58,126 nt of DNA from contig JAKIWG010000014.1 of NCBI GenBank assembly GCA_022750155.1, positions 1-58,126 on the forward strand, read 5' to 3'. Position 1 is the first letter of the stretch, and each line of letters begins with the position of its first letter. Shown piece after piece: positions 1-58,126 of the stretch. The notes under the pieces are model-generated. The model was not told where the DNA came from and did no database searches. It saw nothing but the letters and a program-made list of their open reading frames with translations. Both the position numbers and the translations under genes were made by a program. The DNA is from Thermoplasmata archaeon. Lineage in GTDB: Archaea; Thermoplasmatota; Thermoplasmata; Lutacidiplasmatales; UBA184.

Positions 1-118
1 GGACATCGGAGGCAAGCCCAGTCGTGGACAACGTGTGGTTACCCCCCGCTTCCCGGTGAGGTAACAGCAACTCACAATCTTCGATTCCGCCCGGCGACTT
101 CCAGAATGGGCGCTCGGG

Positions 119-3100
119 TCAGTTTATCGGATGTTGGATGCCGGCTCTCTTCGCCGCTCGTCGTCGCCAAACCATGACTACCGCCACGCCGGCGCCTGCG
201 ACTGCAATCGCCCCGCCGACGAGCGCGAATTGCCACGAGAGGCCCGAGGTATTCGACTGAATCACCGTGAGCTTCACAGCATGGGAGGCGTGTTCCCCAA
301 GCTGGTCGTGAACGGAGACGGTGATGTTGTACTCCCCGGTCTGGCTCGGAACACAGGAAAGCTGCGGGGCGTTGACTGGGACACATCCCGGCGGTAGTCC
401 GGAGTAGAGGTAGGTTAGTGTCCCATATCCCCCGTCCGGCTTCACGAGGAGAGTGAACAGGTGGTGTACCACCGCGACGGCCGGCGCTACCACCGTGAAG
501 TCGAAGATGATGTGAAGGCTGGTCGTGGAAACTACGGAAATCCCGTTCCGATCTGTAGCGTTGACCGAGAGATTGTAGAACCCAGCTTGGGTCGGCAGGC
601 AACCGATGGCGGTGCGATTGATCGACACACATCCCGGGGGAAGGTTCACGTAGACGTAGGAGTACGGCGCGGCTCCCCCGGAGGCGGTGGCGTTTATGAG
701 GATGGTCTCTCCGAGGACCGGGGTCGCATTCGAAACCGTTAGCACCACGGTAAGGGCGGGGTCTACGGCCACGATGAACGATCCGTTCGCCGAGCCGCCC
801 CCTGAGTCATTCACCCATTCCTGTCCGTGGTAGGTTCCTGGAAGTGCGTACGTATGGTTCGGGTCGCTCAGGCTCGCGGAGGAGTTGTCCCCGAACACCC
901 ATGAGTACGCGAACGGTCCGATCCCGCCGGATAGGTTAGAGCTGAGATGAACGGGGGTGCCGGCGTCGGTTGGGTCTGGGATCGCGTACGGATTGACCGC
1001 GAGGGGCGCGACGACCCCCAGGTTCGCAGCTGCCGTCGCGCTGTGACCGACGCTATCATTGAGGAAGACCCGGATCGCGTACTGCCCTGAGACGCCTGGA
1101 GAGCAGGCGAGAGACGAGGTGTTGGAGGTCAGGCAACCCGCGGGGAGGCCGGTGTACGTGTACGTCAGCCCGCCCACCGCTGGGGAGGAACTCACGTCGA
1201 TGCTGGTCACTGAGTTCGTCGGGGACCCGATTTCCACCACCCCAGGACTCACGGTCATGCCCGATATCACGACGAATGAGACGTTCAGCTGCGTGGTCGA
1301 GGTCACCACGTTTCCCGCGCTATCGTTCACCGACACGCCGATTGAGAAGACCCCCGCCTCGTTGGGGGTACAAGTGAGGTTCGATGTATTCAGCGTGGAA
1401 CAGCCGTGGGGGAGGCCAGAGTACCGGTAGCTCAGCGCCCCTACACCCCCAGTCGTGTTCACGCCCAGTTTCGTTGTCGAGTTGATGGCGATTGTGGCGG
1501 GGCTCGCCTTGAATGAGGTGATGACGTACCGGGCGACCGTCAGGTTCGCCGAGGTGGTGGATCCGTGTCCGGCGCTATCGTTCACCCGAACACCCACGAC
1601 GAACTGCCCGGGAGCGGTCGGTGTGCAGGTCAGCAACGTGGCGTTGACACTCGAACAGCCCGATGGTAGTCCGCTGTAGGCGTAGGATAGCGGCCCGATT
1701 CCCCCCGCGGCGCTCGTGTTCAGCTGAGTGCTTTGGCCGAGTGAAATCGTGGCGGGAGTTACTTGGAACCGCGATATCGTGAGGGCGGCCGAGATGGCGA
1801 GCGTCGCGTTCGCAGACGCGTGGCGGCTCCTGTTGTCGCCTACGCCCAGCGTGACGCTGTAGGTTCCCGAGCCACTTGCCGACGTGCAGTTAAGGCGGGT
1901 AACGTTCGAACTTGCACACCCCGGCGGAAGACCGGAGTATGTGTAGGTGTACCATTGGGAGATTCCCGCGGCGGCCGCGTGGAACGATGCCACCCCTCCG
2001 ACCAGGATGCTCGAGGGGATCACAGTCAACGAGGCGGTCAGGTTAATCCCGATTGCCCACGTATCGCCGTAATAGTTCCGGGTCGCATTTGGTGCCCCTC
2101 CGAATAGGACGCCGTAGCCGTCGGTGGTGTCCCAGATGAGGTCCGTCAGAGTGCGGTTGGTGGGGCCTCCTGTAACGTTGATCAGGGTCCAGTTGCTCCC
2201 GACCCATGCCCACATGTCCTTGAGGCCCCCGCTCATCGAGTCGCCGCCGAAAAGGAGGACGTGCCCCAGAACCGGGTCGTAAGAGATTGCGGAAGACTCG
2301 CGGGCGGAGGGGGAAGTCATTGGGGCAATCCTCGTCCAGTTCCCGCCCGTGAACGTCCACGTATCGCCGAGATAGGCCCCCCTGCTCGCGGAGAGGCCTC
2401 CGAACAGGACGACGGACCCACTGTTCGGGTCGTCCGCTATCACCGCGCTTTGCCGGGCGGACGGGTAACGACTCGAGTTGCTGAACGTGTAGCTCGTCCA
2501 GTTCCCCGCCTTGAAGGTCCAGGTGTCCGCGAGGTCGGCAAAATTATTCGTTGAATATCCCCCGAAAAGGACAACGCATGCATCGTGCTGGTCGTAGGTC
2601 ATGCTAGCGGCCTCCCGGGCACGGGGAGAGACACCGGGCGAGAGTTGGGTCCAGACTCCCGCGTGAAACTTCCAAGTGTCGTTGACCGCGTTGTACCCCA
2701 CCCCGCCACCGAACAGGACGACGTACTGATCGGCGGCGTCGTAGGCCATCATCAGGTAGGTGCGGTTCGCGGGCTCGGGGATGAGCAGGCGGGTCCAGAC
2801 GCCGTGCGAGAACGTCCAAGTTTCGCCGTTGAAGCCAGAGGAGGCGCAACCGGAGAAAAGGACGACGTAGTGGTCGGCGGCGTCGTAGGCCATTCCGTAA
2901 CAGGCGCGGGCGTTCGGGGCACTATCACTGAGAGTGGTGATGTTGAGCCACGGTCCCGGGTCGAGGAGACGAGGGGAGAGACCGGGGGAGAGGGCGCAAT
3001 GGGAGATACTCGAGGAGCGTGAGATCAGGCAAGGAGGAGCCTGCGGGGAGCCGCCAGGCCCAGCCCCCCGCGCTAAGGAGGCCCATGCGGCTGTGGTCTG

Positions 3101-3295
3101 CTCGGCGGGATAGGTGAGCTCGGAGGTGAACGGTGACCTGGAGGGGTGCGAGAACGGGCGGGGGGCGGGGTAGATCTGGACAGTGTAGCAGGCGAGGAGC
3201 AGGCCCACGACGGCGAGGGCGAAGCAAACCGGTCGACTGGAGACGCGGTCCCCAGTTGAAGTGGCGCCCTCATGTTTCATGGGACCCCCGTGCAA
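119..3295 (-). CDS. Secreted, membrane-anchored Kelch and Ig/PKD-repeat protein
   Basis: A 1,058-residue predicted surface protein. A hydrophobic signal segment lies at about residues 21-43. Six Kelch-type repeats follow (about 125-415), each with a YD...VVLFGG core followed by DTWTF-like strands, which would form a beta-propeller. Seven Ig/PKD-like modules (about 420-1010) come next; six share a SGLPxGC...L.C.P..G.Y..V.VNDS pattern with a cysteine pair per module, and one is a classical PKD unit (WVFGDNSS...HTYALPGTY). A single helix (about 1023-1043) and a basic tail anchor the C terminus. Many N-x-S/T sequons suggest glycosylation. A second ATG at 3280 (MKHEG...) is an equally good start. 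Function is probably adhesion or cell-surface binding; the ligand is unknown. Confidence 0.88.
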   Translation of the reverse strand: MHGGPMKHEGATSTGDRVSSRPVCFALAVVGLLLACYTVQIYPAPRPFSHPSRSPFTSELTYPAEQTTAAWASLARGAGPGGSPQAPPCLISRSSSISHCALSPGLSPRLLDPGPWLNITTLSDSAPNARACYGMAYDAADHYVVLFSGCASSGFNGETWTFSHGVWTRLLIPEPANRTYLMMAYDAADQYVVLFGGGVGYNAVNDTWKFHAGVWTQLSPGVSPRAREAASMTYDQHDACVVLFGGYSTNNFADLADTWTFKAGNWTSYTFSNSSRYPSARQSAVIADDPNSGSVVLFGGLSASRGAYLGDTWTFTGGNWTRIAPMTSPSARESSAISYDPVLGHVLLFGGDSMSGGLKDMWAWVGSNWTLINVTGGPTNRTLTDLIWDTTDGYGVLFGGAPNATRNYYGDTWAIGINLTASLTVIPSSILVGGVASFHAAAAGISQWYTYTYSGLPPGCASSNVTRLNCTSASGSGTYSVTLGVGDNRSRHASANATLAISAALTISRFQVTPATISLGQSTQLNTSAAGGIGPLSYAYSGLPSGCSSVNATLLTCTPTAPGQFVVGVRVNDSAGHGSTTSANLTVARYVITSFKASPATIAINSTTKLGVNTTGGVGALSYRYSGLPHGCSTLNTSNLTCTPNEAGVFSIGVSVNDSAGNVVTSTTQLNVSFVVISGMTVSPGVVEIGSPTNSVTSIDVSSSPAVGGLTYTYTGLPAGCLTSNTSSLACSPGVSGQYAIRVFLNDSVGHSATAAANLGVVAPLAVNPYAIPDPTDAGTPVHLSSNLSGGIGPFAYSWVFGDNSSASLSDPNHTYALPGTYHGQEWVNDSGGGSANGSFIVAVDPALTVVLTVSNATPVLGETILINATASGGAAPYSYVYVNLPPGCVSINRTAIGCLPTQAGFYNLSVNATDRNGISVVSTTSLHIIFDFTVVAPAVAVVHHLFTLLVKPDGGYGTLTYLYSGLPPGCVPVNAPQLSCVPSQTGEYNITVSVHDQLGEHASHAVKLTVIQSNTSGLSWQFALVGGAIAVAGAGVAVVMVWRRRAAKRAGIQHPIN

Positions 3296-3674
3296 AGTCC
3301 CCGGAACGGATGAGTTGTCGCAATGGTCCCCGCGGGCTCTTCATAGGGTTCGGCCACTTGGCGTACCTGGAACTGTCCCCTTCCTGACCCCCCAGCTGTT
3401 CACGCCATCTCCTCCCCCGAGAGGCGTTGAGACATTGGCGCGCCCACGACTTTCAGGAGACGGCCCAAGCATCAGTCCGGTCCGCGACATCGCCCTCTGG
3501 AAATCCACACGATTGCCACGCTTTAGAGAGCCCGAGGGTCTAGAACCCTTTTCCGCGGGGAGGGGTATCCCTCGCTACGCCGGCTAGGACCGATGGCCCG
3601 AATCCTCGCTGCAAGGAACGTCCCTGACTGGGGTCCGACGGATCAGTGTTAACCCGGACAGGCCGAATCAACGG
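3296..3674. other. Divergent intergenic region
   Basis: About 380 bases between the Kelch protein and a small membrane protein transcribed the other way. It contains a weak minus-strand TATA-like box near 3344 (CCTATGAAG) suitable for the Kelch gene, and the plus-strand box at 3647-3653. I see no convincing gene or structured RNA in the rest. Confidence 0.5.
3647..3653 (+). promoter_or_regulatory. TATA-like box for the 3675 gene
   Basis: TGTTAAC centred 25 nt before the ATG, the spacing expected for a leaderless archaeal transcript. There is no Shine-Dalgarno-like element between box and start. Confidence 0.5.
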
Positions 3675-4307
3675 ATGAACGGACTTGGGGCGGAGGGGTC
3701 CGATGCGGGGAATCCGTCGGCCTTGCCGATCGCCAAGACGTCCGGACGAAACCAGGTCACGACCCGGTGGGTAATCGTAGGGCTCGGAGTATTCTGGGGC
3801 GGGCTCCTCTTCGAGACATTGTTGTTCCTTGTTCTCGTGCCAAGCAGCCGGGCGGGTGCAATTCCCTTCATATTCGTCTCGTCCTTAGCCTTCATCACGG
3901 GCTTTTGCTATTGGGCGGTCACTTGGGGTTGGTTCGCTCCGGGACCCATCAATGTGATCGAGGACGGAACGGCCTTCCGATTCTTCTACGCCGATGGGCA
4001 CGAAGTCGCGTGGGAATGGAGGTCGCCCAAATTCAGCGTGAAGTTTACCGACTCGATGGGCCGATGGGAGTGGCCGAAGCCAGAGTTATCCCACAGATAC
4101 TTACTGGACCCACCGAGGGGAGGGGTAGTCGTGGTGAGCGAGGCGCTGTTCGAATCATCGCTCCGAAGGGCGCGGGCGGAGGGCCATCGCGTCCGCATCG
4201 TTGTCTTGAGCACCGGTCCTAATGGGGTCAGGACTGAATATCGAATCTGCGCGAGAAATTCCTTTCCTAGGCTCGCGGTGAGCCCACGCAGCCCCCTCTC
4301 TCAGTAG
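3675..4307 (+). CDS. Two-helix membrane protein, paralog of the next gene
   Basis: A 210-residue protein of unknown function. Two hydrophobic helices (about residues 32-54 and 62-87) are followed by a soluble domain of about 120 residues that starts with a beta-rich stretch (INVIEDGTAFRF..DGHEVAWEW) and ends with a helix plus strand (RRARAEGHRV...EYRICAR). The next gene has the same layout and a matching end (SARAEGLAV...QYRIRG), so the two look like a diverged tandem duplication. The soluble part resembles membrane-tethered PH-like domains (DUF-type 'YcxB/bPH' proteins) in layout only; that is a guess. ATG start is supported by the upstream TATA-like box. Confidence 0.7.
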   Translation: MNGLGAEGSDAGNPSALPIAKTSGRNQVTTRWVIVGLGVFWGGLLFETLLFLVLVPSSRAGAIPFIFVSSLAFITGFCYWAVTWGWFAPGPINVIEDGTAFRFFYADGHEVAWEWRSPKFSVKFTDSMGRWEWPKPELSHRYLLDPPRGGVVVVSEALFESSLRRARAEGHRVRIVVLSTGPNGVRTEYRICARNSFPRLAVSPRSPLSQ

Positions 4308-4446
4308 CCGCCTCCAGGGTCATCATCGAGCGGAATCGGGGTCGACTCGTCCATAGCTACCGCCAGGTGGGGGCAAAGGTTGGTTTGAGTCGTACGCGAC
4401 GAGAGGGCATCTTTACCTCGAATGAACCCTCTGTCTCTCGATAAGC

Positions 4447-5022
4447 GTGTTCGGGAGCGAGCCTCTACCGCCGAACCTCCTCCGGTTTGACCTCACGCCC
4501 TTGGCCGACCCCATCTATACGAGCTCAAGTAGGGTTAGGTGGGCGTTTCGGTTCATCACGGCGGTCGTCCTGCTCGTCTTTGCAATCGAGTTGACGCGGC
4601 TGTTCATCGGACAGGTCAGCCTCGACTTTATCGCCCCCGGGTTGGCATTCTCCTCCCTCCTCCTCGCAATAGTTCTCGCCGTGGATTTCGGGCTCCGCTA
4701 CCCCCCGGTCGAGGTCGAAGTCGACGATCGGTCGGTCCGGCTTCGTTTCGATGGTGGGAGTGTCAAGCGATTCGCGCTGACCAACCCGAGCGTATCACTG
4801 ACGCTTCGCGAGTATCCGGATTTCACGAGGAACACGGTCCTGCTCCCATATCGGCACGAGATTCGGCTCTCCGTGTTGATGGGCGCGCCGATTCCTCCTG
4901 CTGCCTTCGATCGTGTCATGGAGTCGGCGAGGGCAGAAGGACTCGCGGTGACGAAATCGTCCTGGAGCGCGCAGTGGGGTGGCGCCCCATTCGTCCAGTA
5001 CCGGATTCGCGGCTCGAAATAG
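4447..5022 (+). CDS. Two-helix membrane protein, paralog of the previous gene
   Basis: 191 residues from a GTG start. Two hydrophobic helices (about residues 30-52 and 58-80) precede a soluble domain with alternating strands (VEVEVDDRSVRLRFDGG, then a strand pair) and a final helix (DRVMESARAEGLAV) followed by a short strand. The order of elements and the ARAEG-helix match the gene at 3675, so this is probably a tandem paralog. A TATA-like box (CATCTTTACC) lies about 34 nt upstream, which would leave a very short leader. Function unknown; location is the cytoplasmic membrane. Confidence 0.68.
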   Translation: MFGSEPLPPNLLRFDLTPLADPIYTSSSRVRWAFRFITAVVLLVFAIELTRLFIGQVSLDFIAPGLAFSSLLLAIVLAVDFGLRYPPVEVEVDDRSVRLRFDGGSVKRFALTNPSVSLTLREYPDFTRNTVLLPYRHEIRLSVLMGAPIPPAAFDRVMESARAEGLAVTKSSWSAQWGGAPFVQYRIRGSK

Positions 5023-5488
5023 CCTCCTGATGCGCACCCTTAAGGAAAGCCGGAACGCGGGCTCACGATCCTCAAGGCAAGGGCGGGCGACCGCGTCGCT
5101 GGGGGAATCCCTCTCCAAGATTTCAATCGGAAGGTGGTTCAAGCCCGACTCGGACAGCCAGTGGGACCTCCAGGGTACCTGAGAGTCGGCCGACCCGAAG
5201 ACCTCGTCTCGGACGAGCATCGGAGTCTGCTGACGATTTGGGAGCTACCGCTCGCCCGACGAGCGCTTGGTAACAAACCGAGCAAGTGGTCGAGCGTCGG
5301 GAGGATCGATCCGGGGCGGCTAGCCCCGCGACTCTAGCCGTGATGCGTGCCAATCGGGTCAGAGCATGGGCTGAGGAGGCCGCACTGGGCGAGACATTCG
5401 TGCCCGCTTTGGGAGCGCACGGACGATCCCCCTCGGCGCGTGTACACCACACCGGTCATCAATCCCCCGACCACGGATGCGCTATGGT
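5023..5488. other. Intergenic region without recognisable gene
   Basis: About 470 bases between the end of the membrane-protein pair and the convergent zinc-ribbon protein. Reading frames here are short, lack typical residue composition and have no family resemblance. No hairpin plus T-run, tRNA-like fold or repeat was recognised. Confidence 0.4.
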
Positions 5489-6553
5489 CTAGGTGATCGC
5501 GACGGCGGCGCCGCAATACTCGCATTGCACCGAGGTCTGCCCTTGGTAGATCTCGCCGCTGTGGGGAGCACCGCAGGCGGGGCATCGGGCGAGCTTGATC
5601 GTGGGCGCCACCGGGTTGGTCACTCCGTGGGTGGCCGCGATGTCTCGGTCGGCCTCACCCCCGGTAATGTACCGGAAGAACCGGGTGGTCACATCGGCCT
5701 CCCAGCGCTTCACATCAAAGGAGCTGACGGGAAGCCCGACCTCCGGCTTGAACTCCACGAACACGCCGATCCCGGCAAGGAGGCCCACCCGCCCCTTGGA
5801 GATCTGGTGGACCGCCCCGACGGGGCGCTCGATCATCACCACCCGTTCGATCCGCTTCTTGGTGACGATAAACAGATGCTTCTCGAGGACGACCTCCTTT
5901 TGCCCTTCGAAGACGAACCGGTGATTGGTGAAATACAGCGTGCCGTGGCTTTTCTCCCCTTCCATCACCTTTCCTTCGATGGCCAGGACCGGGCTTTCCT
6001 GCTGCTGAAGGGGGAACGAAGCCTGTCCGAACAACTCGACGGTCGTTTCGGCCACCTTGAGGTCCCGGTCGACCGCTCCCAGGGCGGTGTTCAGGTCCCG
6101 GACCGGCGCGGTGGCTTGGGCAGCCTCCCGCGAGGCGTTCATCTTGAGGGACTCGGAGGTCGACGAGAGCCGGGCGGCCAGCCCCTCCGCGGCGGGGAAA
6201 TTGTCCATGTCGATCAGCTCCCGGAGGGTCCGCGCCTCGCCCTGGGCAGTGTTGATTTGGCCGTTCAACGGCACGGCGGTGTTCGCGAGGGACTGGCGAA
6301 CGCCGGAGCCCACCTCGGCCCACTTATCCGAGAGTAACTTGACCGTCTTATCGAGATGACCCATGGCCGCGTAGCCACGCCCTCGAATCGTGGAGAGCCG
6401 TCCGGCCAGCCCCCCGATCGCCGCGTCCAGCGAGTTCAGCGCGCTCTGGGCCTCGTTGAGCAGCCGTGACGCCTCCGAGAGATTCGATTCGATCGAGTTG
6501 AGCCGCGAGTACAGGCCGTCTTTGACCGGGTTGGACTGAGGTGGAGTGGCCAT
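5489..6553 (-). CDS. Coiled-coil, PH/GRAM-like and zinc-ribbon protein
   Basis: A 354-residue soluble protein. Residues about 8-190 are a long helical, coiled-coil region (NSIESNLSEASRLLNEAQSALNSLDAAI and onwards, no membrane segment). A central domain (about 195-310) carries HGTLYFTNHRFVFEG, the signature strand pair of GRAM/bacterial-PH domains. The C terminus is a zinc ribbon, CPACG...CEYCG, with four cysteines. The ATG at 6553 was preferred to an upstream in-frame start because the preceding 39 residues look non-coding and a TATA-like box (CTCTATTACC, about 34 nt upstream) lies inside them. It may be a membrane-surface or stress-associated scaffold; the exact role is unknown. Confidence 0.82.
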   Translation of the reverse strand: MATPPQSNPVKDGLYSRLNSIESNLSEASRLLNEAQSALNSLDAAIGGLAGRLSTIRGRGYAAMGHLDKTVKLLSDKWAEVGSGVRQSLANTAVPLNGQINTAQGEARTLRELIDMDNFPAAEGLAARLSSTSESLKMNASREAAQATAPVRDLNTALGAVDRDLKVAETTVELFGQASFPLQQQESPVLAIEGKVMEGEKSHGTLYFTNHRFVFEGQKEVVLEKHLFIVTKKRIERVVMIERPVGAVHQISKGRVGLLAGIGVFVEFKPEVGLPVSSFDVKRWEADVTTRFFRYITGGEADRDIAATHGVTNPVAPTIKLARCPACGAPHSGEIYQGQTSVQCEYCGAAVAIT

Positions 6554-6941
6554 GGTTTCGCCACGATTCTGGCGCGAACCGGGTAATAGAGGTGCGCTCG
6601 GCGAGGCAAGCCTGCACCTGGAGAAACCCCGTTCGCTTATCCGGGTCCGACTCCGTCGCAGCAGAACCATGGGGTCGGTACTGCGGGCGGATTCGTTTTG
6701 GCCCGGATCCCCCCTCTAGGGCACGGAACACGGGATCACGTTGATTCCGTCCTCGCGGACAGCCCGCCGGGAGCGGGCTTCCCGAGCTGTGGGGGTGGAC
6801 CATATCCTACCTGGTTCCGCGGATGCTCGCCTCGTCGGCGCGGACTGCCGAACGGGGGTAGTCCAGTCATCTCAGAAGCGCGGGATAACCGCGGAATAAG
6901 CCCAACTCGAGTTTATCCGCCATGCAGCGGTCGGGGTTCGT
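6554..6941. other. Divergent intergenic region
   Basis: About 390 bases holding the minus-strand promoter for the zinc-ribbon protein (near 6587) and the plus-strand TATA-like box at 6911-6918. The central part (6600-6900) shows no coding signature or RNA fold that I can support. Confidence 0.45.
6911..6918 (+). promoter_or_regulatory. TATA-like box for the 6942 secreted protein
   Basis: GTTTATCC centred about 27 nt before the ATG at 6942, in keeping with a leaderless transcript, and it supports that start over shorter alternatives. Confidence 0.6.
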
Positions 6942-7898
6942 ATGGGACGAGCTTCGGAGTCGATCCGGGTCGGGCCGCCTCCCGCGCGTCAGGCGAACCA
7001 TTCGTACCGGACTGCGGAGAGAATCTGCAGACCCGTTTGGGTCACGGGATTGATCAGCAGCGTGACTCTCCTCATGATCCTGTCATCGGCGGCTGGCTCG
7101 ACGTCCGTACCTCAGACCCAAAGGGTCCTGAAGGCCCCATTTGCCGGATCCGTGGCCGTTTCCCACCAATTCTGCAGCGGCTCCCCTTGCTTGCCCGGAA
7201 CACATGGGCATAACGGGTGCCAGCGTGCCTCGATTGTCGCCCCGCCCCACTTCAGCCTTCGCAAGGGTATCGGGGGGCTCGACCTGACCACTTCGGCGAC
7301 CGGGTGTCGCGGATCTTCCACCGGGAACACCTCGGCCTCTCAATTCATGGAGGTCTTCGGAGAGTTCAACCCGACGCTCAACCTCTCGTTCCATCGAGGG
7401 ACCCCCACCGTCTACGCCAACATCACCTACGCGGAGTCCGCCCGCTTTTCCTTCTCGTGGGGGAACTGCACCCTCATCGGGCACCCCGCGGGGGCATACT
7501 GCAATCGGGGTCTGAACGTGATGGTGTCGGGCTACGCGCTCGTTCGGGACGTCTCGTCCGGAACCAGCTACTTCTCCTCGACGTGGTTTTCGTATTGGCA
7601 AGCGGCCGCCTTCGACGATCTCACCTGCACCAGCTCGAGCGGATGCTCTACCAGCGCTTATCCGGCAAACGGGTCCGGGTTGGCCACCTCCCATGTCGGG
7701 TCGTTCTCCTGGACGTTCCCGTTCCTTACGGGCATGACGAAGGGTGACACGTACGAACTGGCTATCTACGTCGATGCCGCCCTGACGGTCCAGTACCTCG
7801 TCTCGAACGAGAAGCTTACCGGGTTCTCCGGCGTCGCTTCGTTGAACCTCGCCTCGGGGGGCAACGGGGTGGTCCTGACCTCTGTCGTCGAAACGTAG
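6942..7898 (+). CDS. Secreted protein, distant member of the tandem family at 18-22 kb
   Basis: 318 residues. A long polar N-region is followed by a hydrophobic signal (VTGLISSVTLLMILSSAAG, about residues 34-52). The mature part is rich in Ser, Thr, Gly and aromatic residues, with several cysteine pairs and N-x-S/T sequons. No C-terminal anchor is present. The end (ASLNLASGGNGVVLTSVVE) has the same form as the ends of the three tandem proteins further right (ATLNAATLGNGATLNSISI), and the signal region ending in AG and the pattern of a late aromatic strand also agree, so I infer a diverged paralog. Probably exported to the surface or medium. Function unknown. Confidence 0.75.
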   Translation: MGRASESIRVGPPPARQANHSYRTAERICRPVWVTGLISSVTLLMILSSAAGSTSVPQTQRVLKAPFAGSVAVSHQFCSGSPCLPGTHGHNGCQRASIVAPPHFSLRKGIGGLDLTTSATGCRGSSTGNTSASQFMEVFGEFNPTLNLSFHRGTPTVYANITYAESARFSFSWGNCTLIGHPAGAYCNRGLNVMVSGYALVRDVSSGTSYFSSTWFSYWQAAAFDDLTCTSSSGCSTSAYPANGSGLATSHVGSFSWTFPFLTGMTKGDTYELAIYVDAALTVQYLVSNEKLTGFSGVASLNLASGGNGVVLTSVVET

Positions 7899-8170
7899 GG
7901 GGGTGCACGCGCCCCGTAGACCTTCGACTCTCGGTCGATCCCCCGGCCCCTCCGGGTGCGGCGCCCGGAGCAACCTAGATCCGACATATGGGTTGTGCGA
8001 AAAATCAGGAAACCTAGAGCGTCTCCCGGTGTCGGGGAGTCCGCTCCGAATTCGCGAAATCTCAGGTCACGCCCCTCGTGTCGCACGGGCCACGGGACCC
8101 GGGGCTGGAGTCGTTCGCCAAACCTGCCGTGACGGCTCGCCCGGTGGAGTGTACCCCGGGTGTGGGCACC

Positions 8171-8203
8171 TACTGACGGTTAACGAATTACCTTTATCGT
8201 CTC
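8171..8203 (+). repeat. Left terminal inverted repeat of the IS630-type element
   Basis: Begins TACTGACGGTTAACGAATTA. It pairs with the reverse complement of 9683-9715 at 25 of 33 positions, and with 21 matches in the outer 26. The inner part contains the transposase TATA-like box. Confidence 0.75.
8191..8198 (+). promoter_or_regulatory. TATA-like box of the transposase inside the left repeat
   Basis: CCTTTATC centred about 28 nt before the ATG at 8223, so the transposase message would be leaderless. Two of the bases that differ between the repeats fall here, as if the left copy kept promoter function. Confidence 0.5.
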
Positions 8204-8222
8204 ACGGGACCTGCCTCTCGAC

Positions 8223-8756
8223 ATGGGACGGTGGGCCCAACGACACCGCGACGCCGGGATGCTCGAGGAACGTCGACTGCGAGGCCTCCGATTACTTCGG
8301 GGTGGGGTGAGTCCGGCCGAAGTCGCTCACCGACTCGGTGTCACTCCCCAAGCCGTCCACTACTGGCAAACTCGCCTGTCCGAGGGAGGTGCCTCGGCCT
8401 TGAGGGCTCAACCCCGGTCGGGCAGGCCTTCGCGCCTCCGACCCGATCAGATCGCGGCCCTTCCTGAACTCTTGGCGAAGGGAGCCTTGGCCCGAGGGTT
8501 CGAGACCGATCTCTGGACCACCGAGCGGATCGCCGACGTTCTCGCCCGCGAGTGGGGCATACACTACACCAACGTCGGCGTCTGGAAGCTCCTCAAGGCT
8601 CACGGATTCTCTTGGCAGCGCCCGCGGCGCCAGGCGCGGGAGAAGGATCTCCGTGCGGTGAAGAATTGGAAACGTCACACTTGGCGGCGGTTTGAAAGAA
8701 AGCCAAGCGGAAGCGGGCCGTCCTTCTCTTCCTCGACGAAAGCGGATTCTCTCTGA
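8223..8756 (+). CDS. IS630 transposase, N-terminal frame
   Basis: The first frame of the transposase (177 codons). It holds a helix-turn-helix (GVSPAEVAHRLGVTPQAVHYWQ, about residues 28-48, shown by the AEVAHRLGV and VHYWQ parts), an RSGRP linker and a second winged-helix region ending GIHYTNVGVWKLLKAHGFS, all typical of IS630 DNA-binding domains. The frame runs into a stop at 8754-8756 before any catalytic residue. The DDE domain continues in the -1 frame from about 8696. An A-AAG tetramer at 8699-8702, in phase and just after the upstream stop of the -1 frame, is a good slippage site: the fused product would read ERKAKRKRAVLLFLDESGF across the joint. Confidence 0.85.
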   Translation: MGRWAQRHRDAGMLEERRLRGLRLLRGGVSPAEVAHRLGVTPQAVHYWQTRLSEGGASALRAQPRSGRPSRLRPDQIAALPELLAKGALARGFETDLWTTERIADVLAREWGIHYTNVGVWKLLKAHGFSWQRPRRQAREKDLRAVKNWKRHTWRRFERKPSGSGPSFSSSTKADSL

Positions 8757-9640
8757 TCCCCTACACGGGGAAAACCTGGGCACCCAGGGGCCACACACCG
8801 ACGTTGGTGCATCAGGGTCGCTGGCCAAAGTTCTCGGCGATCAGCGCCGTCACGCCGAGGGGAAAGCTGCTCATCCGGGTGTACAAGGACTCGATCAAGG
8901 GTCCCCGAGTCGTGGCGTTCCTCCGCCGCCTCCTCCGGCATCTTCGTCGCCGACCCTTGATCCTGTTCTGGGACATGGGACAGCCCCACCGGTCGGTGTT
9001 GGTCCAGGAGTTCCTTCGGAAGCATCCGCGCATAGAGACCCACTGCTTCCCGGGCTACAGTCCGGAGCTGAACCCGGATGAGTGGGTCTGGTCGCACCCG
9101 AAGCGGCACGAACTCGCGGGATACGCGCCCCATGATGTGGGCGAGCTCCACGGCGGCCTGAGGAGGGCAATGATGTGGATGCGGGTCCGCCCCGCGCTGA
9201 TCCGCTCGTTCTATCGGGCAGGCGGGCTCGCCTCAGGATCACCCCTCGTCCTTCGGGACCGCCATCAGCGCGACTACGGTCACTTTCCACGAACCATTCT
9301 CTCGCTTCCACACGCGGAGCGCGCGGAGCGAGAAGGCCCGGTCCCGGATCGCATAGTCCGTCCGGCAGGAGACCACCACGGCAGAACCGAGATCCCGGAT
9401 CTCGACCTCCTTGTTCTCGACCTTCGCGAACGTCCGCTTACGGGGAGGCTGGTGGCCTTTCAGGACCCCGGCCTTGCCGACCGAGTTACCCTCGGGTTGG
9501 ACGAAGAGCACGTCATCGGCCAGCAGTTCATCGAACACAGCGCTGGTATCGGGCGCCGGGTCGGAATCTCCCTGTCGGAGTCGCTCTTCCAGTTGCCGGA
9601 CCTCCTCGATCGCGCTCACGAGCTCCCCTCCCTGCCGTGA
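8696..9640 (+). CDS. IS630 transposase, DDE catalytic frame (-1), stop displaced
   Basis: The continuation frame has no start of its own before the catalytic motifs. It opens after TGA at 8693-8695 and carries the three DDE motifs: LLFLDESGF, ILFWDMGQPHRS and SPELNPDEWVW. Family resemblance ends near AGGL at about 9235, where an IS630 protein normally stops. Here the frame stays open to 9640, reading antisense through the passenger gene. Translated as a -1 fusion from 8223, the product would be about 470 residues, with some 130 foreign residues at the end. The element may still be active if the tail is tolerated; otherwise it is an inactivated copy. Confidence 0.75.
   Translation, partial: KKAKRKRAVLLFLDESGFSLIPYTGKTWAPRGHTPTLVHQGRWPKFSAISAVTPRGKLLIRVYKDSIKGPRVVAFLRRLLRHLRRRPLILFWDMGQPHRSVLVQEFLRKHPRIETHCFPGYSPELNPDEWVWSHPKRHELAGYAPHDVGELHGGLRRAMMWMRVRPALIRSFYRAGGLASGSPLVLRDRHQRDYGHFPRTILSLPHAERAEREGPVPDRIVRPAGDHHGRTEIPDLDLLVLDLRERPLTGRLVAFQDPGLADRVTLGLDEEHVIGQQFIEHSAGIGRRVGISLSESLFQLPDLLDRAHELPSLP
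9239..9619 (-). CDS. NTF2/SnoaL-like protein (DUF4440 type), IS passenger
   Basis: 126 residues from a GTG start with GGGAGGGG just upstream. An initial helix (EEVRQLEERLRQGD) is followed by a cone-like alpha-plus-beta pattern: LLADDVLFVQPEGNSVGKAG, then strands VEIRDLGSAVVVSCRTD, FSLRALRVWKRENGSWKVTVVAL. This is the usual layout and length of SnoaL-like/DUF4440 proteins, small enzymes or ligand-binding domains. It lies wholly inside the IS630-type element, convergent with the transposase and ending within a few bases of where the transposase should stop. No role in transposition is known for this fold, so it looks like captured cargo. Confidence 0.8.
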   Translation of the reverse strand: MSAIEEVRQLEERLRQGDSDPAPDTSAVFDELLADDVLFVQPEGNSVGKAGVLKGHQPPRKRTFAKVENKEVEIRDLGSAVVVSCRTDYAIRDRAFSLRALRVWKRENGSWKVTVVALMAVPKDEG

Positions 9641-9682
9641 CTGACGCGAGCTTAAGGCAATTCGGAAAGACGAGCGACCTCG

Positions 9683-9715
9683 GAGAGTGTGAAGGCAATT
9701 AGTTAATCATCAGTA
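9683..9715 (-). repeat. Right terminal inverted repeat of the IS630-type element
   Basis: On the minus strand it starts TACTGATGATTAACTAATTG, matching the left end at 25 of 33 positions and also beginning with TA. Its outer bases supply the last codon and stop of the flanking membrane-protein gene. Confidence 0.72.
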
Positions 9716-10141
9716 ATCGGCCCGTTCGATGACTCGGTGCGGCACCAGATGCGCCGCGATCATGGCGACGGCACCGATCGCTGGGACCCCAAGGGCGAGG
9801 CTCACGGGGGAGCCCCCCCACAAGATGATGAGGGAGGCTGCCCCGAAGAGTCCCGCGTACAAGCCTACGGTCACTCCGAGGATGAACATTCCATCCCAGG
9901 GATCGCGGAGTCGGTCGACCCAGGTGGATACCTCAGAAAGTCGACTCCGCTCGGGGGGTGATGGGCACCCGAACAGATCGGCCCCAATTCGGCGGAACCG
10001 GTCGACCTCTCCGACGCGCGACAAGGCCAAGCCAGCCTCCCGAGCCCTCCATGGATCGCATCGCCAATGAAACTTCGCACGACAGTCCGACCCCCGCGGG
10101 CTGCCGCCTCCCCGGCCTAGCTTGATCGGCCACCCTAACAC
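9710..10141 (-). CDS. Small membrane protein with IS-supplied stop codon
   Basis: Up to 143 residues. Two hydrophobic helices (MFILGVTVGLYAGLFGAASLI and LALGVPAIGAVAMIAAHLV) lie near the C terminus, and the N-terminal half is polar and partly of doubtful reality; TTG codons at 10030 or 10024 are alternative starts. The gene ends GCC GAT TAC TGA, of which TACTGA belongs to the end of the IS element. Before insertion it would have read GCC GAT TAG, so the protein gained one tyrosine and was not truncated. Function unknown. Confidence 0.55.
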   Translation of the reverse strand: MLGWPIKLGRGGGSPRGSDCRAKFHWRCDPWRAREAGLALSRVGEVDRFRRIGADLFGCPSPPERSRLSEVSTWVDRLRDPWDGMFILGVTVGLYAGLFGAASLIILWGGSPVSLALGVPAIGAVAMIAAHLVPHRVIERADY

Positions 10142-10397
10142 TCCCCGGCAAGGTCGCCACCGGAGTTTGCTCTGTCTCCGTTCTCCTCAGTCGATTCATC
10201 GTCGGCGGCTGGCGGCTGAGCGGGTGCGTCCGGGTCCTGCCCGCGGGCGGAACCCCACGTTGGGTGTTCGGGGCGGATTCAATCCCACCTCGTGCGGGTC
10301 GAGGGGTGCCGGCACGCCCTGCTATGACCGGTGTATCCACCGGAGCCGTTCACCCCACCCGGGTCATTATGGCGGTCGGAGAGGGTGGGCCTCCCCA

Positions 10398-11162
10398 GTG
10401 CGGGCCGTCACGTTCGACCTCTGGCACACGCTCTTCCGATTGGCGCCGGAGGCTGAGGACCGGTACGTCGCGCGCCAGGAGGAGCTCCTGGCCGGTGTTC
10501 TTGAAGCGGCTCGACCGGTCCACCCGCTTGGGCCTCGTCCATTCATCGGGGCGAAGGACGCGGCGCGACAGGCAATCGCCGCCGCCGCTAGTCGCACGGG
10601 AACAGGCTCGCCGGTCGCGGACCTCGCGAAGGTCGCGGCCGAGCTCGCTGGACGAGAACCGGACCCCGGGACATGGGTTCGGGCGATCGAGGCCCTGGTC
10701 GAACTGCAGCCCTTCGAACAGGTGGAAGGGGCTCGAACTCAATTGGCGAGGCTCGCCGATGAGGGCTACCGGATCGGGGTCGTGTCGAATTTGGTCGGGG
10801 AGACCGCTCCCAGCATCCGAAGGGTGATGGAACGCCTCGACATGGCGCGCTTCGTCGAATCGTGGTCGTTCAGTGAGGAACTCCCGTGGGCGAAGCCCGC
10901 TCCCGAGATCTTCTGGAGGACGCTCGAGCCGTTGGGCGTGGCCCCCGCCGACGCGGTGCATTTCGGCGACCTGGGGAGCGATATTCACGGCGCCCGTGCC
11001 GCGGGGTTCCGCAGCGCGGTTCTGTTCACGGGAGCGAAAAAGTACGGAGCCCGCTACGCATCGTTGTGCCGAGCCCACGACCCGATCCTTCCCCCGCCCT
11101 CCCATTCCCTCCTCTCGTGGGCCGACCTTCCCGCGCTCCTGGCCCGGATCTGGGCCCAATGA
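10398..11162 (+). CDS. HAD-superfamily hydrolase
   Basis: 254 residues from GTG, chosen because the first HAD motif starts at residue 5 and a TATA-like box (TCATTATGG) sits about 30 nt upstream. Motif I is FDLWHTLF (nucleophile Asp; the usual second Asp is Trp, as in many DxWxT-type HADs). A helical cap follows, then motif II VVSNL, motif III lysine in WAKPAPEIF, and motif IV HFGDLGSDIHGARAAG. It is probably a small-molecule phosphatase or dehalogenase-like enzyme in the cytoplasm; the replaced second Asp makes substrate prediction unsafe. Confidence 0.88.
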   Translation: MRAVTFDLWHTLFRLAPEAEDRYVARQEELLAGVLEAARPVHPLGPRPFIGAKDAARQAIAAAASRTGTGSPVADLAKVAAELAGREPDPGTWVRAIEALVELQPFEQVEGARTQLARLADEGYRIGVVSNLVGETAPSIRRVMERLDMARFVESWSFSEELPWAKPAPEIFWRTLEPLGVAPADAVHFGDLGSDIHGARAAGFRSAVLFTGAKKYGARYASLCRAHDPILPPPSHSLLSWADLPALLARIWAQ

Positions 11163-11374
11163 GCGGGTCCGGGCGGGACGGTGGCCCCGCTATCGTGAGG
11201 AGGCGGCGAGAGATGCTCGCGGAATTCGAAGGCCTAACGGGAGGACGGGCGAACGAGGGCGGGGGCTGCGGTCAGCTCCATCGACCTCGCGGTCGAGACC
11301 GGTCCACCGACTGCGCGGCGACGGGTGGATCGGGACCTGCCGAGTTACCCGTCGGACTGTTCGTCGCTTGTTAG
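11159..11374 (+). CDS. Possible small protein coupled to the HAD gene
   Basis: A 71-codon frame whose ATG overlaps the HAD stop codon (ATGA). The first 25 residues look plausible (IVRRRREMLAEFEGLTGG forms a charged helix), but the rest is low-complexity and resembles random GC-rich frame. It is listed because the overlap is a typical coupling signal; it could equally be chance. Confidence 0.25.
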   Translation: MSGSGRDGGPAIVRRRREMLAEFEGLTGGRANEGGGCGQLHRPRGRDRSTDCAATGGSGPAELPVGLFVAC

Positions 11375-11414
11375 TGGCGTATCTCGGGAACCGGCCCCGT
11401 TATCTTCCCCCAAC

Positions 11415-11422
11415 GTATAAAC
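11415..11422 (+). promoter_or_regulatory. TATA box of the giant repeat protein
   Basis: GTATAAAC, centred 28 nt before the ATG at 11447. It is one of the best TATA boxes in the window and implies a leaderless message. Confidence 0.7.
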
Positions 11423-11446
11423 GGCAAGTCGGCAGCATAGGGCCTG

Positions 11447-14400
11447 ATGCGCGCCGTTCAGCGAGCGAACCGAATGCTCTCAACGCACCCGAACCAAGCG
11501 ACCGAGACTCCCCGTCCGAGCGAGCGCCGAGGGATCGCCCGGGGGGTGTGGGTCAGCTTCATGCTTTGCGTGCTAGCGACGATGATCCTTCCTTCCAGTG
11601 CCTTGGCGACCGCCCCGGGAAGCGTCTCGGCCCCCGTCCACCTGCTCGCAGCGCCGGTCCATGTCGTACACCCGCATTCCGCGCCCGTCAGCAAGTCCCC
11701 TCAACTCTCGATCACCACGCATCAGGCGATCCCGGGATCCAACCCCGCTGGCCAGCCGTGGATCAATGGGCCGTCGCTCCAAGATCCGATGCTCAAGCTC
11801 ACCCACACGCTGGACGTTCAACGCGCCCAGATGACGCTGGCCCATGCTGCCAGCACGTCGACCGGTCAAGCCCGGCCCGTCCCGGCGGTCATCGCGATCC
11901 CGACGGGGACGTTCAGCGGATACGTGAACGCAACCCACGGGCTCGGTCTCTCCGGAGTCCTGGTCCAGTGGTTCGCCCTAGCGGGACAGATCTGCCCGTC
12001 CACCACTTGTCCGGCCGTCTCGACCTCCCTGACCGGATTCTTCACGGTCACCTGCGGGGCCGGAGCCGGCTACACTCAGGCCAGCGTAGGGTGGTATCTG
12101 ACCAACATCACGTTCAACACGTGCATCCAGAACGTCAACACCTACATCGGCACCATCTACATGGTGCACGACGCCATCGGCACCGGGATCATCAAGTCGG
12201 ACACCCCGAGTCACCAGAACGTTTCCGGCGTCCTCGTCGCGGCCACCTCCCGTGACGGGTCGGTCGTCGCCCAGCCCAGCGTGACGAGCGACATCTACGG
12301 TCGTTTCTACGTACCCATTCCGCCCCTGCCTTCTCGAATCGACTTCAGCGCCGACTACGGATACTTCCCGAACTTCACCTACGTCAACGCCACCCCATGG
12401 GAAAACGTCAGCCTCGGCTTCGTCTATCTTGAGCACCAGGTGCTCATCCAGGCGACCCTCTACGATGCGGTCACCCGCGCCGCCATCCCGACCGATCCGT
12501 TCGGCGGACGCTCGATCACCGGTTGTAACGCCCTGACCAACGTCTGCTCGTTGCAGGGGGCGCTCCAGATCGGAGCCACGGTGAACGCATTTGCACCACC
12601 GGGGGTCGATCTCGCCCAGGTGCAGGCGACCGGATACATCTCCGATACGCAATCCATCGGAGTGGTGCCGAAGCTCAATCCCGGACAGGTGTTCCACCTT
12701 CCCCCGATCTTCCTGGTCCCGCTCGGGGGCGCATCGATCACCGTGGACCTGACGAGGAATCATAGCGAGCCGGCCCCCCGTTGGGGGACGGGCCTGTACT
12801 ACATTTCCGGCGGCTCGCTCGACGGGTACAAGTTCGTCACCGTGACCCCGAGCCGGAACACGACGACGTCCACGACGGCCAATCTCGCGTGCGGCGCGAT
12901 CGGTAACACGGTCACGGTCCCGGGCTTGCCCCTTCGCATGAGCCTGTCCGTCCAGCCCGACACGATCGGAGTCTGCGGGATCCCGCCCCAGTGGCCCATC
13001 CCCGGCCTCCTCCCGGTCTGGCCCAACGCGACCGCGCTCAACTTCACGCCGGACGAGCTGGTCAACGGAGGGTTCCTCAACCTCACCCCCGGAACGTACA
13101 TCGAAGGGAACGTCACGACTCAGGGGCTCGCCCCCGGGTTTGGCCACGGCCCCGCCGCGTTCCAGGTCTCCATCTCGTCGGAGTACTACACCGCCCTCCC
13201 GATCTACCCGTACGTCTACAATTCCGGCGGCGCTTCCAGCCCGTGGCTCTGCGGCGCCGGGGCCTTCTCCATCCCCGCCCCCGGCCCGACCGGTGGAGAC
13301 ACCTTTTGTGCACCGGCACCGCCCGATGCCGACCTGATCACGGCCAGTGCGCCGACGGTCAACTACTACAGCAACTACACGTGGGCCTCGACCGCGCTCA
13401 TGTGCTGCAATCTTTCGCAGGAACCGTTCCCGCTCGGATCGGCCAACGCCGAACGGTTCAACACGATCAACCTCACGACCGGGGGCGCGGTCTACGGACG
13501 CGTCCTGAGGAACAACACGACGCTGGGGGTCCAGTTCGGCTCGTACAAGATCTGCACGGCCGGCCAGAACCCGTTCTACCCCTGTGCCACCGGGGCGATC
13601 AACCTCGACGGCACGGTCTTCAGCGGCCCGGGCGTCGCCCCGCCCGGCTACGACTCCATTACCGTCTCCGCCTCCGGGTACGACCCGGATACGGTATGGG
13701 TCTATGTGAACGGCAGCACGGGCAACACCTCGTTCGGGAACATCAGTCTGCAGTCGTTGGGAACCATCGACGGACAGGTCGTCGACCCTCTGGGTCATGG
13801 CCTGTACGCCGCCACCCTGACGGCGGCCCACATCTACAACCCCAACTCCGGCAAGATCGTCGGCGCCGGCCTCTCGACCACCGACGGGCACTTCAACGGC
13901 ACCATCCTCGCCGGGTGGCTACCCTGGACGACCTACCGGATCACCGCGAGCGCTCCCGGTTACACCTCCAACTGGGTCTGGGTCAACACGAGCCGTGGGC
14001 TCACCACCCACGTTCCGACGATCGTGGTCCAGCCGATCGCGGTGAACGCGACCGGGGCCTCGCAGGGAACCTGGCTCGACGGAACGTTGCGTGACAACGT
14101 CACGGGCTATGGCGTGCTCTCCAGCTCGATTGCGGCGTGTCCCACCGACGGGGGGTCCTGCATCCAGGTCCAGGACGGCAGCAACCCGGGCGGGTACTTC
14201 AACCAAAGCATCACCCCGGGCCTGTACAACCTGACGGTGAACACGGCCGGTTACTACCCGGTCAACATATTCTTCAACGCCAGCAACCGCACGTTCGTCC
14301 ACCTCGGGATCATTCCGCTCTCCCCGTACGCATGGGTCTCGGGCAACGTCTCGATCAATCCGTGGCAAAACATCTCCGTGCGATTCGGGAGCGGCTACCG

Positions 14401-17314
14401 GGGCATTCCCTTGGGGCCGGGCGCCGCGGTACAGGCCTGCACCAGTAGCGGGACCCTGTGCGGGCTCACGGCCACGATCGACTCGCTCGGGGGGTTCAAC
14501 GCGAGCGTGCCGTTCGGAGTGCTCGACATCATCCGCGTGAACGGCCTCTACGCGGGCGGCGGCTGGAGCGCGCCGGCGGCGTTCGACCAGAACACGTCGA
14601 TCTTCAACACGACCGGCTCGTGGACGCCCCTGCCTCCCTCTGCGACGATTCCAATGGACATCTTCGGCGCGGTGACGGGCCTGGTTCGGGACAATTCCAC
14701 ATACAATGCGGGCCTCGGCACCGACGTCTCGCCGGTCCGGTGGGCTTCGGTAAGCGCGTTGACGGTGGGCCATTTCAATGCCGTGGTGACCAGCCAGGCC
14801 GGCTCCGGTGGCCAGTTCACCTACTTCCTGCCCGGCGGCAACCGGGTCGGGAACACCACGGTGACCGCGCTCATCCCGAACGTATACTACCAGCTGTATG
14901 AGAAGCTCAAGTTGCCCATCGTGTCGGCCCAGACCACCGTCGCGCCGAACCTGACGCTTGACCGGTACGGTTGGGTCAACAGCTTCCTCCGCGATTCGGT
15001 GAGCGGCGCCGGAACGCCGTACCTCGGGGCCAGCGCGACCTACGTGGACCTGAGGAACTCGACCATCTACCAGACGAGCGGCGTCGCAAATGCCAACGGC
15101 TTCGTGAACCTGACGTCAGCGGCGGGACGCACCGTCGTCTTCGCGGCGGGGCCGGGCAACGACTACAACACCACGAACGTCACGATGCGGGTCAACTCCT
15201 CCGCCACGACCTACTACAACTCGACCTCCGCGCTCACCGTCGGCGCGCTGCGGGTCGATCCCTGGGGCTGGATCCGCACTACGGACCTCAATTACAGCGT
15301 GGTGCCCTTCGCGACCACGATCCGCGACGCCGTCAACCAGCTTGCCCTCCCGCTCGCCACCATGACCGTGGCGACATCGGACATCAGCCTCTCCGGGAGC
15401 TGCGCCGCCACCTCCAACTGGGGTGGGATGTGCCTCAGCGATGCACCGATCGGGCCGAAGGACACGCTCGCGGTCAAGGCCGGGGGCTACGTCGGCAACT
15501 CGACCCTCGTGGCGGTGACCAAAGGTCTCATCATCAACGAGTCGGTGATCAACCTGACCGGGGACGGCATCCTCGCCGGGATCGTCGTGGCCTACCCGAG
15601 CGGCCTCCCGATCTCCGGTGCCACCGTCACGGCGTGCCCGGTGAAGAGCACGATCTGCTCGACGGCGACCACGAATGCCACCGGTTTGTTCTGGATCAAC
15701 GCCGCGCCCGGTCTGGAGTACCTGCAGTTCGACGCGCAGGGGTTCGTCAGCAACACGTCCGTCGTCGCGAGCCCCTGCTCGGACTGCTTTGACTGGATCG
15801 GCACGATCACCGTCGCCCAGTTCGCCTACGTCGGGGGCGTCATCCGGGGTCTCCCCTCGGGCCTGCCCGTCTCCGGGGCGACGGTGAGCGTCTGTTCGCC
15901 CCTCGGTTCTCCGACGGGAGCGTGCGGGTTCTTCGTCGGCAGCAGCAAGTCCGGCAGCTTCCTGCTCGGGGCGCCGGCCGGCAACTACATCATCGCGGTG
16001 AACGACACGTTCTACAACACCACCTACTTCCCCATCTCGCTCAACGCAGGGGAACAGGTCAGCGTCGGCACGATCTTCCTCAACCAGTTCGGCACCCTGC
16101 TGGGCTCGGTCGAGTCCGCCACGGGGTTCGAGCCGGTCTCGAACGCGACCGTCCTCGCCTGTCCGGACTGGGCCGGCGGCGGCTGCGTCTCGCCGCTGCT
16201 CACCCAGTCGAACGGCCACTTCGGCCTCATGGGCGCCCCGGGCCCGTACGAGATCGCAGTCTCCGCTCCGGGCTATACCGACGCCTACGTGCCGGCGCGC
16301 GTCGTGAGCGGAGTGACGACCTCGCTCAACCCGATCCTACTCTATCCGCTGGGCACAGGGATCGCCTACCCGGTCACCGGCACCGTCGTGAACGCCTCCG
16401 ACCCGACGCAGGGTCTCGCCGGAGCGACCGTCGCCGTCAAGATCGGCGCGACGGTGGCGGCCTCCACCACGACGTCGGTGACGGGCGCGTTCCACCTGAA
16501 CGTCTTCTGGGGAACGTACAACCTCACGGTGAGTTCCACGGGCTGGGCACCGGTCGTCGAGACGTTGACGGTGCACGCCCCGGTACCGGAGCTCGTCATC
16601 GGGCTCTCGACGATGACCTACACGCTCCAGGGGACGGCGCGCGACGGCCTGACCGGCCAGGCGCTCTCCGGCGTGCTGATCTCGGAGGGAGGGGGCGGAT
16701 TCTCGACGACGCTGGGGAGCACCGACCTCAACGGCCTCTACAGCTTCCCGCTCGCGAACGGGACGCACTACCTGATCGCGTCCTACACGCCGGGAGGCGG
16801 GGTCGTCTACCCGACCGTCGCCTTCTCGGTGACGATCAACGGCCTCAGCCAGACCCACGACCTCAACCTCGACCCCCCCACGACCCAGGTCTACGGGCTC
16901 GTCGCGAACGCCGCCTCCGGACTCCCGGTCTCGGGCGTGACGGTGCTCATCTCCGGGGTCACGGTCAACGGGGTGCCGGAGTCGTACAACGTCACCTCGA
17001 ACGTGGTCGGCGAGTTCAACGTCTCGGTCTGGGCGGGCAAGTACACCGCCGCCGTGAGCGCCACCGGCTTCAGCACGTTCACGCCGCAGACGTTCACCGC
17101 CGACACGAGCGTGCACGCGCTCACCGTCCGCCTGGCGCCGATGACGGCGGGCAGCGGGTCGAACACCCCGACCGGCATGAGCGGGTTCGTCCTGCTCGGA
17201 GCCGTCGCGGGGATCGGCGCCGTCGCCGTGCTGCTGAGCGCACTCTACGTCACGCGGGCCCGATCGCCGCCCCGGTCGGGCCCCGCACCCTCAGGTCGGG
17301 GGAAGAGTTCGTAG
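11447..17314 (+). CDS. Giant surface protein with carboxypeptidase-regulatory-like repeats
   Basis: 1,955 residues. A signal segment lies at about residues 33-54. The body is a string of Ig-like carboxypeptidase-regulatory (CarboxypepD_reg) or transthyretin-like modules with the recurring form G.v.g...LPVSGATV...G.f.l..p.G.Y.l.v...GY, best seen in the last seven (for example GLPISGATVTACP, GLPVSGATVSVCS, GLAGATVAV, ALSGVLI, GLPVSGVTVLI). Many N-x-S/T sequons are present. A C-terminal helix (about 1913-1935) and a basic tail anchor it. Repeats of this kind are known from archaeal and bacterial surface proteins as structural stalks. Likely an adhesin or cell-envelope stalk; no catalytic domain was seen. 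Coding is strong and continuous, with no frameshift. Confidence 0.9.
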   Translation: MRAVQRANRMLSTHPNQATETPRPSERRGIARGVWVSFMLCVLATMILPSSALATAPGSVSAPVHLLAAPVHVVHPHSAPVSKSPQLSITTHQAIPGSNPAGQPWINGPSLQDPMLKLTHTLDVQRAQMTLAHAASTSTGQARPVPAVIAIPTGTFSGYVNATHGLGLSGVLVQWFALAGQICPSTTCPAVSTSLTGFFTVTCGAGAGYTQASVGWYLTNITFNTCIQNVNTYIGTIYMVHDAIGTGIIKSDTPSHQNVSGVLVAATSRDGSVVAQPSVTSDIYGRFYVPIPPLPSRIDFSADYGYFPNFTYVNATPWENVSLGFVYLEHQVLIQATLYDAVTRAAIPTDPFGGRSITGCNALTNVCSLQGALQIGATVNAFAPPGVDLAQVQATGYISDTQSIGVVPKLNPGQVFHLPPIFLVPLGGASITVDLTRNHSEPAPRWGTGLYYISGGSLDGYKFVTVTPSRNTTTSTTANLACGAIGNTVTVPGLPLRMSLSVQPDTIGVCGIPPQWPIPGLLPVWPNATALNFTPDELVNGGFLNLTPGTYIEGNVTTQGLAPGFGHGPAAFQVSISSEYYTALPIYPYVYNSGGASSPWLCGAGAFSIPAPGPTGGDTFCAPAPPDADLITASAPTVNYYSNYTWASTALMCCNLSQEPFPLGSANAERFNTINLTTGGAVYGRVLRNNTTLGVQFGSYKICTAGQNPFYPCATGAINLDGTVFSGPGVAPPGYDSITVSASGYDPDTVWVYVNGSTGNTSFGNISLQSLGTIDGQVVDPLGHGLYAATLTAAHIYNPNSGKIVGAGLSTTDGHFNGTILAGWLPWTTYRITASAPGYTSNWVWVNTSRGLTTHVPTIVVQPIAVNATGASQGTWLDGTLRDNVTGYGVLSSSIAACPTDGGSCIQVQDGSNPGGYFNQSITPGLYNLTVNTAGYYPVNIFFNASNRTFVHLGIIPLSPYAWVSGNVSINPWQNISVRFGSGYRGIPLGPGAAVQACTSSGTLCGLTATIDSLGGFNASVPFGVLDIIRVNGLYAGGGWSAPAAFDQNTSIFNTTGSWTPLPPSATIPMDIFGAVTGLVRDNSTYNAGLGTDVSPVRWASVSALTVGHFNAVVTSQAGSGGQFTYFLPGGNRVGNTTVTALIPNVYYQLYEKLKLPIVSAQTTVAPNLTLDRYGWVNSFLRDSVSGAGTPYLGASATYVDLRNSTIYQTSGVANANGFVNLTSAAGRTVVFAAGPGNDYNTTNVTMRVNSSATTYYNSTSALTVGALRVDPWGWIRTTDLNYSVVPFATTIRDAVNQLALPLATMTVATSDISLSGSCAATSNWGGMCLSDAPIGPKDTLAVKAGGYVGNSTLVAVTKGLIINESVINLTGDGILAGIVVAYPSGLPISGATVTACPVKSTICSTATTNATGLFWINAAPGLEYLQFDAQGFVSNTSVVASPCSDCFDWIGTITVAQFAYVGGVIRGLPSGLPVSGATVSVCSPLGSPTGACGFFVGSSKSGSFLLGAPAGNYIIAVNDTFYNTTYFPISLNAGEQVSVGTIFLNQFGTLLGSVESATGFEPVSNATVLACPDWAGGGCVSPLLTQSNGHFGLMGAPGPYEIAVSAPGYTDAYVPARVVSGVTTSLNPILLYPLGTGIAYPVTGTVVNASDPTQGLAGATVAVKIGATVAASTTTSVTGAFHLNVFWGTYNLTVSSTGWAPVVETLTVHAPVPELVIGLSTMTYTLQGTARDGLTGQALSGVLISEGGGGFSTTLGSTDLNGLYSFPLANGTHYLIASYTPGGGVVYPTVAFSVTINGLSQTHDLNLDPPTTQVYGLVANAASGLPVSGVTVLISGVTVNGVPESYNVTSNVVGEFNVSVWAGKYTAAVSATGFSTFTPQTFTADTSVHALTVRLAPMTAGSGSNTPTGMSGFVLLGAVAGIGAVAVLLSALYVTRARSPPRSGPAPSGRGKSS

Positions 17315-17324
17315 TCGGCCGGGG

Positions 17325-17342
17325 TTCCCGCGCCCGCGGGAA
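17325..17342 (+). terminator. Hairpin just after the giant gene
   Basis: TTCCCGCG and CGCGGGAA form a perfect 8-bp stem with a tiny loop, 10 nt after the stop codon. There is no T-run, so a termination role is uncertain. Confidence 0.3.
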
Positions 17343-17539
17343 GCAGCCCATCGTCGGGCCCGGTTCGGGGGCCGTACTGAACGCCTCTCCGGTTCGCGCC
17401 CCCCCCCACCGCGCGACCGATCGCGCCTCAGGACCCGCGCGCCCCTCCGGAAGAATGCGCCTCGGTCGATCAAACGCCCCCAGACCTCACCGGGCTGATC
17501 CACCCGGGACCACCCCGCTTATCCCCCATCGCGACCCCT

Positions 17540-17860
17540 ATGGCCTTGTCGTGGTCCACAGACCGCTTTCTGTGCCCTCGGCAGAGAAACATGAGGACGT
17601 TCAAGCAAGGTTGGCCCCGCCGTAGTGAGATGCTGAGGACCGAGTTCGTCCCCTTGTCCGAGGTCGATTTCCGGTCGATGGTCGCGGACGGCTCCGCCGT
17701 ACCGGTTCAGCGGGGGAACTCGCTCTACGTGGCGAAGTGGACCGACGGCCGTGGCACCGACATCGATCGATTCCTGACCACCCTCCGGGAGAAGGGCTCC
17801 ACGCTCGAGGTCCGACGGTTCGAGAAGGATGTCAACATCCGCATCGTCCCACGGGCTTAG
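17540..17860 (+). CDS. Small soluble hypothetical protein
   Basis: 106 residues from 17540; the compact folded-looking part starts at an internal ATG at 17630 (MLRTEFVPLSEVDF..., 76 residues), and an ATG at 17591 is also in frame. The core pattern is beta-alpha-beta: VPVQRGNSLYVAKWTDG, then helix TDIDRFLTTLREKG, then strand LEVRRFEKDVNIRIV. A weak TATA-like box (CTTATCC) near 17520 fits the first start. I do not recognise the family. A strong GC hairpin follows the gene. Confidence 0.6.
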   Translation: MALSWSTDRFLCPRQRNMRTFKQGWPRRSEMLRTEFVPLSEVDFRSMVADGSAVPVQRGNSLYVAKWTDGRGTDIDRFLTTLREKGSTLEVRRFEKDVNIRIVPRA

Positions 17861-17879
17861 CCTGGCAGGTCGAGCTGGT

Positions 17880-17903
17880 CGGGCCGGCCCACCGGCCGGC
17901 CCG
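17880..17903 (+). terminator. GC-rich hairpin after the 17540 gene
   Basis: CGGGCCGGCC pairs with GGCCGGCCCG around a CACC loop, 20 nt after the stop. It lacks a T-run, so it may act in RNA stability rather than termination. Confidence 0.4.
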
Positions 17904-18210
17904 TGAATCCGGGGTCGGCCTCACGCGGATACGTCGAGCGGATCCCCCCTAGTCTCACCTAAGCTCGAGCCATGAGACGTAACGCCTCAACACCGAGAGG
18001 GGCCTGCCCATCTCCAAATTGATCGAGCTAGCCGAGGCCCTCAGGACCCCACGTCCGGGCTGCTCGTCGAATGTACCACAAGTTTCCCGACACGGACAGG
18101 CCCGGGCGCGGACCGGCGAGGCGTCCGAGTAACCCACAGTTCGACCCCGGGCTTCGAGCGATCGGTCACGCTCGGGGCGATTAGGGCCGGTCGGGGTGGA
18201 ATTGAGATGG

Positions 18211-18243
18211 GAACTCCGAGGTCTAAATACTGCCTCGGAGTTC
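18211..18243 (+). promoter_or_regulatory. Palindrome-flanked promoter of secreted paralog 1
   Basis: GAACTCCGAG (18211-18220) and its exact reverse complement CTCGGAGTTC (18234-18243) flank the TATA box TCTAAATAC. TAAATA starts 86 nt before the ATG at 18310. A dimeric regulator bound here would cover TATA; alternatively the repeat is chance or an RNA hairpin if transcription began upstream. Confidence 0.6.
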
Positions 18244-18309
18244 GCCGTTTCGCTCGAAAGCGCCGGAATCGACGAGTCTTCGGGGCTTGAGGGCAAGGAA
18301 CGAAACCAC

Positions 18310-19260
18310 ATGGGGGAGTACGGAAGGATTCAGAGACGAACGAACCGCACCTGGTCGGGCCGCGCGATGACCATCGGCACCGCCGGATTCGCCACCGCCG
18401 TCACACTGTTGATGGTGCTGGCCCCGGTGAGCGCTGGCGGCGTCCACGCGCTCAAGGTGTATACGCCCGCCTACAAGCACACGGTGAACCAGCCCGGCGC
18501 CTATTGGTCGGTCTCCGGGTGCGCGAAGTCCAAGGTGACGACCGCGAAGTGGGGCGCCTCGACCGGAACACTGACCGGCGCCGCCTCGTCGTCGGCGAGC
18601 ACCTGCGGCAAGTCGCTCGGCACCGTCGGCGGCTCGAGCTACGCGAACGCGGAGAGCTACATGGAAGTCGGCATCCCGGTCTCGGTCGGCTCGACCGGTA
18701 ACCACGCCGTTGCGTCCAGCTGGACCGCCACGGTCGCGGCCAGCTCGTCCCACTCTTCGGGAACGTGCCCCGCGCGGAACATCAACTACCACCCGGCGCT
18801 GAACTCCTACTCGTACGCGTATTGCGAGGCGGGCAGCTACGTGAGCTTCGAGATCTTCTCGCAGCTCCATGACCTGACCAACTCGAGCTGGAACAGCAAC
18901 TACAGCTACGTGGACGCCTACAACGAGTCGGCGTACGAGAACTACACGTACTGCTACAACTACGGGACCGCCTACTGCTACAACAACACCGGTTACAGCT
19001 ACGCGGGCGCCTACGGGTACAACGCCGGCGGATTCAGCGCGTTCGCCTGGAACAGCGCGACGACCTTCTCGCTCTGGAACAACGGAACGAACATGGTCAA
19101 GAGCCACCACTACGTGCTGATCATCACGGTGTACGTGAACACGGACGCCTTCGCCGAGCAGGCCAATCTGCTTGGCCCGTGGACCGGCAACGCGATCGCC
19201 ACGCTCAACGCGGCGACCCTGGGCAACGGAGCGACCCTCAACTCGATCAGCATCGTGTAA
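18310..19260 (+). CDS. Secreted six-cysteine protein, tandem paralog 1
   Basis: 316 residues. The signal region (about 17-43: twin polar start, then TAGFATAVTLLMVLAPVSAGG) is nearly identical in the three tandem copies. The mature protein is rich in Tyr, Asn, Ser and Thr, with six conserved cysteines (SGCAK, STCGK, CPAR, YCEA, and two in YCYN motifs), suggesting three disulfides, and a repeated NYxxGTxYCYN region. It has many N-glycosylation sequons and no C-terminal anchor; the end is TLGNGATLNSISI. The ATG at 18310 was chosen because all three copies begin MGE at the equivalent place after a common GAAACxxxATG leader. Likely abundant exported beta-rich protein; function unknown. Confidence 0.85.
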   Translation: MGEYGRIQRRTNRTWSGRAMTIGTAGFATAVTLLMVLAPVSAGGVHALKVYTPAYKHTVNQPGAYWSVSGCAKSKVTTAKWGASTGTLTGAASSSASTCGKSLGTVGGSSYANAESYMEVGIPVSVGSTGNHAVASSWTATVAASSSHSSGTCPARNINYHPALNSYSYAYCEAGSYVSFEIFSQLHDLTNSSWNSNYSYVDAYNESAYENYTYCYNYGTAYCYNNTGYSYAGAYGYNAGGFSAFAWNSATTFSLWNNGTNMVKSHHYVLIITVYVNTDAFAEQANLLGPWTGNAIATLNAATLGNGATLNSISIV

Positions 19261-19273
19261 GGGCGTCACGCAG

Positions 19274-19323
19274 GGCGAGGGTGGGTCCTCCACCCTCGCC
19301 TCCCAACCATTTCCCCTTTCTCC
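19274..19323 (+). terminator. Hairpin plus pyrimidine tract after paralog 1
   Basis: GGCGAGGGTGG and CCACCCTCGCC form a perfect 11-bp stem with a 5-nt loop (19274-19300), followed by a T/C-rich tract to about 19323. It starts 14 nt after the stop codon. Confidence 0.75.
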
Positions 19324-19653
19324 ACTCGTCCATGGGGCGGCCATCGGTCCAGCGAAGGATGGTCCCACTAGGCCCGGGGAGATCCCAGCCAAGACGCGTG
19401 GCCCGGTGCGGTCCCCCACGCCGGGGCAGGATCAAGCCGGCGTCCAATCCGAGTCGCGCCGGTGGGAACGCATCATCCGGCGGTCGATGCGATGAGGCCC
19501 TCCGGGGGCGCGAGCCAAGAATCCCCGCCTGGATGCCGGGTAGGGGCGGCCGCGGCGGAGGGCTCGAGTTTGCGCTCCGAGCCACGGGGGTCCGAGGGCC
19601 CTGAACGGACCGTTCCAGTCCGGGTCTACCGGCCTTGTAATCCTCCCTACCGA
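19324..19653. other. Spacer between paralogs 1 and 2
   Basis: About 330 bases after the terminator and before the next promoter. I see no gene, repeat or RNA fold that I can support. Confidence 0.4.
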
Positions 19654-19695
19654 GGGTTCCATTCGTCGGAACCCGGAGTTTCGAGGTATAAATAC
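19654..19695 (+). promoter_or_regulatory. Promoter of secreted paralog 2 with inverted repeat
   Basis: GGGTTCC and GGAACCC (19654-19660, 19668-19674) form a perfect 7-bp inverted repeat directly upstream of GTTTCGAGGTATAAATACC. TAAATA starts 86 nt before the ATG at 19775, the same as for paralog 1. Confidence 0.65.
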
Positions 19696-19774
19696 CCCAC
19701 CGCACTCCCCCCCTCTGCTCCGAAGCCTGCGCGCGGCAACGCGGCTAGGGTCCCGGAGCTGGAAACGAAACCAC

Positions 19775-20725
19775 ATGGGGGAGAACGCTAGGATTCAGAG
19801 ACAACCCAACCGGACCTGGTCGGCTCGCGCGATGTCCATCGGCACCGCCGGATTTGCCACCGCCGTCACGCTGCTGATGGTGTTGGCCCCGGCGAGCGCC
19901 GGAGGCATCCATGCGCTGAAGGTCTATACGCCGACCTACAAGCACACGGTGAACCAGCCCGGTGCCTATTGGTCGGTCTCCGGGTGCGCCAAGGCCAAGG
20001 TGACGACCGCGAAGTGGAGCGCCGTGAGCGGAACCGTGAAGGCCGCCGCGTCGACTTCGGCGAGCACCTGCGGCAAGTCGCTCGGCACCGTCGGCGGCTC
20101 GAGCTACGCGAACGGGGAGAGCTACATGACAGTCGGCATCCCAGTCATGGTCGGTTCGAGCGGTAACCACTCGGTTGCCTCCAGCTGGACCCTCAGCCTC
20201 GGGACCACCTCGTCGTATACCTCGAGCGCGTGCCCCGCCAAGAACGTCAACTACCACCCGGCGCTGAACAGCTACTCGTACGCGTATTGTGAGGCCGGGA
20301 CCTACCTGAGCGTCGATGTCTCCTCCTCGATCACGGACCTCAGCAACAGCAGCTGGTACGGCAACTACAGCTACGGGGACAGCTACAACGAGTCGGCGTA
20401 CGAGAACTACACCGAGTGCTACAACTACGGCACTCCGACCTGCTACAACGGCACCAGCTACCACTACGCCAACACCTACGGATACAACGAGGCCGGATTC
20501 AGCGCGTTCACGTGGAACGGGGCGACGACCTTCTCGCTCTGGAACAACGGAACGCACATGGTCAAGAGCCACCACTACGTGCTGGTCATCAGCGTCTACT
20601 TCAGCACCGAGGCGTTCGCCGAGCAGGCCAACCTGCTCGGGCCATGGGCGGGGAGCGCCGTCGCGAGCATGAACGGTGCGACCCTAGGGAACGGAGCGAC
20701 CCTCAACTCGGTCAGCATCGTGTAG
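19775..20725 (+). CDS. Secreted six-cysteine protein, tandem paralog 2
   Basis: 316 residues, the same length as paralog 1 and clearly its closest relative along the whole chain, including the signal region (AGFATAVTLLMVLAPASAGG), the six cysteines and the ending LGNGATLNSVSIV. Differences cluster in the middle (about residues 85-160), the part most likely exposed. It has a separate promoter and terminator, so the copies can be expressed independently. No anchor or enzyme motif. Probably exported; the role could be matrix, sheath or surface coat, but this is inference only. Confidence 0.85.
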   Translation: MGENARIQRQPNRTWSARAMSIGTAGFATAVTLLMVLAPASAGGIHALKVYTPTYKHTVNQPGAYWSVSGCAKAKVTTAKWSAVSGTVKAAASTSASTCGKSLGTVGGSSYANGESYMTVGIPVMVGSSGNHSVASSWTLSLGTTSSYTSSACPAKNVNYHPALNSYSYAYCEAGTYLSVDVSSSITDLSNSSWYGNYSYGDSYNESAYENYTECYNYGTPTCYNGTSYHYANTYGYNEAGFSAFTWNGATTFSLWNNGTHMVKSHHYVLVISVYFSTEAFAEQANLLGPWAGSAVASMNGATLGNGATLNSVSIV

Positions 20726-20741
20726 GTCGATCCGCGGCAGC

Positions 20742-20780
20742 GGGGGGGTCTCGGCGGCCCCCCCCTCAACCCTTTCCGAT
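20742..20780 (+). terminator. Hairpin plus T-rich tract after paralog 2
   Basis: A run of seven G (20742-20748) faces a run of eight C (20758-20765) with a 9-nt loop, followed by CCTTTCCGATTTTCTG. It lies 16 nt after the stop codon. Confidence 0.65.
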
Positions 20781-20901
20781 TTTCTGCCTGAGTCTGGCGG
20801 ATTCGGTGCGTACGGTTTGGGGTGAGCTAACCGACCGTCCGAGGAGGAATCGGAGTTGCACCCTGTATCTATACGTAGAGTTGACCAAGACGACGCTTTC
20901 G

Positions 20902-20913
20902 AACTTTAAATAC
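20902..20913 (+). promoter_or_regulatory. Promoter of secreted paralog 3
   Basis: CTTTCGAACTTTAAATACC; TAAATA starts at 20907, 87 nt before the ATG at 20994. The TTTCGA...TAAATACC block is shared with paralog 2 and in weaker form with paralog 1. Confidence 0.65.
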
Positions 20914-20993
20914 CCATTCGCGGTTCCCACCTCGCCCTGAGGTGACTGAGCGGAAACGTGAACGGGAATCTGCAGGGGGAGGAACGAAACAAT

Positions 20994-21947
20994 ATGGGGG
21001 AGAACGCGAAGAATCTGAGACGAACGAAGGGCTCGTGGTCGTATCGTGCGATGGGATACGGAACCACCGGGTTCGCCGCCGCCGTCACCCTGCTGATGGT
21101 GTTGGCTCCGGCGAGCGCCGGAGGCATCCACGCGACCAAGGTGTACGTGCCCGGCTACAAGCACACGGTGAGCCAGCCGAACAGCTACTGGTCGGTCTCC
21201 GGGTGCGGCAAGGCCAAGACGAGCACCGCCAAGTGGAACGCCCACACGGGCACCATCACCACCGCCGACTCGGCCTCGGGCAGCACGTGCGGCAAGTCGC
21301 TCGGTACCGTCGGTGGATCCGGATACGCCTCGGCGCAGAGCGGAATCTCGGTCGCGGTCCCCTTCAGCGTGAGCTCGAACGGGAACCACTCGGTCGCCTC
21401 GGCGTGGTCGATCACCCTGGCCACCTCGAGCTCGTACACGGCGGGCGCCTGCCCGGCGAAGAACGTGAACTACCACCCGGCGCTCTACCAGTACTCCTAC
21501 GCGGAATGCGAGGCGTACACCTTCCTTGAGTTCCAGGTATCCGGCTCCGTCCAGGACCTGTCGAACTCCAGCTGGTATGGCAACTACAGCTACGGGTTCA
21601 CGTACAACGAGACCGGCTGGCAGAACTACACCGACTGCTACAACTACGGGACCCCGACCTGCACCAACAACAGCGGACCGTTCGGCTACCACTACGGCTA
21701 CGGCTACAACGAGGCGGGATTCAGCGCATTCTCGTTCTCCGGAACGACCGGCGTGACCCTGTGGAACAACGGAACGAAGATGGTCAAGGGCCACCACTAC
21801 GTGCTGGACCTCAACATCTACGTGTACGCGAGCGCCGACGCCATCCAGGCGAACCTCCTCGGTCCCTGGGCCGGCAGCGCGGTGGCCGCGATCAACATGG
21901 CGACGTTGGGCAACGGAGCTTCGCTGAGCTCGATCACCGTCGTCTAG
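20994..21947 (+). CDS. Secreted six-cysteine protein, tandem paralog 3
   Basis: 317 residues. Same layout as the two preceding genes: MGENA start, signal region (GFAAAVTLLMVLAPASAGG), six cysteines (SGCGK, STCGK, CPAK, ECEA, DCYN, TCTN), Tyr/Asn-rich core (NSSWYGNYSYG is shared with paralog 2) and the ending LGNGASLSSITVV. It is the most diverged of the three, with a shifted spacing near the fifth and sixth cysteines. The start follows the shared GGAACGAAAC leader box; an upstream in-frame ATG 36 nt earlier has no counterpart in the other copies. Export is likely and function unknown. Confidence 0.85.
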   Translation: MGENAKNLRRTKGSWSYRAMGYGTTGFAAAVTLLMVLAPASAGGIHATKVYVPGYKHTVSQPNSYWSVSGCGKAKTSTAKWNAHTGTITTADSASGSTCGKSLGTVGGSGYASAQSGISVAVPFSVSSNGNHSVASAWSITLATSSSYTAGACPAKNVNYHPALYQYSYAECEAYTFLEFQVSGSVQDLSNSSWYGNYSYGFTYNETGWQNYTDCYNYGTPTCTNNSGPFGYHYGYGYNEAGFSAFSFSGTTGVTLWNNGTKMVKGHHYVLDLNIYVYASADAIQANLLGPWAGSAVAAINMATLGNGASLSSITVV

Positions 21948-21961
21948 AGCGGAACCCAGAG

Positions 21962-22004
21962 GGGGGGCCTCCCGGCCCCCCGCAGTCGAACCCTTTCCTC
22001 CCTT
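21962..22004 (+). terminator. Hairpin plus T-run after paralog 3
   Basis: GGGGGGCC and GGCCCCCC form a perfect 8-bp stem around TCCC (21962-21981), followed by a T/C-rich tract ending in TTTTT near 22000. Confidence 0.75.
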
Positions 22005-22188
22005 CCTTTTTCTTGGTGATCGTAGACCGCGGCCCGCTCGATGGTACCTCGCTCGGGACCGAAGCGCGGGGGTCTGGAGGCGGGGCGCAGCCCGGGGGCC
22101 TCGATGGGGCGAGAGCCGATGGCGCGTCCCGAGTACCGAGGCGTGGGGGCCGCCGAGCCCTCAAGTCGGGTGGGTGCCTACGGGCTCC

Positions 22189-22704
22189 ATGTCCGACCTC
22201 GGATTCGCCGACCTGCTCACCGTCGTACAGACGATCGCGATCATCTCCGCCCTGCTGGTGACCCTCTACTTCTCCCGACGCCAGATGCAGGCGTTCACCG
22301 TCGACCTGGAGACGCGGGTCCTCAACGACCTCGACGAGAAGTTCCATCGGATCGGGGAGATCTTCATCGAACGCCCCGAACTGGTGCAGTCGATCTACCG
22401 GACCTCCGAGAAGGTCGGGCCGGAGGTGCCGTTCGCCTACTACGTGCTGTTCTTCTGCTCCCACATTTTCCACATGCGTCAGCGCGGGATCCTGCGGGAC
22501 AATGAGTGGGCCGGCTGGCTCCAGTGGATGAGGAACGTCTTCCAGCTCGGGTCCCTCGGGCGGAGTTGGCGTGAAACCGGCATGGGCGCCTGGGTCGACC
22601 CCGAGTTCCGCGGGTTCGTCGAGCGGGAATTGCTCGCGCCGCAGGGTGGGACGCCGGCGGGGCCTGCCGGGGGCTCGCCGCCCGCCGCAAGCCCGCCGGT
22701 GTGA
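22189..22704 (+). CDS. Single-helix membrane protein of unknown function
   Basis: 171 residues. An N-terminal helix (about residues 7-29, LLTVVQTIAIISALLVTLYF) is followed by a cytoplasmic helical domain: RRQMQAFTVDLETRVLNDLDEKFHRIGEIFIERPELVQSIY, then aromatic-rich helices (AYYVLFFCSHIFHM, WAGWLQWMRNVF) and a Pro/Ala/Gly tail. This arrangement is common in uncharacterised archaeal and bacterial membrane proteins that count plasma-membrane-tethered helical bundles. The ATG at 22189 was preferred to a GTG five codons earlier. No clear promoter was found. Confidence 0.7.
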   Translation: MSDLGFADLLTVVQTIAIISALLVTLYFSRRQMQAFTVDLETRVLNDLDEKFHRIGEIFIERPELVQSIYRTSEKVGPEVPFAYYVLFFCSHIFHMRQRGILRDNEWAGWLQWMRNVFQLGSLGRSWRETGMGAWVDPEFRGFVERELLAPQGGTPAGPAGGSPPAASPPV

Positions 22705-22836
22705 GGGCGGGTTTCGACGGCGAAAACCGCAGAGGTCACCCATGTCGAGGCCCCTCGGGCCACCCCGAGGACGACCGGCACCCGTACCGCCGACAGGCCA
22801 AGCCGCGATCGCGGGAGGAGTGGCCGCCGGCCCGCA

Positions 22837-23016
22837 TCAGGCGGGGAGCTCGGAGACCCGCTCCACCTCGACCGGGCTTTCGGGGTGGGCGCGGGAGAGG
22901 GTCCGGATCACCCGGTCGACATCCGACGGCTTGCGGAGGATCGCCACGTGGCCCGGACAATCTCCCCGCGGGCAACCGTACCGGTGTCGATAGGCGATTC
23001 GGATGGTCCCGGGCAC
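22837..23016 (-). CDS. Small 59-residue protein with CPRGDCPGH motif
   Basis: A short GTG-started gene. The protein begins PGTIRIAYRHRYG, has a CxxxxC pair followed by His (CPRGDCPGH), then VAILRKPSDVDRVIRTL and ends VEVERVSELPA. Codon third positions are strongly G/C as in real genes here, and the composition is a sensible small alpha/beta fold. A TATA-like box (CTTAAC on the minus strand, 23039-23044) is centred 25-26 nt before the GTG, exactly the leaderless spacing seen for other genes. The Cys/His cluster could bind zinc or iron. No family recognised. Confidence 0.6.
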   Translation of the reverse strand: MPGTIRIAYRHRYGCPRGDCPGHVAILRKPSDVDRVIRTLSRAHPESPVEVERVSELPA

Positions 23017-23038
23017 TTCGACCCCTTCGACCTCCCCC

Positions 23039-23044
23039 GTTAAG
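23039..23044 (-). promoter_or_regulatory. TATA-like box of the 59-residue protein
   Basis: CTTAAC on the minus strand, centred 25-26 nt before the GTG at 23016. Confidence 0.5.
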
Positions 23045-23211
23045 CGGGTCCGAGGGGGTGAGGAAACACCTCCGCGGCGTGGGCGCCCATCCAGCGAGAG
23101 CGGGGGGTGGCTTGGCCATTGGCGAGCGAAACCGAGTTAGGCGTGCGACGATGCGGAGAGTGGTGGGCGGGTCCTCGGCCGGGGACCTTGCGGGGATAGA
23201 GAGCCATTGGA

Positions 23212-23859
23212 ATGACCGATCGGCGAGGTAGTTCGGCCGTAACCCGCGCCCAGTGGCGCGACAGGTACGCATGCACCCCCTACGACCAGCTACCATGGTT
23301 TGACCCCCAAGCGACCCCCGCGCTGGTCCACTCGGTGAAAGAGCGCTTCCTGAGCCCGCCGGCCGTCGTGCTGGACATCGGCTGCGGAGCGGGTTCGAAT
23401 CTTCTGTGGCTGGCGAGACGTGGTTTCAGGGCCCACGGGGTCGATCTCGCCCCGGGGGCCGTGTCGGCAGCCCGCGAACGCGCATCCAAGGCCGGACTCG
23501 TCATCGAGGTCCGAACCGCCGATGCCCTCGACCTGCCGTACCCTCGGTCCCACTTCGACGGCGTGTTGGACCACGGTTGTTTCCATACGCTCCCCATCCG
23601 CCGACGGCGGGAATATGCGGCCGAGGTCGCTAGGGTGCTGCGGCCCGAGGGAGCGTACCTCCTCGCGTGGGTGGCGCGAGAGTACCAGGGCCAGCTCGGC
23701 CCCCCGCACCGGCCCTCGCTCGGCGAAGTGACGGGATTGTTCGAACGGGCGTTTCTCTTCGAGCGCACCGACTTTCGTCCGGGGAGCGAGGCGGACGGCC
23801 TCGCATCCTACGCCGCCCGGATGCGTCGCCGCACCCGACCCCAACCTCCGCCGAGGTGA
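23212..23859 (+). CDS. Class I SAM-dependent methyltransferase
   Basis: 215 residues. Motif I is VLDIGCGAGSNLLWLA (about residues 53-68), the acidic end of strand 2 is GVDLAPGAV, the motif after strand 3 is TADALDLPYP, and the motif IV region is FDGVLDHGCFHTLP, which with RREYAAEVARVLRPEGAYLL matches the thiopurine/small-molecule methyltransferase-like group. The usual fold (Rossmann, about 200 residues) is complete. The substrate is not predictable. Start ATG is the only good one; the gene stands alone between a small minus-strand gene and the VIT1-like transporter. Confidence 0.88.
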   Translation: MTDRRGSSAVTRAQWRDRYACTPYDQLPWFDPQATPALVHSVKERFLSPPAVVLDIGCGAGSNLLWLARRGFRAHGVDLAPGAVSAARERASKAGLVIEVRTADALDLPYPRSHFDGVLDHGCFHTLPIRRRREYAAEVARVLRPEGAYLLAWVAREYQGQLGPPHRPSLGEVTGLFERAFLFERTDFRPGSEADGLASYAARMRRRTRPQPPPR

Positions 23860-23890
23860 GCGGGCCCGAGGTACCGGGGAGCCCTCGGGA

Positions 23891-24598
23891 TCAGACGCCC
23901 GATGCCCCGAGGAAATGCCCGATCAGGAAGCCCGCGAAGCCGGCGCCCAATCCGATGAGGACCATGCGAAGGCCGCTCTTCCAGACGGACCCGATGGTGG
24001 TCCGGGCCTCGTACCATCCTATGGTGAACAACGCCGCGGCGCTCAGGACCAGGGACCCGGTCACGGCTTGGAAGACGCTAAGGGAAGGGATCAGGAACGG
24101 GACGAGGGGGACGAAGGACCCGGCCACGGTCGCTCCGCCGACCACGGCGGCCGAATTCCGGGCTTCGTGCTCCTCGACCGGGGCGAGGCGGAGCTCGAAG
24201 GCCATCATGAACTCGAGCATGACCCGGGGGTACCGGCAGATGTGGTCCAGCAGGGATTCTCGATCGCTCCCGTCGAGCCCCCAGCCGCTGAGGACCGCCC
24301 GAACCTCCTCGCGCTCGATTTCGGGCACGTCGCGCATCTCGCGCATCTCCCGCTCGACCTCGCTCAGGTACAGCCGACGGCGCGCGAGGGTGGACGTGTA
24401 GGCGACCGCGCCCATGGAGATCGACTCCGCCCCGAGCGCGGCGAGCGTCGCGATGAGGATGATGCGCAGGTTCGTGGTCGCGGCGCTCAGCCCGAGCAGG
24501 ATCCCGAGGACATTGACGAGGCCGTCCTGGCTCCCGAGGATGAAATCGGAGAGGAAGGAGCGGCGCGGGTGCTGCTCGCCGCCCGGGCCGGGTCGCAT
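23891..24598 (-). CDS. VIT1/CCC1-family membrane transporter
   Basis: 235 residues. It begins SFLSDFILGSQDGLVNVLGILLGL, the typical first helix of VIT1/CCC1 iron/manganese transporters (shown by FILGSQDGLVN), followed by a second helix with AESISMGAVAYTST, a charged cytoplasmic helix hairpin rich in Glu (SEVEREMREMRD...EIEREEVRAV) that in the family binds metal, and three more helices (SFVPLVPFLIP; SLVLSAAALFTIG; VLIGLGAGFAGFLIG). Likely moves Fe2+ or Mn2+ across the membrane. The leaderless promoter at 24621-24626 supports the ATG start. Confidence 0.88.
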   Translation of the reverse strand: MRPGPGGEQHPRRSFLSDFILGSQDGLVNVLGILLGLSAATTNLRIILIATLAALGAESISMGAVAYTSTLARRRLYLSEVEREMREMRDVPEIEREEVRAVLSGWGLDGSDRESLLDHICRYPRVMLEFMMAFELRLAPVEEHEARNSAAVVGGATVAGSFVPLVPFLIPSLSVFQAVTGSLVLSAAALFTIGWYEARTTIGSVWKSGLRMVLIGLGAGFAGFLIGHFLGASGV

Positions 24599-24620
24599 GG
24601 GCGGGGGGACCCTGTAGAGG

Positions 24621-24626
24621 TAAAAG
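24621..24626 (-). promoter_or_regulatory. TATA-like box of the VIT1-like gene
   Basis: CTTTTA on the minus strand centred about 25 nt before the ATG at 24598. The same AT-rich patch may serve the divergent peptidase gene on the plus strand. Confidence 0.5.
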
Positions 24627-24707
24627 CGGTTGTCCCGGCGCGGACGCGGAAGCTACAGGGGTCCCGGGGCGACGGGGCCCCACCGACCTTCCGGGCCGGG
24701 TATCGTT

Positions 24708-26774
24708 ATGGGCCCGACCGCTTGGGAGGATTCGGAGTTCACTCTGGCCATGACGGAGTTGCGCCTCGGGGACCTCGGGATGCTGCCGTTCTCGTCGACC
24801 GTCGCCGAGCTCAAGGCCGCCGCCGATGCGACCCTCCGGGAGGCCGAGGCCGAGGTGGCCCGTGTGGCCGCCCCCTCCGGGAGTCGGACGGTGGAGAATA
24901 CGCTGGATGCGCTCAACCGGGCATTGGTCCAGATCGTGGACCTGGGAAACCATGGCCGATTCCTGTTCTCGGTGCATCCCGACGCCGCCCTGCGGGAGGC
25001 GGGGCGGGGCGTTTCGGAGGAGGCGGACCGGTTCTTCAACGGATACCGGGTCAACCGTGCCCTCTACGACGCGCTGGCGGAGGTCGACCTGAAATCGGCC
25101 GACACGCCGACGCGGTTCGCCGTCGAAAAGATGCGGCGCGAGATGCGGCGCTCCGGGGTGGAGCTCAACGCCGAGACCCGTGCCCAGCTCCAGCAGCTCA
25201 ACGACAAGATCGACCGCCTGTCCAACGAGTTCGCCGAGAACATCGCACGGTTGGTCCGCACGGTCGAAGTGTCAGACCCCGCCCAATTGGACGGGTTGCC
25301 GGAGGACTACCGGGCGGCGCACCCGCCCGGCCCGGACGGGGCGATCCGGATCACGACCCAGTACCCCGACGTCCTGCCGGTGTTGGCCTACGCCCGCAGC
25401 GGGGAACTCCGACGAAAGGCGCTCCACGAGTTCCTCAACCGGGCCTACCCCGAGAACCTCCCGGTGCTCGACGAACTGCTGCGCTGCCGCTACGAACTCG
25501 CGCGGGTCCTCGGCTACGCCGAGTACGCGACGTATGTCATCGAGGACAAGATGATGAAGACCCCGGCCGCGGCCCACGAATTCCTCGACCGCGTCGCGAC
25601 CACCGTGCGCGACCAGGCGCGGGCCGACCTCGAACTGTTCCTGGCCCGGAAGCGCAAGGACGACCCGGCCGCGAAACACCTCGACCCGTGGGACGCCAAC
25701 ATCTGGTGCTGGGAGGGGTACTACGACGCCAAGGTCCGTTCCGAGCAGTTCGGGGTCGACACGAAGGTCCTCCGGGAGTACCTCCCCTACCCGCGGGTGC
25801 GCGACGGCCTCTTCGGACTGTGCGAGCGGCTGTTCGGGCTTCGTTTCGAGCCGGTCCAGAACGCCGGCCTATGGCACCCGAGCGTCGAGGCGTTCGATGT
25901 ACGGCGCGACGGCCGGCCGCTGGGCCGGTGCTACCTCGACCTGGTCCCGCGCGAGGGAAAGTACGGGCACGCCGCCCAGTTCGACCTGCGCTGCGGCATC
26001 CAAGGGCTCCAGCTCCCGCAGGCCGCGCTCGTGTGCAACTTCCTCGACCCGAAGATCCCGGCCGACCAGGCCCTGATGCAGTACTCCGATGTGGTGACCT
26101 TCTTCCACGAGTTCGGCCATCTCCTGCACGCCCTGTTCTCCGGTCACGGGCGGTGGCTGTACAACACCCAGGGGTTCGTCGAGTGGGACTTCATCGAGGC
26201 ACCCTCCCAGCTGTTCGAGGAGTGGGCGAGGGACCTGGCCACCCTCCGGGAGTTCGCCCGACACCCCACGACCGGCGCTCCGATCCCCGAGGAACTCCTC
26301 GAACGCCTAAAGGCCGCCGAAAGTGTGGGTCGCGCCTCCCGGTGGCTGGTGCAGGTCGCGTACTCGGCGATCTCCCTCGACCTGTATGAACGGGACCCGG
26401 CCCACCTCGACACTACCGAGCGCTTCCGAGAGGTGTACCGACGCTACGCTCTGCTTCCCCCGCCGGAGGACTGCCACTTCCAGGCGGCCTGGGGCCACCT
26501 CACCGGCTACTCCGCGATCTACTACACCTACACCTGGTCGCTCGTGATCGCCCGCGACCTGCTGCGCCCGTTCCAGGACAAGGGTACCCTCACCGACCCG
26601 GAGACCGCCCGTCGATACGCGGAGGAGATCCTGATCCCCGGTGGTTCTCGCACGGCCGACGAGCTCATCCGGCGGTACCTGGGTCGCCCCTTCGACTTCC
26701 GGGCGTTCGAGAGCTGGGTGCTCGCGGGCGCCACCGCTCTTCCCGTGTCTCCTCCGCCGCTGAGGACGCCATGA
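24708..26774 (+). CDS. M3-family zinc metallopeptidase (oligopeptidase)
   Basis: 688 residues, the normal size of M3A thimet-type oligopeptidases. The zinc motif HEFGH is at residues 467-471 in VTFFHEFGHLLH, and the third ligand glutamate lies in EAPSQLFEEW about 27 residues later. The substrate-side tyrosines in TGYSAIYYTYTWS near the C terminus are also family features. It hydrolyses short peptides in the cytoplasm, a step in peptide catabolism. The ATG at 24708 is the first start downstream of the AT-rich box at 24621. Next gene starts 31 nt after the stop, so the three genes to 28587 are probably one transcript. Confidence 0.92.
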   Translation: MGPTAWEDSEFTLAMTELRLGDLGMLPFSSTVAELKAAADATLREAEAEVARVAAPSGSRTVENTLDALNRALVQIVDLGNHGRFLFSVHPDAALREAGRGVSEEADRFFNGYRVNRALYDALAEVDLKSADTPTRFAVEKMRREMRRSGVELNAETRAQLQQLNDKIDRLSNEFAENIARLVRTVEVSDPAQLDGLPEDYRAAHPPGPDGAIRITTQYPDVLPVLAYARSGELRRKALHEFLNRAYPENLPVLDELLRCRYELARVLGYAEYATYVIEDKMMKTPAAAHEFLDRVATTVRDQARADLELFLARKRKDDPAAKHLDPWDANIWCWEGYYDAKVRSEQFGVDTKVLREYLPYPRVRDGLFGLCERLFGLRFEPVQNAGLWHPSVEAFDVRRDGRPLGRCYLDLVPREGKYGHAAQFDLRCGIQGLQLPQAALVCNFLDPKIPADQALMQYSDVVTFFHEFGHLLHALFSGHGRWLYNTQGFVEWDFIEAPSQLFEEWARDLATLREFARHPTTGAPIPEELLERLKAAESVGRASRWLVQVAYSAISLDLYERDPAHLDTTERFREVYRRYALLPPPEDCHFQAAWGHLTGYSAIYYTYTWSLVIARDLLRPFQDKGTLTDPETARRYAEEILIPGGSRTADELIRRYLGRPFDFRAFESWVLAGATALPVSPPPLRTP

Positions 26775-26805
26775 CCCCCGGAGGAGTGCGCCGGGGGGGC
26801 GACGC

Positions 26806-27450
26806 ATGAAAGTGGGCATCCTGGGCACCGGGGAGGTCGGTCAGGCCCTTGCGCGCGGGTTCTCGAGTTCGGGTCACTCGGTGGTCATCGGCTCCCGGGA
26901 CGCGAAGAACCCGAAGTCGGCGGAATTCGTCCGGTCCCTTGGCCCGAACGCCCGCGCGGGCTCCTTCGCCGATGCCGCGTCTTCCGGAGAGGTCGTCGTC
27001 CTCGCCACCCTGGGACTCTCCACCTTCGACGCCCTCCAGCTCGCGGGTACGGCCGCCCTCGATGGGAAGGTCGTCATCGACGTGACGAACCCTCTCGTCT
27101 TTTCCGAGGACGGGCCCCACCTCGCCATGGGCCACACCGATTCCCAGGGCGAGCGCGTGCAGGGGTGGCTTCCGAAGGCGCGGGTGGTCAAGACGCTGAA
27201 CATCGTCGGGAATCCCTCGATGTTCCGCCCGGAGTACCCTGGCGGACCCCCGGATATGTGGCTCTGCGGCAACGACGCGGGGGCGAAGGACACGGTCACC
27301 CGACTTCTGCACGACCTCGGCTGGCCGTCGGTCATCGACATCGGGGGGATCGAGGGCGCCCGGCTCCTCGAGCCACTGTGCATCCTGTGGGTCCGTTCGG
27401 GAGCCGCCCTCGGAAACTTCAACATCGCCTTCCGGCTTCTCCGAAAGTAG
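26806..27450 (+). CDS. F420/NADP oxidoreductase-like protein
   Basis: 214 residues. A Rossmann domain opens with MKVGILGTGEVGQALA (GxGxxG), followed by VIGSRDAKNPKSAEF, which contains the Ser/Arg pair used for NADP phosphate in NADP:F420 reductases. VIDVTNPL, KTLNIVGNPSMF and MWLCGNDAGAKDTV match the NADPH-dependent F420 reductase group (COG2085). In methanogens and relatives the enzyme moves hydride between F420 and NADP; many members act on other substrates. It lies 31 nt after the M3 peptidase and 15 nt before the next gene. Whether this organism makes F420 cannot be judged from the window. Confidence 0.85.
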   Translation: MKVGILGTGEVGQALARGFSSSGHSVVIGSRDAKNPKSAEFVRSLGPNARAGSFADAASSGEVVVLATLGLSTFDALQLAGTAALDGKVVIDVTNPLVFSEDGPHLAMGHTDSQGERVQGWLPKARVVKTLNIVGNPSMFRPEYPGGPPDMWLCGNDAGAKDTVTRLLHDLGWPSVIDIGGIEGARLLEPLCILWVRSGAALGNFNIAFRLLRK

Positions 27451-27465
27451 GGCGGCCCGCGAGGA

Positions 27466-28587
27466 GTGCGAACCGGGAAGCCCGACGCGGGACCCGATCT
27501 CCTCGTCGCGGCTCTGCATCCCCAGGGGGTCATCGGCGTGGACAGGAGCGAGACACTGCTGGACGTCGGGTTGCTCGCAGGATTCCGATTCCGCTGCCGG
27601 CCGGACTGCGGGCTATGCTGCTACGCGAGGCCCGCGGTGACCGACCGGGAACGTCGGAGGCTCCTCCAGATCGAACCGGAAGCTCCCGTGGATGAGCGAG
27701 AGGGCCCGTTCTCCTTCGTCGCGTCGCAGGGAGAGGGGGGAGCTTGTCACTTTCTCACCGCGAACCGCTGTCGGGTCCACGCGGCGCGGCCGTTTCCGTG
27801 CCGGGAGTACCCCGTCCTCGTCCACGTGGGGACGCGGGCGCAGGCGACGTTGGTGCTCACCTGCCCCGGGCTCGACCTCACCGCGCTCGATGCCTTCGGG
27901 CGCGGGGTGTCCCCCGATGCGCCTTCCCACGGACTCGAGGAGGAGCTGCACGCGGTGGTCGGAGAGCTCGAACGCTCACCGGCGGGCCGCTGGGCCGCCG
28001 AGGGAGAACGGCTCTGGCGTGCCTATCGAAAGCGCTGGCCGAACCCCGCCCGGGAGATCCCCGAGATCCTCGGGGCGTTGCTCGAGCGGGCCCCGTCGCT
28101 GAGCCCCCGCCTCCCGGTCGCTCCCCTCCCCGAACGGGAGGAGGGGCTCGATTCCCTGCCGATGGTCTTCGACCTCGAACAGGGGCGGGTCGGCCTGGCC
28201 AGCGTCGAGGGGGGGGTCGAACTTCTTCGGCTCAGGGAGTCCGGGGGCCCCGGAGAATCGGTCGGGGTCTATCCACTCCCGCCGACCCTGCCGCGCCTGA
28301 ACGGGGAGGGAGCCCGACGGCTGCAGGGATACCTCGGATACTCCGCCCGACGCGATACCCTGCTCTGGCATCGGCTGGCAGAAGGCCCCTCCACGGGGGG
28401 CGACCTCGAGCAGGACCTCGCGGCCGACCTCGAGGAGCTAGGGGCCACGGTCCTGTCGCGGGGTTGGGTCCTCGCGAGGGCGGCGGGGTGGGATGGGGAA
28501 CGGATGGGTGCTCTCGAGGTGGATCGGGGGATCCGGGCGACGGACGCGGACTGGCTCGACCGACGTACGATCGGGCGCATTCTTTGA
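27466..28587 (+). CDS. YkgJ-family Cys-rich protein with C-terminal extension
   Basis: 373 residues from GTG (an internal GTG at 27538 is an alternative). Residues about 43-125 are the YkgJ/PF03692 cluster: CRPDCGLCC, then CHFLTANRCRVHAARPFPCREYPV, giving the CxxxCxxCC...C...C...C pattern thought to bind zinc or an iron-sulfur cluster. The rest (about 240 residues) is an alpha/beta extension with no motif I recognise. Bacterial and archaeal members are often called Fe-S oxidoreductase-like without proven reaction. Third gene of the M3 peptidase run. Confidence 0.8.
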   Translation: MRTGKPDAGPDLLVAALHPQGVIGVDRSETLLDVGLLAGFRFRCRPDCGLCCYARPAVTDRERRRLLQIEPEAPVDEREGPFSFVASQGEGGACHFLTANRCRVHAARPFPCREYPVLVHVGTRAQATLVLTCPGLDLTALDAFGRGVSPDAPSHGLEEELHAVVGELERSPAGRWAAEGERLWRAYRKRWPNPAREIPEILGALLERAPSLSPRLPVAPLPEREEGLDSLPMVFDLEQGRVGLASVEGGVELLRLRESGGPGESVGVYPLPPTLPRLNGEGARRLQGYLGYSARRDTLLWHRLAEGPSTGGDLEQDLAADLEELGATVLSRGWVLARAAGWDGERMGALEVDRGIRATDADWLDRRTIGRIL

Positions 28588-28707
28588 GGGGTGTGCGCCG
28601 CCTTCTCTCGGCGCTTGGCCCGGGTCGGAACCCTTAACCCGCCCCGGCGGTCCCGCCCTGATGACGTCCCGGCCGGATTTCGGCCGCGCGCCCAGTCCGG
28701 TCCACCG

Positions 28708-30051
28708 ATGAGCGAACCAGAGTCCCCGTCCACCGACAGCAAGTCCACATTCGAACAACTCCCCCTCAACGCGAAGCTCCGCCAGGGCGTCCGCGAGCTC
28801 GGCTACCTCGAGCCGACGCCCATCCAGCGTCGCACCATTCCGGAGGCAGTGACCGGCCGCGACCTGGTCGGTACGGCCCAGACCGGCACGGGCAAGACCG
28901 CCGCGTTCCTCCTTCCGATCCTCGAGAGGATGCTCGACCAGCCGACCGGCCGAACCCTCGCGCTCGTGCTCACCCCGACCCGCGAGCTCGCGATCCAGGC
29001 GCTCGGATTCCTCGACAAGCTCGGCCGGCACACCCGACTCCGCGGGGCCGCGGTCTACGGCGGCGTCGGCATGGGCGACCAGGAGGCCGCGTTGCGGGGG
29101 AAGGCCGAGATCATCATCGCGACCCCCGGTCGCCTGCTCGACCACATGAGCCGCGGGTACGTCGACTTCCGTCACGTCCAGATCCTCGTCCTCGATGAGG
29201 CCGACCGGATGCTCGACATGGGGTTCCTGCCCGACGTGCGACGGATCCTGCAGACCCTCCCGAGGGTGCGACAGACGATGCTCTTCTCCGCGACGATGCC
29301 ACCGGAGGTCGTCCGACTATCGCGCGATTTCCTCCACGACCCGAAGACGGTCCAGGTCGGGGCGACCACCGCCGCGGCCGTGGGCGTGACCCACCTCGCC
29401 CTCCCGGTCCCCCAGCACTTGAAGGCGCTCCTGCTCCGGGACCTCCTGCAGGACGAGACGATGACGAGCGTGCTCGTCTTCGCACGGACCAAGCACCGGG
29501 CGGACCGCCTCGCGCGCCAGCTCCAGCAGTGGAATCTCGACGCGACGGTCATCCACGGCGACCGAAGCCAGTCCCAACGCGTCCGGGCGCTCGAAGGATT
29601 CCGTGAGGGCCGACACCGGATCCTCGTGGCCACGGACATCGCCGCCCGCGGGATCGACGTCGAAGGCGTCTCCCACGTGGTGAACTACGATGTTCCCCAC
29701 GAGCCGGACGTCTACATCCACCGGGTCGGTCGTACCGCCCGCGCCCAGCGCCTGGGCGATGCCTTCTCCCTCGTCAGCCGCGAGGAGGAGGACGATTTTT
29801 CGCGCATCGAACAGCTGCTCGGGGTGGAGATCCGGCGGGCCCAGATCCCCGGCTTCCGCTACGACCAACCCGCTCCGGAACGGGTCGCCGAGCACCGCGG
29901 ACCCCGGGGCGGCCCACCCCGCGGCGGGGGCCGGTTCGGCCGGAGCGACCGTGGACGCTCTCGTCCCCCTCCCCGTGGGGGGGACCGACGCTCCCGACCG
30001 ATGCGCTCCTCCGGCGAGGGCCAAGGACGGGACCGCCGCGCCACCTGGTAG
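28708..30051 (+). CDS. DEAD-box ATP-dependent RNA helicase
   Basis: 447 residues. Motifs in order: Q motif (F15...PTPIQ40), Walker A AQTGTGKT at 57-64, PTRELA, TPGRLLDH, DEAD, SAT, then the C-terminal RecA domain with HRVGRTAR. The last 60 residues form an Arg/Gly-rich tail (GGPPRGGG, RGRSRPPPRGG) that should bind RNA. It unwinds short RNA duplexes and remodels RNPs in the cytoplasm. The ATG at 28708 was preferred to a GTG at 28591 because the intervening residues lack structure and a TATA-like CTTAAC (28633-28638) falls inside them. It ends 4 nt from the convergent deacetylase. Confidence 0.93.
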   Translation: MSEPESPSTDSKSTFEQLPLNAKLRQGVRELGYLEPTPIQRRTIPEAVTGRDLVGTAQTGTGKTAAFLLPILERMLDQPTGRTLALVLTPTRELAIQALGFLDKLGRHTRLRGAAVYGGVGMGDQEAALRGKAEIIIATPGRLLDHMSRGYVDFRHVQILVLDEADRMLDMGFLPDVRRILQTLPRVRQTMLFSATMPPEVVRLSRDFLHDPKTVQVGATTAAAVGVTHLALPVPQHLKALLLRDLLQDETMTSVLVFARTKHRADRLARQLQQWNLDATVIHGDRSQSQRVRALEGFREGRHRILVATDIAARGIDVEGVSHVVNYDVPHEPDVYIHRVGRTARAQRLGDAFSLVSREEEDDFSRIEQLLGVEIRRAQIPGFRYDQPAPERVAEHRGPRGGPPRGGGRFGRSDRGRSRPPPRGGDRRSRPMRSSGEGQGRDRRATW

Positions 30052-30055
30052 GACC

Positions 30056-31219
30056 CTAACCTCCCGGGAAGGATCGCCCCAGGACCGCCGATAGGCGCTG
30101 GAGCAGCCGGTCCGACACGGCGTCCCGCTCTGCGGGGCCCACCGCGAGGACCGTGCAGTCCGAGGGTGACGTGCCCCCCGTGACGCCCTCGAACTCCCTC
30201 CTCCAAGACGCCGGGAGGGTCCGTTCTGGGGGAGGATGTTCCCCGACGAGCCATGAGGGTACGCGGCCCAGGACCCGGGAGACGCTCGCGGCATTGTAGC
30301 CTCCTCCCCCCGTGACCAGCAGGCGCCCGCTGCAGAGCTCATCCGAGAGGTGGGCGAGGGTGGTCACGGCGAGCTCGTACGAACGGGGCGTCCACTCGAG
30401 TTGGGCGAGGCCGTCGCCGCGATGCGCGTCCACCCCGCATTGGAGCACGATCGCGTGGGGGCGGAACGAGCGCAGCAGGGAGGGGACGACGCGAAGGAAC
30501 AGCGTCTCGAAGGTCCGGTCCCCCGCCCCCGGGGGGAGCGGGATGTTGACCTTCGTCCCCGCCCCATCGCCCCGGCCGGTCTCCTCGATCGCCCCCGTGC
30601 CGGGGAACAGGGTCCGCCCGTCCTGGTGGAAGTCGATGTCGAGGACCCGTCCGTCGTCATAGAAGCCGTACATGACGCCGTCCCCGTGGTGGGCGTCGAT
30701 GTCGATGTACGCCACTCTCGGCTCGCGTCGGGGGCCGATGGCGGTCGCGATCGCGAGCGCGACGTCGTTGAAGATGCAGAACCCGCTCGCCCGCCCGGGG
30801 TGGGCGTGGTGCAGCCCGCCGGCCGGTTGGAAGGCGCGGCGGCCGACCGAATCGAGGACGACGCCCAGCGCGGACAGGGTGGCCCCCGCGACCCGGGACG
30901 CGGCGCCGTAACACCCGGGGAATGCCGGGGTGTCCCCCCGGTCCAGGAACCCTCTCCCGTCACCGTCCCCGGCCCGGTCGACGCGATCGAGGTATTCCTC
31001 GAGATGGAACCGGAGGAGCTCGGCGCGGGTCGCCATCGGCACTTCGGCGAGCTCGAGCCGTTCCCCCGCCCCCCTGCCGATGAAGAACCCCTCCTCCTCC
31101 AGCAGGCGGACCGCGAGCCATCGGCTCGAGACCTGGAAGGGGTGGGACGGCCCGAACTCGTACCCTCGAAGACGAGGGTCCGCGACCACCGTGACGGCCG
31201 CCGAGCCCTCCGATGCCAT
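30056..31219 (-). CDS. HDAC/AcuC-family deacetylase
   Basis: 387 residues. Class I/II histone-deacetylase signatures are present: GGLHHAHPGRASGFCIFNDVA, shown here as HHAHPGRASGFCIFND, then YIDIDAHHGDGV (metal ligands Asp and His), IDFHQDGRTLFPGTG, QCGVDAHRGD and VTGGGGYN. This is the AcuC/HDAC-like group that removes acetyl or acyl groups from proteins or polyamines; substrate not known. The ATG at 31219 was chosen since upstream in-frame codons overlap the divergent winged-helix gene. Confidence 0.92.
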   Translation of the reverse strand: MASEGSAAVTVVADPRLRGYEFGPSHPFQVSSRWLAVRLLEEEGFFIGRGAGERLELAEVPMATRAELLRFHLEEYLDRVDRAGDGDGRGFLDRGDTPAFPGCYGAASRVAGATLSALGVVLDSVGRRAFQPAGGLHHAHPGRASGFCIFNDVALAIATAIGPRREPRVAYIDIDAHHGDGVMYGFYDDGRVLDIDFHQDGRTLFPGTGAIEETGRGDGAGTKVNIPLPPGAGDRTFETLFLRVVPSLLRSFRPHAIVLQCGVDAHRGDGLAQLEWTPRSYELAVTTLAHLSDELCSGRLLVTGGGGYNAASVSRVLGRVPSWLVGEHPPPERTLPASWRREFEGVTGGTSPSDCTVLAVGPAERDAVSDRLLQRLSAVLGRSFPGG

Positions 31220-31315
31220 TCGCCGCACCAGGCGAAGGGCGAGGATGAACCTTGGCCGAGCGTCGGCGGCTCCGCTTAATAGCCCGACCGGAGTCGGCGA
31301 CTCGAGAACCATCCG

Positions 31316-31540
31316 ATGGCGATCGAGGACGAGCTGACCGGGAATGCGGTCAAGACCTACAAGGCGATGAAGGAGATGGGGATGATCTCCGAGGAGAAAA
31401 TGGGGACCGCCGAGCGGGTGACCCAGACGACCAAGCTCCCGAAGAACATGGTCCTCAACGCGCTCCAGGAACTCCAGACCAAGGGATTCGCCCGCCGACG
31501 CGCCCGCGAGAAGGCCGCCGGCTATTATCTTCTCAAGTAG
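31316..31540 (+). CDS. Small winged-helix protein
   Basis: 74 residues. It reads as a compact winged helix-turn-helix: AVKTYKAMKEMGMISEE, TAERVTQTTKLPKNMVLNALQELQTKGFARRR, AAGYYLL. The second and third helices (ERVTQTT / KNMVLNALQELQ) and the two wing strands are in the usual order, as in many archaeal single-domain DNA-binding proteins. A TATA-like box (GCTTAATAG, 31273-31281) sits about 39 nt upstream, so a short leader is possible. Likely a transcription regulator; target unknown. Confidence 0.78.
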   Translation: MAIEDELTGNAVKTYKAMKEMGMISEEKMGTAERVTQTTKLPKNMVLNALQELQTKGFARRRAREKAAGYYLLK

Positions 31541-31564
31541 GCGGAACACCGCCCGCGCGTTCGA

Positions 31565-32533
31565 CTACTTCACCGCGGGCCCGAGTCGGCGGCCCATCAG
31601 CCGTTCGACCAACCGGCTCGTCGATCGCAGTGTGACCTCGGTGACCGCGCTCACGCGAGCGACCTGCGCCCGGCTCCGCCGCTCGCCGTTGCGCTCGGCC
31701 GCGAGGTAGATCAGCGCGGCGACCAAGCCGTGGGGCGAGAGCCCCGAGAGCTCCGGGTTCTGGTTGGCCTCATCCAGCATCCCCTCCACCGTGGTGCGCA
31801 CGCTCGGGGAGAGGGCGAGTTCCTCGGCGTATCGGGCGAGGAATGCGCGGGTGCCCACCGAAGGGATGTTGGTGTCCACGCCCCGTTGCACGACCTTGAA
31901 GGCGCGTCCGACTTCGGAGCGGCGGGCTCCGACCCCCTTCGCGACCTCGCCGAGGGTCCGGGGGATGGTGTAGCGCCGACATGCGGCGTAGACGGTCGCG
32001 CCGACGCTCGAGGGCAGGCTGCGTCCGCGGAAGAGCCCGCGGACCTTCGCCTCCCGGTAGATCCGTTCCGCCTCGGCCAGGACGACCGGGGGCAAGGTGA
32101 GCCGTTCCCCACACTGGGCGATCGAGGCCCTCGCCTGCGATCGCTCGAGCGGACCCTCAACGGCACGGGCGGTCTGGCGCTGCATGACGCGCCGGAGGTG
32201 CTGGAACTCGTAGCGACGTTGCCAGTTGAGCGGGCGGCCCTGGCCGTCCCGGTTGAGCGTGAGCATGGAACCCAGGGAGCGTTTCGAGCCGCCGGGCGCC
32301 ACGAACGGGCCGATCCCTCGTCCGCTCCCATCCGAACTCTCGTTCGACGAAGGCAACGGGGGCGGAGCGACGATCTCCGACTCCTCGAAGACCAGGCCAC
32401 AGTCCGCGCAGTGGATCTCGAACCCGGTCGGGTCCGCGATGCGCCGCGAGCCGCTGCACATCGGGCACTTCGGCTCGCTCGATCCGCCCGGTCCCACCGC
32501 GGTGGGGGCGGGTCGGGACCCCGTCCCTGTCAC
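31565..32533 (-). CDS. tfb: Transcription initiation factor TFB (TFIIB)
   Basis: 322 residues from GTG. An N-terminal zinc ribbon (CPMC...CADC, about residues 23-48) recruits RNA polymerase; the B-reader/B-linker region contains GSKRSLGSMLTLNRDG; two cyclin repeats follow (about 130-225 and 225-320: ERIYREAKVRGLFRGRS..., AVYAACRR replaced by TVYAACRRYTIP, then LVAALIYLAAE). It bridges TBP-TATA-BRE and RNA polymerase. The leaderless promoter at 32557-32566 supports the GTG start. Length and motifs are normal, and no paralog is seen in the window. Confidence 0.95.
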   Translation of the reverse strand: MTGTGSRPAPTAVGPGGSSEPKCPMCSGSRRIADPTGFEIHCADCGLVFEESEIVAPPPLPSSNESSDGSGRGIGPFVAPGGSKRSLGSMLTLNRDGQGRPLNWQRRYEFQHLRRVMQRQTARAVEGPLERSQARASIAQCGERLTLPPVVLAEAERIYREAKVRGLFRGRSLPSSVGATVYAACRRYTIPRTLGEVAKGVGARRSEVGRAFKVVQRGVDTNIPSVGTRAFLARYAEELALSPSVRTTVEGMLDEANQNPELSGLSPHGLVAALIYLAAERNGERRSRAQVARVSAVTEVTLRSTSRLVERLMGRRLGPAVK

Positions 32534-32556
32534 TGCCTAGAGTACGACACGGCGGA

Positions 32557-32566
32557 GGTATTTATG
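32557..32566 (-). promoter_or_regulatory. TATA box of tfb
   Basis: CATAAATACC on the minus strand, about 28 nt before the GTG at 32533; one of the closest to consensus in the window. It lies between tfb and the divergent membrane protein. Confidence 0.7.
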
Positions 32567-32628
32567 CTACTCAACGGGGCGGCCCCCCTGAATCCGACGC
32601 CGGCCGGCACGGCCCGCATCGAGTCGAA

Positions 32629-33297
32629 GTGTATTTGGCCTCTATCCCGCCTGCCACCGGTGTGCGTCCGGGATTGGTGGCGGTCGGGGTGGGATTCCTG
32701 CTGCTCGGGGCCGGAGCGGTCGGTGCGTTCCTGCTGGTTCCCTCTCGCGGGGTCACGAGCGATGACGCGACGGTCATCGGTCCGGTCTCGACCCCCCCGG
32801 GATCGACGGCCCACGCCGCTGTCCTGACGGGGACCACCACCGGAACCGGCTCGTTCGGCGTGCACTGGATCTCGACCGGCCCGACCGTGGTCGACCTCTA
32901 CGACGCGTCGAACTGCCCTCTCGGCGCGTCCAACTGCCCCCTCGGCATGCCCATCGCGGCGTGGCCTTCGAACGATTCGGGGCACTGGAACGAGTCCGGC
33001 GCGCTCGCCTTCCCCCTCCTATTGACCTGGCGAGTGGCCGGCACCTCCAATGTGACCTTTCAGGCCTCCTCCGACGAGCAGTGGACCACCTCCGCTCCGC
33101 CCCCCATGTTGACCACCCTCCTCGTGTTCGGCTCCGGAGGCGTCCTCGCGGCGGTCGGGGCCGTCGCCGTGTTTCTCGGGCTCTTCCTGCGAACGGGGGT
33201 CTACCAGGGTCCCCCTAGGCTCGTTTCCCGCTCGGCCGACGACGTCGAGTCGATCGCGGGGGGGCCACCCCGGGAGCGCCCTCGGTCCCCCCGCTAG
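32629..33297 (+). CDS. Two-helix membrane protein with external domain
   Basis: 222 residues from GTG. Helix 1 (about 13-37, GLVAVGVGFLLLGAGAVGAFLLV) and helix 2 (about 163-188, LLVFGSGGVLAAVGAVAVFLGLFL) enclose an outside domain of about 120 residues with sequons (NDS, NES, NVT) and a 7-codon duplication giving ASNCPLG twice, each with one cysteine. A short cytoplasmic tail follows. The layout suggests a cell-envelope sensor or structural protein. It is divergent from tfb and ends 3 nt from convergent infB. Function unknown. Confidence 0.72.
   Translation: MYLASIPPATGVRPGLVAVGVGFLLLGAGAVGAFLLVPSRGVTSDDATVIGPVSTPPGSTAHAAVLTGTTTGTGSFGVHWISTGPTVVDLYDASNCPLGASNCPLGMPIAAWPSNDSGHWNESGALAFPLLLTWRVAGTSNVTFQASSDEQWTTSAPPPMLTTLLVFGSGGVLAAVGAVAVFLGLFLRTGVYQGPPRLVSRSADDVESIAGGPPRERPRSPR
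32905..32946 (+). repeat. 21-bp in-frame tandem duplication (ASNCPLG twice)
   Basis: Two adjacent 7-codon units encode ASNCPLG. They differ at two bases, both synonymous (TCG/TCC and CCT/CCC). Confidence 0.7.
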
Positions 33298-33300
33298 GTG

Positions 33301-35064
33301 CTACTGGCCCCAGAACGGCTCGGAGCGTCGCCGGATCCGCACGACCTCATCCAGCACGCGGCGCTCCGCATCGGAAAGCCCGCTCGTCCGGAACTGCCGG
33401 GCGGCGGCCTCCGTCAGGACGACGTACAGGATGTCCCCCTCCTGCAGGGTGCGACCCACGACGGCTCCCTCGATCGAGGCGGCGAGCTCGTCCCCGGCTT
33501 CGGCGCGCTGCACGGAGGTGCTCTCCTTCTGCAGCGAGCGGAGTCGGCCCACCTCGGTGCCGTCGACCCCCATCAATCGGCCCCCGGGTCGCAGCTCGCC
33601 GGCGATGACCTTGATCCCCACGATGGCGGGCTTGGAGGCGCGGAACACGAATCCGGGCAGCACCTGGAACTTGGCCGGGTGGATCGTGTCGACCCGGGCC
33701 TGCTCGGACAGGGTCTCCGTGCGCGCGGAGCGCCAGGCGAGGTACTCCTCGAGGATCCGATACATCACCTCGCCGCGGAAGATCCGGACGGGGCCGGATT
33801 CGCCGCCGGAATCGGCCTCGGCGAGGACCGGGACGTTGAAGGCAAGGACCGCGCGATGGGTCGGGTCCTTCACCGTCGTCATCATGAGGACCGTGGCCCC
33901 GTCGACGGGCCCGACCTCCGCGCGGTGGATCGGGATCGACGCCTCCTTGCACTCGAAGGCGAGGGCCTCCAAGCTCCCGAGAGTGTCCGCCGAAAGGGCG
34001 ACCCCGGACTCCGCAAGCTCGGCGACCGGGTGCGCCTCGCGCGTGAGCTCCTCCTTCGCCAGCTCGGTCTCCTCGCGCCCGTGCACCACCCTCAGCAACC
34101 CCCCCGGGAGCGCGTCCTCCACGCCCGGAGCGGAAAGGTAGAGGCCCGCGGCCGCGCCCACCTCGTTGAGCGACTCGAGCCCTCGCCCCTTGGAGGCGCC
34201 CGACCGGGTCGGCGGGGCCGGTCGGTAGATCCCACGGACCTTCGTGACGAACACGTCGCGCCGGCCCGTGCCGACGATATCGTCGCCGACCTTGAGACGC
34301 CCCCGGTACAGGATGATGCTCCCGACAGGCCCGATCCCCCGCTGTTCGCTCCGCTCCAGGATCGTCGCCTCGGCCGCCTCGGCGCGCAGCTCGAGCTCGT
34401 CGCTCAGGAACCGCTGGGAGAGCCCGACGAGGAGGGCAAGCAGCTCGGCGATCCCGACGCCGGTCTTGGAGGAGACGGGAACGATGCCCACGTTGCGGGT
34501 GAAGTCGCTGACCCGGTCGTAGCGTTCCGCGGAGAACCCGAACGGGAGGAGCTCCTCCGAGAGGCTGTACTGGCGTTCGTCGAGGACCTTGACGAACTCC
34601 GGGCCGCATCGGTTCAGCTGGTCCTTCAGCGAGATCGGACCGGTCGGCTTCCGCCAGCCCGAGAGCAGGTCGATCTTGGTGAGCGCGACGGCGAACGGGG
34701 TCTTCTCGTGCTTGAGGATCTGCACCGATTCGCGCGTCTGCGGCATCATCCCTTCGCGCACGTCCACGACCAAGATGGCGAGGTCCGCGAGGGCGCCCCC
34801 GCGTCGCCTCAGCGTCTCGAACGAGCGGTGCCCGGGCGTGTCGATCACCAATAGGCCGGGGACCGAGAACGGGCCGGTGTCGACGATCCCCTCGCACAGA
34901 CGGCGGATCGCGCTCTTGGAGACCTCGATCGCCCCGATGTGCTGGGTGATCCCCCCGGCCTCCCGCTCGGCGCGGACCGAGCCGGCGATCCGGTCGAGGA
35001 GGGTCGTCTTGCCGTGGTCCACGTGGCCGAGCAGGGAGAGGATCGGCTGGCGGAGCGCGGCCAC
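33301..35064 (-). CDS. infB: Translation initiation factor aIF5B
   Basis: 587 residues from GTG, the usual archaeal size without intein. The G domain starts almost at once: G1 GHVDHGKT (residues 13-20), switch region [10 protein letters not shown]3 DTPGH, G4 TKIDLL and G5 SSKTGVG. Domain II ([13 protein letters not shown]...), domain III and the helix-linked domain IV follow to the end. It promotes ribosomal subunit joining as a GTPase. The gene's TATA box overlaps the stop codon of the upstream phosphodiesterase, so it has its own leaderless promoter. Confidence 0.96.
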
Positions 35065-35085
35065 GTTCCTGTCGGGCTTCGGAGG

Positions 35086-35094
35086 GATTTTATC
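35086..35094 (-). promoter_or_regulatory. TATA box of infB
   Basis: GATAAAATC on the minus strand, about 26 nt before the GTG at 35064. The TAA stop codon of the preceding phosphodiesterase gene (35090-35092) is part of the box. Confidence 0.65.
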
Positions 35095-36409
35095 GTTGTG
35101 GCGGCCGCCCCAGGCTTTCGGTGAGCTCCGCGAAGCTCCCGGCGACGAGCGGGACGAGCAGCTCGGCCGACTCGAGCCCTCCGTGCCCGGAACGCAGATG
35201 CCGGACCGGCGCCGGTGCCCCCGGGGGAAGGTAGGTCAACCCCCACGGGCTGGGGACGAGGGCCAACAGCTCTCCGGTGCGACCCTCCAGCTCCGGGTGG
35301 AACGGGGGAGGTCCGAACAGGCCGGAGCCGATCGCCTTCTCGACCTCGAGCACCCGAGACCCCGGGGGCAGAACACGGGAGAGCGCCTCACGGAGCGCCC
35401 CGAGGCGTCCGGGACGGGCGCAGAAGAACCCGGCCCGCCGGTCCCCCGCGAGGGGGCGGGCCATTTCCTGGGTCAGGGCCGGTATCGAGTCCACGCGGAG
35501 CGTCGTCTCCGGACCCGCGGAGACCTGACCGTGGTCGCCGGTGATCAACGTCGTGATCTCCGTCCGACGCCGGGCCGGTAGGGAATCGGCGACGTATCCG
35601 AGGAGGTGGGCGAGGCGCTCGACCTCGAGCCCGAACAGTCGATCGTCCACGCCCTTGAGGTGTTGGATCGTATCGAGCTCGTCCCAGTAGAGGAACACGA
35701 CGGGCGGGGGGGACGGCCGACCCAGGAGCCGAGCCAGTTCGTGGGCGAGCTCGGAGGCGGTGGCGTAGCCCACATACTCCGCCCCGTCGTAGAGGATCCG
35801 CGTGAAGCCGGTCCCCTGGAACCGGTCGCGAGACACCGCGGCGCCGATCCCGTATCGACGGAACAACGACGGACACCCGACGATGTCCTCCGGGGTCCAG
35901 TTCGGCCCGACCAGCTGGTCGTAGACGGGGACCCCGAGCGGGCTCATCTTCAGCATGTCGGCGACCAGCCCGTACTTCGGCAGGAACTGGCGGTACCCGA
36001 CGAGTCCGTGGCGCCCGGGAGGCGCCCCCGTCGAAAGACTCGTCAGCGCGGCGGAGGTCGTCGAAGGGAAGACGGTGGTCAGCGGATGCGCGTGGCGGCG
36101 CCATCCGTCCGCGAGCGGGGTGCCTTGACCCCAACGGTCGAACTGCTCCCAACCGAAGCCGTCCACCATCACGACGAGGGTGGTACCCGGCGCGCGGCGG
36201 CCCCGGAACGGGTCGAGCGCATGATCGAGAGGGGGTGCAAGGGGGGAGTCCCCGGTCGGCTCGGCACCCGTCGCCCGGAAGACCGTCGGTCCGATGTTTG
36301 CGAGCGACCGGCCCGAGTACGCGGGGATCGGAACCCCCAGGGTGCGGTCGGCCCGGAGCAGCTCGGCCTCTTCTCGGGAGCGGGGGCCCGCGGGGCCCGA
36401 GCGGCTCAT
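35090..36409 (-). CDS. Type I phosphodiesterase/nucleotide pyrophosphatase-like protein
   Basis: 439 residues, alkaline-phosphatase superfamily (PF01663). The metal site is seen in order: [13 protein letters not shown], nucleophile Thr in [32 protein letters not shown] and the C-terminal [18 protein letters not shown]. Such enzymes cleave phosphodiesters or pyrophosphates, often of nucleotides. There is no signal peptide or membrane segment, so it is probably cytoplasmic. Its ATG overlaps the DUF1634 stop (ATGA), making it the last gene of a three-gene coupled unit with TauE/SafE-like and DUF1634 proteins. Confidence 0.88.
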
Positions 36410-36795
36410 GCGAGGACCCCGATGACGATCGTTCCGGCCAGCACGGCAAGGACGATCGCCGTGATCGCCGAGAACGCACGGTCCCCCACCCTCAAGAACA
36501 TCAGGAAGGAGATCACCACGCGGAGGAGGGGCGTCAGGACGAGCACGATCAGCCCTCCGAGGATCAGCGCCGTCGGGCCCCCGCTCCTCAGCTCCGAGGC
36601 GAACTGGGACCCGGTGAGCCGAGCGGGCGCCATGATGGCAGCTCCGCCGGTGTACGCTAGGAATACCCCGAGCGCGAACAGGATGGCCGAGAGCACGACG
36701 CCTCCGCGCAGCACCGCGCCGACCAGCTGGGGGAAGTACTCGGGGACGTCCGGGAACGCGGCGGTGGTCCTCGCCAAACCGGTGCCTCCGGTCAA
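36406..36795 (-). CDS. DUF1634-type membrane protein
   Basis: 129 residues from a TTG that overlaps the stop codon of the TauE gene (TTGA). It has three predicted helices: GGVVLSAILFALGVFLAYTGG, GGPTALILGGLIVLVLTPLLRVVISF and SAITAIVLAVLAGTIVIGVL. The GPTALILGGLIVLVLTP-R pattern is the DUF1634 signature. DUF1634 genes commonly sit beside TauE/SafE anion exporters, as here, and are thought to be a partner subunit. A much longer in-frame extension upstream is antisense to other genes and rejected. Overlaps at both ends imply translational coupling. Confidence 0.82.
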   Translation of the reverse strand: MTGGTGLARTTAAFPDVPEYFPQLVGAVLRGGVVLSAILFALGVFLAYTGGAAIMAPARLTGSQFASELRSGGPTALILGGLIVLVLTPLLRVVISFLMFLRVGDRAFSAITAIVLAVLAGTIVIGVLA

Positions 36796-37670
36796 AGCCA
36801 GCCCATCCCCCGCACGAACATGAGGGCCGCCGCGAGGGCGAGTACGCCCACGAACAGCTCCCGCAATCCGCGGGCCGACGCCTTCGCCTGCAATCGGGTC
36901 CCCGCGACGCTCCCGGCGAGGATCCCGATAGCCACCGGAGCGACGAGGAGGAGCGAGAGGTACCCGGCGAACAGGTAGACCACCGCCCCCGCGGTCGCCG
37001 TCACCCCGACCATGAAGATGGAGGTCGCGCTGGCGACGCGCATGGGCACGTTCATGAACGAATGCATCGCCGGTACGTTGAACAGCCCCCCGCCGATCCC
37101 CAAAAGCCCCGAACCGAGCCCGCTGAACCCGACCAGGGCGAGCCCGCCAAACGTCCCGGTCACCCGATAGGGGACCCGTTCTCCCGAGCGGCGGGTGTAG
37201 GTTCCCCCCAGCGCCAACCGGTCCGCGAGCCGATCGTGGGGGGGGTCCGGATTCACGTCCGAGGGCCGGTGCGCCACCATCAGCACGGCCGCGAGCACCA
37301 CGACCGGAATGAACGCAAAGATCAGCACCGGCGCCTGCGAGGCGAGCACGGTCACCCCGATCAGCGCCCCTGCGAGGCCGCCGACTGCCGTCGACGTCTC
37401 CAGGAACATCCCGGTCCTCAGGTCGGTCAGACGGTCCTCGACATACGTCGACGCGGAGCCGCAGGACGTCGCGATGGTGCTGACCAGGCTCGCGGCGATC
37501 GCGAGATGGATGTCGACGCCGAACAGCACGACCAGTCCGGGCACGATGAACAATCCTCCCCCGAGGCCAAGCATCGCGCCGACGACCCCGGCGGCGAACG
37601 CGAAGACCAGGACCAGCAGGAGGTCGGTGATGGGGGGAAGGGTCCCGTCGACCGGAAAGATCGGCAGCAA
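36792..37670 (-). CDS. TauE/SafE-family anion transporter
   Basis: 292 residues, start TTG (CGAGGGGAG lies directly before it). It has the family's two-fold repeat: GVVGAMLGLGGGLFIVPGLV near the N terminus and GLGSGLLGIGGGLFNVPAM near the middle, each the GxGGG pore signature, with about eight helices in all and a polar loop (HRPSDVNPDPPHDRLADR) between halves. Members export or import sulfite, sulfoacetate or other organic anions. It is first gene of the coupled unit with DUF1634 and a phosphodiesterase. A TATA-like box (GATTAAGTAC on the minus strand, about 37700-37709) fits a short leader. Confidence 0.9.
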   Translation of the reverse strand: MLPIFPVDGTLPPITDLLLVLVFAFAAGVVGAMLGLGGGLFIVPGLVVLFGVDIHLAIAASLVSTIATSCGSASTYVEDRLTDLRTGMFLETSTAVGGLAGALIGVTVLASQAPVLIFAFIPVVVLAAVLMVAHRPSDVNPDPPHDRLADRLALGGTYTRRSGERVPYRVTGTFGGLALVGFSGLGSGLLGIGGGLFNVPAMHSFMNVPMRVASATSIFMVGVTATAGAVVYLFAGYLSLLLVAPVAIGILAGSVAGTRLQAKASARGLRELFVGVLALAAALMFVRGMGWL

Positions 37671-37703
37671 CTCCCCTCGTCGCTCGTAGCCGAGCGACCG
37701 TAC

Positions 37704-38801
37704 TTAATCCTGCCCGCTCGGCGGGGACTCCTCGAGGAGGCGCTGGCCTTTCGGCCGGGGCCGGAGCCGCTCGACGCCGACGGAGAGCAGGCGGACCCTG
37801 CGGCGGCGTCCCTGGTGTTCCTCCTCCCAGAGTTGGGCGAGGAGCCGGGGCGCGACCGCACGCAGCGCTCCGGGGCCGAACTGGGACGCCGGCAGGGTGT
37901 GGCCACGTTGGACCCGCTGGAAGTCGTCCCAGCGTACGGAGATGCGGACGGTCTGGTAGCTCAGCCCCTCGGCCCCGATCCCCTCCGACAGCGAGTCGAT
38001 GAGGGGGGAGAGCTCGGCCTCGACCTGCTCCAGCTCGCTCAGGTCCTCGACGAACGTGCGGTCCACGCTCCGGGAATGTGGACCGGGCTCCTCCTCGATC
38101 GGGTCGTGGGGGTGGCCTCGGGCGAGGGCCACGAGCTCCTTCGCGAAATCCCCGAGCGCCCGGTCGATCCCGGGGGGGGCCCCGTGGGCGAGCTGGCCCA
38201 CCTGCTCGATGCCCGAGGCGTGGAGGATCGCCTCCGTCTTGGGTCCGACACCGGGGACGACCCTCACGGAGAGGGGAGCGAGGAACTCGGCGATCCGTTC
38301 GGAGGCGACGATGACGACCCCGGCCGGCTTGGCCCGGTCGGAGGCGATCTTGGCGACGACCGCCGAGGGGGAGACGCCGATCGACGCGGGGAGGTCGAGG
38401 TGCTCGAGGACCTCCCGCTGCATCGCGCGGGCCTCGCTCTCCGCCGAGGGGGCGTCGGGGAGGTCGAGGTCGATGGTCGCCTCGTCGATGCTGCGGGGGA
38501 CCACGCGCGGATACCTCTCCCGCAGCAGGTGGCGGACCTCGCCGGCGACGCGTTCGTACTTGGGGAAGTCCGCCGGCACCCAGGTCGCCTGCGGGCACAA
38601 CTGGGCCGCACGGCCCACCGGCAGGGCGCTTCGCACCCCGAACTTCCGCGCCTCGTAGCTCGCCGAGAGCACCACGCCCCGAGTCGGTCCCTGGGACGGG
38701 TCCGGGCCGACGATGACCGGACGGCCCCGCAGCTCCGGACGATCTCGGAGCTCGCAGGAGACGTAGTAGGCGTCGAGGTCGATCCAGAAGATCCAGCGCA
38801 T
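37704..38801 (-). CDS. dinB: DNA polymerase IV (Y family, Dpo4-like)
   Basis: 365 residues from ATG at 38801. The catalytic acidic residues are Asp8 (FWIDLDAYYV), Asp106 and Glu107 (RSIDEATIDL), and Tyr12 matches the steric gate of Dpo4. A helix-hairpin-helix segment (VVPGVGPKTEAIL) is in the thumb, and the little-finger domain runs to about 345. It copies past DNA lesions with low fidelity. An N-terminal extension of 18 codons to 38855 was dropped as poor. No clear PIP box was seen at the C terminus. It is 55 nt downstream of a KaiC-like gene on the same strand, which may put it in the same transcript. Confidence 0.95.
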   Translation of the reverse strand: MRWIFWIDLDAYYVSCELRDRPELRGRPVIVGPDPSQGPTRGVVLSASYEARKFGVRSALPVGRAAQLCPQATWVPADFPKYERVAGEVRHLLRERYPRVVPRSIDEATIDLDLPDAPSAESEARAMQREVLEHLDLPASIGVSPSAVVAKIASDRAKPAGVVIVASERIAEFLAPLSVRVVPGVGPKTEAILHASGIEQVGQLAHGAPPGIDRALGDFAKELVALARGHPHDPIEEEPGPHSRSVDRTFVEDLSELEQVEAELSPLIDSLSEGIGAEGLSYQTVRISVRWDDFQRVQRGHTLPASQFGPGALRAVAPRLLAQLWEEEHQGRRRRVRLLSVGVERLRPRPKGQRLLEESPPSGQD

Positions 38802-38856
38802 CCGTTGCGCACCATCGCACGCGCGGGTTTGGGAGTATGGGGTGGCGAGGCCCACC

Positions 38857-39582
38857 CTAGAACCGGCCGAGATCGACGGCGCGGGCGTCGACGGTGATCC
38901 CCTGGGGGCCGATCGCGTACGGTTGGACCGTCCGAGCGTGGGGGGTGCGGCGCATCTTCAGCACCCGGAGGGATAGACCCACCCGGTGTCCGTCGGACGC
39001 GGTCGAGTACCCGAGGAGGATCACGCCGTCCGCGACGTACTCCGAGAGTCCGTCCCGAGTCACCTCGGGGTGAAGGGGGTCCGCCTCGGCGGTGAGCACC
39101 GTCGTGGCCCCGGACGCGCGGCACGCCCCGGCGAGGGTGAACAGGGTCGAACGCCGACCGGCTTCGTCCTCGGCGAGCATGTTGAGCAAGGACACGGAAT
39201 CGACGACGATCCGCTTCGCCCCGAACGCCTGCAGCTCCTTGACCACCTCCCCTTGGATGCGGTGGAGGTTCTGCTTGGTTTCGCGGGGGTCGAGCCGGAC
39301 GATCTTGAGCGTCCCGCTCGATACGGCCTGGTCGACCGCCCACCCGAACTGCCTGGCCGTGGCCACCAGGGCCGATTCGTCCTCCTCGAGGGAGAGGAAC
39401 GCCCCGCGTTCGCCCCGGGCGGCCCCCGAGGTCAGGAACTGCAGCCCGAAGCACGTCTTGCCGGTGCCGGGCAGTCCCGTCACCAGGACGACGGAGCCCG
39501 CCGGGAACCCCCCCGACAGCATTTCGTCGAGCCCCGGGACCCCCGTCGGGACCCGCTCGGAGCGTGGTTCAGACCCGCTCAT
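38857..39582 (-). CDS. KaiC-like RecA-fold ATPase, intact P-loop
   Basis: 241 residues. The start VPTGVPGLDEMLSGGFPAGSVVLVTG is the standard KaiC-domain opening; Walker A is GLPGTGKT (36-43), the catalytic Glu-Glu is in LSLEEDESA, and Walker B is KRIVVDSVSLL. One domain only. Such proteins in archaea are tied to signal transduction, motility or DNA handling, but the role here is unknown. The ATG overlaps the end of the preceding KaiC-like gene by 14 nt, so the two are coupled and may form a heteromer. Confidence 0.9.
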   Translation of the reverse strand: MSGSEPRSERVPTGVPGLDEMLSGGFPAGSVVLVTGLPGTGKTCFGLQFLTSGAARGERGAFLSLEEDESALVATARQFGWAVDQAVSSGTLKIVRLDPRETKQNLHRIQGEVVKELQAFGAKRIVVDSVSLLNMLAEDEAGRRSTLFTLAGACRASGATTVLTAEADPLHPEVTRDGLSEYVADGVILLGYSTASDGHRVGLSLRVLKMRRTPHARTVQPYAIGPQGITVDARAVDLGRF

Positions 39583-40483
39583 ACTGCGTGGTCACCAGCC
39601 CGTTCGAGTTGCTGAATCGGATCACGAACCGGCCCTGCTGCTCGTGGGGGACCCGTGCGAGCACCGGCATGAACTTTTCGATGAGCATCGTCCGCTGACG
39701 GTGGGAGTGGAGCGGACTCCCGCTCCACGTGAACGACAGGACCCCATCAACGGAATCGATCAATCCTTGCTCGACGGCCGGCGTCGTAACGCCCCGGGAG
39801 AGGAGCAGGTAGACGATCCCGTTCCAGCTCTTCGCCCGGCGGCGCAGCCCCTTGACGAGGGTGAGCAGCTCCTCCGTGTCCACCCCGCGTCGCGCGAGGA
39901 GGTCGGTGAGCGAGTCGACGATGACGACGTTCGAGGCCGCGTCCGACTCGAGAGCGTCGGCGATCGCGGCGAGCGGGCCGGCGGCGGGGGCGGCGCGGGC
40001 GGCGGAACCGGCGAGGAGGCCCCCACCGATGGACGACCACTGCGCCGGGACCACGGAGTCGGCGAAGTACGACGGGGAGAGGTCGTGGAACGTGAGGTGC
40101 TGGAGGAGCACGCGATGGTACGAAGGTTCGAACGCGCCCTCGACCTCACGGATCACCTGCTCCTTGGAGCGGCTGATGCTGACGTAAACGACCCCCTCGG
40201 GGTAGACGAACGGACCCCGGGCGCCCCCGAGGAAGAATTCGTGCAGCCGGGGGTCGTCGTAATGCAGCATGAGATGCACCGCCGACGTCAAGGCGAACTC
40301 CTGGTGACCAGCTCCCGGCTCCCCCATCAGGAGCACGACGGAGCCCGTGGGCATCCCTCCAGTGATGTGGTCGAAATCGGGAACGCCCGTCGGCACGCGC
40401 GGCGGAGCCTCGGTCTCGCCGGAAGGGAGGGTCCGCCCCGACGAGCCTGGAGCGAACCAGGGGCGAGGGGCTTCGATGGCCAT
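39569..40483 (-). CDS. KaiC-like protein with degenerate P-loop
   Basis: 304 residues. It has the KaiC opening (VPTGVPDFDHITGGMPTGSVVLLMG) but the P-loop reads GEPGAGHQ (54-61), with His in place of the essential Lys and Gln in place of Thr. The Walker B-like strand (NVVIVDSLTDLL) is kept, while the Glu-Glu is replaced (VSISRSKEQV). An insertion of about 40 residues carries an Ala/Gly-rich loop. It is therefore unlikely to hydrolyse ATP alone. It is first in the coupled pair with the intact ATPase, suggesting a regulatory or structural subunit. Confidence 0.87.
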   Translation of the reverse strand: MAIEAPRPWFAPGSSGRTLPSGETEAPPRVPTGVPDFDHITGGMPTGSVVLLMGEPGAGHQEFALTSAVHLMLHYDDPRLHEFFLGGARGPFVYPEGVVYVSISRSKEQVIREVEGAFEPSYHRVLLQHLTFHDLSPSYFADSVVPAQWSSIGGGLLAGSAARAAPAAGPLAAIADALESDAASNVVIVDSLTDLLARRGVDTEELLTLVKGLRRRAKSWNGIVYLLLSRGVTTPAVEQGLIDSVDGVLSFTWSGSPLHSHRQRTMLIEKFMPVLARVPHEQQGRFVIRFSNSNGLVTTQYERV

Positions 40484-40517
40484 TCGAGGAACTCCGGGGA
40501 TTTCAGGCCCGGGCGGA

Positions 40518-40525
40518 GTATTAGA
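40518..40525 (-). promoter_or_regulatory. TATA-like box of the KaiC-like pair
   Basis: TCTAATAC on the minus strand, about 38 nt before the ATG at 40483, leaving a leader of about 10 nt. Confidence 0.5.
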
Positions 40526-40568
40526 AAGCTCGGCTGGAGCGGGTCGCGCACGCTCCGCGGCACGCCGT

Positions 40569-41912
40569 TCAGTCGAGGAAACGGGTCGCGCCGGCCTTGA
40601 CGAACTCCCGGAGGAGGACGGTCGCGTACGCTCCCTTCGGCAGTGCGAACGTCAGCCAGAGCCCGTCGCTCGTCCCTGAAGGGACCGAGGCCCCGGGCTC
40701 GGGGTCCTCCCGGCTGCACCCGACGGGGGGCATCGGCACCAGCACCGGCCGCCAGGTCCCTCGGCTTGCGACCTCGGGGGTGGCGGGGAGCTCGAACGCC
40801 TTGCGGGTGACCTGTTCCTCCGTCAGGATCTTCGACAGGATCTCGCCCGGGCGCCCCACGCTCTCGGGAGTCTCGAACCCGACCAGTGGCCCGGCGAGCC
40901 GGGCCCGTCCCTTCTGGACCATCTGACGAGCTTCGGAAAGGTTGTCCTGCTCGACGGGCACCGCTTGGGTCCCGGGGAGCGTCCCATCCCGCGCGACGCG
41001 GAGCAACCAATCGCCCGCCTCGGGTTCGGTGAGCGAGATCCCGGCGGCATGCCGGTCGGAGGTCCACCGGTTGAAGATCAGCGCCTGGTAGGCATGGACG
41101 AACAGTTGGCGGAGCTCCCGGGAGAGCGCCCGGAGCGCCCGTTCGGGGGAGTGGCCCCGTGCGAGATGGTCCAACAGCTGCCTCTCGAACCGGAAGTGGG
41201 GCGGAAAGTCGCGCAGCGCCTTCACGGGGTCGTGATGGAGGGCGTAGGCCCGGCGCGCCTCTCCCCCCATGGAGTCGGGCCCCTCCGGCACCGCCGACAG
41301 GTACGCCTCGACCGCTTCCTTCGCCCCCTCGCGGACGAGCGCCCGCCCGACGGCGTGGGTGACCGGTCGCACTTCGCCGAACCGCTGCGGGCCGAACAGG
41401 TTCGGGAATCCCCCGGCCTCAGCGATCTCGCGACCCGTCGTGCGGATCGACTCCTCGGCGAGGGCCGGATCGGCGAGCCCGCCGAGCCGCAGGGTGAACA
41501 CGTTGCCGTAGTGATGCCCCAGCACCAGCCCGTCCCGCGCCCGGTACGACTCGACGACCTCCACATCCCTCAACCCGAGCTCCCCGCCGGGCGGGAGCCC
41601 CCGGTACGATGCGAGGCGTTCCGTGACGGCGCGCCGGTCCTTCGTGCCCGCCCACGCGATGGCGTGCGGCGGCAGCCCGAGACGGGAGGCGATCCGCTGG
41701 CCGAGCTCGTGCTGCTCCCAGTTTCGGCTGACGATTCGTAGGACCGTGTACGGCCCCTGCTCGTCCGGCACCGGGTAGGAGGAGATCTCGCGGACCCGGA
41801 ACTCCTCGGCGCGGGCCTTCAGCGTCCCCGCGAGCGGTTCGGTCGAAGAGGCGTAGAACCCGAGGCCAAGCGCGAGGTCGGTCGAGGGGGGTTGCCAACG
41901 CCCGACCGACAC
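40569..41912 (-). CDS. truD: tRNA pseudouridine synthase D (TruD)
   Basis: 447 residues from GTG. The catalytic Asp is in WAGTKDRRAVTER (about residues 88-100), with RVREISSYP before it and HHYGNVFTLRL after. NLFGPQRFGEVRPVTHAVGRAL is the second family motif, and AYQALIFNRWTSDR the third. The whole family length is present, with the TruD-specific insertion. It makes pseudouridine-13 in tRNA. The start is set by the shared box at 41937-41948, 29-30 nt upstream. Confidence 0.95.
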   Translation of the reverse strand: MSVGRWQPPSTDLALGLGFYASSTEPLAGTLKARAEEFRVREISSYPVPDEQGPYTVLRIVSRNWEQHELGQRIASRLGLPPHAIAWAGTKDRRAVTERLASYRGLPPGGELGLRDVEVVESYRARDGLVLGHHYGNVFTLRLGGLADPALAEESIRTTGREIAEAGGFPNLFGPQRFGEVRPVTHAVGRALVREGAKEAVEAYLSAVPEGPDSMGGEARRAYALHHDPVKALRDFPPHFRFERQLLDHLARGHSPERALRALSRELRQLFVHAYQALIFNRWTSDRHAAGISLTEPEAGDWLLRVARDGTLPGTQAVPVEQDNLSEARQMVQKGRARLAGPLVGFETPESVGRPGEILSKILTEEQVTRKAFELPATPEVASRGTWRPVLVPMPPVGCSREDPEPGASVPSGTSDGLWLTFALPKGAYATVLLREFVKAGATRFLD

Positions 41913-41936
41913 GCGCTTCGGAGGCGATTGTCGATG

Positions 41937-41948
41937 AAAACTTTAACC
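41937..41948. promoter_or_regulatory. Shared bidirectional TATA box for truD and the 41971 gene
   Basis: AAAACTTTAACC is the only AT-rich patch in the 58-nt divergent gap. Its centre (about 41941) is 29-30 nt from the truD GTG (41912) and equally 29-30 nt from the ATG at 41971, so one box appears to serve two leaderless messages. Confidence 0.6.
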
Positions 41949-41970
41949 CCGGGCCGCCCGTGACCCGTTG

Positions 41971-42447
41971 ATGATCCAGGCGACGGCCCGTGTTCTCCAG
42001 AACATCATCGAGATCCGGGTCGGCGGGGAGACCTGGACGTGCCGACCGGTGGTGAGCGCCACCGGGGCCATCACCCGCCGGATCGCCTCACTGTTCTCCA
42101 CGGTCTACGAGACGTACCGGTCGACGGAGCCGGAGGTCGTGTACTCGACCGTCTCCTACCACGTGAAGAAGGACGAGATCATCGTCCAGATCGGGGAGCA
42201 GCGCTGGAAGACCGAGTCGTCGCTGTTCGGCCCGATCACCTTCGAGTACGGGGGGCTCCCGTATTCGGTGAACGAGAAGCTCACGGGCAAGTTCGCCGTG
42301 ATCCGCAACGGCCAGGTCATCGCGACGGGGGAGCTCGGGTTCCGCTCCTGCGTCATCCGAGAGTATCCGGCGGAGCTCGAGGGGTTCCTGACGAACCTCT
42401 CCCTGGGGTTCCTGATCCGCACGCTCGTCTGGGAGATGTTCCGGTAG
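41971..42447 (+). CDS. Conserved-looking small protein, possible LURP-one/Tubby-like fold
   Basis: 158 residues, all soluble. It is mostly beta strands: RVLQNIIEIRVGGETWTCRP, YRSTEPEVVYSTVSYHVKKDEIIVQIGEQRWKTESSLFGPITFEYGG, EKLTGKFAVIRNGQVIATGELGF, ending in a long hydrophobic helix (NLSLGFLIRTLVWEMF). This pattern of a beta-barrel around a C-terminal hydrophobic helix is like LURP-one-related/Tubby-type proteins, but the resemblance is of layout only and I am not sure. It may bind membrane lipids. Confidence 0.65.
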   Translation: MIQATARVLQNIIEIRVGGETWTCRPVVSATGAITRRIASLFSTVYETYRSTEPEVVYSTVSYHVKKDEIIVQIGEQRWKTESSLFGPITFEYGGLPYSVNEKLTGKFAVIRNGQVIATGELGFRSCVIREYPAELEGFLTNLSLGFLIRTLVWEMFR

Positions 42448-42457
42448 CGTCGGCCGG

Positions 42458-43189
42458 TCAAGGGTGGGCGGGGACCCGGACCGCCCCCAGGTCGTGGTCC
42501 ATCTCCTCGTCGCCCGCCACGGAATGACGCGAAAGGAAATCGGGCCAGGCCCGGTTCGCGTGGACGTCATGGGAGAACAGCCAGCCTCCGGTGGCGAACT
42601 GCGAGAAGGCCCACTCGTACTCTGCCAGCATCGTCGGGTACTGGTGGAGGCTGTCGTGGAGGAAGACGTCGACCGGGTCGCCTCCGGCCAGCTTCGGGAG
42701 CACCTCCTCGCTTCGGCCGAGGTGGAGGGTCCAGAACGCGTGGAGCCGCTCGGGAACGAGCCATCCCACGCGACGGCCTGCGAGTTCGGGGGCGACCCCC
42801 CCGGTCGAGGCGGCGAGAGCGAAGACGTCGATCCCAATCGAGTCGAGTCGCCCACTCCCGTTCCGTGCGAGGGCCTCGAGGATCAGCCGAGCCGAGTAGC
42901 CGGAGGAGATCCCGGTCTCGATGACCCACTGGGGCCGCAGCCGCCGGACCGCGATGTACAGGAGCGGGGCCTGGATGAGGGCCCCGGCGCTCGGGAGCGG
43001 TCCGGCTTCGGCGCGCAACGCGGCCTGGATCGGTCTCGTCTCTTCGAACAGCGCATCGAGCTCAGGCTCCGACGCGGCGAGAAGACGGGCCAGGGCCGCC
43101 CGGGATACCCGGTACATCGGCTCCCAGTCGCGGAACCGGGGATTCACGTCGAAGCGGATCTCCTGCTGTCGGAACTCCCGGACCCACAC
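42458..43189 (-). CDS. Class I SAM methyltransferase (Methyltransf_24 type)
   Basis: 243 residues from GTG. The SAM site reads VIETGISSGYSARLILEAL, followed by SIGIDVFALA (acidic loop), VDVFLHDSLHQYPTMLAEYEWAFSQFATGGWLFSHDV, the order seen in the macrocin-O-methyltransferase/Methyltransf_24 group. Substrate unknown. The frame remains open for about 38 codons upstream to a TGA near 43305 with sensible residues (RRRVYHLVRHPLLWVRY) but no ATG, GTG or TTG there. Either the start is 43189, leaving a long leader after a TATA-like GTTAATTG (about 43308-43315), or an unusual start codon is used. Confidence 0.8.
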   Translation of the reverse strand: MWVREFRQQEIRFDVNPRFRDWEPMYRVSRAALARLLAASEPELDALFEETRPIQAALRAEAGPLPSAGALIQAPLLYIAVRRLRPQWVIETGISSGYSARLILEALARNGSGRLDSIGIDVFALAASTGGVAPELAGRRVGWLVPERLHAFWTLHLGRSEEVLPKLAGGDPVDVFLHDSLHQYPTMLAEYEWAFSQFATGGWLFSHDVHANRAWPDFLSRHSVAGDEEMDHDLGAVRVPAHP

Positions 43190-43310
43190 GTAGCGGACCC
43201 ACAGGAGCGGGTGGCGAACGAGATGGTAGACCCGACGGCGGATTCGGGCCGACGCGGACTCCCCGATGAAGGCATCCTCCCCGAGGGCGGGCCCGACCGC
43301 TACCCGTCAA

Positions 43311-44726
43311 TTAACGCTGCCGCCCGCGGGGTTCGGTCGGGAGCGGTCGGGGCGGGGGAGAGGTCGCACGCAGGCTCCGCCACCCGTGCCGACGGCGGGT
43401 GGAATGGGGCAGCTGGAACATGTGGTAGGGGATGGGGACGAGCATGAGGGCCCCCGCGACGACTGCGATGGATGCCCAGAAGAACGCCGTGTGGACGCCG
43501 TAGGTGGCGAACGCCCACCCTCCGAGCAATGTGCCGAGCAGTCCCCCCGCCCCGGAGACCGCATTGTACAGGCCGAGGGCGCGTCCCCGGGCGGACCGGC
43601 CGACGAGCCGGACGAGGAACAGGGTGCTGGCCGTACTGATGAACGCCCACGTGACCCCGAGCATCGCGTTGAGCAGCGTCACCCACGCGAGCAGCGCCGG
43701 GCTCCCGAGGCCGAAGAGGATGTACACCGGCCCCCACAGGAGCAGCAGCATCAGCGCCACCCGCCCCCCGAGGCTCTCCAGGAACACGAATTTGGGGGAG
43801 TGCCATTCCACGACCTTGCCGGAGTGGAAGAACAGGGCCGTCGAGGCGGCGCTCGCCCCCAGGTACACGACGAAGATCCCGGCGTCGGAGAACTGGGCAT
43901 TCCGCCACAGGAAGACCGGGAACGGCCCGTAGAACATGTCGAACCCGACGGTCATCACCCCGAGGGCCGCGAGGAAGAGGTACTCCCGCCGGGGGAGCGG
44001 CTCGGGCGTGGCCCTCGTCAGGTCGATGACGTTGAGGATGCGGCTTCGGAAATGCCGGAGCCGCTCGACGACGCCGCGGTGGAGGTTCACCAGGTCGCCC
44101 AAGGATCGCCGCTCCAGCCGCACGACGGGCTCCTCGATCCACGCCCAGGCGATCCCCGCGGAGACGAGCGCGAGGATCCCGGAGAGGATCAGGAGCGCGG
44201 TCATCACCCCGATCAGCGGGAGCTGGACCCCGATGACGAACAGCCAGACGAACCCGATGGCGAGCCCGGCCGTCGTCCCCACCCCCGAGATGAGACCGAA
44301 CATCCCGATGTCGGTGGGCCACCAGCGCTTGTGCCGCGTCTCCAGAAGGAGCATCGTCCCGATCGGCGCGCTGGCCGCCGAGGCGAGCCCCTCGACGACG
44401 TTGAGCCAGAAGTACGTGAGCAGGTCGTGCGCGAGGGCGATGAGGATGATGCTCACCCCGGTGGCGAGGAACGATCCCACGAGGAAGTACTTTCGGTGGG
44501 CCACCCGGTCGGACAGGTTCCCCCAGAGGATTGTGAACGGCACCTGGCTCATCGCGCTCGCCGCGATGATGATCGTCATCGCGAACGCCGAGGCCCCGAA
44601 GTGCTGGAGCGCGAGGAGGGGGATGAGCGGCATCGCGATGCCGTCGGAGACCGCGAGCGGTAGGTAGGCGAAGAACCACAGGTCGCTCGACGACGGGCGG
44701 ATGGCGACGCGTGACTTGATGTCCAA
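43311..44726 (-). CDS. MFS-type transporter
   Basis: 471 residues from TTG. About 11-12 helices are predicted; the loop between helices 2 and 3 has GNLSDRVAHRKYF, the GxxxDRxGRR-like MFS signature, and the central cytoplasmic loop (RLERRSLGDLVNLHRGVVERLRHFRSR) splits the two halves. In the second half, GRSARGRALGLYNAV corresponds to the repeated signature. The C-terminal tail is basic. Substrate unknown. A TATA-like box (AGTTTATCC, near 44770-44778) allows a 20-nt leader. Confidence 0.88.
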   Translation of the reverse strand: MDIKSRVAIRPSSSDLWFFAYLPLAVSDGIAMPLIPLLALQHFGASAFAMTIIIAASAMSQVPFTILWGNLSDRVAHRKYFLVGSFLATGVSIILIALAHDLLTYFWLNVVEGLASAASAPIGTMLLLETRHKRWWPTDIGMFGLISGVGTTAGLAIGFVWLFVIGVQLPLIGVMTALLILSGILALVSAGIAWAWIEEPVVRLERRSLGDLVNLHRGVVERLRHFRSRILNVIDLTRATPEPLPRREYLFLAALGVMTVGFDMFYGPFPVFLWRNAQFSDAGIFVVYLGASAASTALFFHSGKVVEWHSPKFVFLESLGGRVALMLLLLWGPVYILFGLGSPALLAWVTLLNAMLGVTWAFISTASTLFLVRLVGRSARGRALGLYNAVSGAGGLLGTLLGGWAFATYGVHTAFFWASIAVVAGALMLVPIPYHMFQLPHSTRRRHGWRSLRATSPPPRPLPTEPRGRQR

Positions 44727-44875
44727 TGCCGACTCCGCCGCCGGGACCGCAACGCGAATTCACGGGGGCGGTGGATAAACTCTCGTTCGCTCGGGCATCC
44801 GCGGCCCGCCCCCGACCGGGGCGCGGACCCCCGGCGGCCTGCGCGCCCGAGTCGGTCGACGACCGGGCGGGCCGA

Positions 44876-45454
44876 TCAGGCTCGGGCCACGCCCATGGTG
44901 TCGAGCAGCTCGTGGTACTCGCTCTCGTCGATCCATTCGACGAGAAGGTACTCGCGGAGAATCGACTCCTTGACCTGGAAGCGCCGCGCCTCGTCGATGA
45001 CGAACCGGTACGCCTCGACCTCGGTGGGGCTTCGGACGTAGCTGTAGCGGCGGTCGAACAGCCTTCGGCCGGCGTGGCGTTGGCGGATGTGGCAGAGCTC
45101 GTGAAAGATGTCCAGCCAGAGAATCAGCTCGTCGGAGGTACGCAGATGGCTCTCGCCGATGACGATGCAGTCCACCTGAGGGGTGACCACCGGCTTCCAC
45201 CGGCCTACCCCCTTCGGCGTCGACCACGGCGCCACGTACATCCACAGGTCGTCCGCCACGAGCTCCACCAAGGTATCGGCGTGGAGTTTGCGGCGCGCCG
45301 TGGCATTCGGTTCGTGGCGCTTGGCCGTGTCCATCCGCTCGAGCCCAGGAAAAGCGGTGAGGATGGGGTGCCGACCGAGCGGAAGCTCTCGGTTCACCCG
45401 GAAGCCGGCCGGGGGCGACGGCAGCGCCTCCGTTTCCTTCGGTTTTCGGGCCAT
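44876..45454 (-). CDS. HEXXH metalloprotease-like protein
   Basis: 192 residues, no signal or membrane segment. A zinc motif HELCH (118-122, in LWLDIFHELCHIRQRHAG) is followed 20-odd residues later by TEVEAYRF, with Glu145/147 as a possible third ligand. This is the arrangement of ImmA/IrrE-like or related minigluzincins. The N-terminal 90 residues have no motif I recognise. The leaderless promoter at 45476-45487 supports the ATG. Some ImmA-type proteins cleave repressors; the actual substrate is not known. Confidence 0.72.
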   Translation of the reverse strand: MARKPKETEALPSPPAGFRVNRELPLGRHPILTAFPGLERMDTAKRHEPNATARRKLHADTLVELVADDLWMYVAPWSTPKGVGRWKPVVTPQVDCIVIGESHLRTSDELILWLDIFHELCHIRQRHAGRRLFDRRYSYVRSPTEVEAYRFVIDEARRFQVKESILREYLLVEWIDESEYHELLDTMGVARA

Positions 45455-45475
45455 CGGGCTCCCGAGACCGTAGGC

Positions 45476-45487
45476 GAAATAAAGTTA
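45476..45487 (-). promoter_or_regulatory. TATA box of the HEXXH protein, perhaps shared
   Basis: TAACTTTATTTC on the minus strand, about 27 nt before the ATG at 45454. It is also the only AT-rich patch in front of the divergent P1 peptidase (46 nt from its ATG). Confidence 0.6.
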
Positions 45488-45526
45488 CCCGCACCGGGGT
45501 TGCCCCCATTGGGCCGGGCCCGCACT

Positions 45527-46495
45527 ATGCCTTCGAACAAGCCGCACCGGACGATCACCTCGGTCCCCGGAGTACGGGTAGGTCAGGTCGAATCCGAGGA
45601 GCGGACCACCGGAGTGACCTGCCTACTGTTCGACGCCGCGAGCCCCACCTCGGTCGACGTCCGGGGCGGCGCGTCGTGCACCTACGACACCGCGTCCCTC
45701 GCCCCCGACGCCACGTTCGGCCGGCGATGGGCGCTGTTCTTCTCCGGGGGGAGCGTCTTCGGCCTGGACGCGGCGCGGGGAGTGCGAGTCCGCGTCCTGG
45801 AGAACGGGGGCGGACACGCCGCCTTCGGCAACCCCAATCGGGTGGCGCCGGTCTCGGGGGCGACGCTGTTCGACCTACCGACCCGGTTGGGGCCGGTCCC
45901 GGATTACCTCCCCCTCGGGTACGAGGCGGCCCGCCGAGCCTCCGACGAGCCGGTTCGACTGGGTCGATTCGGCGCCGGTACGGGCGCGACGATAGGCAAG
46001 TACCTCGGGCGGGACCATTCGATGCCCGGGGCCGTGGGGTCGGCCGCTGTACGGGTCCCGCGAGGACCTTGGGTCGGGGTCCTGGTCGTCCTCAACTCGG
46101 TCGGAGCGGTCCGAGACCCCGACTCCGGACGGTGGCTCGCCGGCGCGAGAGATCGGGCCGGTCGGATCGTCCCGCCGGGAATCCGGGTGCGACCCGGACG
46201 CGCTGCGTCGGCCCCCTCGCGCGGGACCACGCTCGTCGCGGTCGTCACGGACGCCGCCCTCGATCGTCGTACCCTGCAGAGGGTGGCCGTGGGCGCGCAC
46301 ACCGGCATGGCCCGCGCGGTGGTCCCGACCCACACCGCCACGGACGGGGATGTCGTGTTCGCATCGTGCACCGGCAACGCCCGTCGGTCGGCGCCCGAAG
46401 GCTACCCGGGCCAACTGGGCGATACGATCGGCTCGCTCGCGGCGGAGCTGGTCGTCGAGGCGATCAAGCACGGAGTGGCCGCGACCACCCGCTGA
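45527..46495 (+). CDS. P1/S58-family peptidase (DmpA-like)
   Basis: 322 residues. Typical family blocks are present: ITSVPGVRVGQVESEERTTGVTC, shown here as VPGVRVGQ and TGVTCLLF, then SGGSVFGLDAARGV, FGAGTGATIGKYLG and VGVLVVLNSVGAVRDP, with TTLVAVVTDAAL and ARAVVPTHTATDGDVVFA near the end. Members are N-terminal-nucleophile hydrolases that cleave themselves into two chains and act as aminopeptidases or on beta-peptides. The cytoplasmic role here is unknown. ATG at 45527 is the natural start; upstream in-frame codons are antisense to another gene. Confidence 0.9.
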   Translation: MPSNKPHRTITSVPGVRVGQVESEERTTGVTCLLFDAASPTSVDVRGGASCTYDTASLAPDATFGRRWALFFSGGSVFGLDAARGVRVRVLENGGGHAAFGNPNRVAPVSGATLFDLPTRLGPVPDYLPLGYEAARRASDEPVRLGRFGAGTGATIGKYLGRDHSMPGAVGSAAVRVPRGPWVGVLVVLNSVGAVRDPDSGRWLAGARDRAGRIVPPGIRVRPGRAASAPSRGTTLVAVVTDAALDRRTLQRVAVGAHTGMARAVVPTHTATDGDVVFASCTGNARRSAPEGYPGQLGDTIGSLAAELVVEAIKHGVAATTR

Positions 46496-46590
46496 ACCGG
46501 GTCCTACGCCCGCCCCTGCGGCGGACGCTCCCCACATTCGGGTCCGCTCGGGGCATTTGCGGCAGGGGGAGCGCCTCCGACGCGCCCGCG

Positions 46591-47178
46591 TCAGGGCTCG
46601 CTGACCACGGTGGAACGGCGAAGTGGGGTACCCCGGAGTCCCCGGATTAGGTCGGTCTTGGTGACGATCCCGCGAAGCTCCCCGCGGTCGGCGACCATCA
46701 CGGCGGGGTATCGGGTCAGGAGGGGGGCGAGGAGGTCCGCGGGAAACGCCTCGTCCACCTGCGGATAGGATCCCTCTTGCACGTCGCGAACCTTGGCGCG
46801 TCGACCGTTCGGATGCGCAAGGGCCCGCAACAGGCCGGTTTCGGAGAGCGACCCCGTCATCCGGCCGCCTTCGACCACGGGGACCTGCGAGATGCCCCCC
46901 TTTTCCATCAGCTGGGCGACCTGACTCAGCTGGACCTGCCCCTCCACGGTCACCAGGTTCCGATTCATCAGGTCCCGCGCGACGAGATGGGGCGCCGCGA
47001 CCCCCTCCTGGGCCTCGAGGTAGGTCAGGATCCGCTGGACGAGGTCGTAGGAGGGGCGGATCTGGCCGCGTTCGATGCGCGAGAGCGTGGCGTCGCTGCG
47101 CCCGATGGCGCGGGCCAGCTCGCCCAGGGAGATGCCGAGCGAGAGGCGACGCTTGCGGATCTCCGTCAGCGAGTCCAT
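46591..47178 (-). CDS. HTH regulator with CBS domain pair
   Basis: 195 residues. An XRE-type helix-turn-helix opens the protein (IRKRRLSLGISLGELARAIGRSDATLSRIERGQ; recognition part SDATLSRIERG), followed by a linker and two CBS domains: VARDLMNRNLVTVEGQ...QVPVVEGGRMTGSLSE and VRDVQEGSYPQVD...VMVADRGELRGIVTKTDLIRGL. CBS pairs bind adenine nucleotides, so the regulator may sense energy state. This HTH-CBS fusion is known in archaea. The leaderless box at 47201-47206 supports the ATG. Confidence 0.92.
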   Translation of the reverse strand: MDSLTEIRKRRLSLGISLGELARAIGRSDATLSRIERGQIRPSYDLVQRILTYLEAQEGVAAPHLVARDLMNRNLVTVEGQVQLSQVAQLMEKGGISQVPVVEGGRMTGSLSETGLLRALAHPNGRRAKVRDVQEGSYPQVDEAFPADLLAPLLTRYPAVMVADRGELRGIVTKTDLIRGLRGTPLRRSTVVSEP

Positions 47179-47200
47179 CCGAAACCCGGACACGTCGCCC

Positions 47201-47206
47201 CTTAAG
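47201..47206 (-). promoter_or_regulatory. TATA-like box of the HTH-CBS gene
   Basis: CTTAAG centred 25-26 nt before the ATG at 47178. Confidence 0.5.
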
Positions 47207-47337
47207 CCACTTTGCGTGGGGCGAAAGAGGTTCCGGCCCGCCCCTTTCCTCGCCGAGCCCCGCGACGCCCGACCCCTCCGAGCCGGGAGTCCGAAACCTA
47301 CAAAGGAGGGTCGCCGCCATATTCCGGCCACGGGTCC

Positions 47338-47595
47338 ATGACCGCCCCCACACGGCGCATCGATTGGATCGTCGCCCCCCCGCAGATATGCACCCTCTGC
47401 AAGGAGCCCCTCACCGTCCCCTCCGAGACCAGTTCGTGGAACGGGGCCCCTGCCCACCGGGATTGCGTGCGCATCCACCTGGTACAGCGAGACCCGGCGT
47501 TCCGTGAGGGAAGCCACGAGGACGGACCCGAGGAGGGCGGCGAGGGGTTGGACGGAGTCCTGCCACGGGACGACGAGGAAGGGGATCCGGGGTAG
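47338..47595 (+). CDS. Small zinc-finger-like protein
   Basis: 85 residues. A single Cys/His cluster, ICTLCKEPL...HRDCVRIHL (about residues 17-48), gives CxxC...HxxC and should bind one zinc. The last third is acidic and Gly-rich (EDGPEEGGEG), probably disordered. It is a typical small archaeal zinc-binding protein of unknown role. The ATG at 47338 follows a TATA-like CTACAAAG about 37 nt upstream. Confidence 0.68.
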   Translation: MTAPTRRIDWIVAPPQICTLCKEPLTVPSETSSWNGAPAHRDCVRIHLVQRDPAFREGSHEDGPEEGGEGLDGVLPRDDEEGDPG

Positions 47596-47708
47596 TCGTC
47601 CCCTCGGCGTGGCTCGGCAGGGTTTCCCGAGGCGCGGCGGCTCTCGAAATCAATAAGAACCGAGTCCCCGTTCCGCCGTTCGGCGAGGCGCGAACTGGAG
47701 GTTCGAAA

Positions 47709-49301
47709 ATGCCCGAAGTGGTCATCACCTGCGACTGGACGATGATGAGCAACCACCACGGCAAGGAGTTCCTGGGGTTCGGCACGACGACCCCCGCCTA
47801 CATCTTTCCCGAATCGGTCTACCAACGCCTCTTCTTCCCGAAGATGGCGGTCGACGAGCATGGCTTCCCGGCCCAAGCACCCTACGGGATGCGGAAGGTC
47901 GAGGCGTCGCTCCTGGATGCGGGGTTCGATGCGCGGATCGTTCACCCGAGCTACCTCGACCGGTACATGCCCGGCGAAGCGAAGGTGCTCCTGGTCTCCG
48001 GCCACGACTACTTCGGGCTCAACCCGCCCTCCTCGACATTTCAGGGTCTGATCCGCAAGGACCCGCTCAACTGCGTGAACTTCAAGCGGCTCCTGAGCCA
48101 GCCGCACGTGCTGAAGGCCCGAGAGCAAGGGATGAAACTCCTCGCCGGCGGCCCGTGCGCCTGGCAGCTGTCGCCGGCCACCCAGATGAAGGTCCCGTGG
48201 ATCGGGGAGTTCGTCGCCTCCATCGGGGGGGTCGATTGCGTCGTCGAGGGTGAGGCGGACCAGTTCGTCCGCGACGCGGTCCGCAAGGCCCTCCACGATG
48301 AGTACCTCCCGCCCCACGTCATCCTGTCCCCGAAGGAGGCCCCGAAGGTCGAACAGATCTCCTCGATCCGCTACCCGAGCGTCAACGGGCTGATCGAGAT
48401 CGGTCGGGGCTGCTGCCGCGGGTGCTCCTTCTGCTCGGTGACCACCCGGCCGACGCGATGGTACCCGCTCGAGAAGATCGAGGAGGAGCTCCGGGTCAAC
48501 GCCCGAAGCGGGATCCGCAAGGGCCTCCTGCACTCCGACGACGTGTACTTCTACGGAAGTCCGAACGTCATGCCACGGGAGGAGAAGCTCCTCGCCCTGC
48601 TGAGGCTCTCGAAGCGCTACTACGACCAGGTCGGCTGGAGCCATGTGGCCGTCGCGTCGCTGATGACGAAGCCCCGGCTGCTCTCCAAATGCGCCGAGAT
48701 CCTCAACGACGACAAGCAGGACTGGTGGGGCGTCGAGGTCGGGGTCGAGACCGGTAGCCCCCACCTGATCACCGCGGCGATGCCCGGGAAGGTCGCCCCG
48801 TTCAAGGCGTCGCAGTGGCCGGAGCTCGTCGTGCAGGCGGCCGGACTGATGAACGACAACCACGTGTACCCGGCGTGCACGTTCATCGTCGGCCTCCCCC
48901 AGGAGACGGAGGACGACGTGCTGAAGACGATCGACCTCATCGACGACCTCTGGGACTTCAAGGCGATCCTGGTCCCGATGTTCTTCGTCCCGCTGGGCCA
49001 CCTCAAGACCAAGGACTGGTTCCGACGCGACCGGGTCTCCCCCGCCCAGCAGGAGCTGCTGAAGCGGGCCTTGACCCACGGGCTCCGCCAGTCGAAGGCC
49101 CTGCTCTCCGACTTCTTCGACTGGGAGGGGGCGCACACGACGGCGTATCGGTCGACGTTCCGCGGGTTCATCCTTTTCCTGGAGACCCTCGCCCGGATGA
49201 ACGGGCTCTGGAGCGAGCCGAAGGGTCCCGTGGGGCGGATCCGCGACCCGCTGCTGACGCCCGAGCGTCTGCCGATCCCGACCATCCCGGTGCGGGAGTA
49301 G
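47709..49301 (+). CDS. Radical SAM protein with B12-binding-like N terminus
   Basis: 530 residues. The N-terminal half (about 50-215) has a cobalamin-binding-like Rossmann region (KVLLVSGHDYFGLNPPSS, LLAGGPCAWQ, GVDCVVEGEADQFV). The radical SAM core begins with IEIGRGCCRGCSFC; the cluster cysteines are C235, C239 and C242 (CxxxCxxC). GVEVGVETGS and ACTFIVGLPQETEDDV are later core motifs. Members of the B12-radical SAM class methylate or rearrange unactivated carbons; the substrate is not predictable. A TATA-like box (CAATAAGAA, about 47651-47659) gives a leader of about 30 nt. Confidence 0.9.
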   Translation: MPEVVITCDWTMMSNHHGKEFLGFGTTTPAYIFPESVYQRLFFPKMAVDEHGFPAQAPYGMRKVEASLLDAGFDARIVHPSYLDRYMPGEAKVLLVSGHDYFGLNPPSSTFQGLIRKDPLNCVNFKRLLSQPHVLKAREQGMKLLAGGPCAWQLSPATQMKVPWIGEFVASIGGVDCVVEGEADQFVRDAVRKALHDEYLPPHVILSPKEAPKVEQISSIRYPSVNGLIEIGRGCCRGCSFCSVTTRPTRWYPLEKIEEELRVNARSGIRKGLLHSDDVYFYGSPNVMPREEKLLALLRLSKRYYDQVGWSHVAVASLMTKPRLLSKCAEILNDDKQDWWGVEVGVETGSPHLITAAMPGKVAPFKASQWPELVVQAAGLMNDNHVYPACTFIVGLPQETEDDVLKTIDLIDDLWDFKAILVPMFFVPLGHLKTKDWFRRDRVSPAQQELLKRALTHGLRQSKALLSDFFDWEGAHTTAYRSTFRGFILFLETLARMNGLWSEPKGPVGRIRDPLLTPERLPIPTIPVRE

Positions 49302-49311
49302 GCGGCTCGCC

Positions 49312-49851
49312 CTACGGCTCGTCCGGCGCGTCGACCGGGAGGCTCCAGGCCGGATCGCGACCCGGTCGGTGGACCGTCTGGGGTCGGTAGGTCCGGAACG
49401 CCTCGGGCCCTTCCGTCCTCCCCCCGGCTCCGACGACGGCCAGGGGGACCTCCTCCCCGTTCCCGTCGTACGCTCGCCACGAACCCGGGCCGAACGGGGT
49501 GCCGATGATCACGTGGCGGCGTCCCCAGTGCCGGAAAAGTCGGACATCGGCCTCCGACGGATGCAGGGCTCCCGAGGGGTGGGAGTGGACGGTCCCGGAG
49601 ACCCCGAGATCGATCGGCATCATGTGCAGCTGGAAGTTGGCGTGACGACGCCCCGCGGTGGTCCCGGGAAGGAGCAATAGCTCCGAGATGAGTCCGGGCG
49701 AGTCGGCTCGCAAGATCCCCCCGAACTCGTTCGGCAGCGCGGAGCGGCCGCACGCGAGGGCGGAGTCGAGGCACCGGCGCGTGATGGCGGTCGGGGGGTC
49801 CCCGATCCGCCCCGGAACGGTCGTTCTACGTCGGGGGCGAAAGATCGGCAT
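49312..49851 (-). CDS. JAMM/MPN-domain metalloprotease-like protein
   Basis: 179 residues from ATG at 49851 (an ATG at 49869 is an alternative). The zinc site is complete: Glu42 in NEFGGIL, then HSHPSGALHPSEAD with HxH at 89-91, Ser99 and Asp102, the JAMM motif HxHx7Sx2D. JAMM proteins remove ubiquitin-like modifiers (such as archaeal SAMPs) or act on other isopeptides. The gene overlaps the NAD kinase gene by 26 nt, so it is the third member of a coupled unit. Confidence 0.85.
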   Translation of the reverse strand: MPIFRPRRRTTVPGRIGDPPTAITRRCLDSALACGRSALPNEFGGILRADSPGLISELLLLPGTTAGRRHANFQLHMMPIDLGVSGTVHSHPSGALHPSEADVRLFRHWGRRHVIIGTPFGPGSWRAYDGNGEEVPLAVVGAGGRTEGPEAFRTYRPQTVHRPGRDPAWSLPVDAPDEP

Positions 49852-50710
49852 ACTCCGAGCTCCCTCCATCGGCCGGGTCGGCCCCCCAAGGCAGGATGTG
49901 GCGGCCCCTCAGGCGCTGGAAATGACCGCTCCCGAAGCGCAGGAACGAGGCCTTCCGGGGAGACCGGTAGGCGAGGACCGACTCGCCCCCCCCGAGGGGG
50001 CTCTCGGCCTGGCCGTCGACGACGACGACCCCGCCCTTGTCCGGGTGCAAAAGCCGTACGGAGATCGTCCGCAGGGGGTCGAGCAGGACGGCCCGTTGCG
50101 TCGCACGGAACGGCGCAAGCGCCGTCACCACGATCGTCTCGACCCCCGGGTCGATGACGGGTCCGAGTGCGGAGAGGGCGTAGGACGTGGAACCGGTGGG
50201 CGTCGCGAGGATGATCCCGTCGGCACGGACCCGCCCGACCGGCTCCCCATCGATCGAGATCTCGAAGAGCCTCATCTTCGCGACCTGGGAGGTGTGGAGC
50301 ACCACCTCGTTCGTGGCGTCGGGAAGCTGGTTCTTGCCGGCCACGCTCGCCAGGCGCATCCGCTCCTCGATGAAGTACGCCCCGCGCAGGAGCCGGTCTA
50401 GGGCCATCGAGAGCGCGGCGGGCTCGCGGGCGTCCACCTCGGCGAGGAACCCCACGGTCCCGGCGTTGAGCGGGAGGAGCGGGATCGAGGTCCGTTGCAG
50501 GGCCGCGAGGAACGTCCCGTCGCCCCCCACGGCGATGAGCACATCGGCACGGATCGATTCGAGGGGCGCCGACGGGACGTCGATATGGAGCGCCTCGCGC
50601 GTCTCTTCCGCCAGGACGACCTCCGCCTTCGTGGTGAGCGATTCGAGGGCCTGGCGGGCCACGGCGAGCGCGGCCGGCTTGTTCGGGTTCGCGGTGATGG
50701 CGATCTTCAC
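49826..50710 (-). CDS. nadK: NAD kinase
   Basis: 294 residues from GTG. It has the NAD kinase signatures IAVGGDGTFLAAL (GGDGT) and IILATPTGSTSYALSA, and the usual C-terminal beta-sandwich. It makes NADP from NAD with ATP or polyphosphate. The GTG overlaps the stop of the upstream phosphatase gene (GTGA), so the two are translated together. In several archaea NAD kinase and an inositol-phosphatase-like protein are fused or adjacent, and the latter can dephosphorylate NADP, making this a possible NADP-balancing pair. Confidence 0.94.
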   Translation of the reverse strand: MKIAITANPNKPAALAVARQALESLTTKAEVVLAEETREALHIDVPSAPLESIRADVLIAVGGDGTFLAALQRTSIPLLPLNAGTVGFLAEVDAREPAALSMALDRLLRGAYFIEERMRLASVAGKNQLPDATNEVVLHTSQVAKMRLFEISIDGEPVGRVRADGIILATPTGSTSYALSALGPVIDPGVETIVVTALAPFRATQRAVLLDPLRTISVRLLHPDKGGVVVVDGQAESPLGGGESVLAYRSPRKASFLRFGSGHFQRLRGRHILPWGADPADGGSSEYADLSPPT

Positions 50711-51519
50711 GCCCCGGCTCCGTGCTGAAGCAGGTCGCGAAGGGCCGTGTCCCCGTACGCCACGATGCTCGTGTGCTGGTCGAGGCGGAGCGGCACGGCG
50801 TCGATCGAGGCGAAGGCGGAGTTCATCACGCCGCCGCCCGCCTCGAGGAGGATCCGATAGGACGCGGCGATGTCGGTGACCCGCAGGTTCCGGTTCTCCG
50901 TGTCGTTCTCGAAGATGTAGGCGTCGGCCCCGCCCTGGGCGACCATCGCCATCTCGAACGACGCGCACCCGAGGGATCGCACCCGGCGGCTCTCCGCGGC
51001 GAGCTTCACCGCATGGGCGCTCGCATGCCGCCCGAGGTTGATGAAGAACAATTCGTGGCGGGGGGCCCACGCGCGCACATGGAGGGGCCGACCGTCGCGG
51101 AACGCTCCCTGCCCTCGGACGGCCCAGTAGGTGGAGCCCGCGGAGAGGTCGTGGACCACGCCGATGTCGATACCGCCCAACGTATGGTGTCCCAGACCGA
51201 GCGATACCGTTGCCACGGGGAGGCCCCGGAGGGCGTTGTGGCTGCCGTCGATCGGGTCCACCACGAGGGTGCGTTCTCCCCCCCGGTGCACGAGGCCGAT
51301 CTCCTCGCTGAGGATGTTCCAGTCGACGCCGGCCTCGTCGACCGCCGACAGCACCTGCGCCTCGGCGATCCGGTCGAGCTCTTCCGTCGGGCTCCCGTCG
51401 GCCCCCATCCCCACCATGTCCGCCCGGTGGGGCGAGGTGCTGGCCTGTCGGACGGCGCCGTGTACGGACGAGCAGATCCGGAACATCACCTCGAGCTCCG
51501 GGACCGAGGGGGCCGTCAC
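50707..51519 (-). CDS. Inositol-monophosphatase/fructose-1,6-bisphosphatase-family phosphatase
   Basis: 270 residues from GTG. The metal site is ILSEEIG and VVDPIDGSHNALRGLPVATVSLGL (DPIDGS, the usual DPIDGT), with the C-terminal FENDTENRNLRVTDIAASYRILLEAGG corresponding to the WDxAA region. Archaeal members hydrolyse inositol-1-phosphate, fructose-1,6-bisphosphate or NADP. The promoter at 51542-51548 is leaderless. It is first in the unit with NAD kinase and the JAMM protein. Confidence 0.92.
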   Translation of the reverse strand: MTAPSVPELEVMFRICSSVHGAVRQASTSPHRADMVGMGADGSPTEELDRIAEAQVLSAVDEAGVDWNILSEEIGLVHRGGERTLVVDPIDGSHNALRGLPVATVSLGLGHHTLGGIDIGVVHDLSAGSTYWAVRGQGAFRDGRPLHVRAWAPRHELFFINLGRHASAHAVKLAAESRRVRSLGCASFEMAMVAQGGADAYIFENDTENRNLRVTDIAASYRILLEAGGGVMNSAFASIDAVPLRLDQHTSIVAYGDTALRDLLQHGAGA

Positions 51520-51541
51520 ACCCCATAGGACTGAGAGGCAG

Positions 51542-51548
51542 CTAATAG
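51542..51548 (-). promoter_or_regulatory. TATA-like box of the phosphatase-NAD kinase-JAMM unit
   Basis: CTATTAG centred 26 nt before the GTG at 51519. Confidence 0.55.
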
Positions 51549-51593
51549 GCCTGCCGGGGAGCGGACCTCGGCGAGACCCCGCGTACGTACGTC

Positions 51594-51599
51594 CTTAAG
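51594..51599 (+). promoter_or_regulatory. TATA-like box of the beta-CASP nuclease gene
   Basis: CTTAAG centred about 27 nt before the ATG at 51624. Confidence 0.55.
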
Positions 51600-51623
51600 T
51601 CGCGCACCTGACTGCGGGCGCAA

Positions 51624-52859
51624 ATGGAATTCCAGTTCCTCGGAGGAGCCTCCGAGATCGGCTCGCTCGGCCTCGTCATCCGGGACCAGGGTCGCACGCT
51701 CCTGTTCGACTACGGCATGACCCCGACCGACCCCCCGACGTACCCGCGTCCCGCGCCGACGAACCTCGACGTCGCGTTCCTGTCGCATGCGCACCTCGAT
51801 CACTCGGGGATGACGCCCCTGCTCTCCCGGGTCCCCCAGACCGAGATCGTGGCGACCCCCGTGACGATCGCCGTCGCGGACCTCCTGACGCGGGACGCGC
51901 TGAAGATCGCGCGGCTCGAGGGATACCTTCCCCCGTACGACCCGAACGACATCCGCAGCCTCCACAGCCGCTACACGGCCGTCGACCGGAAGGGGACGTT
52001 CCGGTGGCGGGGGATCGAGGTCGACCTGACCCCCGCCGGCCACATTCCCGGTGCGTCGATGTTCCGGTACCGGGGCGAGAAGGACGTGCTGTTCACCGGC
52101 GACGTGCAGACGATCCCGACGCACCTGGTCGGCCCCGCCTTCCCCGTCGAATGCGACGTGCTGGTCATGGAGTCGACCTACGCGGGTCGAGAACACCCCG
52201 ATCGCCGGGACGTCGAGCGGAAGTTCCGCCTGAAGGTGGAAGAGACGGTCGAACGCGGGGGGAAGGTCATCATCCCGGCGTTCGCCGTCGGACGGGCCCA
52301 GGAGGTCCTGATGACGCTCGCGCACCAGGGGTTCGTCGTCTGGCTGGACGGGATGGCGCGCAACGTGAACACGATCTACCGGGGCGCCCCGGAGTACCTC
52401 GCGGATGCGAAGAAGTTCCGGCGGGCGCTGGACGCCGTCCACGCCGTCGAGAACTCCGGCGAACGTCGCCACGCGTTGCGGGAGGCGGACGTCATCGTCA
52501 CCACGGGAGGGATGCTGGACGGCGGACCCGTCCTCTACTACCTTGGGGAGCTCTACAAGGACGCCAACAGCTCCCTCCTGCTCACCGGCTATCAGGTGGA
52601 GGGCTCCAACGGCCGTCAGCTCCTCGACGAGGGCACGGTGACGATCGACGACGTCACCATCCGCCCCGAGTGCGAGGTGATGAAGTTCGACTTCTCGGCG
52701 CACGCGGGCCACTCCGAGCTGCTCAAGCTCGTCCGGGCGACGCGCGCGAAGAAGCTCGTCCTGATGCACGGCGACCACCGGGAACTGATCGCCGATGCGC
52801 TCGCCCCCGAGGAATGCGAGGTCATAATGCCCCCGAACGGCCAGCGATTCACCGTCTGA
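51624..52859 (+). CDS. Beta-CASP metallo-beta-lactamase ribonuclease (aCPSF2-like)
   Basis: 411 residues. Metallo-beta-lactamase motifs: SHAHLDHSG (HxHxDH), TPAGHIPGAS, LFTGD; beta-CASP motifs: VIIPAFAVGRAQE, LLTGYQVEGSNGR and SAHAGHSELL, with VLMHGD last. The N-terminal KH domains of aCPSF1 are absent, so it belongs with aCPSF2 or the short archaeal RNases. These act as endo- or 5'-3' exoribonucleases in RNA maturation and decay. Divergent from the phosphatase unit; the two TATA-like boxes are about 50 nt apart. Confidence 0.93.
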   Translation: MEFQFLGGASEIGSLGLVIRDQGRTLLFDYGMTPTDPPTYPRPAPTNLDVAFLSHAHLDHSGMTPLLSRVPQTEIVATPVTIAVADLLTRDALKIARLEGYLPPYDPNDIRSLHSRYTAVDRKGTFRWRGIEVDLTPAGHIPGASMFRYRGEKDVLFTGDVQTIPTHLVGPAFPVECDVLVMESTYAGREHPDRRDVERKFRLKVEETVERGGKVIIPAFAVGRAQEVLMTLAHQGFVVWLDGMARNVNTIYRGAPEYLADAKKFRRALDAVHAVENSGERRHALREADVIVTTGGMLDGGPVLYYLGELYKDANSSLLLTGYQVEGSNGRQLLDEGTVTIDDVTIRPECEVMKFDFSAHAGHSELLKLVRATRAKKLVLMHGDHRELIADALAPEECEVIMPPNGQRFTV

Positions 52860-52892
52860 ACGGCGGGACCGGTCGCTTCGGGTCCGCCGACC

Positions 52893-53969
52893 TCAGTCGG
52901 AGCTCCCCTTCGAGCCGGCGGCCGTCTCCCACTCCCCCCAGTCGGCCACCGGCGCCTCCGCCGGCGGCGGCTTGCGGGCGGCCAGGGTCCGCTGGATCGT
53001 TTCGGTCAGTTCCTCCAACCCGGTGCCGGTCAGTGCCGATACGTGGAGACGGTCGGACGGGGTGGTCTCCAGGTCGGCCTTCGTCTCGACGACGAGGAAC
53101 GGGACGGTCGGCATCTCCGAACGCCACCGCTCGAGGAGCCGCTCCTGGTCGGCGATCGGGTATCCGCAGGTCGCCGTCGGGTCGATCACGAAGAGGACGA
53201 CCGAGGCGGCCCGTGTCACCGCCGCCTCCGCCTCGGACTCCGCGTCGTTGACCTGCCGTCGGCCGAGAACCCCGGGGGTGTCGACGACCTGCAGGCGGTC
53301 GAACCCCAGGTCGGCGTGGCCCACCGCGAGCGCCAGCGTGGTGAACGGGTAGTCTGCGATCTTCGGCGTGGCCGAAGAGAGCCGCGCGACCAGCGAAGAC
53401 TTCCCCACGTTCGGGAAGCCGGCGACGACGACCGTCGGCACCGCCGGATCGAGCCGCGGTCGGGCCTTCAGGAAGGCGTGGATCCTCCGGAGGAGAAGGA
53501 GGTCGGGGTCGATCTCCCGAAGGAAACTGGCCAACCGCCCGTAGAAGGCCCGGACGTCGGCGGCGAATTCGTCCGTCGTCGAGGCCCTCTGGAGCCCCCG
53601 GCCCCCGTCCCGGGTGAGCCCACGGATCCGCTCCTCGGCCCGTCCCACCCTCCGAAGCGCCCGGTCGAGGGCCCCGGCGCCGAAGGCTCGGTCGATCAAC
53701 AGCGACTGGAACTCGGTGAGCTCCGGGGTCCGGAACGGACGCCGCTCGATGCCGAGGTGCCGGAGGACGACCGCCGAGCTCCGGATGACCTTGAGCTTCG
53801 CCCTCCGTCGGGAGCGGTCGAGGTGGGTGTCCCCGTGCGGGGTGGAGCGGTACGCCTTACGGAACGCCGCATCGAGGATCGCGGAGGACGGCGGCGCACC
53901 GGGCCGGTGCTCGCGGGCCGCCCCGCGGTCCTCCCGACCCTTGCCGGTCGCCGACGTGTCGCGCCCCAC
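52893..53969 (-). CDS. NOG1-family GTPase
   Basis: 358 residues. An N-terminal helical domain (RSRRRAKLKVIRSSAVVLRHLG and following helices) precedes an Obg/NOG1-type G domain: G1 GFPNVGKSSL, switch PFTTLALAVGH, G3 DTPGVLG, G4 ETKADL. It is shorter than eukaryotic NOG1 but normal for archaea. It is likely involved in large-subunit ribosome assembly. The first 30 residues are low-complexity, so an internal start is possible. Confidence 0.9.
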   Translation of the reverse strand: MGRDTSATGKGREDRGAAREHRPGAPPSSAILDAAFRKAYRSTPHGDTHLDRSRRRAKLKVIRSSAVVLRHLGIERRPFRTPELTEFQSLLIDRAFGAGALDRALRRVGRAEERIRGLTRDGGRGLQRASTTDEFAADVRAFYGRLASFLREIDPDLLLLRRIHAFLKARPRLDPAVPTVVVAGFPNVGKSSLVARLSSATPKIADYPFTTLALAVGHADLGFDRLQVVDTPGVLGRRQVNDAESEAEAAVTRAASVVLFVIDPTATCGYPIADQERLLERWRSEMPTVPFLVVETKADLETTPSDRLHVSALTGTGLEELTETIQRTLAARKPPPAEAPVADWGEWETAAGSKGSSD

Positions 53970-53995
53970 AGGGCCTCCCGAGCCGCGTTACGGCA

Positions 53996-55309
53996 TCAGC
54001 TTTGCTCGGCGTCCGCCCGGGTGATCCCGCCCATCGCCTGGGCGATGAGCCACATCGTCGCGAACGAAAGGACGAACACGGTCACCATCACGGCCACGAT
54101 GCCGAGCCCCTCGAGGCCGAGCTGGTGGACCGCGGACCATCCTCCCCCGAAGAGGAGGCCGTTGGGGAGCATCGTGGCTCCCGATCCGGCGGCGAAGTCC
54201 CCCTGGGCGAAGAACGCGATCATCCCAACGCCGAACAGGCCGCCCAGAAGGTGCCCCGGAAGCAGTCCGACCGGGTCGGCGTACCACTTCCACCGGGCGA
54301 AGAGGGTCTCCCCGGCGAGGAACAGCGGTCCGGCGAGGGCCCCGAGGAGGATGGCCGACCCCGGACTGACGAATCCGGCGAGCGGCGTGATGACGATGAG
54401 CCCCATCAGGATCCCGTTGGTCGCGTTGATCAGGCTCGGCGAAGACCCCGTGGCATAGTAGGCCGCCGCGAGGAACGACAGCATCGCGGTGGCGGCGGCG
54501 AGGAAGGTGGTGATCACGACGACCAGGGCCTCGTCGTTGAAAGCGAGGACGCTCCCCGGATTGAACCCGAACCAGCCGACCCAGAGCAGAAGGATCGCCC
54601 ACGTGAGCCATCCCGGGCTCACCCGGATCGGGACCTGTGGGCTCGTGGTGTGCCCCCGCGCCCGCTCCTCCCTCCAGACCTGCCATAGGATCCCCAACCC
54701 GGCCGCGCCCGCCGCCCCGTGGACGACGAGCCCCCCGGCGAAGTCGACCATCCCCAGCTTGGCGAGCCACCCTGTCGGGTTCCAGATCCAGGCCACGGGG
54801 AGGTTCCAGATCAGGACGAAGTACACTATCGAGTACGGGGCGAAGGCGGAGAGCTTGACCTTCTTCAGGAGAATGACGCCGACCAGGGCGAGGGTGACCG
54901 CCGCGAAGGCGGTCTCGAACAGGAAATAGGTGCTGACGGTGAGCCCGTCGGTGGCGTACGGGGGATTCACCGACCACCAGAGGGCGCGGACGGGGTCCGC
55001 GCTCCCCCCCGAGAAGCCGCCCAGGAAGAAGCCCGGGCCGTAGAACGGGTTGCCGATCACGCCGTACCAGGTCGGGGCGAACGCCGTATTGAACCCGACG
55101 GCCGCCATGACCACGAGCGCCGCGCCCGTCATCAGCATCGTCTTCAACAGGGAGAAATCGAACCCTTCCCCGAGCTCGCCAATCTCGAGCAGACCGACGG
55201 CGATCGTCATGGTGAAGACGAACAGCGCGGCGAGGATCACCCACAGGTTGTTGACCAACGGGTCGGCGATCACGGTCGCCTCGGGGGCCGCTCGGGCGTT
55301 GGACGGCAC
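53996..55309 (-). CDS. amt: Ammonium transporter (Amt)
   Basis: 437 residues with 11-12 helices. The key region is VDFAGGLVVHGAAGAAGLG, with the conserved Asp and first pore His; the second pore His is in GHLLGGLFG. WVGWFGFNPGS is another Amt motif, and FLFETAFAAVTLALVG matches the early pore helix. It lets NH4+/NH3 into the cell. No glnK/PII gene is adjacent, although amt and PII genes are often paired. The ATG is supported by a TATA-like box 27 nt upstream. Confidence 0.94.
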   Translation of the reverse strand: MPSNARAAPEATVIADPLVNNLWVILAALFVFTMTIAVGLLEIGELGEGFDFSLLKTMLMTGAALVVMAAVGFNTAFAPTWYGVIGNPFYGPGFFLGGFSGGSADPVRALWWSVNPPYATDGLTVSTYFLFETAFAAVTLALVGVILLKKVKLSAFAPYSIVYFVLIWNLPVAWIWNPTGWLAKLGMVDFAGGLVVHGAAGAAGLGILWQVWREERARGHTTSPQVPIRVSPGWLTWAILLLWVGWFGFNPGSVLAFNDEALVVVITTFLAAATAMLSFLAAAYYATGSSPSLINATNGILMGLIVITPLAGFVSPGSAILLGALAGPLFLAGETLFARWKWYADPVGLLPGHLLGGLFGVGMIAFFAQGDFAAGSGATMLPNGLLFGGGWSAVHQLGLEGLGIVAVMVTVFVLSFATMWLIAQAMGGITRADAEQS

Positions 55310-55332
55310 CCCATCTCGGTCGACCGACCCCG

Positions 55333-55340
55333 AGTAAAGG
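55333..55340 (-). promoter_or_regulatory. TATA-like box of amt
   Basis: CCTTTACT on the minus strand centred about 27 nt before the ATG at 55309. A second box (CTAAATAG, 55352-55359) lies 20 nt further up and could act instead. Confidence 0.5.
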
Positions 55341-55458
55341 TCGAGGGACGCCCTATTTAGTTTCGAGGCTCGATTTCCCCGCCGCCGCCGGGGAGCGCGG
55401 TCTGCCGGCGAACGGCTTTAAAGGGCGCTCGGCTCGCGCATCGCTCGGGAGGGTCAAC

Positions 55459-56847
55459 GTGCCTCGGTGGATTCCGCAGGAGGCGGGGGAGGAGGAGGCC
55501 CTGCTCAGGGAACTGGGCCTCACCGACACCGAGGCCCTGTTCCAGGACATCCCGAAAAAGGTCCGTCTCGGGCGGATGGGCGTCGGGGCGGGGAAGACCG
55601 AGCAGGAGGTGGTCGCATCCGTCGACCAGATCCTCAATCGGAACCGCCCGCTCTCCCAGTTCGCCTCGTTCCTGGGGGGTCGGATCGCGAGCCGATACCT
55701 TCCCGCGGCGGTCGACGCGATCCTCTCTCGCTCGGAGTTCTACACCTCCTACACCCCCTACCAGCCCGAGGCGAGCCAGGGCATGCTGCAGTCCCTGTTC
55801 GAGTTCCAGAGCCTCTGGGTCGAGCTTTCGGGGATGGACGCGGCGAACGCCTCCCTCTACGACGGCGCGACGGCGTCGGGGGAGGCGCTCCTCCTGTGCC
55901 GCCGAATCCGCGAAGGCAAGAGGTTCCTGATCCCCGCCAGCCTTCCCTGGGAGGAGAAGAGCGTCCTCGCCAATTATGCCTCCGGCCACGCGATCCGGAT
56001 CGAGGAGGTCCCGTTCGACCCCCAGACCGGTCGCATGGACCTCGAATGGGTCCGCGCCGCGGTGCGCACCGGTGACCCGGTGTTCGGCCTGCTCGCCGAC
56101 CTGCCGAACGGGTTCGGACACCTCGATGAAGGGCTCCTCGACCTCAAGGGGATCCTCGGCGAGATCCCCCTCGTCGTCTCGGCCGACCCCCTCGCCCTGA
56201 CCGTCCTCGAGCCCCCCGGCCAGTGGGGGGCGGATGTCGTCATCGGGGAGGGACAGGGGTTCGGAATGCCCCCGAACTTCGGGGGACCCCTCTTGGGCCT
56301 GTTCGCCTGCCGACGCGAACACCTCCGCTACGCACCGGGCCGGATCGTCGGCGCCACCCACGATAACGCGGGCCGACGGGCGTTCACCCTGACGCTCCAG
56401 ACGCGCGAACAACACATCCGACGCTCGCGCGCCACGTCCAACATCTGCACGAATGAGTCGCTGCTCGCGCTCGCGTTCGTCGTCTACGCCGGGGTCGTCG
56501 GTCCACGCGGCCTCGCGGAACTCCAGCGGACCCTCGCCGAGCGCGCCCGCACGCTCGCTTCCGCCCTCGGCGGGATCCCCGGCCTTACCGCCCCCCGGTT
56601 CGAGGCGCCCTACCTCGGCGAGTTTTCGATCGCCGTCACCCACGGCTCGGCGGCCGGATTCCTCGACCGCCTGAGGCGCCGCAAGGTCCTCGGCGGGTTC
56701 CCGCTCGCCGACCCGAGACCCGGGCATAATGCTCTGCGCGAGGAGCTGATCCTGGTCGCGGCCACGGAAACGTCGGACGACAAGGCGATCGCCCGGTACG
56801 CCCGCTGCGCCCGCTCCGCCCTCGCCACGCCGGAGGCGGCCGCGTGA
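55459..56847 (+). CDS. gcvPA: Glycine dehydrogenase (decarboxylating) subunit 1
   Basis: 462 residues from GTG. Family features: LFQDIPKKVRLGR, SFLGGRIASRYLPA, YTSYTPYQPEASQGMLQSLFEFQ (shown by YTPYQPEASQG), then MDAANASLYDGATASGEALL and PPNFGGPLLGLFACR. It forms the alpha part of the split P protein of the glycine cleavage system, which decarboxylates glycine. A TATA-like box (GGCTTTAAAG, about 55411-55420) and GGGAGGG before the GTG suggest a short leadered message. GTGA overlap with the next gene. Confidence 0.95.
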   Translation: MPRWIPQEAGEEEALLRELGLTDTEALFQDIPKKVRLGRMGVGAGKTEQEVVASVDQILNRNRPLSQFASFLGGRIASRYLPAAVDAILSRSEFYTSYTPYQPEASQGMLQSLFEFQSLWVELSGMDAANASLYDGATASGEALLLCRRIREGKRFLIPASLPWEEKSVLANYASGHAIRIEEVPFDPQTGRMDLEWVRAAVRTGDPVFGLLADLPNGFGHLDEGLLDLKGILGEIPLVVSADPLALTVLEPPGQWGADVVIGEGQGFGMPPNFGGPLLGLFACRREHLRYAPGRIVGATHDNAGRRAFTLTLQTREQHIRRSRATSNICTNESLLALAFVVYAGVVGPRGLAELQRTLAERARTLASALGGIPGLTAPRFEAPYLGEFSIAVTHGSAAGFLDRLRRRKVLGGFPLADPRPGHNALREELILVAATETSDDKAIARYARCARSALATPEAAA

Positions 56848-58126
56848 CGTTCCGACAGGCCCGATGGGACGAACCGCCGGTCTGGGACCTGTCCCCGACG
56901 GCGAACCAGCCGACCGCCCCTCCCTCGATCCCGGGGGTACCCGACCGGATGCTCCGGAAGCGGGGAGTGGCCTGGCCGGAGCTCAGCGAGCTCGAAGTGG
57001 TGCGGCACTACACCCGGCTTTCCCAGATGAACTTCGGGATCGACACCTCAGCGTACCCGCTCGGTTCGTGCACGATGAAGTACAACCCGAAGGTCTCCGA
57101 GCTGCTGGCCCGCCGCCGGGGCGCGGCCGACCTGCATCCGTACCAGCCCGAGGAGACGACGCAGGGAGCGCTCGAAGTGCTATGGCGACTCGAGAAGGCC
57201 CTGGCGAAGGTCACGGGTCTTCCGGAGATCTCCCTACAGCCGGCCGCCGGCGCGCACGGTGAGTACGCCGCCCTCCTGATGGTGCGAGCGTACTTCGCCG
57301 AGCGAGGGGAACTCGGCACCCGGACCGAGGTGCTCCTGCCGGATACGGCCCACGGGACGAACCCGGCGTCGGCGACGATGGCCGGATTCACCGCGCGGGA
57401 GATCCCGTCCAAGGACGGGTGCGTCGACGTCGCGGCGCTTCGCGCCGCCGTAGGACCCCAGACCGCGGCGTTCATGCTCACCAACCCGAACACCGCCGGC
57501 CTGTTCGAGTCCGACATCGTTCAGATCGCCGAGTCGGTCCACTCGGCGGGCGGACTGCTCTACTACGACGGGGCGAACTTCAACGCGATCCTGGGCGTCA
57601 CCAACCCCGGTCGGATGGGGTTCGACGTCGCCCACCTCAACCTCCACAAGACGTTCGCGACCCCCCACGGGGGCGGGGGACCGGGGGCCGGGGTCCTCGC
57701 CGCGGGAGACCGCCTCGCTCCCTACCTTCCGGTTCCGCGCGTGGTGAAGAAGGGCCGGAAGTTCTCCCTCGACTACGACCGGCCGAAGTCGATCGGCAAG
57801 ATCAAGACCGGCTATGGCAACTTCGGCCTCGACCTTCGGGCCTACATCTTCCTGATCTCGCACGGGGAGGAGGGGCTCCGGCACATCGCCCGCCGCGCGG
57901 TGCTCAACTCCAACTACCTCGGAAAGAAGCTCGGGGAGTACCTGCCTCGGCCGTTCCGCACCCTCGTCAAGCACGAGTTCGTCCTCTCCGGTACCCCGCT
58001 CAAGGCCCACGGGGTCCGCACCCTCGACCTCGCCAAGCGCCTCCTGGACGAAGGGGTCCACGCGCCGACGGTCTACTTCCCGTCGCTCGTCGACGAGGCG
58101 CTGATGATCGAGTTTCCCGAGACCGA
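56844..58126 (+). CDS. gcvPB: Glycine dehydrogenase subunit 2, partial at window edge
   Basis: 427 complete codons from the overlapping GTG; the gene runs off the right edge. The N terminus has YTRLSQMNFGIDTSAYPLGSC, shown by GIDTSAYPLGSCTMKYNP; the PLP-binding lysine is Lys269 in NLHKTFATPHGGGGPG. It is the beta part of the split P protein and carries the PLP cofactor. The frame is open throughout, with no sign of damage. gcvT and gcvH are not in the window. Confidence 0.96.
   Translation, partial: MTFRQARWDEPPVWDLSPTANQPTAPPSIPGVPDRMLRKRGVAWPELSELEVVRHYTRLSQMNFGIDTSAYPLGSCTMKYNPKVSELLARRRGAADLHPYQPEETTQGALEVLWRLEKALAKVTGLPEISLQPAAGAHGEYAALLMVRAYFAERGELGTRTEVLLPDTAHGTNPASATMAGFTAREIPSKDGCVDVAALRAAVGPQTAAFMLTNPNTAGLFESDIVQIAESVHSAGGLLYYDGANFNAILGVTNPGRMGFDVAHLNLHKTFATPHGGGGPGAGVLAAGDRLAPYLPVPRVVKKGRKFSLDYDRPKSIGKIKTGYGNFGLDLRAYIFLISHGEEGLRHIARRAVLNSNYLGKKLGEYLPRPFRTLVKHEFVLSGTPLKAHGVRTLDLAKRLLDEGVHAPTVYFPSLVDEALMIEFPET

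Follow-up and report, generated by a model that had tools for sequence, protein, structure and literature searches.

A passenger-carrying (transporter) IS630 element in a Thermoplasmata archaeon and its two-ORF subfamily

Insertion sequences (ISs) of the IS630 family are usually described as consisting of a transposase only. At positions 8171 to 9715 of the DNA analyzed here (the window, 58,126 nucleotides, which make up one contig of a 2.1-Mb Thermoplasmata genome assembled in 51 contigs), an IS630-type transposase and an oppositely oriented NTF2-like gene lie within a single pair of inverted repeats. This raises the question of whether the second gene belongs to a mobile element or merely neighbors one. 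A previous examination of the letters alone (here, the sequence-only reading) had put forward a transposon with cargo, and comparison with related elements supports this view, identifying 8171-9715 as a passenger-carrying (transporter) IS630 element. Very probably, it belongs to an IS630 subfamily with two ORFs and has captured an NTF2-like (DUF4440) gene that came from the lineage of its host. The range of this subfamily extends over several genera within a single archaeal family. The features of the element are given in Table 1; the IS proper probably corresponds to 8173-9713.

Table 1. Features of the element at 8171-9715 (window coordinates)
Feature	Position	Strand	Basis
Left terminal inverted repeat, outer TA	8171..8203	+	Repeat match; right-end matrix (inverted)
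Transposase ORF1, DNA-binding half, 177 aa	8223..8756	+	HTH_33, HTH_29; NF033545
Frame-change place	8691..8704	+	A-run comparison with relatives
Transposase ORF2, DDE catalytic half, -1 frame	8708..9229	+	DDE_3; NF033545; DDE spacing
Block missing from cargo-free relatives, ~398 bp net	9230..9637	.	Alignment and distances
Passenger, NTF2-like DUF4440, 126 aa, GTG start	9239..9619	-	DUF4440 match
76-bp right-end module, first bases ACTGA	9640..9715	+	Matrix, R2, relatives
Right terminal inverted repeat, outer TA	9683..9715	-	Repeat match; right-end matrix

The transposase carries the winged-helix domains HTH_33 and HTH_29 together with DDE_3 (E = 4.5e-29), and its catalytic D, D, and E are separated by 78 and then 35 residues. 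Scored separately against the NCBIfam IS630 model NF033545 (cut-off 100), the first half reaches 103.7 bits and the second 107.7 bits. The three DDE motifs recognized in the sequence-only reading are present; what had been overlooked there is that the two halves occupy different frames, ORF1 being followed by a catalytic half in the -1 frame. This second frame has no stop at the usual place and remains open to 9640, traversing the passenger gene in antisense. Among the 18 subfamily elements for which both ends could be placed (8171-9715 included), the frame change is marked in 14 by 7 or 8 A residues and then a G, the run being missing in the other four, i.e., the 8171-9715 element (GAAAGAAAG), L076, G044, and G009. 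Translation of 17 elements placed the catalytic half in the -1 frame for 12 of them, and it lies there likewise in 8171-9715. G098, whose A-run is one A shorter, reads as one continuous 340-aa frame, and no read-through was obtained in the frames tried for G085C382a, G085C382b, G009, and G044. A run that varies by one A from relative to relative fits slippage, whether ribosomal or transcriptional, making it a candidate slippage site; the use of frameshifting (slippage) in the IS630 family is already in print (excerpt of PMC5009743). Erosion of this A-run in 8171-9715 makes it probable that the copy is an inactive transposon relic.

The 18 elements comprise 14 that are cargo free (1101-1149 bp), one into which another IS has inserted, and three gene carriers. 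In the cargo-free elements, the right end is found within ~90 bp of the aligned transposase end, the point at which 8171-9715 has ~398 bp extra, little above the length of the NTF2-like gene. When seven elements of 1138-1149 bp from six other congeneric genomes were aligned to 8171-9715, they matched it throughout except for one extra block, the one containing the NTF2-like gene, as expected from a transposon with cargo. The left ends also agree in position, 52 bp upstream of the transposase ATG here and 50-54 bp in the relatives.

The set of 18 omits the transposase copies whose two ends were not placeable, namely L084, L087-L089, and L097-L107, which are decayed or at contig edges, and L108-L116, nine copies of a single-ORF IS630 group (37-44% identity). 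A class search in 400 genomes evenly drawn from a larger group added matches that were all at or below 40% identity. L082 (G091) was considered as a fourth carrier and counted instead as a nested IS, its extra DNA splitting the transposase; at this locus (L082:1713-3107), the IS630 transposase is interrupted by another IS with an ORF that, by eye, resembles an rve/IS481-type transposase. An end-like site in G049:C138 was dropped, being near a contig end in a genome for which no transposase match was listed, with ~0.4 chance matches estimated. Of twelve right ends that either had no transposase match (eight) or lay by transposase fragments or contig ends (four), ten were examined and had no clear left end with cargo. 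At L148:4204-4268 in G095, a subfamily right end stands with no transposase match in the 5 kb fetched.

The two other carriers harbor different genes. L077 (G090) is an element at 1458-3635 with a 320-aa transglutaminase-like cargo (transglutaminase core, 25.4 bits; cut-off 23). L076 (G088), at 1792-3556, has a 174-aa cargo ORF on the minus strand (2886-3410) with a weak PH-like match only (E = 0.021). The G+C content of this ORF by codon position (0.63/0.47/0.70) suits coding better than that of another frame tried (0.69/0.64/0.47), and it is the least certain of the three cargo genes. All three genes are antisense and are placed after the transposase 3' end and ahead of a 76-bp right module, leaving 9 to 25 bp between the cargo and transposase ends (counted, for 8171-9715, from the aligned transposase end). 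The shared orientation alone, with n = 3, proves nothing.

The right module is itself a recurrent feature of the subfamily. The distance from the pentamer ACTGA to the right terminus is exactly 76 bp in 15 of the 18 elements, the three carriers included, and in all three carriers the passenger lies to the left of this pentamer. This internal ACTGA is the pentamer of the repeat tip, such that the tips of the module mirror each other (ACTGA...TCAGT). It falls within the transposase frame in some relatives and past its stop in others; coding conservation may explain part of its maintenance, since the pentamer is in frame in some of them.

As to mobility, alignment within the lineage, the check proposed in the sequence-only reading, did recover related elements; it did not recover a further copy with the NTF2-like cargo, the 8171-9715 unit being present once in its own genome and no element with this cargo being found in the 77 other genomes of the genus. 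The left flank matched in one of the 78 genus genomes, its own, and on the right the matches in other genomes are almost solely to a HAD gene from ~10400 on, with one 52-base match nearer than this gene in G032. No empty site is visible because the flanks are not conserved in the other congeneric genomes. Evidence of movement comes from G031, in which two cargo-free copies (L085:1281-2428 and 9057-10204) are identical at 1147 of 1148 positions and have different flanks; the bases outside the TA differ on the left, and also at the single right base available for the second copy. Near-identity of two copies in different flanks indicates that the subfamily moved recently. The G031 pair, 7.8 kb apart in the same orientation, is a possible composite unit.

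The single-copy status of the unit also fits an explanation by two insertions, whereby an IS that had lost its right end would have landed next to an NTF2-like gene already in place. The end at 9715 would then be the relic of a second copy, and the unit as a whole would never have been mobile. Right ends with no nearby transposase match do occur in the order (e.g., G095:C78), and the A-run has been lost at the frame change, so 8171-9715 may be a relic, both in keeping with such a history. Two coincident insertions, however, would not be expected to reproduce the slot, the 76-bp boundary, and the orientation that recur in two other elements, one of which, L077, has both ends, both transposase halves, and an eight-A run all present. 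We consequently regard two insertions as unlikely, if the most serious of the alternatives, and favor a subfamily member with a captured gene.

How firmly are the ends of this element defined? The left terminal repeat and the reverse complement of the right one match at 25 of 33 bases, with TA outermost on each, just as the sequence-only reading had described. A match of this size was reached by 1 in 200 first-order random sequences. The gapped local score is 28, to be compared with a 95th percentile of 24 and a 99th percentile of 31 in 300 first-order random sequences. Taken alone, the inverted repeat is only moderately unlikely, and it could in principle be due to chance, in which case the element would stop just past the transposase and the NTF2-like gene would be a neighbor. 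The gapped score, in the top 5% and outside the top 1% of random sequences, is compatible with this, and so is the outcome with a left-end matrix (34 positions, drawn from the elements that also supplied the right-end matrix below), in which 8171 was outside the top five sites of the + strand (best, -1.9 at 16924); on the - strand, the best site of that matrix was 9715 (1.3).

A right-end matrix derived from the relatives speaks against chance. It spans 42 positions and was built on 14 right ends, those of 13 cargo-free elements and of the IS-split element of G091, leaving out the 8171-9715 element, L076, L077, and the second G031 copy. On the + strand of the 58-kb window its best site was 9674-9715, with 16.6 bits, followed by -2.2, and on the other strand 8212-8171, with 8.5, followed by -4.7, placing 9715 and the inverted 8171 far above all other sites in the window. 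A nearer right end at ~9320, as the cargo-free length would predict, was ruled out with this matrix, which has no good site there; nor is there a site among its best near 9240, where the sequence-only reading had allowed for closer repeats that would exclude the NTF2-like gene. The same matrix found a single site in L077 (23.9; next, -9.0) and in L076 (10.5; next, -5.3), and was the sole model to find the L076 right end. With filters off, a second right-end model (R2), built on those 14 sequences too, put 9640-9714 at the top within 2.1 kb (E = 0.0033). With default filters, R2 did not report the right end of the 8171-9715 element in 88.7 kb and reported L077 alone in 9 sources; with filters off, it missed the L076 right end. 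We take the ends of 8171-9715 as settled because the relatives' matrix picks them, and a chance repeat retains almost no probability. TA is present at both outer ends, as in most of the 18 elements, consistent with a TA duplication at 8171-9715.

The oppositely oriented 126-residue gene had been correctly identified as NTF2-like, with a DUF4440 match at E = 2.4e-14; the nearest solved structure is 2r4i, an uncharacterised protein (E = 2e-5). Relatives with 44-65% identity were detected in 5 of the 77 other genomes of the genus, those of G035 and G025 with one TAG inside each. The search over 106 genomes of the order yielded the same five, and the cargo protein, when used to scan contigs, matched 2 distant bacterial loci. 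At the relatives' loci (up to ~1.5 kb per side), there was no transposase match, no TACTGA, and no end-matrix site above -1.0. The G090 cargo presents a similar picture, with a relative at 63% identity in G087, a genome of the same genus, and no transposase or end nearby in the fetched locus (up to ~1.5 kb per side). With relatives of both cargo types, NTF2-like and transglutaminase, occurring by themselves in congeneric genomes, the data are consistent with the host lineage as the simplest source of the captured cargo. That the NTF2-like gene might be an accessory transposition gene of the IS rather than cargo, as its fixed place and intact reading frame could suggest, is scarcely credible given its absence from the 14 cargo-free elements, the different genes that two others carry in the slot, and the location of its relatives outside such elements.

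The dN/dS of the NTF2-like cargo against three of its five relatives (G035 and G025 left out) was 0.12-0.23, values that are obtained with dS near saturation and mostly reflect history outside the element. Those of the transposase halves against G001 were similar (0.19 and 0.23). For the G090 cargo against G087, dN/dS was 0.20, again with dS near saturation.

Phylogenetically, the elements of G088 and G090 group as sisters (100/100) and 8171-9715 branches deeply, joining the long branch of G017; grouping of the three carriers as one clade is not rejected (AU p = 0.32). Because the sister elements of G088 and G090 carry different genes, cargo appears to have been captured repeatedly or exchanged, and several captures in the subfamily are likely.

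A simple mechanism can be proposed for the captured-gene element. A fusion transposase would be made from the two frames by frameshifted expression, bind both inverted repeats, and transfer all of the intervening DNA, presumably with the cargo, into a TA. A chromosomal NTF2-like gene would have been taken in downstream of the transposase 3' end, ahead of the 76-bp right module, likely through recombination of two IS copies flanking the gene or through a second right end located beyond it, and could then be expressed from the element. Captured DNA may survive in this slot because an insertion there harms neither the transposase nor the ends, and a harmless slot would explain the recurring position without any special mechanism. 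A bolder interpretation is that the subfamily constitutes a gene-capturing system with a dedicated slot, the 76-bp module acting as a separable end that is re-usable past a neighboring gene, so that single genes would be loaded, exchanged, and carried antisense; we consider this rather improbable. In any event, three elements with three genes in one slot lend themselves to studying gene acquisition by a minimal IS. Should the slot prove general, small host genes could move between archaeal chromosomes on elements annotated as plain ISs.

Elsewhere in the window, the product of 31565-32533 is related to transcription factor IIB (NCBIfam E = 4e-52; 177 bits, under the model cut-off of 384), an indication of archaeal origin. 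A 1955-aa ORF at 11447-17314 has many glycine- and asparagine-rich stretches and a hydrophobic C-terminal stretch, by eye perhaps a surface protein, and 119-3295 encodes a protein of 1058 aa in which Kelch and PKD domains are present.

With the IS630 family, 8171-9715 shares the NF033545 transposase, the 35-residue D-E spacing, and inverted repeats with outer TA, and it differs in having a gene unrelated to transposition and an eroded A-run. Archaeal IS630 elements with passengers were not encountered in the titles and abstract openings of the literature searched, a body of text in which subscription papers are mostly not represented. Composite transposons likewise hold a passenger between their ends; 8171-9715 has one transposase gene rather than two flanking ISs. 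Composite passenger-carrying transposons were undetected in archaea according to an excerpt of a 2019 survey (PMC6563490). Were the slot a dedicated one, the IS630 subfamily would be a small transposon counterpart of cassette systems. The closest parallel is with ISs that carry passenger genes, for which the term "transporter IS" is in use (excerpts of PMC3129680 and PMC5009743). Like these, 8171-9715 combines IS ends and a transposase with a passenger unrelated to transposition; it differs in belonging to the IS630 family, in residing in an archaeon, and in being part of a subfamily whose slot holds three different genes.
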